A DNA stretch of 64,000 nt from Martelella sp. NC20 (GTDB taxonomy: Bacteria; Pseudomonadota; Alphaproteobacteria; Rhizobiales; Rhizobiaceae), in the NCBI RefSeq assembly GCF_013459645.1, contig NZ_CP054861.1:4824001-4888000 (forward strand). The letters are read 5' to 3'. Position 1 is the stretch's first letter. Each line of letters opens with the position of its first letter. The notes under the pieces were generated by a model. That model saw only the letters and a program-made list of their open reading frames with translations, had not been told where the DNA came from and made no database searches. A program made the position numbers and the translations under genes. This document shows, piece by piece, positions 1 through 64,000 of this stretch.

Positions 1-1
1 A

Positions 2-157
2 GCCGCCGAGATCATCGAGAACCGGCTCTCCGACAATTCCGTCGATCTGCTGATCATGGGCGCCTATACTCATTCGCGGCTCTGGGAACTGCTTTTCGGC
101 GGCGTGACCCGCACGCTGCTCGGCTCTATGACGGCGGCAACGCTGATGTCGCGGTGA
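2..157 (+). CDS. Universal stress protein, C-terminal fragment
   Basis: This is the last 51 codons of a gene that begins before the window. The visible protein contains [13 protein letters not shown] followed by [17 protein letters not shown] and ends in LMSR. That is the nucleotide-binding and dimer-strand end of UspA-family proteins, which usually read LLVMGAYGHSR..FGGVTR. The reading frame is fixed by this motif and by the TGA at 155-157. UspA proteins are cytoplasmic ATP- or AMP-binding stress proteins of mostly unknown precise function. The N-terminal part, including any second Usp domain, lies outside the window. Confidence 0.85.
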
Positions 158-233
158 GGGCGGCGCAGGCCTTGCAATAAAGGCGCGAATACGGCTATTA
201 GCCCGCATCGTTTGTTGCCCTGCGGAGCCTGCC

Positions 234-734
234 ATGTCCCTTCCCGAAAAAGCCTTCCCCGTTTCCTGGGACCAGTTCCATCGAGACGCCCGTGCGCTGG
301 CCTGGCGTCTCGCCGGCCTCGAACAGACCTTCACCGCGATCGTCTGCGTCACGCGCGGCGGCCTGGTCCCGTCCGCGATCATTTCGCGCGAGCTTGAGAT
401 CCGCCTGATCGAGACGGTCTGTATCGCGAGCTATCACGATTACACCGATCAGGGCGAAACCCTGCTGTTGAAGGGCATTTCCGAGGATCTGAAGAAGAAT
501 GGCGGCGAAGGCGTCGTGATCATCGACGACCTGACCGATACCGGCAACACCGCCCGCGAAGTGCGCGAGATGCTGCCGAGGGCCCATTTCGCCTGCCTCT
601 ACGCCAAGCCGCAGGGCGTGCCCATGGTCGACACCTTCGTCACCGAGGTCAGTCAGGACACCTGGATCTATTTCCCCTGGGACATGGGGTTCACCTATCA
701 GGCGCCGATCAAGAAGGCGCCCTCGGAAAGGTAG
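234..734 (+). CDS. gpt: Xanthine phosphoribosyltransferase
   Basis: The 166-residue protein matches the length of Gpt enzymes, which transfer ribose-5-phosphate from PRPP to xanthine or guanine for purine salvage. The PRPP-binding signature is clear at residues about 94-107 ([14 protein letters not shown]), and an upstream VTRGGLVPS segment at 39-47 matches the enzyme's PPi-binding loop. The ATG at 234 follows a GGAG at 224-227, and the first residues [14 protein letters not shown] are the usual start of alphaproteobacterial Gpt. The gene stands alone and is followed by a strong hairpin. It is expected to be soluble or peripherally attached to the inner face of the membrane. Confidence 0.93.
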
Positions 735-763
735 TCCGGTTTGCCGGCATTGCTCAAAAAAAC

Positions 764-799
764 AAACGCCTGACCAGCTTCCCTTCTGGTCAGGCGTTT
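764..799. terminator. Bidirectional intrinsic terminator between gpt and a convergent small gene
   Basis: A perfect 14-bp inverted repeat (764-777 with 786-799, core CGCCTGACCAG) surrounds an 8-nt loop. It is preceded by an A-rich run and ends in TTTT, so it can terminate transcription from both sides. It sits between gpt on the plus strand and the small membrane-protein gene on the minus strand. Confidence 0.9.
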
Positions 800-819
800 T
801 CAGCGCGCGGCCGGGGGGC

Positions 820-1026
820 TTACCGCTTGCGCAATCTGCGGGCCCCGGAGGGGGCGAGGTAGTGGGTCAGGAGCGGGCCCGAGACCCAGGCAATCAGCAG
901 CATGGCGGGGAGAAGGAAAATCCTGGCCTCGTAAAGAACCGGCACCGTCAGGATGATCCCGATAACCATTGCGCAGCAAAGCGCGATGGCGGCGTAGGCA
1001 AGAACGCGTAGGGGCAGATTTTCCAT
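820..1026 (-). CDS. Small two-helix membrane protein, unknown function
   Basis: A 68-residue protein starts MENLPLRVLAYAAIALC. It has two hydrophobic segments (about residues 9-28 and 33-55), separated by a short polar stretch with YEAR, and a basic tail ending RRLRKR. The start at 1026 is chosen because GGAGAA lies a few bases upstream; the same frame stays open further upstream but has no comparable ribosome-binding site. Basic residues at the C-terminus suggest that end faces the cytoplasm. I do not recognise a family. It ends just before the shared terminator with gpt. Confidence 0.6.
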   Translation of the reverse strand: MENLPLRVLAYAAIALCCAMVIGIILTVPVLYEARIFLLPAMLLIAWVSGPLLTHYLAPSGARRLRKR

Positions 1027-1141
1027 TTCGGTTCTCCATTTCGTGTTGCATGGTAAACGCGAAGTGAAGACGAGAGTTCCCTTGCTGCGGCGGTATTCGC
1101 AAATCAATCCGTAAAAAGACCGGGCGTCCGGCGCATCCGGT

Positions 1142-2452
1142 TCAGCCGCCGCGTTCCTTGCGCAGCTTGTCCCACCATTGCAGACGCTTGTTGATCTCTC
1201 GCTCGAAACCGCGATCCGGCGGGCGGTAGAAGCTCTGGCGACCCATTTCGGTCGGAAAATAATCCTGTCCGGAGAAGGCGTCGGGCTGGTCGTGGTCGTA
1301 GCGATAGCCGTCGCCATAGCCTTCCGTTTTCATCAGCTTTGTCGGCGCGTTCAGGATATGTTTGGGCGGCAGCAGCGAACCGTTTTCCTTGGCCGCCCGC
1401 ATCGCCGCCTTGAAGGCGACGTAGACGCCGTTCGATTTCGGCGCGGTGGCGAGATAGACGCAGGCCTCCGCCAGCGCCAGTTCGCCCTCCGGCGAACCGA
1501 GAAAGTCATAGGCGTCCTTGGCCGCATTGGCGATCACGAGGGCCTGCGGGTCGGCAAGGCCGATATCCTCGCTCGCCATGCGCACCAGCCTTCGCCCGAG
1601 GAACAGCGGATCCTCGCCGGCATCGAACATGCGGGCGAGGTAATAGAGCGCGGCATCGGGATCGGAGCCGCGCACCGCCTTGTGCAGCGCGGAAATCAAA
1701 TTGTAGTGGCCGTCCTGGCCCTTGTCGTAGATCGGCGCACGGCGCTGGACGATGTTCAGCAGGCTTTGCGGGTCGAGCAACTCCCCTTCCCGCGCGGCCC
1801 GCCAGACCTCCTCCGCCAGCGTCAGGATCGCCCGTCCGTCGCCATCGGCCATCATCAGCAGGGTCTGGCGGGCGGCGTCATCGAGCGGTAGTTTCTTGCC
1901 CTCTGTCGTCTCTGCGCGGGCGACGAGTTCGGCAAGGCTCTCCGCGTCATGCGGCCGGAAGGTCAGCACCCGTGCCCGCGACAGAAGGGCGGCGTTGAGT
2001 TCGAATGACGGGTTTTCGGTGGTGGCGCCGACCAGGATGATCGTGCCATCCTCCATGACGGGAAGAAAACTGTCCTGCTGGGCGCGGTTGAAACGATGGA
2101 TCTCGTCCACGAACAACAGGGTCTGACGTCCGTTCATGCGCCGGGCGCGGGCCGCCTCGAACACTTTCTTGAGATCGGCGACGCCGGAGAAGATCGCGGA
2201 AATCTGCTCGAAGGCAAGACCGGCCTCGCCCGACAGCAGACGGGCGACCGTGGTTTTTCCCGTGCCCGGCGGCCCCCAGAAGATCATCGAGCCGAGCGAG
2301 CCGGACGCGATCATGCGCGTCAGCACGCCATCGGCGCCGGTCAGATGCGGCTGGCCGGTGACCTCGGCGAGGTGCTTCGGACGCAGCCGGTCGGCGAGCG
2401 GCCGCTTGCGCTCGATGTCTTCGGGGACTTTGGGGGCAAACAGGTCGCTCAT
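1142..2452 (-). CDS. rarA: Replication-associated recombination AAA+ ATPase RarA (MgsA)
   Basis: This 436-residue AAA+ ATPase acts at stalled replication forks. Walker A is GPPGTGKTT at residues 60-68 and Walker B is LLFVDEIH at about 112-119; a sensor-like VGATTENPSFE follows, and the C-terminal half has the MgsA/WRNIP1 tetramerisation region (PLFLGRRLVRMASEDIG). The start MSDLFAPK is preferred over an in-frame upstream one, because its ATG overlaps the stop of the upstream protease gene as ATGA (2449-2452). The two genes are therefore translationally coupled, an arrangement common in rhizobia. Confidence 0.93.
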   Translation of the reverse strand: MSDLFAPKVPEDIERKRPLADRLRPKHLAEVTGQPHLTGADGVLTRMIASGSLGSMIFWGPPGTGKTTVARLLSGEAGLAFEQISAIFSGVADLKKVFEAARARRMNGRQTLLFVDEIHRFNRAQQDSFLPVMEDGTIILVGATTENPSFELNAALLSRARVLTFRPHDAESLAELVARAETTEGKKLPLDDAARQTLLMMADGDGRAILTLAEEVWRAAREGELLDPQSLLNIVQRRAPIYDKGQDGHYNLISALHKAVRGSDPDAALYYLARMFDAGEDPLFLGRRLVRMASEDIGLADPQALVIANAAKDAYDFLGSPEGELALAEACVYLATAPKSNGVYVAFKAAMRAAKENGSLLPPKHILNAPTKLMKTEGYGDGYRYDHDQPDAFSGQDYFPTEMGRQSFYRPPDRGFEREINKRLQWWDKLRKERGG

Positions 2453-3855
2453 CTGAAGATCTGGTTTATCACTCTGCCGCCACGGTTGATGGAAAGGCGC
2501 CAATAGCCGGGACTGATGGCAGCCTGGTCTTCCAGCGTACCGGTGCTGTCGATTTCGGTTCCGTTGACGGCGACGATGATATCGCCCCGGGCAAAGCCGA
2601 TCCGGGCCGCGGGCGAACCGCTTTCAACGTCTGCGACAACCACACCATCAGATATGTCGGGCAGGCGCAACTCCTCGACCACGCGCGGCGAGATATTTTC
2701 CACCGTAAGGCCGGAAAAAGGGCTGTCGCCGTCGATCGAGCGGGTATCGCGCGGTGGGTCTTCCGGCGCGAGCGCGAGCGACAGGTCGATATGGCTGATC
2801 TTGCCGTCGCGTTCCACCGTGAGATCGGCTTCTTCGCCGATGCCGATCACGGTAAGGCGATAAAGCAGGGCGTCGGGATGCTCGACCGGAACATCGTTGA
2901 CCGCCGTGATGACGGAGCCGGGCTGGAGGCCGGCCTTTTCTGCGGGGCCCGCCGCCCTCACCGCGGAAACGATCGCCCCGCGCGCGGCCTTCAGCCCCAG
3001 CGCTTCCGCCATGTCGGAGGTGACCGGGCCGAATGTCGCGCCGACATAGGGGCGCTGGAACCGCGTCTCTCCCCTGTCGGCGGCGGCGAGAAACACCTTG
3101 ACCATATTGGCCGGAATGGCAAATCCGATGCCGTTGGACCCGCCGCCCCTGGAAAAGATCGCGGTGTTGATGCCGATAAGCTCGCCTTGCATATCGAGCA
3201 GCGCGCCGCCCGAATTGCCCGGATTGATCGCCGCGTCCGTCTGCAGGAAGAAGCCGAATTCGCCGTCGGTGACCGAGTTGCGCGCAAGTCCCGAGATGAT
3301 GCCGCTCGTGACCGTCTGGCCGACCGCGAAGGGGTTGCCAATGGCAAGCGACAGGTCGCCGACCTCGACCGCATCGGAATCGCCGATCGGGATCGTCGGA
3401 AATTCCTCATCCGAGTCGATCTTCAGCACCGCCAGATCATAGCGCTCGTCCTTCAAAAGAACGGTGCAGGGAAACTCGCGCCCGTCCGAAAGCGCGACCC
3501 GCACGTCGTCCGCCCCGGCGATGACGTGGTTGTTGGTGATGATCATACCGTTGTTCTCGACGATCACGCCGGAACCGAGGGACGTCTGTTTTTCGGATCT
3601 TCCGGGCATCTGCTGGCCGAAGAACTGGCCGAAAAACGGATCGGAAAACAGCGGCGACAAGCGCCGCGTCACCATGCGCTCGGCATAGACATTGACCACC
3701 GCCGGCGCGGTCTCCTTGACCAGCGGCGCATAGGAATACTGCAGTTCGGCATCGCTGCCGGGAACCGCTCTTTCGGCAGCAAGCGCGGGCTGCATGGTCA
3801 GGACCACCCCGGCGAGAAGTGCCGCTGCGGAAATGCGTGTGAAGTGTGCCGTCAT
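2449..3855 (-). CDS. Do/DegQ-type periplasmic serine protease with two PDZ domains
   Basis: The 468-residue protein starts with a signal peptide (cleavage probably after QPALA, residues about 22-26). The chymotrypsin-like protease domain shows the full catalytic triad: His110 in ITNNHVI, Asp140 in YDLAVLKID and Ser215 in NPGNSGGALL. Two PDZ domains follow, at about 265-360 and 375-460 (GIVSAVRAAGPAEKAGLQPG and VVVADVESGSPAARIGFARGD). Such proteases degrade or refold misfolded envelope proteins. A short Q-linker-like insert (LFSDPFFGQFFGQQMPGRSEK) at 70-90 matches the flexible LA loop of DegP/DegQ. The gene leads a two-gene unit with rarA. Whether it is DegP or DegQ by function cannot be decided here. 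Confidence 0.93.
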   Translation of the reverse strand: MTAHFTRISAAALLAGVVLTMQPALAAERAVPGSDAELQYSYAPLVKETAPAVVNVYAERMVTRRLSPLFSDPFFGQFFGQQMPGRSEKQTSLGSGVIVENNGMIITNNHVIAGADDVRVALSDGREFPCTVLLKDERYDLAVLKIDSDEEFPTIPIGDSDAVEVGDLSLAIGNPFAVGQTVTSGIISGLARNSVTDGEFGFFLQTDAAINPGNSGGALLDMQGELIGINTAIFSRGGGSNGIGFAIPANMVKVFLAAADRGETRFQRPYVGATFGPVTSDMAEALGLKAARGAIVSAVRAAGPAEKAGLQPGSVITAVNDVPVEHPDALLYRLTVIGIGEEADLTVERDGKISHIDLSLALAPEDPPRDTRSIDGDSPFSGLTVENISPRVVEELRLPDISDGVVVADVESGSPAARIGFARGDIIVAVNGTEIDSTGTLEDQAAISPGYWRLSINRGGRVINQIFR

Positions 3856-4098
3856 CAGTCACCTGTCTTTTCATGAAATCCATCAGACATCCGGGACCCC
3901 GGAAGATGCATCACAATCATCGCCCGATATAGGGTGAAAAAGGGGCAGATGCGATAAAACAGGCGGGCGATATCGCAGTATTCATGACACATTCACGATT
4001 GGGGCGGAAAATTGCGGTCATCGCACAGGGCCGCGCCCGCCACAAAATTGCCGGGCGGCAAGCGCAACCTACGGCAGAAACACAAGGAGGTACAATCC

Positions 4099-4470
4099 AT
4101 GAAACACGCTCCCCGCACCGCAGCACTCGCGCTTGTGGCATCGCTCGCCGTCGTCGGCGCCGCCGCCCTGATGACCGCACCGGCATCCGCAGCGAGCTTC
4201 GATTGCAGCGCCTCCGGCCTGACGCCGAATGAAAAGACCATCTGCGCCAATCTCACGCTCAACGATGACGACGTGAAGATGGCGACGATGTACACCATGC
4301 TGAAGGGCCTGTTCGCCATGGGCGTTTCCGGAAACATGGCCGACGACCAGAAGGCGTGGCTGAAGGAACGCGAAGCCTGTGGCACCTCGGTCTCCTGCAT
4401 CGAAAAGGCCTACGATACCCGCATTGGCCAGTTGCAGAAGCTCTATGACGGGATCGACAAGCCGCTCTGA
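4099..4470 (+). CDS. Secreted LprI-like (DUF1311) protein
   Basis: A 123-residue exported protein has a Sec signal peptide ending ASA at about 30-32. The mature part contains FDCSASGLTPNEKTICAN, then DDQKAWLKEREACG and CIEKAYDTRIGQL. The paired cysteines and the repeated W-x3-R-x2-C pattern are those of the lysozyme-inhibitor LprI-like family (DUF1311). The start is supported by AAGGAGG at 4084-4090, eight bases before the ATG. Members of this family are periplasmic and some inhibit lysozyme; that activity is not demonstrated by sequence alone. A perfect hairpin terminator follows directly. Confidence 0.8.
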   Translation: MKHAPRTAALALVASLAVVGAAALMTAPASAASFDCSASGLTPNEKTICANLTLNDDDVKMATMYTMLKGLFAMGVSGNMADDQKAWLKEREACGTSVSCIEKAYDTRIGQLQKLYDGIDKPL

Positions 4471-4482
4471 GGCGAACCCCGA

Positions 4483-4507
4483 GGGAAACGCGCGCGCCGC
4501 GTTTCCC
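4483..4507. terminator. Hairpin terminator between convergent lprI-like and beta-lactamase genes
   Basis: A perfect 10-bp stem (4483-4492 with 4498-4507, GGGAAACGCG paired with CGCGTTTCCC) with a 5-nt loop lies 12 bases after the lprI-like stop. There is only a short T tract. It also lies just beyond the stop of the convergent beta-lactamase gene, so it may serve both. Confidence 0.7.
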
Positions 4508-4519
4508 TTGCCGGCCGGA

Positions 4520-5338
4520 TCAGTGCGCGGCGTTCAGGCCCCGCTCCGACAAGGCCGGCCATTGCCCGAGAAAAACCTCCCGGGTCCGTATTCCCGGCGA
4601 TTGCCGGTTGCGCTGCTCCGCCTGCGTCAGAGTCACGAACACAAGCGTATCATCGCCGCGTTCGGCCCAGCCGACATACCAGCCCCAGCCATGATCGTAA
4701 TCGAAACTGCGATCGGCGCGACGGGGATACGCTGCCCCGGTCTTGCCGCGCAGGAGCCAGCCGTCCATGTCTTGCTGCTCAAGCAGGCTCTGCGCCTTGG
4801 CCATGGCCTCACGATCGACCGGCAGAGCGCCGAGAACAAGCCCGCGCAGGAAGACGGCCTGCTGATAGGGCGAAATCTTCAGCGACGACGAAATCCAGGC
4901 GCGATCAAGTCCATTGTCAAAACCCGGATCGCCTGAAAAGTCGGCGTTGCCGTAGCCAAAGGCCTCGCCATAACGCGTAAGCGTCGCCGGCCCCATCAGA
5001 TGGGTCAGACGCTGCGAATACCAGACCACGGAATAGCGCATCCAGCGCGCGGGGTCCGTGTCCTGCCTCCATGCCGCGCCGCCCCAGTCGGGATCGCCAT
5101 CGCGATAGGCCATGACCGGGTGATGGGCATCCTGCAACACGCCGACATCGAAAGCCATGACCGCCAGCGCCACCTTGAATGTCGATGCCGGCGTGACCTC
5201 GGATCGACAATCGCCATCCTCCACAACAACCGTACCGGAGCTGGCGTTCATCACGAGCGTACAGACAAGCGCAGCCCCGGCCGAACGGGCAAGAACCGGA
5301 AACAGGATCAGCGCGAGGACGGCAAACAATCGGATCAT
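4520..5338 (-). CDS. Class D (OXA-type) beta-lactamase
   Basis: The 272-residue protein has a signal peptide (about residues 1-22) and all hallmark motifs of class D serine beta-lactamases. The active-site Ser52-Thr-Phe-Lys55 (STFK) provides the nucleophile and the carbamylated lysine. Ser103-Val-Val105 is the SxV motif, Tyr129-Gly-Asn131 is YGN, Trp148 matches the tryptophan that stabilises the carbamate, and Lys199-Thr-Gly201 is the KTG motif. WYSQRL after SVV is also typical of OXA enzymes. It should be a periplasmic penicillin-hydrolysing enzyme, but substrate range and expression cannot be read from sequence. No mobile element or integron signal flanks it, so it looks like a resident chromosomal gene. 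Confidence 0.92.
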   Translation of the reverse strand: MIRLFAVLALILFPVLARSAGAALVCTLVMNASSGTVVVEDGDCRSEVTPASTFKVALAVMAFDVGVLQDAHHPVMAYRDGDPDWGGAAWRQDTDPARWMRYSVVWYSQRLTHLMGPATLTRYGEAFGYGNADFSGDPGFDNGLDRAWISSSLKISPYQQAVFLRGLVLGALPVDREAMAKAQSLLEQQDMDGWLLRGKTGAAYPRRADRSFDYDHGWGWYVGWAERGDDTLVFVTLTQAEQRNRQSPGIRTREVFLGQWPALSERGLNAAH

Positions 5339-5355
5339 CTTCAGCCACTCAAAGT

Positions 5356-5385
5356 TTCGGGCCGCCCCTTGCAGGACGGCCCGAA
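5356..5385 (-). terminator. Hairpin downstream of ilvD
   Basis: A 9-bp perfect stem (5356-5364 with 5377-5385, TTCGGGCCG/CGGCCCGAA) with a 12-nt loop lies about 40 bases past the ilvD stop. No strong T run follows on the minus strand, so it is a weak intrinsic terminator or a 3' end-stabilising hairpin. Confidence 0.55.
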
Positions 5386-5425
5386 GATTAACACAAACGC
5401 CATCTGTGACACGGAAAAGCCCGGG

Positions 5426-7261
5426 CTATTCCGGCAAAATCCGCACCGCGCCCCTGTCGGCGCTGGCGGCGAAGGCGGCATAAGCTTTCAGCGCGGTCGT
5501 CACCTTGCGGCGACGCGGATGTTCCGGCTTCCAGCCCTTCTCGTCCTGCGCGGAGCGGCGGGCCTCGAGTTCGGCGGGCGAGATCCTGAGGCTGATCGTG
5601 CGGTTCGGGATATCGATATCGATCATGTCGCCCTGGCGCACCAGGCCGATCGCGCCGCCCTGGGCCGCTTCCGGCGAGACATGACCGATGGAAAGACCGG
5701 ATGTCCCGCCCGAAAACCGGCCATCGGTGATCAGCGCGCAATCCTTGCCGAGGCCTTTCGACTTCAGATAGCTGGTCGGGTACAGCATTTCCTGCATGCC
5801 CGGGCCGCCCTTCGGGCCCTCATAGAGGATGACGACAACGTCCCCGGCCTTGACCTCGTTGGAGAGAATGCCCTTCACCGCGGCGTCCTGGCTTTCATAA
5901 ACGACCGCCGGACCGGAGAATTTCAGGATGCTGTCGTCGACGCCGGCGGTCTTCACGATGCAGCCGTCAAGCGCGATATTGCCCTTCAGCACGGCAAGTC
6001 CGCCATCCTTGGAGAACGGATGCTCGGCACTGCGGATCGCGCCGGAAACCCGATCGAGATCGAGTTCGGCCCAGCGGCGCTCCTGCGAGAAAGCCACCTG
6101 CGAGGGCACGCCGCCTGGTGCTGCCATGAAGAATTTCCGCACGCTTTCCGAATTGGTGCGCACGATATCCCACTGGTCGATCGCGTCGCCCAGCGTTGCC
6201 GAATGCACGGTCGGACTGTCGCGCTTGATCAACCCTGCCCGGTCCAGCTCGCCGAGGATCGCCATGATGCCGCCGGCGCGGTGGACATCTTCCATGTGGA
6301 CGTCGTTCTTGGCGGGCGCCACCTTGCACAGGCACGGCACGTGGCGCGACAGGCGGTCGATATCATCCATGGTGAAATCGAGCTCGGCCTCGTAGGCGGC
6401 GGCCAGAATATGCAGCACGGTGTTGGTCGAACCGCCCATGGCGATATCGAGCGTCATCGCGTTTTCGAACGCTTCCTTGCTGGCAATGGTGCGCGGCAGC
6501 GCGGTCTCGTCATCCTGCTCGTAATAGCGGCGGGCAAGATCCACGATCTGGTGGCCGGCCTCGACGAACAGGCGGCGGCGATCGGCGTGGGTTGCGAGCG
6601 TCGAGCCGTTACCCGGCAGCGACAGGCCGAGCGCTTCCGTCAGACAGTTCATCGAATTGGCGGTGAACATGCCGGAGCAGGAGCCGCAGGTCGGGCAGGC
6701 CGAACGCTCGATCGCCTGAACGTCGCTGTCGGAATATTTGCTGTCGGCGGCGGCGACCATGGCGTCGATCAGATCGAGCGCCTGTTCCTTGCCGTTCAGC
6801 ACCACCTTGCCGGCCTCCATCGGGCCGCCGGAAACGAAGATCGCCGGGATGTTGAGGCGCAGCGCCGCCATCAGCATGCCGGGCGTGATCTTGTCGCAGT
6901 TGGAGATGCAGACCATGGCATCGGCGCAATGGGCGTTGACCATGTATTCGACGCTGTCGGCGATGATCTCGCGCGAGGGCAGCGAATAGAGCATGCCGTC
7001 ATGGCCCATGGCGATGCCGTCATCGACAGCGATGGTGTTGAATTCCTTGGCGACGCCGCCGGCGCTCTCGATCTCGCGGGCGACGAGCTGGCCGAGGTCC
7101 TTCAGGTGGACGTGACCGGGCACGAACTGGGTGAAAGAATTGACGACGGCGATGATCGGCTTGCCGAAATCACCATCCTTCATGCCGGTTGCGCGCCAGA
7201 GACCGCGCGCGCCGGCCATGTTTCGACCATGGGTCGTCGTTCTGGAACGATAGGCAGGCAT
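5426..7261 (-). CDS. ilvD: Dihydroxy-acid dehydratase
   Basis: This 611-residue enzyme catalyses the third common step of isoleucine and valine synthesis, dehydration of 2,3-dihydroxy acids to 2-oxo acids, and feeds leucine and pantothenate synthesis. The length is close to that of E. coli IlvD. Cluster-binding cysteines are seen in [11 protein letters not shown] (Cys122) and [11 protein letters not shown] (Cys192 and Cys195), with the substrate/metal segment [13 protein letters not shown] at 41-53. The start [19 protein letters not shown] is the usual one for the family and follows AAAGGAAG. The gene is monocistronic except for a possible short ORF just upstream. Regulation is not visible. 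Confidence 0.96.
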
Positions 7262-7572
7262 GGGTCTTCCTTTCTTAAATCCGGGCGTTCAGCACATATG
7301 ACCGCTCGGGTCCTCCTCAATGTGCTCCTGCGCCAAACGCAGGTATCGCCGCTTGTGGTGGTGGTAACCCATATTAACCGGGCTGTCACTATCGGTTGGC
7401 GGCAAAACGGTACTCTCCGGTACGGTTAATCCGAAAACGGGCATCGCCTCCTAAGCAATTGCTTACGTGGACCGCGCTCAGCCATAAGCAGATGGACGAC
7501 GAGGCTGGCAGGCAGCAGATCGGGGTCGTTGCGCTCCACTTCCGGCGCGCCTTCCCAAGAGAGGAAATTCTA
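7262..7572. other. Divergent intergenic region ilvD / PepSY
   Basis: About 310 bases separate ilvD (minus strand) from the PepSY gene (plus strand) and must hold both promoters. Apart from the candidate small ORF at 7289-7444, I see no terminator, tRNA-like structure or convincing sigma-70 promoter. The PepSY ribosome-binding site GAGGAA is at 7561-7566. Confidence 0.5.
7289..7444 (-). CDS. Candidate small ORF upstream of ilvD
   Basis: A 51-codon ORF starts at an ATG preceded by a perfect AGGAGG (plus-strand 7447-7452) only two bases away, and stops 27 bases before the ilvD start in the same direction. The product starts MPVFGLTVPESTV, and its second half (MGYHHHKRRYLRLAQEHIEE) is basic-amphipathic and more protein-like than random. 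The spacing from AGGAGG to ATG is unusually short, and some codons (TTA, GTA) are rare for this genome. It could be a real small protein, an uORF affecting ilvD, or chance. I do not recognise the sequence. Confidence 0.25.
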   Translation of the reverse strand: MPVFGLTVPESTVLPPTDSDSPVNMGYHHHKRRYLRLAQEHIEEDPSGHMC

Positions 7573-7833
7573 ATGATCCGTTCCATGATGCTCGCGGTTA
7601 CGCTCATTGCCGCCCCTGTTGCCGCCTTCGCAATGCCTGCCGTTGGCGATATCGTCGGCACCAACCCGACGGATGCCGCCGCCGCGCTGCAAAAAGCTGG
7701 CTGCGACCTCAAGGGCTTTGAAGCCGAGGGCGGCATGATCGAGGCGAAGTGCTATGACGCAAACAACAAGATGCACGAAGTCTACATCAACCCGAAGACC
7801 GGCGCGATCGCCAGAATTTCCGGGAAGGACTGA
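7573..7833 (+). CDS. Exported PepSY-domain protein
   Basis: An 86-residue protein begins MIRSMMLAVTLIAAPVAAFA, a clear Sec signal peptide. The mature part is one small PepSY-type domain (DAAAALQKAGCDLKGFEAEGGMIEAKCYD, then HEVYINPKTGAIARI), with two cysteines that could pair in the periplasm. GAGGAA at 7561-7566 supports the start. Its stop is one base before the start of the cytochrome b561 gene, so the two are in one operon. PepSY proteins of this small type are often encoded beside cytochrome b561 genes; their role there is not settled and may be sensory or modulatory. Confidence 0.8.
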   Translation: MIRSMMLAVTLIAAPVAAFAMPAVGDIVGTNPTDAAAALQKAGCDLKGFEAEGGMIEAKCYDANNKMHEVYINPKTGAIARISGKD

Positions 7834-7834
7834 A

Positions 7835-8473
7835 ATGTCGACCGGTAGACGAACAGGGACTGGGGCAGCGATTGCCCCGCCCAACCCGTGGGACCCCGTG
7901 GTGCGCCTCAGTCACTGGCTCATCGCCGCCGCCGTCATCATCAACGGCCTGCTCTCGGAGCCGGGCGGAGCCGTCCACATCTGGATCGGCTGGATCGCGA
8001 TGGCGGTGCTGGTCATTCGTCTGGTCTGGGGGTTCATCGGCCCGAAGGAAGCCCGGTTTACCGCCTTCCTTCCGGATCCGCGCGCCGCGGTATCGCATCT
8101 CTTCTCGCTGTTGCGCGGCAAGCCGAAGGAATATCCCTCGCACAACCCGGCCGGCGCGATCATGGTCTATGCGCTCTGGGCATGTCTTGCGGCGGTGATC
8201 GCGACGGGGTTGATCCTGACCGACGCAAAAACCCCGATCGCCATCGCCAAGGAGCGGGTTGCGGTCGAACAGGGCGACTGGTCCGTGCTTGCAGGGGATG
8301 GCGAAGGCGAGGACCCCTCCGAGGACTCGGGCGAAATCGTGAAAGAGATCCATGAAACGGCGGCCAATCTCATGCTAGTATTGGCGCTCGTTCATGTCGC
8401 AGGCGTTGCGGCCGAAAGCTACGCGCTCAGGAGAAATCTTGTGCGCCCGATGATCAAGGGTCCACCGCGTTGA
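7835..8473 (+). CDS. Cytochrome b561 family di-heme membrane protein
   Basis: The 212-residue integral membrane protein starts with NPWDPVVRLSHW, the hallmark of the b561/HyaC-like cytochromes. Four helices are visible, at about residues 25-42, 48-68, 107-128 and 175-195. Candidate heme-ligand histidines are His27, His48, His173 and His187, two near the start and two near the last helix. An acidic loop (about 155-172, DGEGEDPSEDSGE) lies between helices 3 and 4. It would carry electrons across or within the inner membrane. The ATG at 7835 follows GGGAAGG at 7822-7828. The gene ends in a TTGA overlap with the next gene. Confidence 0.87.
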   Translation: MSTGRRTGTGAAIAPPNPWDPVVRLSHWLIAAAVIINGLLSEPGGAVHIWIGWIAMAVLVIRLVWGFIGPKEARFTAFLPDPRAAVSHLFSLLRGKPKEYPSHNPAGAIMVYALWACLAAVIATGLILTDAKTPIAIAKERVAVEQGDWSVLAGDGEGEDPSEDSGEIVKEIHETAANLMLVLALVHVAGVAAESYALRRNLVRPMIKGPPR

Positions 8474-9009
8474 CGAAAACCCGGAAACCAACACGGCAAG
8501 GGCGGTCGCAAACGATCGCCCTTGCGATCTTCATGATGCTGCAGAGCGTGGCAGCCCTGTTCTTCGTCGCCGATGCCATTCGAGACCTTGCCGATGCCCC
8601 CGTGAACGCTGAGTCGATCATCGAGGCGTTGACGGCATTCGTTCTCGTGCTCGGCATATTCATGGCCGGCTGGCAGCTTCGGCTGACGCTCGAGCGCATG
8701 GCAGCCCAAGGGCGCGCCCTCGATATCGCCCGCGGCGATTTCGTCCGCATCATCGAAACCCAGTTCGATATCTGGGGGCTGACGACAGCGGAGCGGGAGG
8801 TCGGCATGCTCGCCCTGAAGGGCATCGATCTGGCGGAAATCGCGCGCCTGCGCGGATCGGCCCAGGGCACGGTGCGCGCCCAGATGACCCGGATCTATGC
8901 CAAGGCCGGCGTTTCCGGCCGCGCGCAGTTTGCGGCATGGTTTGTCGAGGAGCTTCTGGGAGACGGCATCTCGCCGCCCGAGGCGGGTGAAAAACCAAGG
9001 TCGACTTGA
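8470..9009 (+). CDS. Membrane-anchored LuxR-type transcriptional regulator
   Basis: The 179-residue protein has two transmembrane helices (about residues 14-35 and 52-70) followed by a charged linker and a C-terminal LuxR/GerE helix-turn-helix (residues about 105-162: LTTAEREVGMLALKG, then IARLRGSAQGTVRAQMTRIYAKAGVSG). It lacks a receiver or PAS domain, so any signal is probably sensed by the membrane part or by a partner. The TTG start at 8470 overlaps the stop of the cytochrome gene (TTGA), which argues for translational coupling and a shared function. The two N-terminal helices place the DNA-binding domain in the cytoplasm. Confidence 0.85.
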   Translation: MTKTRKPTRQGRSQTIALAIFMMLQSVAALFFVADAIRDLADAPVNAESIIEALTAFVLVLGIFMAGWQLRLTLERMAAQGRALDIARGDFVRIIETQFDIWGLTTAEREVGMLALKGIDLAEIARLRGSAQGTVRAQMTRIYAKAGVSGRAQFAAWFVEELLGDGISPPEAGEKPRST

Positions 9010-9157
9010 GCCGAAGGCGCGGCCCTTGCCGGGCAATCCCGCCCCGGCCTCACGACCGATACACAAAAATGTGGTCGTAAAGTTTCTTGTTAAAGCTGAA
9101 ACTATCGACGATCTTCAAACGTAACAGTTCTTGACGAACATTACGGGAGACATTTCG

Positions 9158-10135
9158 ATGTCCGCTTACAAGCCGCCGCATATCCCCGCGTCGCAGATCA
9201 CGCCGGAGCACATCTACCTGAAGCGCCGCACGCTTCTGGCGGGCCTTGCGGCGGGCGCAACCTTTGCCGCGGCCCCGGGCGCGTTCGCCGCCGGCGAGGA
9301 CCTCGCCCAGGGCGAAGCGCTGAAAACGGTGAAAGGGCCGATCCCCGCGCCCGCCGACCGCAAGGTCACCAGCTACGAGGACATCACCCACTACAACAAT
9401 TTCTACGAGTTCGGGACCGGCAAGGAAGATCCCTATCGCAACTCCGGCGATTTCCAGCCCTACCCCTGGTCGTTCGAGATCGATGGCATGGTGCAGAAGC
9501 CGCAGACCGTCGACATCGAAACCCTGATGACCAAATTCCCGCTGGAAGATCGCACCTACCGGATGCGCTGCGTGGAAGCGTGGTCGATGGTGATCCCCTG
9601 GGTCGGCATTCCGCTGAAATCGATCCTCGATCTCGCCGAACCGACCGGCTCGGCGAAATATGTCGCATTCCAGACCGTGGTGCGCCCCGAGCAAATGCCG
9701 GCACAGCGCGGTTTCGGCCAGCCGATGCCGTGGCCCTATGTCGAGGGGCTGAGGCTTGACGAGGCCAACCACCCGCTGACGATCATCGCCGTCGGGCTTT
9801 ACGGCAAGACGCTGCTGAACCAGTCCGGCGCGCCGATGCGGCTCGTGGTGCCGTGGAAATACGGCTTCAAGGGCATCAAGTCGATCACGAAGATGACGCT
9901 GACCGACAAGCAGCCGCCCAACAGCTGGAACCTGCTGCAGCCCAGCGAATACGGTTTCTACGCCAATGTGAACCCCGACGTGCCGCATCCCCGCTGGAGC
10001 CAGGCATCCGAACGCGTGATCGGCGAAGGCGGCGGCTTCTTCGGCGGCGAGCGCATTCCGACCCTGATGTTCAACGGTTATGGCGACGAGGTGGCGAGCC
10101 TTTACAAGGGCATGGACCTCAAGGCCAATTATTGA
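9158..10135 (+). CDS. msrP: Protein-methionine-sulfoxide reductase, molybdoenzyme catalytic subunit MsrP
   Basis: The 325-residue protein reduces oxidised methionine in periplasmic proteins, using molybdopterin. A Tat signal is visible (Lys-Arg23-Arg24-Thr-Leu-Leu then a hydrophobic stretch ending AFA at about 42-44). Cys138 in [15 protein letters not shown] is the molybdenum ligand conserved in the sulfite-oxidase fold. The start [10 protein letters not shown] is preferred to an in-frame TTG nine codons earlier, because GGGAGA lies seven bases before it. The gene is followed by msrQ after 11 bases. It depends on cofactor synthesis, to which moaA and mobA in this window contribute. Confidence 0.95.
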
Positions 10136-10146
10136 GCACCTGAGCC

Positions 10147-10815
10147 ATGACCGATATCGCAGCCAAGAGACGCCCCGCCGCCAAGAGCAACTGGTGGCGT
10201 CCGGCCTCCGTCTGGGCGCTCTATGCGCTCGGACTGGCGCCCGCCGTCTGGTATTTCTACCTCGGCGCCACCAACCAGCTCGGCGTCGACCCGGTGAAGA
10301 CCTTCGAGCATGTGCTGGGCATCTGGGCGCTGCGCTTTATCCTGGCAACGCTCTGCATTTCACCACTGCGTGATCTCGCTGAGATCAACCTGATGCGCTA
10401 CAGGCGGGCGCTGGGCCTGCTCGGCTTCTATTACGTCTGCTTCCATTTCCTGGTCTATCTCGTGCTCGACCAGCGCATGGATATTTCGATGGTGGTGGAG
10501 GACGTGATCAAGCGGCCGTTCATCACCTTCGGCATGATGGCGCTGGTAATGCTGATCCCGCTCGCCGTCACCTCCAACAACTGGTCGATCCGCACGCTGA
10601 AAAAGGGCTGGATCCTGATCCACTCCTTCATCTACGAGATCACCGCGCTCGCCACCCTCCACTTTGCCATGTCGCGCAAGGTCATCGGCCCGGAGATCAT
10701 GCTCTACATCGCGATCGCCGTCCTTCTCCTCGGCTACCGCTTCGCGCGCCCCGCGATCACGGAACGCAAGCGCGCCCGCAAGAAGGCGGCACGGATGCAA
10801 AGGGCGGCGAAGTAG
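10147..10815 (+). CDS. msrQ: Heme-binding membrane subunit MsrQ
   Basis: A 222-residue integral membrane protein of the ferric-reductase-like family delivers electrons from the quinone or flavin pool to periplasmic MsrP. Six hydrophobic segments are visible. Histidines in FYYVCFHFLVY, WILIHSFIYEI and ALATLHFAMS are the expected heme-binding positions. The pattern WALRFILATLCISPLRD near residues 60-76 is typical of the family. It lies directly after msrP, the standard arrangement. A basic C-terminus (ERKRARKKAARMQRAAK) faces the cytoplasm. Confidence 0.94.
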   Translation: MTDIAAKRRPAAKSNWWRPASVWALYALGLAPAVWYFYLGATNQLGVDPVKTFEHVLGIWALRFILATLCISPLRDLAEINLMRYRRALGLLGFYYVCFHFLVYLVLDQRMDISMVVEDVIKRPFITFGMMALVMLIPLAVTSNNWSIRTLKKGWILIHSFIYEITALATLHFAMSRKVIGPEIMLYIAIAVLLLGYRFARPAITERKRARKKAARMQRAAK

Positions 10816-10933
10816 AGAACGGCCTGTCAGAAATGCCAAACGCCCGTGCCGCATTGCAGGATATAGGGTTCAGTATCCGGGCGGCCGCCGCGATCGCCGC
10901 ACGTGATCTTTTCTTCGATTTTTTTGCTGATAA

Positions 10934-10960
10934 TGTCGGAAACGGCATTGGTCATTCGTC
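10934..10960 (+). promoter_or_regulatory. Candidate ECF42-type promoter upstream of the DGPF gene
   Basis: TGTCGG (10934-10939) and CGTC (10957-10960) are separated by 17 bases and lie about 50 bases before the DGPF-gene start. ECF42 sigma factors are reported to recognise a TGTCGA-like -35 and a CG(A/T)C-like -10, which fits with one mismatch. This would allow autoregulation of the DGPF-sigma pair. The match is short and by eye. Confidence 0.4.
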
Positions 10961-11009
10961 GTGGAGACAGGAGCGCCAAACGGGCGCGCCGCAAACAAGG
11001 GAGACGACG

Positions 11010-11417
11010 ATGAAAGTCATGGTACTGGTCAAGGCGACCGAAGACAGCGAAAACGGCGTGATGCCGACGCCCGAATTGCTGGATGCGATGGGCAAGTTCA
11101 ACGAGGAACTGGCAAAGGCCGGCATCATGCTTGCCGCTGACGGGCTGAAACCCTCCTCCAAGGGCAAGCGTATCGCCTTCGACGGCGCGAGCCGCACCGT
11201 CATCGACGGGCCGTTCGCCGAGACCCGCGAACTCGTCGCCGGCTACTGGGTCTGGGAGGTGAAGGATATGGACGAGGCCGTTGCCTGGGTCAAACGCTGC
11301 CCGAACCCGATGTTCGGCCCGAGCGAGATCGAAATTCGCCCCTTCTACGAACTGGCGGATTTCGCCGACGTTGCGACCGAGGAACAGCTCGCCCGTTTCG
11401 AGGGCCGCAACCGCTGA
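11010..11417 (+). CDS. YCII-related (DGPF-domain) protein
   Basis: A 135-residue cytoplasmic protein starts MKVMVLVKATEDSENG and contains TVIDGPFAETRELVAGYWVWEV at about residues 68-89, with the DGPF motif that names this family. The fold is a ferredoxin-like dimer (YciI). AAGGGAGA at 10997-11004 supports the ATG at 11010. It lies 49 bases before an ECF42 sigma-factor gene; genes of this type are the characteristic neighbours and targets of ECF42 factors. The biochemical function of DGPF proteins is unknown. Confidence 0.88.
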   Translation: MKVMVLVKATEDSENGVMPTPELLDAMGKFNEELAKAGIMLAADGLKPSSKGKRIAFDGASRTVIDGPFAETRELVAGYWVWEVKDMDEAVAWVKRCPNPMFGPSEIEIRPFYELADFADVATEEQLARFEGRNR

Positions 11418-11466
11418 GCGCCGAAACGGGATTGACCGGCAAGACGGATGCGCCATAGTCCGGTTC

Positions 11467-12729
11467 ATGGACGAGGACGACAGCCGCAAGGCCATAGAGG
11501 CAGCCTTCCGCATCGAGCGGGCCCGGCTCGTTGCCGGGCTCGTCCGCTATGTCGGCGATCTCTCGCTTGCGGAAGAATTTGCCCAGGAGGCGCTTGTCGC
11601 AGCCCTTTCGGCATGGCCGAAAGCCGGCATTCCGGCCAATCCCGCCGCTTGGCTGATGACGACGGCAAAGCGCCGCGCCATCGACCATGCCCGCCGGCGG
11701 CAAACCGAAGCGCTGAAGGAAAGCGCCGTCACGCTGGCTTTCTATGAAATCGGGACCAGCCATGCCGATGCGGCGGAGGCCGCGATGGACGATGATATCG
11801 GCGATGAACGCCTCGCCCTGATCTTCACCGCCTGTCACCCGGTGCTCACGCCCGCCTCGCGCGTGGCGCTGACGCTGAAAGTCGTCGCCGGACTTTCCAC
11901 CGCCGAAATCGCCCGCGCCTTCGTCACCGGCGAGGCGACGGTCTCGCAGCGGGTGCTGCGGGCAAAAAACCAGCTCGGCGCGGCCCGGCCGGTTTACGAG
12001 GTTCCCACCGGGCCGGAACGCGTCCAGCGCCTCGCCTCGGTGCTGGAGGTGGTCTATCTGATTTTCAACGAGGGCTATGCTGCAACAAGCGGAAATGCCG
12101 TGCTTCGCCCGCCGCTTTCGGAAGAGGCGATGCGCCTTGGCCGCATTCTGGCAGCGCTCCTTCCCGAGGAGCCGGAAGTGCTGGGTCTGCTGGCCCTGAT
12201 GGAGCTGCAGGCCGCCCGCTTTCCCGCCCGTATCGATCGGGACGGCGTGCCGGTACCGATCACGGAACAGAACCGCGCGCGCTGGGACAGGCTGTTGCTG
12301 ACCCACGGCTTTTCCGCTTTGGAGAGGGCCTTCGCCGCCGCCGGGGGACAGCCGGGGCCCTACACCCTGCAAGCCGCGATCGCCGCCCGCCACGGCCTTG
12401 CGCCGAGGGCAGAGGATACCGACTGGCGAACCATCGCCGCGATCTACGATCGCCTCATCGACCTCGTCCCCTCGCCCGTGGTCGCGCTCAACCGCGCGAT
12501 CGCCCACAGCATGGCCGGTGGCCCGGAGCTTGGGTTGACGCTGCTCGCCGAGATCGAGCACCTGCCCGCCCTTGCAGTCCCGCTTTATGCCGCCAGGGCC
12601 GATTGCCTGCTGCGCGCCGGACATTACCCGGAAGCGGCCGATCTCTTCGCCAGGGCGATGACGCTCTCGGGAAACCACTCCGAGAAGGCCTTTTTCAAAC
12701 GACGCATCGAGATCTGCCGGAGAAACTGA
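11467..12729 (+). CDS. ECF42-type RNA polymerase sigma factor with C-terminal TPR-like extension
   Basis: The 420-residue protein is far longer than ordinary ECF sigma factors. Region 2 is at about 10-80 (LSLAEEFAQEALVAALSAWP, AWLMTTAKRRAIDHARR). Region 4 is at about 115-170 (IFTACHPVLTPASRVALTLKVVAGLSTAEIARAF, followed by VSQRVLRAKNQL). The remaining 240 residues are helical repeats (AALLPEEPEVLGLLALMELQ, VVALNRAIAHSMAGGPELGL, LLRAGHYPEAADLFARAM). This domain order is that of the ECF42 group, in which the extension replaces an anti-sigma factor as the control element. The ATG at 11467 has only a weak ribosome-binding site. The preceding DGPF gene supports the assignment. Confidence 0.9.
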   Translation: MDEDDSRKAIEAAFRIERARLVAGLVRYVGDLSLAEEFAQEALVAALSAWPKAGIPANPAAWLMTTAKRRAIDHARRRQTEALKESAVTLAFYEIGTSHADAAEAAMDDDIGDERLALIFTACHPVLTPASRVALTLKVVAGLSTAEIARAFVTGEATVSQRVLRAKNQLGAARPVYEVPTGPERVQRLASVLEVVYLIFNEGYAATSGNAVLRPPLSEEAMRLGRILAALLPEEPEVLGLLALMELQAARFPARIDRDGVPVPITEQNRARWDRLLLTHGFSALERAFAAAGGQPGPYTLQAAIAARHGLAPRAEDTDWRTIAAIYDRLIDLVPSPVVALNRAIAHSMAGGPELGLTLLAEIEHLPALAVPLYAARADCLLRAGHYPEAADLFARAMTLSGNHSEKAFFKRRIEICRRN

Positions 12730-12789
12730 GCCATAATATCGCCCTACCGGTGAGCCAGCACTCGAAGGGCAGACGACGCGCGAGGGGAC

Positions 12790-13656
12790 ATGACGGATTT
12801 GGCGGGAAACAGTGGCGTGTGGTCGATCGACCGGTGGCTCACCGATATCGCGCCCAGACCGGACCTTCTCGGCCCGCGCCGCTTCGCCGTCGAATTCCTG
12901 TTCTTCGGTCTGAAGGAAGCGCGGGCCTGCCTGTTCGCCGGCCTGTTCTTCATCGCGATCTTTGCCGTGCCGCGCGGCGGCGTCGCCGGTATTCCGCGCT
13001 ATGACCTTCTGCTCGCCATCGCCTTGGTCATCCAGTTTGCGATGATCCGGCTCGGTCTGGAGACGGTGGACGAGTTCAAGGCGATCTGCCTGTTCCACGT
13101 CGTCGGTTTCGCGCTTGAGCTATTCAAGACGTCCGGCACGATCCAGTCATGGTCCTACCCGGATTTCGCCTATACCAAACTGCTCGGCGTGCCGCTGTTT
13201 TCAGGTTTCATGTATGCCGCCGTCGGCAGCTATATCATCCAGGCCTGGCGCATCCTCGATATCCGCATCATCCACCACCCGCCCTACTGGATGGCGACGC
13301 TTGTGGCGCTGGCGATCTACCTCAACTTCTTCACCCACCACTATATCGGCGACTATCGCTGGTATATCGCGGCGCTCGCCATCGGCCTCTATGCCCGCGC
13401 CACCGTGATCTTCAGGCCCTATGACCGCGACCGCAAAATGCCGATGCTGCTCTCCTTCGTGCTGATCGGCTTCTTCATCTGGCTTGCGGAAAACGTCTCG
13501 ACCTTCTTCGCCATCTGGCAATATCCCGATCAACTCGGCGCGTGGTCGACCGTGCATCTCGGCAAATGGAGCTCCTGGACCCTTCTGGTGATCATGACCT
13601 TCACCATCGTCGCCTCGCTGAAACATGTGCGGGCGACAATTCATGTTCCGCGGTAG
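12790..13656 (+). CDS. DUF817 integral membrane protein
   Basis: A 288-residue polytopic protein has about eight hydrophobic segments and the conserved blocks LEFLFFGLKEARACLFAGLFF-like at the start, FHVVGFALELFKTSGTIQSWSYPD, and FTHHYIGDYRWYIAALA. These match the DUF817 (YoaT-like) family. Length and topology are normal. The GAGGGG before the ATG at 12790 is a good ribosome-binding site. It follows the sigma-factor gene in the same direction after 60 bases and may share its transcript. The function is unknown; many conserved aromatic and histidine residues in the membrane suggest a transport or lipid role, but that is a guess. Confidence 0.8.
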   Translation: MTDLAGNSGVWSIDRWLTDIAPRPDLLGPRRFAVEFLFFGLKEARACLFAGLFFIAIFAVPRGGVAGIPRYDLLLAIALVIQFAMIRLGLETVDEFKAICLFHVVGFALELFKTSGTIQSWSYPDFAYTKLLGVPLFSGFMYAAVGSYIIQAWRILDIRIIHHPPYWMATLVALAIYLNFFTHHYIGDYRWYIAALAIGLYARATVIFRPYDRDRKMPMLLSFVLIGFFIWLAENVSTFFAIWQYPDQLGAWSTVHLGKWSSWTLLVIMTFTIVASLKHVRATIHVPR

Positions 13657-13704
13657 AGGCGAGGACCAACAAGGAACTGGCTGCCCGTTTTCAGGCCACC
13701 TCCT

Positions 13705-13815
13705 CCGTCATCCCGGCCCTGAGCCGGGAACCAGGGCCAGAGAACGGGCCTTGCTGTTCTTCTGCCGCCTCTCTCACAATCCGCCCTGGATGCCGGATCA
13801 GGTCCGGCATGACGG
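13705..13815. repeat. Intergenic palindromic repeat element, copy 1
   Basis: The left part reads CGTCATCCCGGCCCTGAGCC and the right part CCGGATCAGGTCCGGCATGA, so the ends are inverted copies enclosing about 45 bases of unrelated sequence. Each half also holds its own short hairpin. It has the same design as elements at 49967-50091 and 52709-52786. Such units are dispersed in many alphaproteobacterial chromosomes. It lies between convergent DUF817 and rplQ. Confidence 0.8.
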
Positions 13816-13840
13816 TAACGCCGGGGCGCAAGTGAGCAAC

Positions 13841-13868
13841 AAAAAGCCGGGCGCTTTCGCACCCGGCT
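13841..13868 (-). terminator. Intrinsic terminator of the alpha operon after rplQ
   Basis: On the minus strand the stem GCCGGGTGC/GCGCCCGGC is closed by a GAAA tetraloop and followed by TTTTT. It starts about 30 bases after the rplQ stop. This is a strong Rho-independent terminator and ends the str-S10-spc-alpha cluster. Confidence 0.93.
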
Positions 13869-13898
13869 CTTCAAATACTCAAAATTGAAAACCGCTGC

Positions 13899-14327
13899 TT
13901 ACGCGGCTTCCATTTCCGATTCGGCTTCGGCGGCGACGCGGGCCTTGTCTTCTGCGCCCTTGGCGTTGACGTCGCGGTCAACGAACTCGATCACGGCGAT
14001 CGGGGCGTTGTCGCCGTGGCGGAAGCCGGCCTTCATGATGCGGGTGTAGCCGCCATTGCGGTCGACGTAGCGCGATGCCAGAACGTCGAACAGCTTCCTG
14101 ACGGCGTCCACGTCCTTGACCTGCGAGATCGCCTGACGGCGGGCATGCAGATCGCCGCGTTTGCCGAGCGTGATCAGCTTTTCAACGATCGGACGGATTT
14201 CCTTGGCCTTGGGCAGCGTCGTGACAATCTGCTCATGGATGATGAGCGAGACGGCCATGTTGGCAAACATCGCCTTGCGATGGCTTGCCGTTCTGTTCAG
14301 CTTGCGGCCTGCACTTTTATGGCGCAT
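13899..14327 (-). CDS. rplQ: 50S ribosomal protein L17
   Basis: The 142-residue protein begins [20 protein letters not shown], the invariant L17 start, and contains [30 protein letters not shown]. The C-terminal alanine- and glutamate-rich tail is an alphaproteobacterial extension. AAGGAG precedes the ATG. It is the last gene of the cluster, 45 bases after rpoA, and is followed by a strong terminator. L17 binds 23S rRNA near the polypeptide exit tunnel. Confidence 0.98.
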
Positions 14328-14372
14328 TGCTATTCTCCTTCACTTGCAGGGCGTTGCCCGCAGTATGACGTG

Positions 14373-15383
14373 TTAGTACTGATCCTCGTACCGTTTGGCG
14401 AGGTCCTCGATATTTTCCGGCGGCCAGGCCGGCACTTCCATGCCCAGATGCAGGCCCATGGAGGCCAGCACTTCCTTGATCTCGTTCAGCGACTTGCGGC
14501 CGAAATTCGGGGTCCGCAGCATTTCCGCTTCCGTCTTCTGGATGAGATCGCCGATGTAAACGATGTTGTCGTTCTTCAGGCAGTTGGCCGAACGGACCGA
14601 AAGCTCGAGTTCGTCGACCTTCTTCAGAAGGGCCGGGTTGAAGGCGAGTTCGGTGACGTCGTCTTCCTCGGTATCCTTCTGCGGCTCTTCGAAATTGACG
14701 AAGACCGAGAGCTGATCCTGCAGGATGCGGGCGGCGAATGCGACCGAATCCTCGCCGGTGACCGAACCATCGGTCTCGATGGTCATCAGCAGCTTGTCAT
14801 AGTCGAGAACCTGGCCCTCACGGGTGTTCTCGACCTTGTAGGAAACCTTGCGGATCGGCGAATACAGGCTGTCGACCGGGATCAGGCCGATCGGCGCGTC
14901 TTCGGCGCGATTGCGCTCGGCCGGCACATAGCCCTTGCCGTTGTTGACGGTGAATTCCATGCGGATTTCAGCGCCTTCATCGAGCGTGCAGAGCACCAGA
15001 TCGGGATTCAGGATCTCGATGTCGCCAACGGTCTGGATGTCGCCTGCGGTGACCACGCCCGGACCCTGCTTGCGCACGACCATGCGCTTGGCCTCGTCGC
15101 CTTCCATGCGGATGGCGATTTCCTTGATGTTCAGGACGATGTCGGTGACATCTTCGCGAACGCCCGGGATCGACGAGAATTCATGCAGAACGCCATCGAT
15201 CTGAACCGCGGTCACGGCAGCGCCGCGCAGCGAGGACAGAAGGATGCGGCGCAGCGCATTGCCGAGCGTCAGGCCGAAGCCGCGTTCCAGCGGTTCGGCA
15301 ACCAGCGTCACCTTCTTGGGACCGCTCGAGGTGAATTCCACCTTGGAGGGCTTGATCAGTTCCTGCCAGTTTTTCTGTATCAT
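14373..15383 (-). CDS. rpoA: DNA-directed RNA polymerase alpha subunit
   Basis: The 336-residue subunit has an N-terminal assembly domain (residues about 1-235, with [18 protein letters not shown]) and a C-terminal domain after an acidic linker ([10 protein letters not shown]). The C-terminal domain contains [44 protein letters not shown], which contacts UP elements and activators. Length and sequence are typical of rhizobia. It sits between rpsK and rplQ without rpsD, as in other alphaproteobacteria. Confidence 0.98.
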
Positions 15384-15481
15384 GATTTCTACCTTTCGTT
15401 CGCCGCACTATCCAATCGTGACGGCCGAGCTTCGTAGAACCGGGACCTCAAACGAGACCACCGGAGCAAATTGACAGATAA

Positions 15482-15871
15482 TCAGACGCGACGCTTCTTG
15501 CGCGGGCGGCAACCATTGTGCGGGATCGGCGTCACATCGCGAATCGAGGTGATGACGAAACCCGCGGCCTGGAGCGCGCGCAGAGCCGACTCACGACCCG
15601 AACCGGGACCGCAGACTTCGACTTCCAGCGACTTCATGCCGTGTTCCTGAGCCTTCTTGGCGCAGTCTTCGGCAGCGATCTGGGCCGCGAACGGCGTCGA
15701 CTTGCGCGAGCCCTTGAAGCCCTTGGCACCAGCGGACGACCATGCAATCGCGTTGCCCTGCGCGTCGGTGATGGTGATCATCGTGTTGTTGAACGAGGAG
15801 TTCACGTGGGCAACGCCCGACGAAATGTTTTTGCGCTCGCGACGGCGAACGCGGGTGGCTTCCTTGGCCAT
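15482..15871 (-). CDS. rpsK: 30S ribosomal protein S11
   Basis: A 129-residue protein has the S11 signatures [19 protein letters not shown] and [20 protein letters not shown], ending in [17 protein letters not shown] precedes the ATG. S11 lies on the small-subunit platform near the mRNA exit. The gap to rpsM on its upstream side is 210 bases and carries a stable hairpin at 16032-16053. Confidence 0.98.
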
Positions 15872-16031
15872 GGTATTCCTTTCGTTGATCTCGACACCGC
15901 CGTAACGCCAGCGGCTCCACCGGGAAGTTCTCCGCTGTCGCGGAAACCCTCCTGATCCGTTTCATCGCGGCCCGGCTGTTTTTCGCCGCACCGCAAACCG
16001 TTCCTTTCAAGGCCCGGTCATCTACGCAGAA

Positions 16032-16053
16032 AGCCGGCGCAAACCCGCCGGCT
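16032..16053 (-). promoter_or_regulatory. Hairpin between rpsM and rpsK
   Basis: An 8-bp perfect stem (AGCCGGCG/CGCCGGCT, 6-nt loop) begins about 30 bases after the rpsM stop. On the minus strand it is followed by only TTTCTG, so it is at most a weak terminator. It could be an attenuator or an RNA-processing or stabilising element that lowers expression of the distal genes. Confidence 0.55.
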
Positions 16054-16081
16054 CTTTCCGGAACGAAATGTCCCGTAAAAC

Positions 16082-16450
16082 TTACTTCTTCTTGCCTGCA
16101 ATCGCCTTTGCCGGGCCCTTGCGGGTGCGGGCATTGGTGTGCGTGCGCTGGCCGCGGACCGGAAGGCCGCGACGATGACGCAGGCCGCGGTAGCAGCCAA
16201 GATCCATCAGACGCTTGATGTTCATGGAGTTCTCGCGACGCAGGTCGCCTTCCACCATGTAATCGCGATCGATCGCCTCACGGATCTGAAGGACTTCGGC
16301 GTCCGTCAGTTGGTGCACGCGGCGTTCAGCCGGGATGGAAGCCTTTTCGCAGATTTCCTGTGCAAATTTCGGTCCGATCCCGTGAATATACTGCAGCGCG
16401 ATTACAACGCGCTTGGCAGTCGGGATGTTGACGCCAGCAATACGAGCCAC
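16082..16450 (-). CDS. rpsM: 30S ribosomal protein S13
   Basis: The 122-residue protein contains [26 protein letters not shown] and ends [11 protein letters not shown], with the S13 signature [22 protein letters not shown]. The start is a GTG at 16450 preceded by AAGGAGAA; an in-frame upstream codon would add six residues absent from the family. S13 forms intersubunit bridges in the head of the 30S. It is the first gene after adk and may have its own promoter. Confidence 0.97.
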
Positions 16451-16752
16451 GCCGATTCTCCTTAGCATTTTCTATTGGCAGCTTGATGTCGCAAGAAACT
16501 GCCGGTTTCTTTGACGGATAACCCGCCGGTCATTGCTCGGCCGCAACTGATATTCGTGACAAGACGCGTCCTGATCCAAACTAAAAGGACTATCGACAGC
16601 CTTGCCCCATGTCGCGAGTTGGAGCGCTCATAGCGGAAACGGCGACATATTGCAACCGTCTCCTCGATTTTTGTGACGATCGGATCAGCCCTGAAGCCGC
16701 CGCAACCGTGTCATTGCCCCGGCCGTCCGCTGGACGAGCACAAGGATAAAAC
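16451..16752. other. adk-rpsM intergenic region
   Basis: About 300 bases without a gene separate adk from rpsM on the minus strand. Besides the candidate promoter at 16627-16655 and the AAGGAGAA ribosome-binding site just before rpsM, I see no coding frame or strong terminator. The segment between promoter and rpsM would be a long 5' leader, where an autoregulatory ribosomal-protein site could lie. Confidence 0.5.
16627..16655 (-). promoter_or_regulatory. Candidate promoter of the alpha operon (rpsM-rpsK-rpoA-rplQ)
   Basis: On the minus strand TTGCAA and TATGAG are separated by 17 bases, in the middle of the 302-base adk-rpsM gap. The same TTGCAA-17-TA..TGAGCGC arrangement appears upstream of tRNA-Trp (49845-49873), which makes a real housekeeping promoter more likely. 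It lies about 175 bases before the rpsM start. Confidence 0.45.
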
Positions 16753-17403
16753 TCAAAGCTTCGCCAGGACGTTTTCGATACTGGCCGTCACATCGTCCAT
16801 GGTGGCCATACCGTCCACCGAGGAAAGCTTGCCCTTGGCATAGTAGTAGCCGATCAGCGGGGCGGTTTCCTTGTAATAGGCCTTGAGACGCTTCTCGACG
16901 GTCTCGCGATTGTCGTCGGGGCGACGCTTGAACTCGGTCGACCCGCATTTATCGCAGACGCCGTCCACCTTCGGCTTGTGGAACACGTCGTGATAGCCCG
17001 CACCGCATCTGGCGCAGCTGTAGCGACCGGCGATTCGCTCGGCAAGCGTCTCGTCATCGACCTGGATCTCGATAACCGCGTCGAGCTCAAGCCCCTTCGC
17101 CGAGAGCATCTTTTCCGTGGCGTCGGCCTGGACAAGCGTCCGCGGAAAGCCATCCAGGATGAAGCCGTCCTTGCAGTCGTCCTGATCGATCCGCTCCGAA
17201 ACGATCGCGATCACGATATCGTCGGAAACCAGACCGCCGGCATCCATCACGGCTTTCGCCTTCCTGCCGACCTCTGTCTGCGCGGCAACGGCTGCGCGCA
17301 GCATGTCACCGGTGGAAAGCTGAGGTATGTTATGGCTGGCAACAATCCGCTGCGCCTGCGTCCCCTTGCCGGCGCCCGGCGGTCCCAGAAGTATAAGTTT
17401 CAT
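16753..17403 (-). CDS. adk: Adenylate kinase
   Basis: The 216-residue enzyme interconverts ATP + AMP and 2 ADP. The P-loop GPPGAGKGT is at residues 7-15, and [14 protein letters not shown] at 80-93 is the adenylate kinase signature. The LID domain holds Cys130, Cys133, Cys150 and Cys153 (C-x2-C-x16-C-x2-C), a four-cysteine zinc site of the long-form enzymes. The ATG overlaps the secY stop as ATGA, so synthesis is coupled to the translocon gene. Secreted-protein genes and adk sit together in many bacteria. Confidence 0.97.
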
Positions 17404-18737
17404 CGTCCCCTCTTTCCTCCCCGCAATTTCGATTTCTTGATCAGCCCCTCATACTGCTGGGCAATCAGATGTCCCTGGATCTGCGACACGGTATCGAGCG
17501 TCACGCTCACGATAATGAGCAGCGAGGTACCGCCGAGCGCCAGCGACACACCGGTGCGGGCCACGAGTATCTCCGGCAGAATGCAGACGAAGACCAGATA
17601 AACCGCACCGACGAGGGTAATGCGAGTCAGAACATAGTCTATGTATTCGGCGGTGCGTTCGCCCGGACGAATGCCCGGAATGAAGCCGCCGTGACGCTTC
17701 AGATTGTCCGCCGTTTCCTTCGGGTTGAACACGATAGCGGTATAGAAGAACGCGAAGAACGCGATCAGCAGACCGTAGACGATCATGTAGAGCGCCTGAC
17801 CATGACCGAGCGATGCGATGACGGCGGTCGCCCAGCCCGGCAGTTCGGACGAGGTGAAGCCCGCAAGCGTCGCCGGCAGCAGCAGCAGCGACGATGCGAA
17901 GATCGCCGGGATAACGCCCGAGGTGTTGAGTTTCAGCGGCAAATGCGAGGTATCGCCCTGGAACATCCGGTTGCCGACCTGGCGCTTCGGATACTGGATC
18001 AGCAGACGGCGCTGCGCGCGCTCGACGAACACGATCAGCGCGAACACGGCAATGACGACAACCAGAATGCCGACGACAACGAAGGCAGAGATCGAGCCGA
18101 CGCGCGACAGTTCCAGCATGTTGCCGACGGCGGCCGGAAGGCCCGCGACGATGCCGGCGAAGATGATCAGCGAGATGCCGTTGCCGATACCGCGCGAGGT
18201 GATCTGCTCGCCGAGCCACATCAGGAACATGGTGCCGCCGACCAGCGTAACCACGGTCGACAGGATGAAGAACCAGCCCGGATCGGAGACCAGGTTGGCG
18301 CCCGACTGCAGGCCGATCGCAATGCCATAGGCCTGCGCCGTGGCCAGCACGACAGTGCCGTAACGGGTATACTGGTTGATGATCTTGCGGCCCTGCTCGC
18401 CTTCCTTCTTCAGCGCTTCCAGCGACGGCACCACGGCGGTCAGGAGCTGCACGATGATCGAAGCCGAGATATAGGGCATGATGCCGAGCGCGAAGATCGC
18501 CATGCGCTGGACGGCGCCGCCCGAGAACATGTTGAACATGCCCAGAATGCCTTCGGACTGCCCCTGGAAGGCCTGGGCATAGGCCTCGAGATTGATTCCG
18601 GGAAGCGGGATATGCGTACCCAGCCGGTACACCAGAAGCGCCAGGAGGGTAAACCAGATCCGCTTCTTCAGGTCCGTCGCCTTGGCAAACGTCGAGAAGT
18701 TCAGATTTGATGCGAGTTGTTCCGCTGCAGAAGCCAT
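17400..18737 (-). CDS. secY: Protein translocase subunit SecY
   Basis: The 445-residue channel subunit of the Sec translocon has ten hydrophobic helices. It shows the SecY signatures [17 protein letters not shown] and [29 protein letters not shown]. The cytoplasmic tail is basic ([12 protein letters not shown]). It starts 220 bases downstream of rplO, beyond a strong terminator, and ends in an ATGA overlap with adk. SecE, its partner, is encoded at 49347-49547. Confidence 0.98.
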
Positions 18738-18902
18738 GCGTATCTCCGCGTCGCCGCACGGCCGCGATCAAGCGCCCGGTGCGAGAAATTGCCCGATCGT
18801 AACAGGCGACATCGCTCCATTTCGAACGGGGGCCGTCTTCACGATAAAACACCCGCTTGGCTTTTTGAGAGGGCCAGCCGGTGGTTGAGGCACATATGGA
18901 AG

Positions 18903-18934
18903 AAAAAACGCCCGGTGTGAAGCACTCCGGGCGT
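18903..18934 (-). terminator. Intrinsic terminator between rplO and secY
   Basis: On the minus strand the stem ACGCCCGG/CCGGGCGT, with an inner GTG/CAC extension, is followed directly by TTTTTT. It begins about 24 bases after the rplO stop. The plus-strand side is also T-rich, so it could act in both directions. It would separate the ribosomal-protein part of the spc operon from secY-adk, or act as a partial terminator. Confidence 0.85.
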
Positions 18935-18957
18935 AGATTTTTCAAATAGAAGCCGAA

Positions 18958-19434
18958 TTATTCGGTGGTTTTGGAGCCGCCGGCCACGGTGATCGAGCCG
19001 CCGGCCTTTTCGATTTTCTCGATCGCGGCCTTGGAGGCGCCAGCAACTTCGAGCGTCAGCTTGGCCTTCAGTTCACCGCCCGACAACACGCGAACGCCGT
19101 CCTTGACGCGGCGAATCACGCCGGCTTCCTTGAGCGCTTCAGCCGTTACCGTCTTCTTGGCATCGAGCTTCTTGGCGTCAACGGCCTGCTGCAAGCGGCC
19201 GAGCGACACTTCCGCGAAGTCCTTGGCGAAGATGTTGACGAAGCCGCGCTTCGGCAGACGACGATAGATCGGCATCTGGCCGCCTTCGAAGCCGTTGATG
19301 GCAACGCCCGAACGGGACTTCTGACCCTTGACGCCGCGACCGCCGGTCTTGCCGGAGCCCGAACCGATGCCACGACCGAGACGCTTCTTCGAATGCGTCG
19401 CGCCTTCGTGATCCTTGATTTCGTTCAGTTTCAT
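18958..19434 (-). CDS. rplO: 50S ribosomal protein L15
   Basis: The 158-residue protein starts [22 protein letters not shown] and contains the glycine-rich [20 protein letters not shown] and the [17 protein letters not shown] signature of L15. The start is chosen at 19434, following GGGAGAA; the frame extends six codons upstream without a ribosome-binding site. It follows rpmD by 14 bases. A strong terminator stands right after it, before secY. Confidence 0.98.
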
Positions 19435-19448
19435 GATGTTCTCCCGTC

Positions 19449-19649
19449 TCACTTCTCGTCGACGACGCGGACGAGATGGGGAATGCTGTTGATCATGCCG
19501 CGCACGGAAGGCGTATCTTCCAGGGTGCGCACACGATGCATCTTGTTGAGGCCGAGGCCGATCAGCGTCTGGCGCTGGACGGCGGGACGGCGAATCGGGC
19601 TACCGATCTGCTCAACGGTGACAGTCTTCTTGGTGCTCGCTTTGGCCAT
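19449..19649 (-). CDS. rpmD: 50S ribosomal protein L30
   Basis: A 66-residue protein of normal L30 size contains [26 protein letters not shown] and [15 protein letters not shown]. The start MAKAST follows GGGGAGAGG and avoids an in-frame extension that overlaps rpsE. It lies between rpsE and rplO as in most bacteria. Confidence 0.97.
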
Positions 19650-19662
19650 TGGTGCCTCTCCC

Positions 19663-20232
19663 CTACTCGTCGACGACAACGCCGGCGGCCTGACGGCGAG
19701 CCTGAAGCGTGGCGTATTTCAGGCCGCGCTGCGCTGCGATGTCCTTAGGATGCACCTGGCTCTTGAGAGCGTCGAACGTGGCGCGAACCATGTTGTAGGG
19801 ATTGGACGAACCGGTCGACTTGGCAACCACGTCGGCAACGCCCAGCGTCTCGAAAACGGCGCGCATCGGACCACCGGCGATGATGCCGGTACCAGCCTTG
19901 GCACTGCGCATCAACACCTTGCCGGCGCCGTGACGGCCCTTGACATCGTGATGCAGCGTACGACCGTCGCGCAGCGGCACGAAAATCATTTCGCGCTTGG
20001 CGGCTTCGGTGGCCTTGCGGATAGCTTCCGGCACTTCGCGCGCCTTGCCGTGGCCGAAGCCAACGCGGCCCTTGCCGTCACCGACGACGACGAGCGCTGC
20101 AAAGCCCATGCGGCGACCGCCCTTGACGGTCTTGGCAACGCGATTGATGGCAACGAGCTTGTCAACGAATTCGCTGTCGCGCTCATCCCTGTTGTGGCGA
20201 TCGTCGCGCGATCCCCTTCTGTCCTGTGCCAT
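19663..20232 (-). CDS. rpsE: 30S ribosomal protein S5
   Basis: The 189-residue protein has the S5 domain ([39 protein letters not shown]) and the C-terminal [16 protein letters not shown]. The start [11 protein letters not shown] is preceded by AAAAGGAA and begins with an arginine/aspartate-rich N-terminus usual in alphaproteobacteria. S5 helps decoding accuracy. A stable hairpin lies in the 163-base gap upstream, between rplR and rpsE. Confidence 0.98.
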
Positions 20233-20360
20233 TGTCCTGTTCCTTTTTCTTTTCCGGGTGCAATCGGCATATGGAAAGGCCACTAGCCCAAGCGGGCGTG
20301 GTGGCCGGCGAACGGTCGGGAGACTTGGCTCCTGAGGAGCAGTATCGACCCGCCGGGTTT

Positions 20361-20386
20361 GAGACGCGCTTTCTGCCGCGCGTCTC
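20361..20386 (-). promoter_or_regulatory. Hairpin between rplR and rpsE
   Basis: A perfect 9-bp inverted repeat (GAGACGCGC/GCGCGTCTC, 8-nt loop) begins about 10 bases after the rplR stop. On the minus strand it is followed by AAACC rather than T residues, so it is not a typical intrinsic terminator. It may be a processing or mRNA-stability element inside the spc operon. Confidence 0.55.
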
Positions 20387-20395
20387 GGGGCTTCA

Positions 20396-20758
20396 TCAGA
20401 AGCTCAGGCCACCTTCGCGGGCGCCGTCGGCAAGAGCCTTGACGCGACCGTGAAAGATGAAAGCGCCGCGATCGAAGACGACTTCCTTGACGCCGGCCTT
20501 GGTGGCGCGCTCGGCGACGAGCTTGCCAACGGCTTCGGCCGCATCACGATCCGCGCCGGTCTTCAGCGAAGACCGCAGCGAAGCGTCGAGCGTCGAGGCG
20601 GCAGCCAGCGTACGGCCGGCCACATCGTCGATGATCTGGGCATAAATGTTCTTGGAAGAACGATGGACCGACAGACGCGGACGGCCGTTTGCGACCTTCT
20701 TGACCTGGCGGCGCACGCGGCTGGCGCGGCGTGCAATGGTTTCTTTCCTGCTAGCCAT
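20396..20758 (-). CDS. rplR: 50S ribosomal protein L18
   Basis: The 120-residue protein binds 5S rRNA. It contains [29 protein letters not shown] and ends [27 protein letters not shown], the L18 signature. TAAGGAA precedes the ATG. It follows rplF after 12 bases. Confidence 0.98.
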
Positions 20759-20770
20759 AACGCGTGTTCC

Positions 20771-21304
20771 TTACTTCTTCTTGCCTTCCTTGCGGACGAT
20801 GCGTTCTTCCGCGTATTTCACGCCCTTGCCCTTGTAGGGCTCGGGACCGCGATATTCGCGAATGTTCGCGGCGACCTGGCCGACAACCTGCTTGTCGATA
20901 CCGGTGACGGTGATTTCCGTCGGCTTCGGGCAGGTGATGGTGATGCCTTCCGGCGGCTGATAGACAACTTCGTGGGAGAAGCCGAGCGAGAGAGACAGGT
21001 TCTTGCCCTGCATCGCCGCGCGGTAACCAACGCCGTTGATTTCGAGCTTGCGCTCATAGCCGTCGGTTACACCCTTGATGATGTTTTCAACCATGGTGCG
21101 GGACATGCCCCACTTGGAGCGCGCGTCCTTGGTCTGGTTGGCGGGGGCAACGACGATTGCGCCGTCTTCCATCGCCACGCTGACTTCGTCATTGGCGACG
21201 AAGAACAGTTCGCCCTTGGGACCCTTGGCTGTGATTTTCTGGCCGTCCACCGACGCAGTCACACCCTTTGGAACCTGAACGGGCCTTTTACCGATACGAG
21301 ACAT
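20771..21304 (-). CDS. rplF: 50S ribosomal protein L6
   Basis: A 177-residue protein begins [15 protein letters not shown] and contains the C-terminal L6 signature [24 protein letters not shown]. Both duplicated L6 domains are complete. The ribosome-binding site (CAGGTAA) is weaker than those of neighbouring genes. L6 lies near the factor-binding site of the 50S subunit. Confidence 0.98.
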
Positions 21305-21346
21305 TTTGTTTACCTGTCTGTTTCGCTAGGAGGATCTGTCTCGATC

Positions 21347-21745
21347 TTAGAAGATCGAGCAGAGAACCTCACCACCAACATTCTGTTCGCGTGCCTGGTG
21401 ATCAGCCATCACACCCTTGGGGGTGGAGAGGATCGTGATACCCAGACCGTTTGCGATCTGCGGAATGGACTTGACCGAGACATAGACCCGGCGGCCCGGC
21501 TTGGAAACGCGGGCGATCTCGCGGATCACCGAAGCGTTTTCGTAGTACTTCAGCTCGATCTCGATCTCGGACTTGCCGTTGTCGAAATCGGTCTGGGTGT
21601 AACCGCGGATATAGCCTTCAGACTGCAACACGTCGAGAACCCGAGCGCGCAGCTTGGAAGCCGGCGTGGTCACGGACGTCTTGCGGCGCGAGGCGCCGTT
21701 GCGGATACGGGTGAGCATATCACCCAGGGGATCGGACATTGCCAT
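21347..21745 (-). CDS. rpsH: 30S ribosomal protein S8
   Basis: The 132-residue protein has [16 protein letters not shown] at its start and ends in the S8 signature [40 protein letters not shown] precedes the ATG. In enterobacteria S8 represses the spc operon by binding its mRNA; no homologous RNA site was identified by eye here. Confidence 0.98.
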
Positions 21746-21756
21746 GAGGCGCCTCC

Positions 21757-22062
21757 TTACCAGCTGGACTTGACAATACCGGGCACTTTGCCGGTGTTGC
21801 CAAGGTCACGAAGTGCGATACGGGACATGCCCAGCTTGCGGTAATACGCACGCGGGCGGCCTGACACTTGGCAACGGTTGCGGATGCGCGTCTTGGAGCC
21901 GTCGCGCGGCATGTCGGCAAGCTTGAGGGTCGCGCGGAAGCGCTCCTCGATCGGAAGCTTCTGGTCCTTGATGATCGCCTTCAGCGCGGCACGCTTTTCA
22001 GCATCCCGGGCAACCGTCTCGCGGCGGCGCTTGTTCTTTTCGACTGCGCTTGTCTTAGCCAT
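21757..22062 (-). CDS. rpsN: 30S ribosomal protein S14
   Basis: A 101-residue protein of the long, zinc-independent S14 form. The CxxC pairs of the short form are missing, and it has [28 protein letters not shown] followed by GIVKSSW. AAAAGGAA precedes the ATG. It lies between rplE and rpsH in the normal spc order. Confidence 0.98.
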
Positions 22063-22095
22063 GTCGTTGTTCCTTTTCTACGCTCGTCGTTACGG

Positions 22096-22653
22096 TTACT
22101 TGCGGAACGGGAAGTTGAACGCCGTCAAAAGCGCCCGTGCTTCATCGTCCCTGTTAGCCGTCGTGCAAACGATAATATCCATGCCCCACATCTGATCGAC
22201 CTTGTCGTATTCGATCTCAGGAAACACGATGTGCTCCTTGACGCCCATGGCGAAGTTGCCACGCCCGTCAAAGCTCTTCGGATTGAGGCCCCGGAAGTCA
22301 CGAACGCGCGGAAGCGCGATGTTGATGAGGCGGTCAACGAATTCATACATGCGGTTGCCGCGCAGCGTCACCTTGGCGCCGATCGGCATGCCTTCGCGGA
22401 CCTTGAAGCCGGCGATGGAGTTGCGCGCGTGGGTGACGATCGCCTTCTGACCGGAAATCGCGGCCAGATCCGCGGCGGCATTGGCCGGCTTCTTGCTGTC
22501 GCCAACCGCCTCGCCGACGCCCATGTTGATCACGACCTTGTCCAGGCGCGGGATCATCATTGCGTTGGCGTAGGAGAACTGCTCCTGCAGCTCGGGGCGA
22601 ATCTTGTCGAGGTAGGCCCTCTTCAGACGCGGCTCATACTTTGCTTCAGCCAT
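22096..22653 (-). CDS. rplE: 50S ribosomal protein L5
   Basis: The 185-residue 5S-rRNA-binding protein contains [17 protein letters not shown] and [28 protein letters not shown], both L5 signatures. Its start overlaps the rplX stop by eight bases, so the two are translationally coupled. Confidence 0.98.
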
Positions 22654-22957
22654 CGATCACTTCTCCCGAACGCTTTGCATAGCGGACTTTCTTGTCGCCC
22701 TCGACCTTGAAACCGACGCGGGTCGGCTTGCCGTCCTTGGGATCGGCGATCGCGAGGTTCGACAGATGAACCGGCGCTTCCTTGGCGATGATACCGGCTT
22801 CAGTGGTCTGCGACTGGCGCTGATGGCGACGCACGACATTGATGCCGGAAACGACGGCGCGATCGTCCTTCGGGGAGACCGCAACCACTTCGCCCGAACG
22901 ACCCTTGTCCTTGCCGGCGATGACGACGACTTTGTCGCCTTTCTTGATTCTCTGCAT
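22646..22957 (-). CDS. rplX: 50S ribosomal protein L24
   Basis: A 103-residue protein starts with the KOW motif region [21 protein letters not shown] and continues [11 protein letters not shown], as expected for L24, an assembly initiator of the 50S. AGGGAG precedes the ATG. It overlaps rplE. Confidence 0.98.
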
Positions 22958-22970
22958 TTTCCGCGCTCCC

Positions 22971-23339
22971 TTACAGAACTTCAGGAGCCAGGGAGATGAT
23001 CTTCATATGGCTCTTGGCGCGCAGTTCGCGCGGCACTGGCCCGAAGATACGCGTACCGATCGGCTCTTTGTTGTTGTTGATCAAAACGGCGGCATTGCCG
23101 TCGAAGCGGATGACCGAGCCGTCAGCGCGGCGGATGTCCTTCGCCGTGCGCACGACAACGGCCTTCATCACATCGCCCTTCTTGACGCGCCCGCGCGGAA
23201 CAGCCTCTTTCACGGACACGACGATGATATCGCCGACCGAGGCATATTTACGCTTGGAGCCGCCCAGAACCTTGATGCACATGACACGACGTGCGCCGGA
23301 ATTATCCGCCACGTCGAGGTTTGTTTGCATCTGAATCAT
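22971..23339 (-). CDS. rplN: 50S ribosomal protein L14
   Basis: The 122-residue protein begins [37 protein letters not shown] and contains [18 protein letters not shown], the L14 signature. It is the first gene of the classical spc operon, and here it follows a 352-base gap that contains a candidate promoter. AAAAAGG precedes the start. Confidence 0.98.
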
Positions 23340-23691
23340 ATCAGGTCGCCTTTTTGTTGTTACCGGCCCGGTTGGGAATCCCCCCTAGACCAGCTTAATC
23401 GACACGTATCGAAGCGCCCGCCGCCTTTTCAGGCCTGCGGCCGCTCAAATTCCCTACCGGCGCTTTCCGCCGCCCGATGAGGCGACGCGAGAGCAAGAGC
23501 CGGAGCGTCTTGGTGTAGCGTCTTTCAGGATCGCCATCCGGATCGATAACCAGGATCCGGCCCGAAGATGGGAAGCGCCCTTACGGAAAAGGCCGCCCGT
23601 TGCCGGACGCCCTTTGCACATCTGCCGTGCTACATACAGAAATTTCGCCAAAGCGCAAGGGCTCAGGCCAAATACTGCCGGTATTTCCGGA
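23340..23691. other. Long rpsQ-rplN gap (S10/spc boundary)
   Basis: This 352-base non-coding stretch is far longer than neighbouring gaps in the cluster. It marks the point at which the S10 operon ends and the spc operon begins in other bacteria. A candidate promoter sits at 23631-23658, leaving a leader of roughly 280 bases before rplN. The leader is rich in short GC palindromes, such as GGATCCTG..CCGGATGGCGATCC, and may hold a regulatory RNA structure. I see no convincing protein frame. Confidence 0.6.
23631..23658 (-). promoter_or_regulatory. Candidate spc-operon promoter
   Basis: On the minus strand TTGCGC and TATGTA are separated by 16 bases, early in the rpsQ-rplN gap. The -10 and its flank (TATGTAG) also occur in the candidate secE promoter at 49618-49645 with the same 16-base spacing. 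This is by-eye evidence only. Confidence 0.4.
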
Positions 23692-23937
23692 TCAAGCGTC
23701 CGCGGCAACGGTGGATACCACCGTCCAGCGCTTGTCCTTGGAGACCGGAGCGCATTCTTCGATGAATACGGTATCCCCGGTCTTGTACTGGTTCTCGGCG
23801 TCGTGCGCCTTGTACTTCTTCGAGCGGCGTACGGTCTTTTGAAGCAGCGGGTGGGCGAAACGACGCTCAACCCGGACGACGACCGTTTTATCGTTCTTGT
23901 CGCTAACGACAACGCCTTGCAGGATGCGTTTAGGCAT
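23692..23937 (-). CDS. rpsQ: 30S ribosomal protein S17
   Basis: An 81-residue protein begins [42 protein letters not shown], the S17 signature. Its length is normal. It is the last gene of the S10 operon, followed by a long gap. Confidence 0.97.
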
Positions 23938-23958
23938 TTTCTTGTCGGTCCCTTACGT

Positions 23959-24159
23959 TCAGGCCTTGGTGGCCGAAGCCTTCTGGCTTGCGATTGTCTT
24001 TACACGCGCGATGTCGCGACGCACCTGCTTGATGCGGCCCGTCTGCTCCAGCTGGCCGGTCGCCTTCTGGAAGCGCAGGTTGAACTGCTCCTTCTTCAGC
24101 TTGGCGAGTTCGTCCTTGAGCTGGTCTTCACTCATGGCGTGTACGTCAGAGGTTTTCAT
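23959..24159 (-). CDS. rpmC: 50S ribosomal protein L29
   Basis: A 66-residue protein contains the L29 signature [34 protein letters not shown]. The start [10 protein letters not shown] is preferred to a GTG three codons earlier. It begins 12 bases after the rplP stop. L29 helps form the docking site for trigger factor and SRP at the exit tunnel. Confidence 0.97.
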
Positions 24160-24171
24160 CAGTACCACTCC

Positions 24172-24585
24172 TTATTCGGCGATGCGCTGGATGAAGCGCG
24201 TCTTGACCGAAAGCTTGGCCGCGCCGAGGCGCAGGGCTTCGCGGGCAATGTCTTCGCTCACGCCGTCAATTTCGAACATGATCCGGCCGGGCTTGACCTT
24301 GGCTGCCCAATAGTCGACGCCGCCCTTGCCCTTACCCATACGCACTTCGGTCGGCTTCGAGGTGACCGGAACGTCGGGGAAAATACGGATCCACACACGA
24401 CCGGCACGCTTCATGTGACGGGTGATCGCGCGGCGGGCCGCCTCGATCTCACGTGCGTTGACGCGGTTGGGTTCCTGCGCCTTCAGCCCATATTCACCGA
24501 AAGCCAGGTCGGTGCCGCCCTTGGCAACGCCATGGATCCGGCCCTTGAACTGCTTGCGGTACTTTGTACGCTTTGGCTGCAACAT
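24172..24585 (-). CDS. rplP: 50S ribosomal protein L16
   Basis: The 137-residue protein starts [19 protein letters not shown] and contains [19 protein letters not shown] and [19 protein letters not shown], both L16 signatures. It contributes to the peptidyl-transferase A-site region. Position after rpsC is standard. Confidence 0.98.
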
Positions 24586-24621
24586 TTTCTTCTATCTCCG
24601 AACTTCGCTGGACGCCCGCAA

Positions 24622-25335
24622 TCAGGCGTGTTCGCGGCGGCGATTGTTGCCGCTGTTACCCTTGTTGTCGCCTTCGGTCGCGCGACGCTCGGAGGCCATC
24701 GGATCGTGCTCAAGGATTTCGCCCTTGAAGATCCAGACCTTGATGCCGCAGATGCCGTATGCGGTTACTGCTTCCGCCGTGCCGTAGTCGATGTCGGCGC
24801 GCAGCGTGTGAAGCGGAACGCGGCCTTCGCGATACCATTCGGTGCGCGCGATTTCAGCGCCGCCGAGACGGCCGCCGCAAACGATACGGATACCTTCCGC
24901 GCCCATGCGCATGGCCGTCTGAACCGAACGCTTCATGGCGCGGCGGAACGCGATACGGCGCTCGAGCTGCTGGGCGATCGACTGCGCGACGAGCGTGGCA
25001 TCGGTTTCCGGCTTGCGCACTTCAACGATGTTGAGATGCGTTTCCGAATCCGTCATCGTGCCGAGCTTGCGGCGCAGCTTCTCGATGTCCGCGCCCTTCT
25101 TGCCGATGATCAGACCCGGACGCGCCGAATGGATCGTCACGCGGCACTTCTTGTGCGGACGCTCGATCACGACCTTGGAAATACCGGCCTGCTTCAGTTC
25201 CTTCTGAATATAGGCGCGGATCTTCAGGTCTTCGTGAAGAAGCTTGCCATATTCGTGGTTGTCAGCGAACCAGCGGCTGTCCCAGGTGCGGTTGATGCCG
25301 AGACGGAAACCGATCGGATTGATTTTCTGACCCAT
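24622..25335 (-). CDS. rpsC: 30S ribosomal protein S3
   Basis: The 237-residue protein starts [23 protein letters not shown] and has a KH domain with [15 protein letters not shown], then the C-terminal [27 protein letters not shown]. The start shares a base with the rplV stop (TAATG), so the two are coupled. The basic C-terminal tail is alphaproteobacterial. Confidence 0.98.
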
Positions 25336-25718
25336 TATGCGGCCTCCTCTTCGACTTCACGGACGACGATCGTCAGATGCGAGAACGGCTTCAGAATGCG
25401 CGAAGCACGGCCACGACCACGAACCATGAAGCGTTTGGCGACAATCGACTTGCCGACATAGGCTTCCGCGACGATGAGCTGGTCAACGTCGAGATCGTGG
25501 TTGTTTTCGGCATTCGCAATCGCCGATTCGAGCGTCTTGCGAACCGTATCCGAAACCCGCTTCTGCGAGAATTCGAGTTCGGCCAGCGCCCGGTCAACCT
25601 TCTTGCCGCGGATCATGGCGGCGACGAGGTTGAGCTTCTGCGGGCTGACGCGGATGGTGCGCGTAACGGCCTGCGCCTCATTTTCCTTAAGCCGGCGCGC
25701 GGCTTTTGCCTTGCCCAT
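25335..25718 (-). CDS. rplV: 50S ribosomal protein L22
   Basis: A 127-residue protein with [35 protein letters not shown] at the start and [34 protein letters not shown] at the end, the L22 signature; this loop lines the exit tunnel. It overlaps the rpsC start by one base. Confidence 0.98.
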
Positions 25719-25720
25719 TG

Positions 25721-25999
25721 TTACTTCCTCTTCGCCTTCTTGTCGGCGCCGTGACCGTAATAGGTACGGGTCGGCGAGAATTCGCCGAACTTGTGGCCGA
25801 CCATGTCTTCCGATACCGAAACCGGAATGTGTTTCGAACCATTGTAGACGCCGAAGGTCAGGCCGACGAACTGCGGCATGATCGTGGAACGGCGGCTCCA
25901 GATCTTGATTACTTCGTGGCGACCGCTGTCGCGCACCTTCTCAGCCTTCTTGAGAAGATAGCCGTCAACGAACGGTCCCTTCCAAACTGAACGAGCCAT
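25721..25999 (-). CDS. rpsS: 30S ribosomal protein S19
   Basis: A 92-residue protein starts [21 protein letters not shown] and contains [30 protein letters not shown], the S19 signature. It sits two bases before rplV and 15 bases after rplB, in the usual S10 order. Confidence 0.98.
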
Positions 26000-26014
26000 C
26001 TAGGACTACCTCTC

Positions 26015-26851
26015 TTATTTCTTCTTCTGGTGGCGCGAGCGCATGATGAACTTATCGGTCGACTTGTTCTTGCGCGTGCGCTTGCCCTTGGTGGGCTTGC
26101 CCCATGGCGAAACCGGATGACGACCGCCGGATGTGCGGCCTTCACCACCGCCGTGCGGGTGGTCGATCGGGTTCATCACGACGCCGCGAACATGCGGACG
26201 CTTGCCCCGCCAGCGCGAACGACCGGCCTTGCCGTCATTCGTGTTGGAGTGATCGGGGTTCGATACAGCGCCGATCGTTGCAAGGCAAGTGCCCGGCACC
26301 AGACGCTGCTCACCGGAGTTGAGCCGGAGGATGGCCATGCCCTGGTCGCGACCGACCAGCTGGACATAGGTCCCTGCCGAACGGGCGATCTGACCGCCCT
26401 TGCCCGGCTTCATCTCGACGTTGTGAACGATCGAGCCGACCGGAATGTTCTGCAGCGGCATCGCATTGCCCGGCTTCACGTCGATGGCGCTGTCGGAGGC
26501 CGACACCTTGTCGCCGACCGCCAGACGCTGCGGCGCCAGGATATAGGCAAGCTCGCCGTCGGCGTAATTGATCAGCGCGATGAATGCCGACCGGTTGGGG
26601 TCGTATTCCAGGCGCTCGACCGTGCCCTCGACACCGAACTTGCGGCGTTTGAAGTCGATCATGCGATAGGTGCGCTTGTGGCCACCGCCCTGGAAGCGCG
26701 CCGTCACGCGGCCGTAATTGTTGCGGCCGCCCTTGGACGACAAGCCCTGCGTCAAAGCCTTGACGGGCTTGCCCTTGTAAAGCTCCGAACGCTCGACGAT
26801 CACCAGCTGGCGCTGGCTCGGCGTTGTCGGATTGAATGTTTTCAATGCCAT
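26015..26851 (-). CDS. rplB: 50S ribosomal protein L2
   Basis: The 278-residue protein begins [27 protein letters not shown] and carries the peptidyl-transferase-proximal segment [18 protein letters not shown], the L2 signature containing the essential histidine region. Length is normal. Confidence 0.98.
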
Positions 26852-26892
26852 TTTCTCATTCCCTATTGGGTCTTTACCCTAACGGGTCTGTT

Positions 26893-27186
26893 TCAAACGC
26901 CGGTCGTCACGTCTACGGACTGACCTTCAGCCAGCGTGACGATCGCCTTCTTGACGTCCTTCTGCTTGCCGGAGAAGTTCCGGAAGCGCTTGATCTTGCC
27001 CTTGCGTACAAGCGTGTTGACCGCCTTGACCTTCACGCCGAAGAGTTCTTCGACGGCGGCCTTGATCTCGGGCTTGCTTGCAGTCTTGGCAACGTTGAAC
27101 ACGACCTGGTTGTTGTCGGAGACCAGGGTCGATTTTTCAGTGATGACCGGCGAAACGATCACGTCGTAATGGCGGATATCGCTCAT
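26893..27186 (-). CDS. rplW: 50S ribosomal protein L23
   Basis: A 97-residue protein contains [16 protein letters not shown] [15 protein letters not shown] at residues 7-21 and [31 protein letters not shown], the L23 signature. Its start overlaps the rplD stop as ATGA. L23 is the exit-tunnel docking site for trigger factor. Confidence 0.98.
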
Positions 27187-27803
27187 TTGAACCGCTCCTC
27201 CAGAGCTTCGACCGCAGACTTCGACAGCACGAGCTTGCCGCGGCGCAGGATGTCATACACATTGATGCCCTGAACCGGCAGAACATCGATATTCGGGATG
27301 TTGCGGGCGGCCAGCTTGAAGTTGCCGTCAACTTCCGCGCCACCGATGATCAGCGCATTGTCGAGGCCGAGGCCCACGAACAGGCCGAGCAGCGCCTTGG
27401 TCTTGGCTTCCTTGGCAACCAGGTCATCGATGATGATCAGCTCTTCAGCCTTCGCCTTCGACGACAGGGCATGCTTCAGCGCAAGTGCGCGAACCTTCTT
27501 CGGCAGATCATGCGCGTGATCGCGAACGACCGGACCGTGGGCAACGCCACCGCCGCGGAACTGCGGCGCACGCTTGGCGTGGTGGCGGGCGTTACCGGTG
27601 CCCTTCTGCTTGTACATCTTCGCGCCGGTCAACGAGACTTCCGAACGGGTCTTGACCTTGTGCGAACCCTGACGCTTGGCAGCGAGCTGGTAGCGAACCA
27701 TGCGGGCGAGAATGTCCTGACGCGGCTCGAGGCCGAAGATCTCGTCCTTCAGGCTGACTTTGCCGGCGTCCTTGCCCTCAAGTGTTTTAACTGTGAGATC
27801 CAT
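27183..27803 (-). CDS. rplD: 50S ribosomal protein L4
   Basis: The 206-residue protein has the L4 core with [26 protein letters not shown], the extended loop that enters the exit tunnel. It overlaps rplC (TAATG) and rplW (ATGA), so three genes are coupled. In enterobacteria L4 represses the S10 operon through leader RNA; no such site is recognisable here by eye. Confidence 0.98.
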
Positions 27804-28498
27804 TATTCGGCTCCATTGGTTTCAGCCGCACGCAGGCCGGCAGGCCGCGGCGCATTTTCAGGAACACCGGACTTCACGGCATCGCGAACCGTAATCCAGG
27901 CGCCCTTCGAACCGGGAACGGCGCCCTTGACGAGGATCAGGCCGCGCTCTTCATCGGTGCGGACGATCTCGAGGTTCTGCGTGGTGACGCGGGTCTGGCC
28001 CATGTGACCGGCCATCTTCTTGCCCTTCCAGACCTTGCCCGGATCCTGGTTGGAACCGGTCGAGCCGTGCGAACGGTGCGACACCGACACGCCGTGGGTG
28101 GCGCGAAGGCCGCCGAAGTTGTGGCGCTTCATGGCGCCGGCAAAACCCTTACCGATGGTGGTGCCGGTCACGTCGACGAGTTGGCCCGAAACGAAGTGGC
28201 TGGCCGTCAGTTCGGCGCCAACATCGAGCAGGTTGTCTTCCGACACGCGGAATTCGACAAGCTTGGCCTTCGGCTCGACGGAACCGGCGGCAAAGTGACC
28301 GCGCAGCGCCTTCGTGGTGTTCTTGACCTTCGAGCGGCCGGCGCCGAGCTGAACGGCGGTATAGCCGTTCTTTTCCTTTGTGCACGTGGAAACGACCTGG
28401 CAGCCGTCCATTTGCAAAACTGTTACAGGGATATGCTCTCCTGCGTCTGTGAAGACGCGGGTCATTCCCACCTTCTTTGCTATCACACCTGAACGCAT
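27803..28498 (-). CDS. rplC: 50S ribosomal protein L3
   Basis: The 231-residue protein starts [29 protein letters not shown] and contains [51 protein letters not shown], the L3 signature. The C-terminal extension after VPGSKGAWI is usual in rhizobia. It follows rpsJ after about 130 bases. Confidence 0.98.
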
Positions 28499-28625
28499 CA
28501 GTTCGTTCCTTTTAGAGTTCCGGCCTTCGGCAAAAGCCCCCGGCGTGTCTCTTTTTGGGACATCATGCGCGCCTCCATAAAGCGCCCAGCGATTGGTCCC
28601 GTTTAATTATCCCTCGCCCTGAAAA

Positions 28626-28934
28626 TCAGAGCTTGATTTCAACGTCCACGCCGGCAGCCAGATCGAGCTTCATCAGCGCGTCCACGGTCTGCGGGGTCGG
28701 GTCGACAATGTCGAGCAGGCGCTTGTGGGTGCGCATTTCAAACTGCTCGCGGCTCTTCTTGTCGATATGCGGGCCACGGTTGACCGTGAACTTCTCGATC
28801 CGCGTCGGAAGCGGAACCGGACCGCGAACATTGGCGCCGGTGCGCTTGGCCGTCGAAACGATCTCACGCGTGGAGGCATCAAGGATCCGGTGATCAAACG
28901 CCTTCAGGCGGATGCGGATATTCTGGCCGTTCAT
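28626..28934 (-). CDS. rpsJ: 30S ribosomal protein S10
   Basis: A 102-residue protein contains [21 protein letters not shown] and the S10 signature [37 protein letters not shown]. Besides its ribosomal role it is NusE, a partner of NusG in transcription-translation coupling. It follows tuf after 155 bases with a hairpin between them. Confidence 0.98.
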
Positions 28935-29033
28935 GCGACTCGTCCTTGTCTTGTTCTTATCTCCGCCTTCTCGTCATCGATCAGGCGTGTTGCTAACTTG
29001 CAGCCCGGGCTTGCCGGCTTTCCAAATATCTGC

Positions 29034-29054
29034 AGGGGCGGCAGACCCGCCCCT
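29034..29054 (-). promoter_or_regulatory. Hairpin between tuf and rpsJ
   Basis: A perfect 8-bp stem (AGGGGCGG/CCGCCCCT, 5-nt loop) begins about 35 bases after the tuf stop. It is not followed by a T run on the minus strand. It marks the str/S10 operon boundary and may be a processing or weak termination site. Confidence 0.5.
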
Positions 29055-29089
29055 TGCATTATTTGCGTCAAGCCCCGAGGGCCAGCCGC

Positions 29090-30265
29090 TTACTTGATGA
29101 TCGAAGCGACGATGCCGGCGCCGACGGTGCGGCCGCCTTCGCGGATCGCGAAGCGCAGCTTTTCTTCCATCGCGATCGGAACGATCAGCTCGACGTCAAC
29201 CGTGACGTTGTCGCCCGGCATCACCATTTCCGTGCCTTCCGGCAGCGTGACGACACCGGTCACATCCGTGGTGCGGAAGTAGAACTGCGGACGGTAGTTG
29301 GTGAAGAACGGCGTATGACGACCGCCTTCATCCTTCGTCAGGATATAGGCTTCTGCCTTGAACACGGTGTGCGGGGTAACCGAACCGGGCTTGCACAGAA
29401 TCTGGCCGCGCTCGACCTGATCGCGCTGAACGCCGCGGATCAGAGCGCCGATATTGTCGCCGGCCTGGCCCTGGTCGAGCAGCTTGCGGAACATTTCAAC
29501 GCCGGTAACCGTCGTCTTCTGGGTGTCCTTGATGCCGACGATCTCGACTTCCTCGCCAACCTTGACGATGCCGCGCTCGACGCGACCGGTCACGACCGTA
29601 CCACGACCCGAGATCGAGAACACGTCCTCGATCGGCATCAGGAACGGCAGGTCGATCGGGCGCTCAGGCGTCGGGATATAGTCGTCGACGGCGGCCATCA
29701 GCGCGCGAACGGCGTCTTCGCCGATCGCCTTGTCGCCGTCCTGAAGAGCGACAAGAGCCGAACCCTTGATGATCGGGATTTCGTCGCCGGGGAACTCATA
29801 AGAGTCCAGCAGCTCGCGGACTTCCATTTCGACGAGCTCAAGAAGCTCCTCGTCATCGACCTGGTCGACCTTGTTCAGGAACACCACGATCGCCGGAACG
29901 CCGACCTGACGGGCAAGCAGGATGTGCTCGCGGGTCTGCGGCATCGGGCCGTCGGCAGCCGACACGACCAGGATCGCGCCGTCCATCTGGGCAGCACCGG
30001 TGATCATGTTCTTCACATAGTCGGCGTGGCCGGGGCAGTCGACGTGGGCGTAGTGACGCTTTTCGGTCTCATACTCGACGTGGGCCGTCGAGATGGTGAT
30101 GCCGCGGGCCTTTTCTTCCGGAGCCGCGTCGATCTGGTCATACGCGCGGAATTCGCCGAAATACTTCGTGATCGCTGCCGTCAGCGACGTCTTGCCATGG
30201 TCAACGTGGCCGATCGTGCCGATGTTTACGTGCGGCTTGCTCCGCTCAAACTTTGCTTTTGCCAT
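29090..30265 (-). CDS. tuf: Translation elongation factor Tu
   Basis: The 391-residue GTPase delivers aminoacyl-tRNA to the ribosome. G1 is GHVDHGKT at about residues 18-25, the switch I motif [13 protein letters not shown] and G3 DCPGHADY are at about 55-85, and G4 is NKVD at about 135. The protein has complete domains II and III. It lies after fusA in the str operon. It is the only tuf in the window; many rhizobia have a second copy beside tRNA-Trp, which is not there in this genome. Confidence 0.98.
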
Positions 30266-30333
30266 TTTAAGGCTCCTATTCCTATCGAACCCGCGAGGGG
30301 GTTAATCTCATTATCTTTGCGGCTAGACGCCGA

Positions 30334-32433
<2,100 letters not shown>

Positions 32434-32460
32434 GATATCAGGCCTTCCTCGGTGTTCTTA

Positions 32461-32931
32461 TTACCAGCGGTAATGCGAGAATGCGCGGTTGGCGTCGGCC
32501 ATCTTGTGCGTGTCTTCACGCTTCTTGACAGCGGAGCCGCGATTACTGGAAGCATCCATGAGCTCGCCGGAAAGGCGCTCGATCATGGTGGTTTCGTTGC
32601 GCTTGCGCGCGGCAGCAATCAACCAGCGGATGGCGAGCGCCTGACGGCGCTCGGGACGGACGTCGACCGGAACCTGATAGGTCGCACCGCCAACGCGGCG
32701 GGAGCGAACCTCGACATGGGGCGCGACGTTATCGAGAGCCTGGTGGAAAACCTCGACCGGGTTCTGCTTCAGCTTGCCCTCGACGACATCGAGCGCGCCA
32801 TAGACGATCGATTCCGCGACGGACTTCTTGCCGTGCAGCATGACGGCATTCATGAACTTGGTGACAACCAGATCACCGAACTTGGGGTCCGGGTTGATCT
32901 CACGCTTTTCTGCACTGTGGCGTCGTGACAT
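32461..32931 (-). CDS. rpsG: 30S ribosomal protein S7
   Basis: The 156-residue protein starts [20 protein letters not shown] and contains [25 protein letters not shown], the S7 signature. S7 organises the head of the 30S subunit and in enterobacteria represses the str operon; no matching RNA element was identified here. Confidence 0.98.
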
Positions 32932-33006
32932 GCTTTTTGTCTCTCAACAGTTGCGGCGCTTAAAACGCGGAGAACCTCGCGCAGCGCCAGAGAAATGAAA
33001 ACCGAA

Positions 33007-33378
33007 TTACTTCGGACGCTTTGCGCCGTACTTCGAACGGCGCTGCTTGCGGTTCTTGACACCCTGGGTATCGAGGACACCGCGGATGATGTGGTAACGC
33101 ACGCCCGGCAAGTCCTTGACGCGGCCGCCGCGGATCATCACGACGGAGTGTTCCTGCAGGTTATGGCCTTCGCCCGGGATATAGCCAATGACTTCAAAGC
33201 CGTTGGTCAGGCGGATCTTGGCAACCTTACGAAGAGCCGAGTTCGGCTTCTTCGGCGTCGTGGTGTAGACGCGGGTGCAAACGCCGCGCTTCTGCGGGTT
33301 CTGCTCCAGAGCCGGAACCTTATTCCGCTTCACCTGGGGCTGACGCGGCTTGCGGATCAATTGGTTTACGGTAGGCAT
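33007..33378 (-). CDS. rpsL: 30S ribosomal protein S12
   Basis: A 123-residue protein begins [24 protein letters not shown]. The decoding loops [11 protein letters not shown] (around residues 41-51) and [12 protein letters not shown] (Lys88) are wild type, so no classical streptomycin-resistance substitution is present. It is the first gene of the str operon, behind a 426-base upstream region. Confidence 0.98.
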
Positions 33379-33804
33379 TCAACCATCCCTTGATTTCGTG
33401 TCTCATCGCCCTTCTGGGGCATAGTCCATGCCGTTTCCGGCGAAAAGAAGCACATCAAGCGCTATATGCGCACAAGCACGGCCCAAGCCGCCTTTCCGAC
33501 GGATGGACCTAAAAGCAGAGGACACAGGCGCTTTGCCGCGTCATGCGTGCAGCATTTGATCTTCAACGTGCTGTATAAGAACCTAGTCTGAGGTGAACTC
33601 CGGGACATTTGGCTTCCCGAACGGCCAGACCTCACATGGGTTCCGTTGGCGCGGACATACTCGCTTCCCCGCGCACCGTCAAGCCTGAAGGCCCGAATTT
33701 CCTTACCAAACCCCCGTATCGGCGGCGTATTTGAGGCGACTGTCGCCGATCCGGCAAGTTTTGGCAACAAGCGCCCCTACCCGCGCAATAAAATGACTCG
33801 TCCC
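33379..33804. other. Upstream region of the str operon
   Basis: This 426-base stretch separates rpsL from the next gene, which also runs on the minus strand and ends at 33805. It must contain the str-operon promoter. The best by-eye match on the minus strand is TTGCCG-17-TCAAAT at 33729-33757, which would give a leader of about 350 bases. I see no convincing coding frame and no strong terminator after the ABC-F gene. Confidence 0.4.
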
Positions 33805-35397
33805 TCATGGCTCGTACTCGTCGAGGTCGATCGTGCGAGTCACGCCGATTCTCTGCCGGAACATCGCATCATGGCTGACGACCAGGATGGCGCCGTCGTA
33901 GCCGTTCAACCCCGCCTCGAGGGTTGCGAGGCTGTCGAGGTCGAGATGGTTGGTCGGCTCGTCGAGAATCAGCAGCTCAGCCGGCCTGTTGCCGCCGATC
34001 GCAGCCGCAAGCCCCGCCCTCAACCGTTCGCCGCCACTCAGCGTCGACACGCTCTGCAAGGCGGCGTCGGCGCGGAACCGGAATCGCGCAAGCGCCGCGC
34101 GACACGAATTTTCGTCATCATCCGGGTTGAGACGGCGGAAATTGTCGCGCACGGTCTGATCCGGGGCGAGCAGCGATACCGTCTGGTCGAACAGCGCGTA
34201 GTGAACATATATGCCGGCGCTGCCGCCGAGCGGCTGAAGCCTGCCGGTCAGGATTGCGAGCAGGGTCGATTTTCCCGCGCCGTTCCGGCCCGCAACCGTC
34301 ACCCGCTCGGGTCCCCTCATGTCGAAGGAGAGATCGCGGAACAATGGCGGCGCCGGAGGATAGCCGCCGGTGAGACGCTTCGCTTTGGCCACCCGTTTGC
34401 CTACGGCAAGTCCCGAGCGGGCAAGCGCCACGCTGAACGGCACCACCACCTCTACCTTTGCCCGCGCGCTTACCAGCCCAGCCGCCGCCTCATCATGCTG
34501 GCGCGCAGACAGCGCCCTGTCGCGCGCGCCGGTCAGCTCCGCATTCGCCTTCATGCCATCGAGCACCATTTTCGGCAGGCCACGGCTTTCGCGCAGCCTG
34601 CGCCCCTTGGCATCGCGCTTCGCCTTGCGCTCGGCGCGCTCGCGTATGGTGCGGGCGGTTTTGCGCGCCTCCTTGCCGGCGTCGCGCAGATCATGCTCCA
34701 GCGCCAGCCGCTCAGCCGCCTTCTCCGCTTCAAAGAAGCTGAAATTGCCGCCATAGCGCGTCATGCCGAGCGATGTCAGTTCGATGATCGCGTCCATGCG
34801 CTCCAGAAGCTCGCGGTCATGGCTCACCACCAGCGCGCCGCCGCGAAAGTCCTCGAGGAAGCGGATAAGGGCCTCCCGTCCGGCGGCGTCGAGATTGTTG
34901 GTGGGTTCGTCGAGCAGGATGAAATCCGGCGCTCCGAAAGCCAGTGCCGCCAGCCGGGCGCGGGTGATCTCCCCACCGGAAAGCCGTGCCAGCGGCGTTG
35001 AGAGCGGGAGGGCAAGGCCCAGGCGGGCCAGCGCTGCGGCCGCCCTCTCCTCCGCTGTCCAGTCGATGGCGGCAAGCGCTTCGGCATCGGCCTCGCCGCG
35101 CTCGGCCCGTTCTATCGCCGCCAGTATGGCGTCGATGCCGAAGAGCGTGGCCAGGGTCTCCCCCTCCCCTGTCGAAACCGACTGATCAAGCACGGCGATG
35201 CGCCCGGTAACATCAACGCTGCCGGAGGACGGCGACAGCGCGCCCGAAATCAGTTTCAGTAAGGTCGTCTTGCCAACGCCGTTACGACCGATGAGGCCGG
35301 TCAGCCCGGTGTTGAAAATCGCGGAAATATCTTTGAAAAGCGTGTGGCCGTCAGCGGTATTATAGGACAGGCCGTAAAGCGTGATCGACGCATGCAT
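33805..35397 (-). CDS. ABC-F family ATPase
   Basis: The 530-residue soluble protein has two ATP-binding cassettes and no membrane domain. The first has Walker A GRNGVGKTT at residues 37-45, signature LSGGEITRAR and Walker B FILLDEPTNNLD. The second has GRNGAGKST, STLSGGERLRAG and LLILDEPTNHLD. A charged helical linker of about 90 residues lies between them. ABC-F proteins act on ribosomes, in resistance or in rescuing stalled translation; the subfamily cannot be assigned by eye. It lies next to ribosomal genes but transcribes toward rpsL with its own unit. Confidence 0.92.
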   Translation of the reverse strand: MHASITLYGLSYNTADGHTLFKDISAIFNTGLTGLIGRNGVGKTTLLKLISGALSPSSGSVDVTGRIAVLDQSVSTGEGETLATLFGIDAILAAIERAERGEADAEALAAIDWTAEERAAAALARLGLALPLSTPLARLSGGEITRARLAALAFGAPDFILLDEPTNNLDAAGREALIRFLEDFRGGALVVSHDRELLERMDAIIELTSLGMTRYGGNFSFFEAEKAAERLALEHDLRDAGKEARKTARTIRERAERKAKRDAKGRRLRESRGLPKMVLDGMKANAELTGARDRALSARQHDEAAAGLVSARAKVEVVVPFSVALARSGLAVGKRVAKAKRLTGGYPPAPPLFRDLSFDMRGPERVTVAGRNGAGKSTLLAILTGRLQPLGGSAGIYVHYALFDQTVSLLAPDQTVRDNFRRLNPDDDENSCRAALARFRFRADAALQSVSTLSGGERLRAGLAAAIGGNRPAELLILDEPTNHLDLDSLATLEAGLNGYDGAILVVSHDAMFRQRIGVTRTIDLDEYEP

Positions 35398-35559
35398 GAA
35401 TGAAACTCTCCCTCGAAGCCAGAACGTGTGCTGTCTTGAGGTGAGAAATCATCGTCTTGCGTATCCCTGCTCGATTGCAATAACCTCTAGATACGCCCTC
35501 CCCGCTGTCATTTCAAGGCCATGCGGCAACCGCGGCCGGAACGGGAATGCCTCTCCGCG

Positions 35560-36207
35560 TCAGGAAATCAGGCCGCTTCCAAGGGTGAACTGACCGAAAT
35601 TCGGAAATGCTGATGATGCCGTGTTGCCGTCGTGAGCGAGAGGCTCGGTAAGGTCCATCTCGCTCTGGAACAGCGCCCAATCGTCGGTGGCGAGCATCTG
35701 CTCCGTGCCGGACCAGCCGGTTGAGCCCGCAAGCCAGATCAGTTCGGCATGGCCGGCGCCCTGCATTCCCGAAGCCACGGTTCCGGAGCCATAGACCCCG
35801 AGCCTGTATGCTCCGGCCAACGCCTTGGACACGGCCGCGAAATAGGGTTCGATCTTCTGGAGATCGGCGCTTTCATAATAGTCATAGTCGACGGAGAAGT
35901 AGATCGCGGAGCCGTGCGGCTGCCCGATCGCGGCCGCAAGCTTCAGCGCCTGCGCCGCATCGCGGCTTCCGTTCGCCGCATCGAGATCGCCGATCTGTCC
36001 GTTCGCGCCGCCGGTCTGCTCGAACACGACCGCCATCGCAAGGCCGGCTGCGGCAAGCGCGTTGGCCTCGCCCGGCTGAAACTGCTTTTGCGGCAGGGAT
36101 GACGAGTCCTCGAGATTGTAATAGCGGATGACGGTCTCGACGCCGCCACTTTTCAGTTGGGGAATATAGGTCGTCGTGTTCCACGGAGTATCGATGATCG
36201 TGTACAT
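35560..36207 (-). CDS. DUF1906 glycoside-hydrolase-like protein
   Basis: A 215-residue protein starts MYTIIDTPWNTTTYIPQLKSGGVETVIRYYN. It has the TIM-barrel pattern of the DUF1906 (Rv2525c-like) family: an aspartate at the first strand (IIDTPW), YYN at the second, FSVDYDYYE in the middle (residues about 110-118) and YGSGTVASG near the end. These acidic residues line a glycosidase-like pocket. There is no signal peptide from this start; GGATGGA before the ATG supports it over an in-frame upstream start. Family members have been linked to peptidoglycan or phage-lysin-like activities, but the substrate is unknown. Confidence 0.75.
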   Translation of the reverse strand: MYTIIDTPWNTTTYIPQLKSGGVETVIRYYNLEDSSSLPQKQFQPGEANALAAAGLAMAVVFEQTGGANGQIGDLDAANGSRDAAQALKLAAAIGQPHGSAIYFSVDYDYYESADLQKIEPYFAAVSKALAGAYRLGVYGSGTVASGMQGAGHAELIWLAGSTGWSGTEQMLATDDWALFQSEMDLTEPLAHDGNTASSAFPNFGQFTLGSGLIS

Positions 36208-36416
36208 GGAAATCCATCCTCGCCAGAGCCGATAATACAACCTATGGTATATTATATCTCGCGAAGCAACCAGATGAAAAATCTTTGGTCGCATTCTCGA
36301 CCCGGATCGCGATATCATTCGGCGAAGCAGGCTCCGCGTCCCGCAAGAAAGAAACGCCCTTATCCCCGGTGACCGCAGATGCGGATCGGGGTGGCGATAC
36401 CAGAGAAAGGCCCGAC

Positions 36417-36710
36417 ATGATTGCCATACCCGGCTATACCAGCGACGGCGAGCGCATGGTCTTCATCATCACCGGCAAGGTCTATCACGAGTGGAATGGC
36501 GATACCGAGGTCCACGTCCTGATCGCCGCGCCCGACGAGGATAGTGCCGTGCGCAACACGCTGAACGCGCTCGCCAATGAGGGCTATTCGGAAGCCGACC
36601 TCGACCAGATCGGCCTGATTACCGAAATCCCCGACGAGGAACCCCATGCCTCGGCCTACCAGACGGCGCTGGAAGGCGAAGTGGCGATCGTGAAGCTCAG
36701 CGGGCAGTAG
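36417..36710 (+). CDS. Small conserved cytoplasmic protein of rhizobia, unknown function
   Basis: A 97-residue acidic protein starts MIAIPGYTSDGERMVFIITGKVYHEWNGDTEVHVLIAAPDEDSAVRNTLNALANEGY and continues EPHASAYQTALEGEVAIV. It looks like an alpha/beta domain without signal peptide or membrane helices. GAGAAAGG precedes the ATG at 36417. Similar proteins are, as I recall, annotated in rhizobia only as regulators without evidence. It is divergent from the DUF1906 gene and converges on the LysE-type gene. Confidence 0.75.
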   Translation: MIAIPGYTSDGERMVFIITGKVYHEWNGDTEVHVLIAAPDEDSAVRNTLNALANEGYSEADLDQIGLITEIPDEEPHASAYQTALEGEVAIVKLSGQ

Positions 36711-36722
36711 TCCGGCGAGCGA

Positions 36723-37355
36723 TCACCGGGTGAAGGCGGAGCGCAGCAGGCTGAAGCCCGCCATCGCGAACAGCCCCGCGACGGCGCCTTCCAGCAGGCG
36801 CTTCAGCCTCCGATAGGCCGCCATCGCCCCGCTGAGAGAGAAGATGAGCGCATAGAACATGTAGTTCGCAAGGCCGATCAGCATGCACAGCGCCGTCGCC
36901 GACACCACCATATGACCTCCGGCCTCCGCCCCCATGGACAGGGCGGCCATCCAGGCAAGCACGGCCTTCGGGTTCGACAGGTTGAGCAGCAGGCCGCGCC
37001 GGAACCAGCGCCCGGCCGCATTGCCGGCGGTGGTTTCCTGCCCGCCCCTCACGGCGCTTCGAGCCGACTGGATCGCCAGCCACAACAGATAGAGCCCGCC
37101 GACGATCTTCAGCGCGGTCAGAAAATAGATCGAGCCCTGCAGCAGCGCGCCCATGCCCGTCGCCGCGACAACGCCCCAGAAGGCAAGGCCGGTTGCGAGC
37201 CCGAGGCCGAACCTGACGCCCACGCCACGCCCGTAGCGCATCGACAGCGTCGCCGTGGCGATATTGGCCGGGCCCGGCGAGACTGCGACGACAAGAAATG
37301 CCAGCGCTATGACAACGATATTGGGCAGTTCGCTCAAAGACGTTCCCTCTTCCAT
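36723..37355 (-). CDS. LysE/RhtB family amino-acid exporter
   Basis: A 210-residue inner-membrane protein has six hydrophobic segments. It carries the family signature FLVVAVSPGPANIATATLSMRYGRGVGVRFGLGLATGL near the N-terminus and LLNLSNPKAVLAWMAAL in the middle. Such proteins export amino acids or their derivatives; the substrate cannot be deduced. The annotated ATG has no good ribosome-binding site, whereas a TTG six codons later (37337) is preceded by AGAGGGAA, so the true start may be there. Confidence 0.88.
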   Translation of the reverse strand: MEEGTSLSELPNIVVIALAFLVVAVSPGPANIATATLSMRYGRGVGVRFGLGLATGLAFWGVVAATGMGALLQGSIYFLTALKIVGGLYLLWLAIQSARSAVRGGQETTAGNAAGRWFRRGLLLNLSNPKAVLAWMAALSMGAEAGGHMVVSATALCMLIGLANYMFYALIFSLSGAMAAYRRLKRLLEGAVAGLFAMAGFSLLRSAFTR

Positions 37356-37422
37356 GCGGTTGAATTCAGGTTATCGCCAAACGTGGAAGCCAACAATCCG
37401 GAATACGCCGGAAACATGAAAA

Positions 37423-37446
37423 GGCCCGGCGCTTTCGCACCGGGCC
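37423..37446 (-). terminator. Intrinsic terminator after rpoC
   Basis: On the minus strand GGCCCGGTGC-GAAA-GCGCCGGGCC is followed by TTTT, about 25 bases past the rpoC stop. It has a GAAA tetraloop and the same core (GGTGCGAAAGCGCC) as the terminator after rplQ. It ends the secE-rpoC unit and lies between rpoC and the LysE-type gene. Confidence 0.92.
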
Positions 37447-37471
37447 CTCAATTCTTCTTGCCAGCCTGAGC

Positions 37472-41686
<4,215 letters not shown>

Positions 41687-41877
41687 GCCTGTCTCCTTGA
41701 CTGGGCGGCATCGCCCTTGTTGGCAGTCAGTCCGGCCAAACCCTGATACCGGACAACCTGCCTCTAAAACGGTTATGGCCGCGAAATGCGGCGAAACTGA
41801 CACTTGAGGCTTACTTTAAACCATCGAGTGCCGGCGACGCGCCCGCCTTTTGCGAAGGGGGCGCGTCGGCTCTCAAC

Positions 41878-46017
<4,140 letters not shown>

Positions 46018-46112
46018 TCAGGTAGCTCCTTGTCAATCTGCATCCGGGCCTGCAACAGACGGTCACCGATGGCCAATTGGCTCCGTCATCATTTAAGGGT
46101 CTTCTTGAGAAC

Positions 46113-46151
46113 CCATTACCCAAAGGCCCGAAAAGGGACTTTGGGTAATGG
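46113..46151 (-). promoter_or_regulatory. Long hairpin between rplL and rpoB
   Basis: A perfect 13-bp stem (CCATTACCCAAAG/CTTTGGGTAATGG) encloses a 13-nt loop that can pair further as CCC/GGG. It begins about 60 bases after the rplL stop and 95 bases before rpoB, and no T run follows on the minus strand. The position matches the enterobacterial rplL-rpoB attenuator and RNase III site, which reduces polymerase synthesis relative to L7/L12. Confidence 0.8.
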
Positions 46152-46212
46152 TTTCACGTCAGTTGTCGCACCGCGGGCAAGAAACCCCGCCCGCGGTGCA
46201 GATCAGCAAAGC

Positions 46213-46590
<378 letters not shown>

Positions 46591-46655
46591 GTTGGTCTTC
46601 CTTTAGTGTGTTGGTTCGAACTGGTTCGAAATTTTGTAAACAGCGAAAAACCGCA

Positions 46656-47174
46656 TCAGGCGGCTTCGTCCTTCGTGGCGTAGGCGTTGAGCACGCGCGC
46701 AAGCTGGCTTGCGGGTGCCGAAGCAATCGTCGCGATACGGGTAGCCGGGGTCTGGATCATGCCCACCAGCTTCGCACGCAGCTCGTCCAGCGAAGGCATC
46801 GTCGCAAGCGACTTGACACCATCCGCATCGAGCACGGTTGCCCCCATGGCGCCGCCGATGACAACGAGCTTGTCGTTGGTCTTGGCGAAGTCCATGCAGA
46901 CCTTCGGAGCCGTCACCGGGTCATCGCAAAATGCGATGAGCGTCTGACCTGTGAACAGGTCGGACATTCCCTCGGACTCCGTACCCTGAAGGGCAATCTT
47001 GGCCAGGCGGTTCTTCGCGACTCTGACAGTGCCGCCCGCTTCACGCATCTTCGAACGAAAGATGTTCATCTGCGCAACGGTGACACCGGCATAGTGGGCC
47101 ACGACAACCGAGCCGGAAGCCTTGAAGACTTCGTTCAGTTCCGTGACGAATTCGCGTTTTTCCGCTCTTTCCAC
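46656..47174 (-). CDS. rplJ: 50S ribosomal protein L10
   Basis: The 172-residue protein anchors L7/L12 to the ribosome. It begins [40 protein letters not shown] and contains [17 protein letters not shown], an L10 signature, with a C-terminal helix that binds L7/L12. It is preceded by a 349-base leader typical of the L10-L12 autoregulatory unit. Confidence 0.98.
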
Positions 47175-47523
47175 TGCCTATCTCCAGTTGACAGGCCCAT
47201 TTTCGGACCTGTCGGTTTGCCTTTGCCGCAAGGGGCTTCTTGTTTTTATCCAAGATCCCAAGCGACGCTCGAGGATCCTGCCCCCATCGGCGCGCTGTTT
47301 CCAACAGCGCCTAGGCACACCAGGTTCGAACCAGTTAAACCGCCAAAGGTGACTTTCGCCGCCAACGGAAAAATTGGTCTCACCCGTCTCATGCAGGCAA
47401 TGAATTAAGGTTGCCCACCTGCAATCTCGGACAGGAAACCGGGTTTTATCCCGGGTCTTTCCGGGCCCTGGAGCCCGGAAACTCTTTACCGGAAATACCT
47501 TCCGGAAATTCTGTTCTATGCGC
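47175..47523 (-). promoter_or_regulatory. rplJ leader region (probable L10 leader)
   Basis: The 349-base gap between rplA and rplJ contains two adjacent GC-rich hairpins at its 5' end: a perfect 9-bp stem at 47458-47481 (TTTCCGGGC/GCCCGGAAA) and an imperfect one at 47438-47456. Further down it has shorter hairpins (GCTGTTGGAAACAGC). L10 with L7/L12 represses its own translation by binding such a leader in many bacteria. I could not prove the conserved kink-turn by eye. Confidence 0.5.
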
Positions 47524-48219
47524 TCAGGCGTTGACCGACGAGAAGTCGATCTTGACGCCCGGACCCATGGTCGAGGACAGCGCGACGCGCTTGACGTAGT
47601 TGCCCTTGGCGCCGGCCGGTTTCGCCTTGACGACGGCATCGGCAAAGGCGCGGATGTTTTCTTCCAGCGCGGATGCCTCGAACGAGGCCTTGCCGATACC
47701 GGCGTGAACGATCCCGGCCTTTTCGACGCGGAACTCGACAGCGCCGCCCTTGGAGGCTTCGACAGCCGATTTGACGTCCATCGTGACGGTGCCGACCTTG
47801 GGGTTCGGCATCATGCCGCGCGGGCCGAGCACCTTGCCGAGACGGCCGACGAGCGGCATCATGTCCGGCGTGGCGATGCAACGGTCGAAATCGATGTTGC
47901 CGCCCTGGACGGCTTCGACTAGATCTTCCGCGCCGACGACGTCCGCACCGGCTTCCCTGGCTTCATCGGCCTTGGCGCCGCGGGCGAAAACGGCAACGCG
48001 GACGGTGCGGCCCGTGCCGTTCGGCAGGTTGACGACGCCGCGGACCATCTGGTCGGCGTGACGCGGATCGACACCGAGATTCATCGCGACCTCGATGGTT
48101 TCATCGAACTTCGCGGTGGCGCGTTCCTTGACCATCTTAACGGCCTCGGACAAGGCGTAGAACTTGTCGACGTCGACGCCCTCGCGGGCCTTCTGTGTGC
48201 GTTTTGCAATCTTGGTCAT
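47524..48219 (-). CDS. rplA: 50S ribosomal protein L1
   Basis: The 231-residue protein has [32 protein letters not shown] at about 40-71 and [23 protein letters not shown] at 117-139, both L1 signatures. It starts at [14 protein letters not shown]; three upstream in-frame codons overlap the rplK stop. In enterobacteria L1 represses the L11 operon through a leader site. It forms the mobile stalk near the E site. Confidence 0.98.
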
Positions 48220-48224
48220 GGCAA

Positions 48225-48653
48225 TCAACCCGTCACTTCCAGGCCCATGGCGCGGGCGGAACCCTCGACCATGCGCATTGCGCCTTCGATATCGGCGGCG
48301 TTCAGATCGCTCATCTTGGCTTCCGCGATCTTGCGGACCTGATCAGCGCTGATCGAGCCGGCCGATGCCCTGCCCGGAGTCTTCGAACCGGACTTGATCT
48401 TCGCTTCCTTCTTCAGGAAGTAGGAGACCGGCGGCTGCTTCATCGCGAAGGTGAACGACTTGTCCTGGAAATAGGTGATGATGACCGGGATCGGCATACC
48501 CTTTTCCATTTCCTGCGAGGCGGCGTTGAACGCCTTGCAGAATTCCATGATATTGATGCCACGCTGACCAAGTGCGGGACCGATCGGCGGGGACGGATTT
48601 GCCGAACCTGCCGGGACCTGCAGCTTGAGCTGGCCTGCAACTTTCTTAGCCAT
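48225..48653 (-). CDS. rplK: 50S ribosomal protein L11
   Basis: The 142-residue protein starts [43 protein letters not shown] and ends [32 protein letters not shown], the L11 signature. It contacts the GTPase-associated centre and is needed for the stringent response. The start is chosen over a GTG-like upstream extension of five codons. It sits six bases before rplA. Confidence 0.98.
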
Positions 48654-48798
48654 TACTCTGCCTTTCACGTTGTGGACCGGAATTCCGGCCCGACTGCCGG
48701 TCTGTCACCGGCGGCTGCGGTTGCGTGGTGCGAACGTCCAGGCGCCGGCTAAGCGCCCTGTTCTCCCACGCGCAATACCCCCGCGAGGGGGTAAAACT

Positions 48799-49329
48799 TC
48801 AAACTTTCTCGACCTGCGCGTATTCCAGCTCGACCGGAGTGGCGCGACCGAAGATCGAGACCTCGACCTTCAGGCGGGCGCGCTCCTCGTCGACATCCTG
48901 CACCACACCGTTGAACGATGCGAACGGACCATCGGATACCCGAACCTGCTCGCCGATCTCGAAAAGCACGGTGGCCTTCGGACGCTCGACGCCCTCCTGC
49001 ACCTGACCGAGAATGTGCTCGGCCTCGGAGTCCGGAATCGGAACAGGCTTCTGATCGCTGCCGAGGAACCCCGTCACGCGGGGCGTATTCTTGATCAGGT
49101 GAAACACCTCATCATTGAGCTCGGCCCTCACCAGCACATAGCCGGGAAAGAATTTGCGCTCCGAATCGACCTTGCGGCCGCGACGCACCTCGACGACCTT
49201 TTCGGTCGGAACGAGAATACGGTCGAAATACTGATCAAGCCCCTTCTGGCGGGCCTTTTCCTCGATCGCCTCTGCCACCTTCTTTTCGAAGTTGGAATAG
49301 GCATGAACGATATACCAACGCATAGCCAT
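48799..49329 (-). CDS. nusG: Transcription elongation/antitermination factor NusG
   Basis: The 176-residue protein begins MAMRWYIVHAYSNFEKKVAEAIEEKA, the NGN domain start typical of rhizobial NusG, and ends in a KOW domain (GPFASFNGVVQDVDEERARLKVEVSIFGRATPVELEYAQVEKV). The start is preceded by GGGAAGGGGAA; the frame stays open 51 codons upstream into secE and is rejected. NusG couples RNA polymerase to Rho and the ribosome. Confidence 0.97.
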   Translation of the reverse strand: MAMRWYIVHAYSNFEKKVAEAIEEKARQKGLDQYFDRILVPTEKVVEVRRGRKVDSERKFFPGYVLVRAELNDEVFHLIKNTPRVTGFLGSDQKPVPIPDSEAEHILGQVQEGVERPKATVLFEIGEQVRVSDGPFASFNGVVQDVDEERARLKVEVSIFGRATPVELEYAQVEKV

Positions 49330-49346
49330 CTGTTTCCCCTTCCCGA

Positions 49347-49547
49347 TCAGGCGCCGAGATTGAGGATGAAATTCATCAACAAGCTCATCAACTGGTCTGC
49401 TGCAAAAAAGAAAAACGCCGCGATCACGACCATCACGATAACCATGAGGGTCGAAATCACAGTTTCGCGCCGGGAAGGCCAAACGACTTTGGCCGTCTCA
49501 GCGCGCACTTGCTGCAGAAACGTGAATGGATTGGTTTTAGATGCCAT
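49347..49547 (-). CDS. secE: Protein translocase subunit SecE
   Basis: A 66-residue protein has the conserved amphipathic segment FTFLQQVRAETAKVVWPSRRETVISTLMVIVMV and one transmembrane helix (residues about 34-54). It stabilises SecY in the membrane. Being the single-helix form, it is typical of alphaproteobacteria. It lies between tRNA-Trp and nusG. Confidence 0.97.
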   Translation of the reverse strand: MASKTNPFTFLQQVRAETAKVVWPSRRETVISTLMVIVMVVIAAFFFFAADQLMSLLMNFILNLGA

Positions 49548-49617
49548 AAACTGCCCACGCCTTTACGGCACGTAAAGCGGAAGATCCAGCTCCACGCGCC
49601 GCGAGTCTGTTTTTCAC

Positions 49618-49645
49618 TACATATCATCGTTTTTCGTTGACACAA
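49618..49645 (-). promoter_or_regulatory. Candidate secE promoter
   Basis: On the minus strand TTGTGT and TATGTA are separated by 16 bases, about 70 bases upstream of the secE start, in an AT-rich stretch. The -10 and flank match a candidate promoter before rplN. It would allow transcription of secE-rpoC independently of tRNA-Trp. Confidence 0.4.
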
Positions 49646-49715
49646 GAGAAAAACGAAATTTTGTTTTCACATTCACGCGAGCCGGCCGCTGATTTGCGAT
49701 ACCGGTCCGGCGTGT

Positions 49716-49791
<76 letters not shown>

Positions 49792-49844
49792 TCATCCTCC
49801 GCCGGCGACGAGCGTTTCCGCGCGCCGACATCAGACATTGCGCT

Positions 49845-49873
49845 CATTTACGGTGATGGCCGATGCTTTGCAA
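49845..49873 (-). promoter_or_regulatory. Candidate tRNA-Trp promoter
   Basis: On the minus strand TTGCAA and TAAATG are separated by 17 bases, ending about 54 bases before the tRNA 5' end. The downstream flank TGAGCGC is shared with the candidate rpsM promoter at 16627-16655. Confidence 0.45.
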
Positions 49874-49966
49874 GAGGGTTTTTGACGATTGCCGGGGAAG
49901 ATTGCGCAATGCGCCCCGTTGCCCGACTGGAAAGCGACATGGCCCGTCGCCTGCCCTCCCCTGTGC

Positions 49967-50091
49967 CGTCATCCCGGCCTTGAGCCGGGATCCAGAGCCA
50001 CGCGACGGGCAGCCGTCTTAAGCTGATGGCGCGCGAAAGCCAACACCTTTGCCTTACCGCCCTGGATGCCGGCTCAAGGCCGGCATGACGG
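49967..50091. repeat. Intergenic palindromic repeat element, copy 2
   Basis: The ends are CGTCATCCCGGCCTTGAGCC on the left and GGCTCAAGGCCGGCATGACG on the right, nearly perfect inverted copies of each other, with about 85 bases between them. Each half is itself able to fold. It lies between the tRNA-Trp promoter region and the dehydrogenase gene and matches the elements at 13705 and 52709. Confidence 0.85.
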
Positions 50092-50116
50092 AAGATGAAG
50101 CGTGGGAGCTTTCGTT

Positions 50117-52630
50117 TCACGCCCTCAACGCAGCATTGTCCGGGTCGAACGGGCTCTCCTCGACCACGGTCGCGTCATAGAGGTCGCCCAGGATCCTGAT
50201 CCTCAGCTTCGTTCCCGGCGCTGCGTAGTCCGGCTTCAGCATCGCCAGCGCGATCGATTTGCCGATCCGCCAGCCGAAACCGCCCTGGGTGGCGCGGCCG
50301 GCGAGGTTGCCGTCGCCGTCATAGATCGCCTCGGAACCGCGGGCATCGACATCGGTGACGCCCTCGACGATCAGCGTCGAGAACACCGAGCCGAGACCGG
50401 CCTCCTTCTTCGAAAGCAATGCCTGCTTGCCGATGAAATCCTTTTTCGGCTTGATGAAGCGGTCGAGGCCCGATTCGTAGGCAGTGTATTCGATCGACAT
50501 TTCCCGCTGCATGGCCCGGTAGGATTTTTCGAGCGCCATCGCGCCCATCGCCCGGATGCCGAACGGCTTGATATCGAACTCGGCGCCCGCCTCCATAAGC
50601 TTGTCGAATATATAGGTCTGCATCGCGATCGGGTGATGCAGTTCCCAGCCGAGTTCGCCGACGAAATTGACGCGCAGCGCATGGCAGCCCGCAGCCCCGA
50701 TCGAGACCGGCTGCCCGGTGAGCCAGCCGAAATCCTCGTTTTCGAGCGAGGTGCGCGTCAGCTTCTTCAGGAGATCGCGCGATTTCGGGCCGGCGACCAC
50801 CAGCACGCCCATTTCCATGGTCAGCGGCCGGAGTGTGACCGAGCCATCGGTTGGCGCGAGTTTCGTCAACAGGTCATGGTCGTGGCTTTCGAGCCCCGCC
50901 CCCGAAACCAGATAGAAACGATCCGGCGCCCATTCGTAAAGCGTGAACTCCGCCCTCACCCCGCCTTCCTGGCCGAGCAGGTGGCAGAGCGCGATCCGGC
51001 CGCGCTTCTTTGGAATGGCGTTGGCGAAGATGCTGTCGAGAAAGGCGCGGGCGCCGACGCCGGAGACTTCCATCTTGGCAAACGGCGTCATGTCCAGCAC
51101 GCCGACCTTCTCATGGACGTGCTTCACCTCATTGCCGACATGCTCGAAATAGTTGGATCGGCGGAACGACCATTTTTCGACGATCCGGCCATCTTCAAGC
51201 GGCGGGGCGTGATTGTGGCTGGTCAGCACATCGGCGCCGACACCGAGTTCGCTCTCATCCAGCGCATAGCCTTGCGGCGCGTACCAGTTCGCCCGCTCCC
51301 AGCCATAGACCGAGCCGAACACGCCGCCAAGCGCCTTCAGCCTGGAATAGACCGGCGCGGTTTTCAGCGGACGGGCGGCGGAGCGCTCCTCGTCGGGATA
51401 ATGCATGGTGAAGACATTGGCATAGGCCTCCTCGTTCTTGGCGATCAGGTAGCCTTCGGTCGCATAGGGCCCGAAGCGGCGCGGATCGACGCCGGCGAGA
51501 TCGACGGTGGGCTCGCCGTCGACGATCCATTCGGCAAGCTGCCAGCCGGCGCCGCCGGCGGCGGTGATGCCGAAGGAATGGCCCTCGTTCAGCCAGAAAT
51601 TCTTCAGCCCCGGCGCGGGCCCGACGATCGGGTTGCCGTCCGGCGTATAGGCGATCGCGCCGTTATAGACCTTCTTGATGCCGACTTCCGCGAAGGCCGG
51701 AACGCGCGCCATCGCGGTCTCGATATGCGGCATCAGCCGGTCGAGTTCTTCCTGGAACAGCTCGTATTCGCTGTCGTCGGAGGGACCGTCGACATAACAG
51801 ACCGGCGCGCCGGTCTCGTAGGGCCCGAGGATCAGCCCGCCCGCCTCCTCGCGCATGTACCAGGCGCTGTCGGATTCGCGCAGGACACCCATTTCGGGCA
51901 GGCCCTTTCTCTTGCGTTCCAGAATGGCCGGATGCGGTTCGGTGACGATATACTGATGCTCGACCGGGATCACGGGAATATCAAGCCCGACCATCGCGCC
52001 GGTCCTGCGGGCGAAATTGCCGGTGCAGGAAATGACGTGATCAGCGGTAAATGCCTCCTTGTCGGTCTCGACATGCCAGGAGCCGTCCGGGTTCTGGTGG
52101 ATCGCCGTCACCGTGGTATTGCGCATGATCCGCGCACCGCGGTCGCGCGCGCCCTTCGCGAAGGCCTGCGTCAGGTCGGCCGGCTGAATGTAGCCGTCAT
52201 CGGGGTGCTGGATCGCGCCCAGGATGCCGTCGGTCTCGCATAGCGGCCAGACCTCCTTGACCTCCTCCGGGGTCAGGAATTTCACATCGACGCCGATGGT
52301 CTCGGCGATGCCGGAATAATAGAGATATTCGTCCATCCGGTCCCTGGTCATCGCCAGGCGGATGTTGGAGACCTTTGAAAAACCGACATTCAGCCCGGTC
52401 TCTTCTTCGAGCGCGGAATAGAGATTGACCGAATATTTGTGCAACTGGCCGACGGAATAGCTCATGTTGAACAGCGGCAGCAGGCCGGCGGCATGCCATG
52501 TCGAGCCGGAGGTCAGCTCCTTGCGCTCGATCAGAACCGCGTCCGACCAGCCCTTTTTCGCCAGATGATAAAGCGTCGATACGCCGACGACTCCGCCGCC
52601 GATCACCAGTGCCCGAGTTTTCGTTGTCAT
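50117..52630 (-). CDS. FAD-dependent dimethylglycine/sarcosine dehydrogenase-like protein with GcvT domain
   Basis: The 837-residue protein is a two-domain flavoenzyme. The N-terminal DAO-type domain opens with the dinucleotide-binding LVIGGGVVGVSTLYHLAKKG at residues 8-27 and contains GSTWHAAGLLP, where His46 is the likely site of covalent FAD, as in dimethylglycine dehydrogenase. From about residue 420 it has an aminomethyltransferase (GcvT)-like folate-binding domain. Such enzymes oxidise N-methylated glycines and pass formaldehyde to tetrahydrofolate. The exact substrate is uncertain; dimethylglycine and sarcosine are the candidates. GAGGCGGAACGG precedes the ATG. No other one-carbon genes are adjacent. 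Confidence 0.87.
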   Translation of the reverse strand: MTTKTRALVIGGGVVGVSTLYHLAKKGWSDAVLIERKELTSGSTWHAAGLLPLFNMSYSVGQLHKYSVNLYSALEEETGLNVGFSKVSNIRLAMTRDRMDEYLYYSGIAETIGVDVKFLTPEEVKEVWPLCETDGILGAIQHPDDGYIQPADLTQAFAKGARDRGARIMRNTTVTAIHQNPDGSWHVETDKEAFTADHVISCTGNFARRTGAMVGLDIPVIPVEHQYIVTEPHPAILERKRKGLPEMGVLRESDSAWYMREEAGGLILGPYETGAPVCYVDGPSDDSEYELFQEELDRLMPHIETAMARVPAFAEVGIKKVYNGAIAYTPDGNPIVGPAPGLKNFWLNEGHSFGITAAGGAGWQLAEWIVDGEPTVDLAGVDPRRFGPYATEGYLIAKNEEAYANVFTMHYPDEERSAARPLKTAPVYSRLKALGGVFGSVYGWERANWYAPQGYALDESELGVGADVLTSHNHAPPLEDGRIVEKWSFRRSNYFEHVGNEVKHVHEKVGVLDMTPFAKMEVSGVGARAFLDSIFANAIPKKRGRIALCHLLGQEGGVRAEFTLYEWAPDRFYLVSGAGLESHDHDLLTKLAPTDGSVTLRPLTMEMGVLVVAGPKSRDLLKKLTRTSLENEDFGWLTGQPVSIGAAGCHALRVNFVGELGWELHHPIAMQTYIFDKLMEAGAEFDIKPFGIRAMGAMALEKSYRAMQREMSIEYTAYESGLDRFIKPKKDFIGKQALLSKKEAGLGSVFSTLIVEGVTDVDARGSEAIYDGDGNLAGRATQGGFGWRIGKSIALAMLKPDYAAPGTKLRIRILGDLYDATVVEESPFDPDNAALRA

Positions 52631-52935
52631 CCGTTCCGCCTCTGAGGATAGCGTGTGTGCCCGCCTTGGGCGCGTCAGTCTGATGACAAGGCCCCAACCC
52701 CTTCATGCGTCATGCTCGGGCTTGACCCGAGCATCCAGGCGGCACGGAGAACGCTGCCTGGACCCTCGGGTCAAGCCCGAGGGTGACCCCAGCTAGGGGG
52801 AAGTCTGTCCGCAAACTGACTCGCTTGTCGACGGGCCGTTCTACGCCCGACTATGCAACGCCCATCGCCACACCAACAGCCCGTTTGCGACATGCATTCC
52901 TGTGGCCGCGACGCGTTGAAAACCGGCCGCGCCGG
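52631..52935. other. Intergenic region between dehydrogenase and MscS genes
   Basis: About 305 bases lie between the flavoenzyme start and the MscS-gene stop, both on the minus strand. It contains the repeat element at 52709-52786 and must hold the promoter for the dehydrogenase. I see no other feature. Confidence 0.5.
52709..52786. repeat. Intergenic palindromic repeat element, copy 3 (variant)
   Basis: The left part is GTCATGCTCGGGCTTGACCC and the right part TCGGGTCAAGCCCGAGGGTG, inverted copies separated by a short spacer. It is a variant of the CGTCATCCCGGCC...elements at 13705 and 49967, with CGGGCTTGACCCGAG as its core. Confidence 0.8.
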
Positions 52936-55569
52936 TCAGCGCTCGCCGCCGTCGTCATTGCCGGCGTCGGGATGATCATGCGACGAGGCTGGCGCAGTCT
53001 CCGCCGGCGCGGCGGCCGTCTTGCGCATCTGCTTGCGGATCGAGTTCGCCAGTTCGTCGTGCCGTTCCTTCTGGGGAATGATGTGCAGATCGCGCTGGGG
53101 ATAGGGAATGGTGATGCCCTCGTCGCGGAACCGCTCGAAGATCGCAACCCGGATATCGTTGCGCACCGAAATCCCGTTGAAGACATCGGCGAGATAGACG
53201 CGCAGCTCGAAATCGAGGGTCGATTCGCCGAAGCCCACGAAGATCACCATCGGTTCCGGGTTCTGCAGCACAAGCGGATGCGACGTTCCGATCCCCATCA
53301 GAATATTCATCACGGTGCGCGGATCGCTGTCATAGGAAACGCCGATGGCCACCTCCGAGCGCCCCATCTGGTTGTGATGCATCCAGTTGCCGACGGAGGC
53401 GTTGATCAGTTCCGAGTTCGGCACGATGATCGACTGGCGCTGGAAGGTCTCGATCTCGGTCGCGCGCACCGAGATGCGCTTGACGAAGCCCTCGGTGGTG
53501 CCGGACACAATCCAGTCACCCACCTTGAACGGCCGCTCCGCCAGCAGGATGAGGCCTGAGACGAAATTCGACACGATCGTCTGCAGCCCGAAGCCGATGC
53601 CGATCGACAGCGCCGAGGCCACAAGCGCGAGGCTCGACAGGTTGACGCCGGCGGCCGAAATCGCAAGCAGGCCGGCAAGCACGATGCCGAGATAGCTGAT
53701 ACCGGTCTTGACCGAGTTTCGCACACCGGCGTCGGCCCTAGAGCGCAGCAGCACATTGTTGTCGAACCAGCCCTGGAACCAGCGGGTACCGAGATAGCCC
53801 CCGACGAACAGCAGCACGCCGATCAGGATGCCGCCAAGCGAGATCGTGATCGATCCGACGGTCACCGAGGTCAGATGCTTTCCGGCCCAGAGCTTGATCT
53901 CCTCCCAGCGCACACCCCACGATATCAGGATCATCGGGATACCGATCAGAAACGTCGCCGCATAGGTCACCAACCCGAGAACAAGCGAGATCTGGTCGCT
54001 GCGCACGCCCGAAACGCCGAAGCGCTTGACGACGTGCTTGCCGTATCCGGTTCTTGCGAAACTGCCGGGCTGCGACACCGCCTGTCCAAGCAGGATGCCG
54101 ATATACATTGTGATCAGCACCCCGCCCGTCAGCACCACCTGATTTGCGGCAAACCGGGACAGCGCGACATAGCCGATCAGCGCCGTCACCACGATGAACA
54201 CGCCCACGAGCCGGGTCATCACGGCGATGGCGGAAGGAAACAGGATCTTGATCGAGCGCGTCTGCGCCTGAGCCCCGCCAAGCGGAGCGCGGGGCCGGAT
54301 GAATGAAACCGCGATCAGTATGACCCCGATCAGCACCGAGGTGATGAGGCTTCGCGCGACTTCGAGGCGCAGATCGGCATCGAGCGTGTCGTTCAATACG
54401 CCGAGCAGGATATCCGCCCAGTTGATCGCGGCGAGCATGGTGAAGGCCAGCGTCAGGTTGCGGGCCGCCGGGTTGCTGATCGGCACCAGCCGCCATTGCG
54501 GCCGCCCCGGCGTCAGCACGTTGCGCGACAGCAGGTACACGAAGATGACGATCGCGGCCGAGACATAAGCCGCGCGCACGAAACGCTCGACATCCGGCAG
54601 GAAGATGCTCAGGCCGACAAACAGAACATAGGAAACGGCGAGAAAGGCAAGAAGCGCAAGACTCGGGATCGCCGTGGTCCAGAAACTCGCCAGAAGCCGC
54701 GCGACGTAATCGGGCTCCTGCTCCTGCAGGTCGAGCTTGGAGCGCTCCAGAACCCGGCTTGAGATGCGGTAGGAAAACACCGCCGCCAGCAGGGACAGGA
54801 AAAGCGCTGCCAGGAACTGAAGCCGCTTGGCATTCCAGATATAATTCAGCCAGCCGCCGTAGGAGACTTTGAAAGCGGTGATCTCGCCCCGCACCAGACG
54901 GCTGAAATCGGAGGAAAAAAGCTGCACCAGATCGGTATGGGCAAACAGCGCCTCCGTGAATTGTACGCGCCTCAGGCGACTGATATCGGCGGAGGCCTTC
55001 TCGGCCGAAACGCTCAGTTTCTGCGCCTGCTCGGAGAGCGCGTTGATTTCCGATCGCTGGGCCAGGAGCTTGTTGCGCTCCTCGGTCGTCACCCCCGGCT
55101 CGGGGGTCTCGCCAGGACCGGGCGCGGTGCCGAGTTCGAGGAGTTGCGCGCGCACATCTGTCAGCCGTTCCGAGATCGAGCTCAGGATTTTGGCAAGTCC
55201 GGTCTGAACCTGGTCCACCTCGGTCTGCAGCCTCACCAACGTATCGGTGCCCGGTGAAGCCTCGGCAATTGTCGCGGTGACGGTTGCAAGCGACTGCGAG
55301 AACCCGTCAAGCTGATCCTTCATGTCCTGAAAGAACGGATCGAGCGCCGGTTGCTCTGTTTCCGCCGGGCCGGCCGCCTGCGGCTGACCGGGTTCGCCTG
55401 TGGCCGGCGCGGCGGAAGCATCGTTGGCAGCCTGCGGGCTTGCGGCCGGGGCGGCCGTTTCGAATGCCTGCTGGGCGTGGACGTCCATGACCGGCAGCGC
55501 GAAGACAAGCGCCAGCGCCAGACATAAAATGTTGAAAACCCCTGCCCTCGCGCCGCCTCGCCAAATCAA
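52936..55569 (-). CDS. Large MscS-family mechanosensitive channel (DUF3772-type)
   Basis: The 877-residue protein has a signal peptide (about 1-32), then an Ala/Pro/Glu-rich stretch and a coiled-coil periplasmic region (about 60-215; the DUF3772-type domain). Around ten hydrophobic helices follow, then the MscS pore and beta domain: GVNLSSLALVASALSIGIGFGLQTIVSNFVSGLILLAERPFKVGDWIVSG. The cytoplasmic C-terminus includes GISVRNDIRVAIFERFRDEGITIPYPQRDLHI, typical of MscS. The start is a TTG preceded by GAAGGAAGGG; an ATG further down is out of frame. It should open under membrane tension and release solutes, like MscK-type channels. Confidence 0.87.
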   Translation of the reverse strand: MIWRGGARAGVFNILCLALALVFALPVMDVHAQQAFETAAPAASPQAANDASAAPATGEPGQPQAAGPAETEQPALDPFFQDMKDQLDGFSQSLATVTATIAEASPGTDTLVRLQTEVDQVQTGLAKILSSISERLTDVRAQLLELGTAPGPGETPEPGVTTEERNKLLAQRSEINALSEQAQKLSVSAEKASADISRLRRVQFTEALFAHTDLVQLFSSDFSRLVRGEITAFKVSYGGWLNYIWNAKRLQFLAALFLSLLAAVFSYRISSRVLERSKLDLQEQEPDYVARLLASFWTTAIPSLALLAFLAVSYVLFVGLSIFLPDVERFVRAAYVSAAIVIFVYLLSRNVLTPGRPQWRLVPISNPAARNLTLAFTMLAAINWADILLGVLNDTLDADLRLEVARSLITSVLIGVILIAVSFIRPRAPLGGAQAQTRSIKILFPSAIAVMTRLVGVFIVVTALIGYVALSRFAANQVVLTGGVLITMYIGILLGQAVSQPGSFARTGYGKHVVKRFGVSGVRSDQISLVLGLVTYAATFLIGIPMILISWGVRWEEIKLWAGKHLTSVTVGSITISLGGILIGVLLFVGGYLGTRWFQGWFDNNVLLRSRADAGVRNSVKTGISYLGIVLAGLLAISAAGVNLSSLALVASALSIGIGFGLQTIVSNFVSGLILLAERPFKVGDWIVSGTTEGFVKRISVRATEIETFQRQSIIVPNSELINASVGNWMHHNQMGRSEVAIGVSYDSDPRTVMNILMGIGTSHPLVLQNPEPMVIFVGFGESTLDFELRVYLADVFNGISVRNDIRVAIFERFRDEGITIPYPQRDLHIIPQKERHDELANSIRKQMRKTAAAPAETAPASSHDHPDAGNDDGGER

Positions 55570-55660
55570 ACCGCCGGCCCTTCCTTCTGTCCTGCACGGG
55601 AGCTCTTGAGGAGCAGCGCGTCATTTTGATGGCAGCAGCGGCTGCCAAGGCCGTCTTTCG

Positions 55661-56242
55661 TCACTTCTGACCCCAGCCGGTATTTTCATCGCTCGAAAGA
55701 TAGCGCCGCTCGTCGGGGGTCGAACGGCGCTTCAGGATCGCGTTGCGGTGCGGAAAGCGGCCGAACCGGGCGATCACGTCCCGGTGGCTTTCGGCGAAGC
55801 GGGTATATTCCTCGTTGCCGAGCGCCTTGAAAAGCTCGACGGAGCGTTTCTGGTCCTTCAGCTTTTCGGAATGCTCGAACGGCATATAGAAGAAGGCGCG
55901 CCGGTCCTCCGGCACCGCGGCATCGGCGCCGCTGGCCACCGCGAATTTGGCTTCCCTCAGCGCCAGCCGGTCGGTGGCAAAGGCCATCGGCGTCGCGCGG
56001 TAGATATTGCGGGGGAACTGATCGAGCACGATCACGGCGGCAAGCTGCGCCTCGGGGCTCGCGCGCCACGCGCCGTCGACCTTTTGCGCCAGAGCCTTGT
56101 GAGTGGAGAAGAAGCGATAGAGGATAGCGCGGTCGAGCGCTGCCACATCGTCGGGCTGGAACCAGTCCTTCGGCGTCAGTTCCTCAAACCAGAATGCAAG
56201 CACCTGTTCGGGAACCGCCGCCTCACTGATGAATTCGCTCAT
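55661..56242 (-). CDS. DUF924 family protein
   Basis: A 193-residue soluble protein contains VLAFWFEELTPKDWFQPD at the start, LAAVIVLDQFPRNIYR in the middle and AFFYMPFEHSEKLKDQKRSVELF toward the end, the conserved blocks of DUF924 (a TPR-like fold). Length is normal. Function is unknown. Divergent from the AI-2E transporter gene. Confidence 0.85.
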   Translation of the reverse strand: MSEFISEAAVPEQVLAFWFEELTPKDWFQPDDVAALDRAILYRFFSTHKALAQKVDGAWRASPEAQLAAVIVLDQFPRNIYRATPMAFATDRLALREAKFAVASGADAAVPEDRRAFFYMPFEHSEKLKDQKRSVELFKALGNEEYTRFAESHRDVIARFGRFPHRNAILKRRSTPDERRYLSSDENTGWGQK

Positions 56243-56342
56243 GTCGCCTCTCCTCGGCTGTTGCAGTTCTGCTTGCGCATGACAGAGGGGGACGATACAT
56301 TTTCATGCAGTTCCGCTCAAGCAAGACATTTGCGAGACATAT

Positions 56343-57419
56343 ATGCCTGAACCAGCCGGATCGCGGCGCGGCGTCACCGTCGTCACATCATTGATCTTCG
56401 TGATCCTGTTGTTGCTGGCGATCCGGGGGGCGGGGACATTTCTCAAGCCGGTGGCGCTGGCGCTGTTCATCATCGCCGTCACCTGGCCGATCAAGAATGC
56501 GCTGCAGAAATTCATGCCGTCGCTGGCGGCGCTGACGATCACCGTCATTTCCACGATCGTCGTGTTCGTGATCTTCGCCACGCTGGTGATCTGGGGATTC
56601 ACCCGGGTCGCGACGTCGTTCATCGAGGCGGCGTGGCAGCTCCAGGCCGCCTATCAGGACGCCGTCGCGTGGTTCGATGGAAAAGGGATCGCGGTCGCAA
56701 GCTCGCTGTCCGACGTCTTCAATGTCGGGCTCGTGGTGCGCACCATCAGGCAGATCACCGGGCAGGCCAGCACGACGCTGAGCTTCTGGCTGGTGGTGCT
56801 GGCCTATGTCGTGCTCGGCCTGACGGAAGTCGACAAGCTGCGCAGCAAGATCGAGGCGATCAACCAGCCAGGCGTTGCCGCCACGACCGTGCGGATTGCC
56901 AACGAGACGGCGCGCAAATTCGGCCGTTACATGCTGGTCAGAACCGCAATGAGCGCGATCACGGGGCTGCTGTTCTGGGGCGCTGCAACCGTCACGGGGC
57001 TCGATTATCCGGTCGAGTGGGGGGTGATGGCGTTTGCGCTCAACTACATCCCGTTCATCGGCTCGGTAATCGCCACCGTGTTTCCCTCGCTCTACGGCGT
57101 CATCCAGTTCGAGCACTGGGAAACGGCGCTGATGCTGTTTGTCTCGCTCAACCTGATCCAGTTCATCATCGGCAATTACGTCGAGCCGATGGTATCGGGA
57201 TCGACGCTTTCGATCTCGCCCTTCCTCGTCGTGTTCTCGATCTTCTTCTGGACCTTCATGTGGGGCCTGTTCGGGACTTTTCTGGGCGTACCGATCGCGA
57301 TCGCGCTTTTGACGGTGTGCGAAAACATTCCGTCGCTCAACTGGGTCGCCGACATTCTCGGCGGCAAAACCAGATCGAAAAAGGCGCAGGCGCTTCGCAT
57401 CAGCCCGCCGCGGGCCTGA
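56343..57419 (+). CDS. AI-2E (TqsA/PerM) family transporter
   Basis: The 358-residue membrane protein has about eight hydrophobic segments. Blocks near the C-terminus (FALNYIPFIGSVIATVFPSLYGVIQF, IGNYVEPMVSGSTLSISPFLVVFSIFFWTFMWGLFGTFLGVPIAIAL) are the family signature. Members export signals or ions; some act as Na+/H+ exchangers, and the quorum-signal name should not be taken literally. The ATG has only a weak ribosome-binding site (GCGAGA). Confidence 0.9.
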   Translation: MPEPAGSRRGVTVVTSLIFVILLLLAIRGAGTFLKPVALALFIIAVTWPIKNALQKFMPSLAALTITVISTIVVFVIFATLVIWGFTRVATSFIEAAWQLQAAYQDAVAWFDGKGIAVASSLSDVFNVGLVVRTIRQITGQASTTLSFWLVVLAYVVLGLTEVDKLRSKIEAINQPGVAATTVRIANETARKFGRYMLVRTAMSAITGLLFWGAATVTGLDYPVEWGVMAFALNYIPFIGSVIATVFPSLYGVIQFEHWETALMLFVSLNLIQFIIGNYVEPMVSGSTLSISPFLVVFSIFFWTFMWGLFGTFLGVPIAIALLTVCENIPSLNWVADILGGKTRSKKAQALRISPPRA

Positions 57420-57423
57420 CCGG

Positions 57424-57807
57424 TCAGCGCGGACGCTCGGCCCTGTCGCGGGTCATGCCTTTTGCGGCAAGCTCGGCTTCGTAGCCGGCAAACATCCGCT
57501 CGCCATCCTCGCCGAGTTCGCGCAGATAGGTCCAGGTATAGATGCCGCTGTCGTGCATGTCGTCGAAGCCGATGCGGATCGCGTAGTTACCGGCGGCCGC
57601 GACGGTCATGATCCCGACATTGCGCTTGCCGGGCACCGTCACCGCCTGGCCGGGCCCATGGCCCTTGACCTCGGCCGAGGGCGACAACACCCGCAACATC
57701 TCGGCCGGCAGCGCGAAACGGGCGCCGTCGTCGAACGTCACGGTCAGACATTTACGGTCCTTCGAGACCCTGATTTCGGTCGGTATCGATGTCAAAATCG
57801 GCTCCAT
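57424..57807 (-). CDS. DUF971 domain protein
   Basis: A 127-residue protein contains [28 protein letters not shown] and [36 protein letters not shown], the DUF971 domain (the gamma-butyrobetaine hydroxylase N-terminal domain, which binds zinc or Fe-S-like sites in some proteins). It is a stand-alone form common in proteobacteria. Several family members are next to Fe-S or molybdenum-cofactor genes, as here beside moaA, divergently transcribed. Confidence 0.85.
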
Positions 57808-57958
57808 TCGCTATGAAAACGCCCTTTGTTTTCCGGGCGTCCGAACGGAAAACCGGTGTCCGCTTTTCCTGGACGCACTCCAGATCACAGAGCTTTGTTT
57901 GACATCTGACTTGACGCTTGCCAACCCAAAGAACATTTTCACGTCAAGGAGATTTTGC

Positions 57959-58996
57959 GTGAACCGGCATTTCAGCGAGATGACAGGCGAAAAACCCGCC
58001 CCGATGATCGACCCCTTCGGGCGGGCGATCACCTATCTGCGCGTCTCGGTGACCGACCGCTGCGATTTCCGCTGTACCTATTGCATGGCGGAAAACATGA
58101 CGTTTCTGCCGAAGCGCGATCTGCTGACGCTGGAAGAACTCGAACGCCTCTGCAACGCCTTCATCGACAAGGGCGTGCGCAAGCTGCGGCTCACCGGCGG
58201 CGAACCGCTGATGCGCAAGAACGTGATGCATCTGATCGAGGGGCTCGGCCGCCGCGTTGCGGACGGCGCGCTCGACGAATTGACGCTGACGACCAACGGT
58301 TCGCAGCTTTCGCGCTATGCCGACGATCTCCATGCCGCCGGCGTGCGCCGCATCAACGTCTCGCTCGACACGCTCGACCCCGACAAGTTCCGCGAGATCA
58401 CCCGCTGGGGCGATTTCCACAAGGTGATGGCCGGGCTGGAAGCCGCGCGCAAGGCCGGACTGAAGGTCAAGCTCAATGCGGTGGCGCTCGCCGGTTTCAA
58501 CGAGGCCGAAATCCCCGACCTGCTGCGCTTCGCCCATGGCGAAGGCATGGACCTGACCCTGATCGAGGCGATGCCGCTCGGCGAGGTCGAGACCGACCGC
58601 TCCGCCCAATATCTGCCGCTGTCCAAGGTCCGCCGCGATCTCGAGGACCGCTTCACGCTCACCGACATCCCGCTCGATACCGGCGGACCGGCGCGGTTCG
58701 TCAGGGTTGCGGAGACCGGCGGCAAGCTCGGCTTCATAACCCCGCTCAGCCACAATTTCTGCGCAAGCTGCAACCGGGTGCGCCTCACCTGCACCGGCAT
58801 GCTCTATATGTGTCTCGGCCAGGACGACAGCGCCGATTTCCGCGCCGTGCTACGCGAAAACCCGGATGATGACGAAGCGCTTCATCGCGCCATCGACAAT
58901 GCTATTGCCCGCAAGCCGAAAGAGCATAATTTCGAACTCGACGAAAAAACCTCCCGCGTCGCGGTCGCCCGTCACATGAGCATGACCGGCGGCTGA
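57959..58996 (+). CDS. moaA: GTP 3',8-cyclase MoaA (molybdenum cofactor synthesis)
   Basis: The 345-residue radical-SAM enzyme converts GTP to the cyclic intermediate of molybdopterin synthesis. The first Fe4S4 site is Cys35-x3-Cys39-x2-Cys42 (CDFRCTYC), and the C-terminal cluster is Cys268-x2-Cys271-x13-Cys285. The protein ends in the catalytically needed Gly-Gly (MSMTGG). The GTG start at 57959 follows AAGGAG, giving [10 protein letters not shown]; an in-frame upstream extension is not supported. It feeds cofactor to enzymes such as MsrP. Confidence 0.96.
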
Positions 58997-59077
58997 AAAT
59001 ATAGTGCGCCGAAGCCCGCTATCCCTTCCCCCGCCATCGGTTCGGCGATATGAACCGATTGATCAAAAAACGGGCGA

Positions 59078-60034
59078 ATGATGCGTATTTCCTCAAATCT
59101 ATCCGGCGCGCTCTTCATGATCGCGGGCATGGCCAGTTTCTCGGTCAACGACGCAATTGTAAAAGGGCTGACCGAGGAAATCGGCGTTGGCCAGATCATG
59201 TTCTTCCGCGGCCTGATCGTCGTGGTGATCGCGCTCATCGTCGCATGGCGGGCGGGCGCGTTCGTCCATATGCGGGCCGCGCTCGAGCCGCGGGTTCTGA
59301 TCCGCAGCCTCTGCGAACTCGTCGCGGCCATTGCCTATCTCGAAGCGCTGAAGGCGATGCCGCTTGCCAATGCGGCGGCCATCCTGCAATGCCTGCCGCT
59401 GGCTGTGACGCTCGGCGCGGCGCTGTTCATGGGCGAACCTGTCGGCTGGCGACGCTGGAGCGCAATCATCGCGGGCTTCATCGGCGTGATGATCATCATC
59501 AAGCCGGGTCCCGCAGGCTTCGAGGACGGCGCGACCTATGTCGTGATCGCGATGCTGTTCGCCACCGCCCGCGACCTGCTCACCAAGGCGATCCGCACCG
59601 AAGTGCCGGCAATCGTGATCACATTGTCAACCTCGGCCATGCTGACCATCGGCGGGGCGGGGCTCGGCACCATCGAACAGGACTGGGACCTGATGCGCTG
59701 GCCGATCGTCGGCCTGCTGGTCTTGGCGGCGGGCTTTCTGCTGGTCGGTTACCAGTTCATCGTGTTTGCCGTGCGCAAGGCCGATATCTCCTATGTCGCG
59801 CCGTTCCGCTATACCGGGCTGTTGTGGTCGACGATCCTCGGCATGATCATGTTTTCGACCTATCCGGGGGCCAATGTGCTGATCGGCGGGGCGATCGTCG
59901 TCGGCGCCGGCCTCTATTCCTTCTACCGCGAGCGCCAGAAGGGCATCGAGCCGCTGAGCGAGACCACCCAGCCCGGCGGTCCGCAGGGCGGCGGATTGCT
60001 GGCGCGCGCCGAAGAGGAGACCTTTCGCGATTGA
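59078..60034 (+). CDS. EamA/DMT-superfamily transporter
   Basis: The 318-residue protein has ten hydrophobic segments arranged as two EamA repeats (ALFMIAGMASFSVNDAIVKGL ... ALKAMPLANAAAILQCLPLAVTLGAALFMGEPVGWRRW; then the second copy with FAVRKADISYVAPFRYTGLLWSTILGMIMF). It is a drug/metabolite exporter of unknown substrate. Its stop overlaps the mobA TTG start (TTGA). The C-terminal 30 residues are a cytoplasmic tail. Confidence 0.9.
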   Translation: MMRISSNLSGALFMIAGMASFSVNDAIVKGLTEEIGVGQIMFFRGLIVVVIALIVAWRAGAFVHMRAALEPRVLIRSLCELVAAIAYLEALKAMPLANAAAILQCLPLAVTLGAALFMGEPVGWRRWSAIIAGFIGVMIIIKPGPAGFEDGATYVVIAMLFATARDLLTKAIRTEVPAIVITLSTSAMLTIGGAGLGTIEQDWDLMRWPIVGLLVLAAGFLLVGYQFIVFAVRKADISYVAPFRYTGLLWSTILGMIMFSTYPGANVLIGGAIVVGAGLYSFYRERQKGIEPLSETTQPGGPQGGGLLARAEEETFRD

Positions 60035-60636
60035 CGGGACCTGACCACATCCCGGCCGTCATTCTCGCCGGCGGCGCCTCGCAACGCATGGGCACAGACA
60101 AGGCCATGCTCGCCTTCGGCGACGGCACCCTGCTCTCCCATGCGCTTGCCCGCATTGGCGCTCAGAGCGGAGAGGTCGTTGTCAGCCGCCATGACGGGGC
60201 GATGGCGGAGTTCGGTGGCGCTCCTGTCATCGCCGATGGCGGCGGGGACCATCACGGTCCGCTCTCCGGCATTCTCGCGGCGCTACGCCATTTCGAGGGC
60301 AGCGCCGCCTCCCATATCGCCTCGATCGCTGTCGACACGCCGTTTTTCCCGGCGGATTTCGTCGGCCGGCTGCAGGCTGCGGCGCCGCGCTCCCGCGAGA
60401 TCATTGCCGCGCGCTCGAACGGCCGCGTCCATCCCGTCTTCGCCCTCTGGCCGGTCCTGCTTGCCGATGACCTTGCGGACTGGCTTGCGGACGGCAACAG
60501 AAGGCTGATGGCCTTCGTGGAACGCCATCCGCACCGATACGTGGATTTCGACGTCGTCGGGGCCAGCGATCCGTTCTTCAACGTCAACACGCCGGAAGAT
60601 CTGGAAGAAGCCCGCAAGCGGCTCGGTTCGTTTTAA
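60031..60636 (+). CDS. mobA: Molybdenum cofactor guanylyltransferase MobA
   Basis: A 201-residue nucleotidyltransferase links GMP to molybdopterin to make the MGD cofactor. The signature LAGGASQRMGTDKAML is at about residues 12-27, and metal and substrate motifs DGGGDHHGPLSGI and SIAVDTPFFPADF follow. Start at TTG 60031, in TTGA overlap with the EamA gene, with GAGGAG about a dozen bases upstream. MobA and MoaA belong to the same pathway and flank the transporter. Confidence 0.93.
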   Translation: MTGPDHIPAVILAGGASQRMGTDKAMLAFGDGTLLSHALARIGAQSGEVVVSRHDGAMAEFGGAPVIADGGGDHHGPLSGILAALRHFEGSAASHIASIAVDTPFFPADFVGRLQAAAPRSREIIAARSNGRVHPVFALWPVLLADDLADWLADGNRRLMAFVERHPHRYVDFDVVGASDPFFNVNTPEDLEEARKRLGSF

Positions 60637-60702
60637 CATCCCCTGTTGCGCCATGCCGCCGGCCACCATAGAGCGTGGGCTGAAAGAGATGAGGCTGAGC
60701 CG

Positions 60703-61524
60703 ATGGCAAAGAAGATCGACGAGAAGAAACTGGCAAAGGCCTATAACCGGGCGCTGGCGCTGGAGAAGGAAGGCAAGCTTGCCGAGGCTGCGGAAGCCTA
60801 TCGCGAGGCGCTCGCCATCGACCCCGATGATCATGGCGGCGCCGAGGTTCGCCTTGCCGCCGTGGGCTTCGGCGAGACCCCGCTGAAGGCGCCCGGCGCC
60901 TATGTCGAAACCCTGTTCGACCAGCATGCGGAGGATTTCGAGGATATTCTGGTCGAGCAGCTCGGCTATTGCGTGCCGATGACGATCCGCCAGCGCTTTC
61001 AGGCGCTCTCGCTCGGCCCGTTCCGGCGGATGCTGGATCTCGGCTGCGGCACGGGCCTTGGCGCGGATGCGCTCAACGATATGGCGGACGACATCACCGG
61101 CCTCGACATTTCCGAGAACATGGTCGAGATCGCCTATGACAAGGGGCTCTACGAAACCCTGTTCGTCGCCGAGGTCGAGGAATTCCTCGACGACAACGAC
61201 GAGACCCCGTTCGATCTGGTGATCGCCGCCGATGTTCTGCCCTATCTCGGCACGCTCGACGCGCTGTTTCGGGGCGCCGCCGCCAACATGGAAAACGGCG
61301 GCATCTTCGCGTTTTCCGCCGAAACCCTGCCGGAGGAGCGGCTGAAGGGCGCGGGCTATGCCGTTGGCCCGCATCACCGCTTCGGCCACAGTCTGGCCTA
61401 TATCGAGGCCGGGCTCAAAGACGCCGGCTTCGCGGTGGTCGAGGTTGCCGATATCAATGTCCGCATGGAAAACGGCGCGCCGACGCCCGGCTATCTGGTG
61501 ATTGCCCGCCTTCAGGAGCCGTGA
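60703..61524 (+). CDS. TPR-containing SAM-dependent methyltransferase
   Basis: A 273-residue protein has an N-terminal TPR-like pair (AKAYNRALALEKEGKLAEAAEAYREALAIDPDD, about 11-43) and a class I methyltransferase domain with motif I MLDLGCGTGLGADAL at about 109-123 and the DVLPYLGTLDALF post-motif region. Substrate unknown; TPR suggests a protein partner. The start MAKKIDEKKLAKAYN is preferred to an in-frame one 19 codons earlier. The 3' end overlaps yidD by 13 bases, convergently. Confidence 0.87.
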   Translation: MAKKIDEKKLAKAYNRALALEKEGKLAEAAEAYREALAIDPDDHGGAEVRLAAVGFGETPLKAPGAYVETLFDQHAEDFEDILVEQLGYCVPMTIRQRFQALSLGPFRRMLDLGCGTGLGADALNDMADDITGLDISENMVEIAYDKGLYETLFVAEVEEFLDDNDETPFDLVIAADVLPYLGTLDALFRGAAANMENGGIFAFSAETLPEERLKGAGYAVGPHHRFGHSLAYIEAGLKDAGFAVVEVADINVRMENGAPTPGYLVIARLQEP

Positions 61525-61844
61525 CGGCGGCCCGCCCGGTAGAACCGCCAGGGCGTGTACCAGTGCCAGTCCGGCGGAAGTTCTTCTGGCACCGGATCGA
61601 AGCCGGACGTGCCGCCCGGTCCGCAGCGCCCGACCCGGAACAGCGTGAGAAACCCGCCCGACCACAGCCCGTGGCGGGCAATCGCCTCGTAGCCATATTC
61701 CGAACATGTCGGCAGATGCCGGCAGGACTGGCCGATCAGGCTGGAAAATGTGAGCTGGTAGAACCGGATCAGGCCGAGACCGAGAAGTCTGCCCGGCGTT
61801 TTCGGAAACCTTCCGCCGTAGTTGCGCGAATGCCCGTTACACAT
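61512..61844 (-). CDS. yidD: Membrane protein insertion efficiency factor YidD
   Basis: The 110-residue protein contains [53 protein letters not shown], the YidD signature with its conserved cysteines. YidD helps YidC insert membrane proteins. The ATG at 61844 lies inside the last codons of the upstream scaffold gene; an in-frame start at 61889 is possible but lies deeper in that gene. The C-terminus overlaps the methyltransferase stop. Confidence 0.9.
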
Positions 61845-62298
61845 CGCGCCCGACGGCCTCGGCCAGCGCTGGCCCCTGTTCCAGTGCATCCAGCGCCTTG
61901 ACGGTGGCCTCGAAGGTCAGCATCACCGAACCGTGGCGGGCCGGATAATCCCTCACCGGCAGCAGGCAGCGCATTTCGGCAAAGCGTCCATCCGGCCCCT
62001 CGCCGCCCTCCTTCAGCATGGCGCGCATCTTCTCGCGGGCATCGCGGATTTCCGCCGGCGTTGCGCCGATGACCGTCTCGGCCATGATCGCGGAAGACGC
62101 CTGGCCGAGCGCGCAGGCCTTGAGCTCGTGGGAAAAATCGCTGACACGGCCATCCTCAAGGTCGAGATAGACCGTCAGTTTCGAGCCGCACAGCCGCGAA
62201 TGTGCGGAAGCCGAGGCATCGGCCCCCTCCAGCACGCCAAGCCGGGTCACATTGCCGGCATGCTTCAATATTATCGCGGAATAGATATCGTCCATCAA
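61837..62298 (-). CDS. IscU/NifU-like iron-sulfur cluster scaffold protein
   Basis: The 153-residue protein has the three cluster-binding cysteines of the IscU/SufU fold: Cys37 ([10 protein letters not shown]), Cys62 ([11 protein letters not shown]) and Cys111 ([23 protein letters not shown]). It would assemble and transfer Fe-S clusters. Coupled to yidD by overlap of the last codons. Not part of an isc or suf operon here; annotation as NifU-like is approximate. Confidence 0.9.
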
Positions 62299-62424
62299 TC
62301 GTCCTGCGCCGCGTATGGTTCAATCCGGAAGATGGGTTTTCGGCGCTGCCGCGACAAGCCCGCAGCACACAATTGCCAACACCCCGCTTCGGGTCTATTT
62401 AACCCGCGAGAAACGGGAAAAGCC

Positions 62425-62874
62425 ATGCTGAATTTCGAAAAGCCGCCGCAGGACAAGGCCCTGCTCGATGAATCACGCGCCTTCACCCCGCGTTTCGACG
62501 AAAACGGTCTCGTGACCGCCGTGGTCACGGACGCGCGCGACAATGCGGTGCTGATGCTCGCCCACATGAATGCCGAGGCGCTGGCGCTGACGCTTGAGAC
62601 CGGCTTTGCCCATTACTACAGCCGCTCGCGCAAGGCGATCTGGAAGAAGGGCGAAACCTCGGGCAATCTTCAGCGCGTCGAGGCGGTGCTGGCCGATTGC
62701 GACCAGGATGCCGTGCTGCTCAAGGTGACGATGTCCGGCCACGCAGCCGCCTGTCACACCGGCCGCCGCTCCTGCTTCTACCGCACCGCCTCGATCGTCG
62801 ACGGCAACGCCGCGCTGACCGTCATCGACGACGACAAGGCCTTCGATCCGGCAGAGGTCTACGGCGGGAAATAG
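62425..62874 (+). CDS. hisI: Phosphoribosyl-AMP cyclohydrolase
   Basis: The 149-residue enzyme performs the third step of histidine synthesis. The family pattern is clear: [55 protein letters not shown] and the zinc/metal-binding [11 protein letters not shown]. The start [11 protein letters not shown] is preceded by ACGGGAAAAG. It stands alone; the phosphatase domain of some HisIE fusions is absent. Confidence 0.96.
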
Positions 62875-62960
62875 GGGTCGGGAGGGAGACTTTGACCTTC
62901 CCTTTTCGCGAATTTCAGTCCGTGCATACGTCCGGTTTAGCTGCAATCTCGCAGCCTACA

Positions 62961-63105
62961 ATCTCCCCCCTTGAGGGGGAGATGTCGCGAAAGCGACAGA
63001 GAGGGGTTAAGGGCGTAAGCCCTAAAAGCCGCAACCGCCGAACCTGTCGAGAGGGTTCACCCCTCTCTGCCCCTGTCGGGGCATCTCCCCCTCAAGGGGA
63101 GAGAT
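62961..63105. repeat. Long inverted repeat (rhizobial type) between hisI and the CBS gene
   Basis: The left end ATCTCCCCCCTTGAGGGGGA and the right end ATCTCCCCCTCAAGGGGAGA are inverted copies about 48 bases long at each side, separated by about 50 bases. Inner parts (AGAGAGGGGT and ACCCCTCTCTG) pair as well. It lies between convergent hisI and the CBS gene, and could act as a terminator-like structure. Confidence 0.85.
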
Positions 63106-63130
63106 TATTTGCTGAAACGCTCCGCCCCGC

Positions 63131-63565
63131 TCAGCCGGCGATATAGGACTTGATGTGCTCGGCTTCCTGCTCGACCTCGCGGATGCGGGATTTGACGACG
63201 TCGCCGATCGAGATGATGCCGGCGAGACGGCCGTCGACTTCGACGGGCACGTGGCGGAAATGGCGCTTGGTCATCACCTGCATCAATTCGTTGACGCTGA
63301 CGCCCTCGTCGCAGCGATAGACGTTTTCGGTCATCGCCTCCGAGACCGGATGGGACAGACACCCTGCGCCGTGCTTGCCGATCGCGCCGACCAGGTCGCG
63401 TTCGGTGAAGATGCCGGCAATGCTGTCATTCTTGCCGACGATCACCACGGCCCCGATACGGTTTTGATGCAGGATCATCGCGATTTCCGAAATCGACGCA
63501 TCTGCCTTCGCGGTTACGACCGCGCGGCCCTTCTCGGCAAGTATCATTCTCACGGTAATGGACAT
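63131..63565 (-). CDS. Tandem CBS-domain protein
   Basis: The 144-residue protein consists of two CBS domains: VRMILAEKGRAVVTAKADASISEIAMILHQNRIGAVVIVGKNDSIAGIFTERDLV and SEAMTENVYRCDEGVSVNELMQVMTKRHFRHVPVEVDGRLAGIISIGDVV. It should bind an adenosyl ligand (AMP, ATP or SAM) and regulate a partner. GAGGAGG precedes the start at 63565. No catalytic domain is attached. Confidence 0.93.
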   Translation of the reverse strand: MSITVRMILAEKGRAVVTAKADASISEIAMILHQNRIGAVVIVGKNDSIAGIFTERDLVGAIGKHGAGCLSHPVSEAMTENVYRCDEGVSVNELMQVMTKRHFRHVPVEVDGRLAGIISIGDVVKSRIREVEQEAEHIKSYIAG

Positions 63566-63671
63566 CGAAACCTCCTCGTTCACGGTGCCGGCGCGGGTCC
63601 GCCTCCGGTCGGTCACGCAAAATCGAATGGTGCATGAGGTTTCAGCCGATTGCAAGAAAACCGTGATCGGC

Positions 63672-64000
63672 TCAGAAAAACAGGGTTCGGGGCACCTTGA
63701 CGTCGAACAGCGGGAAAGCCAGGAAACCGAAGAGAAAACCGCCGATATGGGCCTGCCAGGCGATTTCGCCGGCGCTGACCCCGATAAAGCTGACGCCGAC
63801 GGCGATCAGCAGATTACCAACCAGCCATACGAGCACGAAGGCGCGGGCGGTGCGATCACGAAACACATCGGCAATGGCAAGCCGCGGCCCGAGATGGGCC
63901 TGGGGCAGAAACCGGCCGCCGGCGAACACGAAGCGGCAGGCCGCCCCCATATAGGCCGACACCACGCCGGAAGCGCCGATCAGCACCGTGACCGCGCCCC
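63672..64000 (-). CDS. Rhomboid family serine protease, C-terminal part
   Basis: This is the 3' end of a gene that begins beyond the window. The visible part has LIGASGVVSAYMGAACRFVFAGG, with the catalytic serine of the GxSG motif, and AHIGGFLFGFLAFPLF, with the catalytic histidine. Together they give the Ser-His dyad of intramembrane rhomboid proteases. Four hydrophobic helices are seen. Its substrate is unknown. It lies close to the CBS gene and in the same direction. Confidence 0.87.
   Translation of the reverse strand, partial: GAVTVLIGASGVVSAYMGAACRFVFAGGRFLPQAHLGPRLAIADVFRDRTARAFVLVWLVGNLLIAVGVSFIGVSAGEIAWQAHIGGFLFGFLAFPLFDVKVPRTLFF

Follow-up and report, generated by a model that had tools for sequence, protein, structure and literature searches.

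The PepSY, cytochrome b561 and membrane LuxR-type genes of Martelella sp. NC20 form a real and conserved three-gene operon, which we read, with a probability of roughly 0.55 on sequence comparison, as a self-regulating transmembrane redox module in which the cytochrome would be the effector, the PepSY protein a modulator, and the adjoining msrPQ pair incidental. The operon lies within a 64,000-nucleotide stretch of contig NZ_CP054861.1, called the window here, from whose first base all coordinates are counted (Table 1). PepSY and b561 genes lie upstream of a two-helix membrane LuxR gene at 74 of 80 named loci, and the triad is present in all 10 Martelella genomes that have the regulator. The literature searched contains no published description of this set, in agreement with a first-pass annotation of the window that had treated the three genes as a unit and knew of no described system.

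The gene order, strands and junctions given in that annotation are reproduced in the sequence: a single base separates PepSY from b561, and the TTG start of luxR at 8470 overlaps the TGA stop of b561 (TTGA). As also noted there, msrP and msrQ follow 3' of the triad in the same direction, and their family profiles agree (467 and 149 bits); the most probable start of msrP is ATG 9158, its open reading frame as listed beginning at TTG 9131. The segment carrying operator and triad is replaced by other genes in Martelella genome G001, the flanks aligning at 91% identity (169 columns) and 92% (142 bases) around an unrelated middle. An Rfam scan returned no matches, and a scan with the sigma-70 consensus no promoters.

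Table 1. Features of the triad locus, in window coordinates
Feature	Position	Strand	Basis or remark
Segment with operator and triad	7430..9047	+	DUF1902-HicA pair at its place in Martelella G001
Palindrome TAAGC-N4-GCTTA, predicted operator of membrane LuxR regulator	7452..7465	.	upstream-region comparison
Third half-site TCAGC, 12 bases past palindrome	7478..7482	+	aligned rows
ATGGA (ATSGA box), 9 bases past third half-site	7492..7496	+	aligned rows
PepSY_2 gene, exported, 86 aa, C44 and C60	7573..7833	+	PF13670, 31.1 bits
Cytochrome b561 gene, four helices, likely di-heme, 212 aa	7835..8473	+	PF01292, 100 bits; conserved His
Two-helix membrane LuxR-type regulator gene, 179 aa	8470..9009	+	hydrophobic segments, weak GerE, model
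msrP	9158-10135	+	MsrP profile, 467 bits; adjoins module, no member
msrQ	10147-10815	+	MsrQ profile, 149 bits; adjoins module, no member

The regulator contains two hydrophobic segments, beginning at about residues 16 and 49, and a profile search found no receiver or kinase domain in it, which fits its earlier description as a two-helix membrane protein lacking a receiver; its LuxR domain is weak, with a GerE score of 17.5 bits below the Pfam cut-off of 23.5 (a distant relative, L150, scores 33.1 bits, over the cut-off). The structural model (mean pLDDT 82.5) places a helix at residues 9-42, a single long helix at 47-102 and then a helix-turn-helix domain, predicted at 106-164, so that membrane helices and a DNA-binding domain are predicted within one chain, as in transmembrane transcription regulators. 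The best family for the DNA-binding half is the NCBIfam LIC13292 family transcriptional regulator (NF047608, E 8.8e-16), and since the score of 58.5 bits compares with a cut-off of 200 the protein is no member of that family; a sequence search of the PDB gave weak NarL/DevR-type matches only. We collected 571 relatives of the regulator.

Comparison of the regions upstream of the triads yields a promoter element, newly found here from sequence, with the consensus TMAGC-N4-GCTTA-N12-TMAGC-N9-ATSGA. Its palindrome occurs with at most one mismatch upstream of 73 of 74 triads (73 loci and the window itself). In the 76 aligned rows, T, A and C of the third half-site TMAGC are conserved in 66, 69 and 74, and A, T and G of the ATSGA box in 70, 73 and 70; the palindrome's invariance in this logo is due partly to selection, because L106 (2 mismatches) had been left out beforehand, while L145-147 were added. 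The ATSGA box is a possible transcription start, and in L148 it coincides with a possible ATG start. The perfect palindrome is a single copy in the 6.1-Mb genome, and the only place in the window that matches without mismatch is the one in Table 1; with up to one mismatch its frequency in the window is at chance. A looser pattern, TMAGC-N4-GCTKA, is at the chance level in this genome, with 9 places versus 12 for its reversed control.

Of 15 genomes chosen for having the regulator, 13 contain the element through the third half-site in exactly one copy; none of 7 chosen genomes without the regulator contains it, and its reversed-pattern control occurs in none of the 22, counts that apply to a hand-chosen set (including G055, with a weak distant regulator match) and to an exact motif derived from the same loci as were scored. 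G184 has the triad and no element, and the exact third half-site is missing in G440. On a regulator tree built from a sample of triads (64 rows, several long branches), the element follows the regulator clade rather than the PepSY-b561 genes: the solo regulator L148 has kept it although PepSY and b561 are absent, and triads L155-157, of another regulator clade, are without it. It was not found near the solo regulators L090, L093 and L105, and its operator core is absent before 16 of 16 PepSY-b561 loci without the regulator. TAAAC-type half-sites appear in the same architecture upstream of a variant that combines PepSY with a ferric reductase, and 21 of 35 distant operons are without even the core motif, patterns that were framed after some of the same promoters had been viewed and related motifs seen by eye; shuffle controls for the palindrome and TAAAC-type searches were mononucleotide. 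No perfect inverted repeat was common to at least three members within any distant group. Because the element tracks the regulator clade and most of the chosen regulator genomes have one site, the regulator most likely controls solely its own operon, through an operator that is itself predicted.

The exported PepSY protein proposed earlier scores above the family cut-off (31.1 vs 24.3 bits), and C44 and C60 are both present in 74 of 74 close relatives. The cysteine pair was discarded as a generally necessary switch, since triads L145-147 (the same places as L112-114) and L156 have no such pair. The cytochrome belongs to the b561 family by its profile match together with four membrane histidines, H27, H48, H173 and H187, each conserved in 73 or more of the 75 relatives compared, a pattern that supports the earlier di-heme assignment and makes a di-heme protein likely, with heme ligation predicted.

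Partner genes were surveyed at 107 of 109 regulator loci, L079 and L103 being omitted for want of a regulator reading frame of 60 aa. PepSY adjoins the regulator in 88, of which 8 have no detected heme gene; the remaining 19 loci have no PepSY neighbour, so PepSY is not needed in all. The gene for b561 is missing from 24, and we therefore rejected both PepSY and b561 as universal partners. Conversely, an OmpR-type response regulator lies near 15 of 20 PepSY-b561 loci without the LuxR gene, and within 2 kb of none of 78 triads. Those 20 loci were hand-picked from 55 matches and surveyed within longest-ORF limits, with a rough kinase motif excluded from the counts; 10 were already known to have PepSY, 4 of these with a response regulator, and among the 10 previously unseen ones PepSY occurs in 9 and a response regulator in 8. 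A 30-locus sample contained 7 loci with PepSY and LuxR, 2 with LuxR and no PepSY, 10 with PepSY and no LuxR, and 11 with neither. Since some regulator relatives have no b561 gene, and since a response regulator often stands beside PepSY-b561 pairs where the LuxR gene is absent, the cytochrome is more likely an output than, as first suggested, the sensor.

The same comparisons weigh on the role of msrPQ. In the first-pass annotation the cytochrome, perhaps with PepSY, senses and the regulator drives msrPQ, giving an envelope redox-sensing and repair module; the translational overlap of b561 and luxR, the position of msrPQ directly 3' here and in three near relatives, and the lack of any visible + strand terminator between luxR and msrP are in its favor, and read-through from the triad into msrPQ may occur in the 4 linked genomes. 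We nevertheless judge this reading highly improbable. The neighbor survey it called for upheld the link to b561 and not that to msrPQ, which is linked to the triad at 2 of 80 named loci and in 4 of the 10 Martelella genomes with the regulator, msrP being located elsewhere in the other 6. All 13 Martelella genomes have msrP, including 3 without the regulator, and seven further Martelella genomes have msrPQ facing ilvD without a triad in between. The region upstream of msrP is conserved whether the triad is present or absent, a scan of the window found no operator copy before msrP, and the regulators lacking b561 count against a cytochrome sensor. There is thus no conserved regulator-msrPQ linkage of the kind expected for an MsrPQ-linked HOCl response; msrPQ was rejected as a part of the module, and its distribution suggests a chance neighbor.

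In the reading that we prefer, the regulator is predicted to have a single target in the genome, namely the element before its own operon, and it would bind this element as a dimer while remaining in the membrane. A change at the periplasmic face would travel along the continuous helix formed by the second transmembrane segment and stalk to the DNA-binding domain. The cytochrome, jointly with PepSY, would link the quinone pool to a periplasmic acceptor by electron transfer, and PepSY could additionally modulate the regulator, a plausible role by analogy with DbfQ, which acts on the histidine kinase DbfS. A single membrane protein would then perform the role that an OmpR-type two-component system appears to have for PepSY-b561 elsewhere in the alphaproteobacteria, and a local rearrangement would have made msrPQ a neighbor.

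A bolder version, which we offer tentatively and at well below even odds, has PepSY sense the redox or metal state of the periplasm and directly gate the membrane LuxR protein with its single target, in a family that swaps heme effectors, be it b561, the ferric-reductase type or the SHP chain, under one operator architecture; this would be a single-chain equivalent of the two-component systems that PepSY gates. Doubtful, in our estimate, is that the regulator does its own sensing by way of its two helices and the periplasmic loop, detecting the state of the membrane, quinone or a small ligand at E52, with PepSY and b561 as outputs only. Residues E52 and F32 are invariant across 77 aligned regulators, distant clades included, and 13 of the 107 regulators have no partner gene at all, L148 among them with its operator retained; however, the inter-helix loop is short, and the frequency with which PepSY adjoins the regulator, even where no heme gene was found, suggests more than an output. 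That the element belongs to some other, unlinked regulator or to a special promoter, with the membrane LuxR protein acting elsewhere, is unlikely: the odd third half-site, the ATSGA box and the derivation of a predicted operator from the loci scored would suit it, yet site number follows regulator presence, the element persists beside one solo regulator and changes with regulator clade, and its core is missing at the 16 loci where PepSY-b561 was viewed without the regulator.

The self-regulating module that we favor would offer a very small model for a transcription factor acting from the membrane, with two helices and one stalk. One predicted DNA site per genome implies a whole regulon of one promoter, and the predicted operator could be taken straight into reporter and binding assays. 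Seemingly, two unrelated regulators, a two-component system and a membrane LuxR protein, serve the same PepSY-b561 pair, which makes the signaling roles of PepSY comparable between them.

In ToxR and TcpP the winged helix is N-terminal. Unlike them, the present regulator has a LuxR-type helix-turn-helix after its second transmembrane helix; the likeness is that all are one-component regulators acting from the membrane (PMC10269533, a paper on transmembrane transcription regulators in whose text the terms GerE and LuxR are absent). SHP operons combine a cytochrome b, diheme cytochromes c and SHP with a kinase, a response regulator and an accessory Orf1 (PMC2909971). They share with the triad a membrane diheme cytochrome b and a local regulator; the triad differs in having neither SHP nor cytochrome c, and a regulator of one protein, and SHP (DUF1924, PF09086) has no match in the NC20 genome. 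Relatives of the membrane LuxR regulator are encoded within SHP operons at three loci (L150, L151, L154), and a PepSY Pfam match falls in two SHP loci; it is our guess that Orf1 is a PepSY protein. Where an OmpR-type response regulator accompanies PepSY-b561 in other alphaproteobacteria, the two effector genes are the same and a regulator likewise adjoins them, one unrelated to the membrane LuxR protein; the operator core is absent in 16 of 16 loci. A comparable arrangement around a PepSY gene is that of Vibrio cholerae DbfQRS, where a two-component system accompanies a PepSY protein reported to act on the membrane sensor (PMC12714742). In both, the gene for a small exported PepSY protein precedes and neighbors the signaling genes, here ahead of a membrane signaling protein at 74 of the 80 named loci; unlike DbfQRS, the triad has no kinase or receiver (an OmpR-like response regulator lies within 2 kb of 0 of 78 triads), would signal through a single membrane LuxR protein, and places the b561 gene in between.

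Only one base separates the exported PepSY gene from the cytochrome b561 gene, whose TGA stop overlaps the TTG start of the gene for the two-helix membrane LuxR-type regulator, LuxR(TM); reading frames, junctions and family matches together bear out the gene content, strand and tight coupling reported by the first-pass annotation. The regulator's nearest proteins are from Martelella (best 120 of 571 relatives). Its sequence contains two hydrophobic segments, and a monomer model (mean pLDDT 82.5) places TM1 before a single continuous helix that spans TM2 and the stalk (residues 47-102), with an HTH domain after it; F32, E52 and L59 of the membrane part are invariant across 77 aligned regulators. 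No fewer than 73 of 75 b561 relatives keep each of H27, H48, H173 and H187, and the distance between the last two (14 residues) resembles that in the formate dehydrogenase cytochrome subunit. Exported PepSY proteins of the triad clade share two invariant cysteines (74/74), possibly a switch or a structural disulfide; the PepSY proteins of triads L145-147 and L156 are without them.

Features of the PepSY-b561-LuxR(TM) locus and its predicted operator
Feature	Position	Strand	Basis
Full predicted operator element	7452-7496		alignment with 76 rows
Exported PepSY_2 protein	7573-7833	+	family profile match
Cytochrome b561, four helices	7835-8473	+	family profile match
Membrane LuxR-type regulator, 179 residues	8470-9009	+	weak family match, hydrophobic segments
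msrP, then msrQ, downstream of triad	9158 (ATG start of msrP)	+	

The triad is a conserved unit, but msrPQ, proposed for the same candidate redox module by the first-pass annotation, is most likely not part of it. Among regulator relatives in named genomes (108 confirmed, 80 kept for neighbourhood counts), 74 of 80 loci have PepSY and b561 immediately upstream in the same orientation and 2 of 80 have MsrP and MsrQ downstream, some of these loci lying on contigs that end early. A true regulator ortholog occurs in 10 of 13 Martelella genomes (own included), always within a triad (10/10); msrPQ follows in 4 of these 10, and msrP is elsewhere in the other 6 (on a separate contig in four). All 13 genomes have msrP, including the 3 lacking the regulator. 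Between the window and genome G001, the ilvD-side flank is 91% identical over 169 columns and the msrP-side flank 92% over 142 bases, with the triad between them in the window and a DUF1902-HicA pair at the same place in G001. In all seven genomes examined (G001, G002, G003, G005, G007, G008, G010) ilvD and msrPQ face each other without an intervening triad. The region upstream of msrP is conserved whether or not the triad is linked. Together, the linkage counts, the G001 comparison and msrP's own conserved upstream region make rearrangement the most likely origin of this neighbourhood. No terminator-like site was found on the + strand from 9009 to 9158, so transcriptional read-through from the triad into msrPQ is possible in the four linked genomes.

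Conservation ahead of msrP is strong at 9050-9160 in the alignment, where GAAAC (9098-9102), 17 bases and CGTA (9120-9123) can be picked out by eye, a candidate promoter resembling the ECF-sigma consensus. The ilvD-msrPQ gap, which seems to take up foreign pieces, holds the DUF1902-HicA pair at 6157-6600 of the G001 locus L231 (Pfam) and similar small ORFs in two more genomes (loci L232 and L235). A conserved element, ACGGTACN2TMCGGTACG (window 7407-7424), lies some 130-150 bases ahead of ilvD in Martelella, both where the triad is present and where it is absent; 24 of the 268 loci fetched contain it, many being overlapping copies. Behind ilvD is a chromosomal class D beta-lactamase gene (4520-5338, -; NF000270, 299.6 bits, cut-off 280). 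Further along, an ECF sigma factor gene (11449-12729, +; TIGR02937, 50.2 bits, above cut-off; SigI and SigJ models match weakly) is preceded by a small gene without an NCBIfam match (11010-11417). In Brucella, an ECF sigma gene is reported to adjoin msrPQ homologs, both contributing to HOCl resistance (PMC8315932).

Comparison supports the prediction that the regulator has a single operator, at a single operon, and that this site is particular to its clade. Upstream of PepSY (n=74: 73 loci and the window), the palindrome TAAGC-N4-GCTTA has 0 mismatches in 33, 1 in 40 (TCAGC replacing TAAGC in 38) and 2 in one; 1480 mononucleotide shuffles gave 0, 6 and 89, respectively. Aligning 76 rows on this palindrome, limited to at most 1 mismatch, yields GTMAGC-N4-GCTTA-N12-TMAGC-N9-ATSGA, in which, outside the anchor, C30 is kept in 74 rows, A40 in 70, T41 in 73 and G43 in 70. 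The 6.1-Mb genome has a single copy of the palindrome, which is the one at the triad operon. Extended through the third half-site, the pattern was sought in 22 genomes: of 15 picked because they have the regulator, 13 contain exactly one copy, and the 7 picked because no close regulator is present contain none; the reversed pattern is absent from all 22. In one miss (G440) the palindrome is perfect and the third half-site different; in the other (G184, locus L149) no site has 2 or fewer mismatches. If the A of ATSGA is the transcription start, as locus L148 hints, the palindrome would cover about -40 to -27.

These promoters suggest that the predicted operator goes with the regulator, not the effector. 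At L148, where the regulator stands alone with neither PepSY nor b561, the full element is found at a possible start codon of the regulator gene, and in a tree of 64 regulators a single clade (support 100/99, 36 rows) contains all rows that have the TMAGC element. Within that clade, solos L090, L093 and L105 have no element nearby, the L106 element has 2 mismatches, and L089 was left out of the check; triads L155-157, in another supported clade, and triad L149 are without it. A 19-position score built on TMARC half-sites is 16 or higher at 9 of 34 loci, always in the promoter of the operon that contains the regulator (L145-148, 17-19; L168, 19 of 19; L169; L170; L110; L153, opposite strand); none of 34 shuffled loci exceeds 15.5. 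The core TAARC-N4-GYT, searched from 400 bases before the first gene to 100 after, occurs in 14 of 35 operons (four being L145-148), 23 of 1131 control windows and 0 of 16 PepSY-b561 loci lacking the regulator. Two points count against this reading: 21 of the 35 operons have no core, and the score pattern and the core pattern were both framed after some of these same promoters were viewed.

The cytochrome, perhaps with PepSY, had been proposed as the regulator's sensor, a role that the 107 classified regulator loci do not bear out: 78 have PepSY and b561, 8 PepSY alone, 2 PepSY plus a ferric-reductase-like protein, 1 the reductase-like protein alone, 3 b561 and SHP, 2 b561 alone (including L089, cut by a contig end) and 13 no partner. 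This set is biased to triads (80 of 109 loci came from the close-relative search); an even class sample of 23 loci gave 7 triads, 3 PepSY alone, 3 b561 and SHP, 1 b561 alone and 9 none. Classes are backed by Pfam for representatives; acidic PepSY-like proteins from L107 (two), L153 (two) and L172 (one) match no Pfam family, and these five were called from a custom profile or position. Such exchangeable partners argue for the cytochrome as an effector rather than an obligatory sensor. The regulator would be a membrane-bound dimer with the signal passing through TM2 and stalk, PepSY a periplasmic modulator, and b561 a quinone-linked electron carrier to some periplasmic acceptor.

PepSY-like proteins beside regulator relatives in L107, L108, L153 and L166-170 have long Asp-rich tails, which suggests metal-ion binding; L153 has two convergent PepSY-like/LuxR(TM) gene pairs side by side. 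Solo copies L105, L090 and L093, in Tabrizicola or Cypionkella relatives, adjoin a PerM-like permease gene (by eye).

Cytochromes b561 of this type occur in 49 of 289 class genomes. At 20 picked loci without LuxR(TM), 10 already known to have PepSY, PepSY adjoins in 19 and an OmpR-type response regulator lies within 2 kb in 15 (9 and 8 of the 10 previously unseen loci; four response regulators confirmed by Pfam), whereas none lies within 2 kb of 78 triads (71 with 2 kb on both sides). It looks as if one membrane protein replaced a two-component system. We found no paper on a PepSY-b561-LuxR operon in a literature that leaves out most subscription papers. SHP operons (cytochrome b, diheme cytochromes c and SHP) are related: 20 sampled loci have b561 in 19 and a PepSY-like gene in 4 (loose motif), two Pfam-confirmed. 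Published work connects PepSY-like membrane proteins with iron reduction (PMC8238504) and reports lanthanide binding by a protein that has two PepSY domains (PMC11845868). Meyer et al. describe cytochrome b operons with a kinase, response regulator and periplasmic accessory protein (PMC2909971). PepSY genes are reported near two-component genes at more than 60 times the expected frequency, and in Vibrio cholerae the sensory domain of the DbfS kinase is the reported interaction partner of the PepSY protein DbfQ (PMC12714742).
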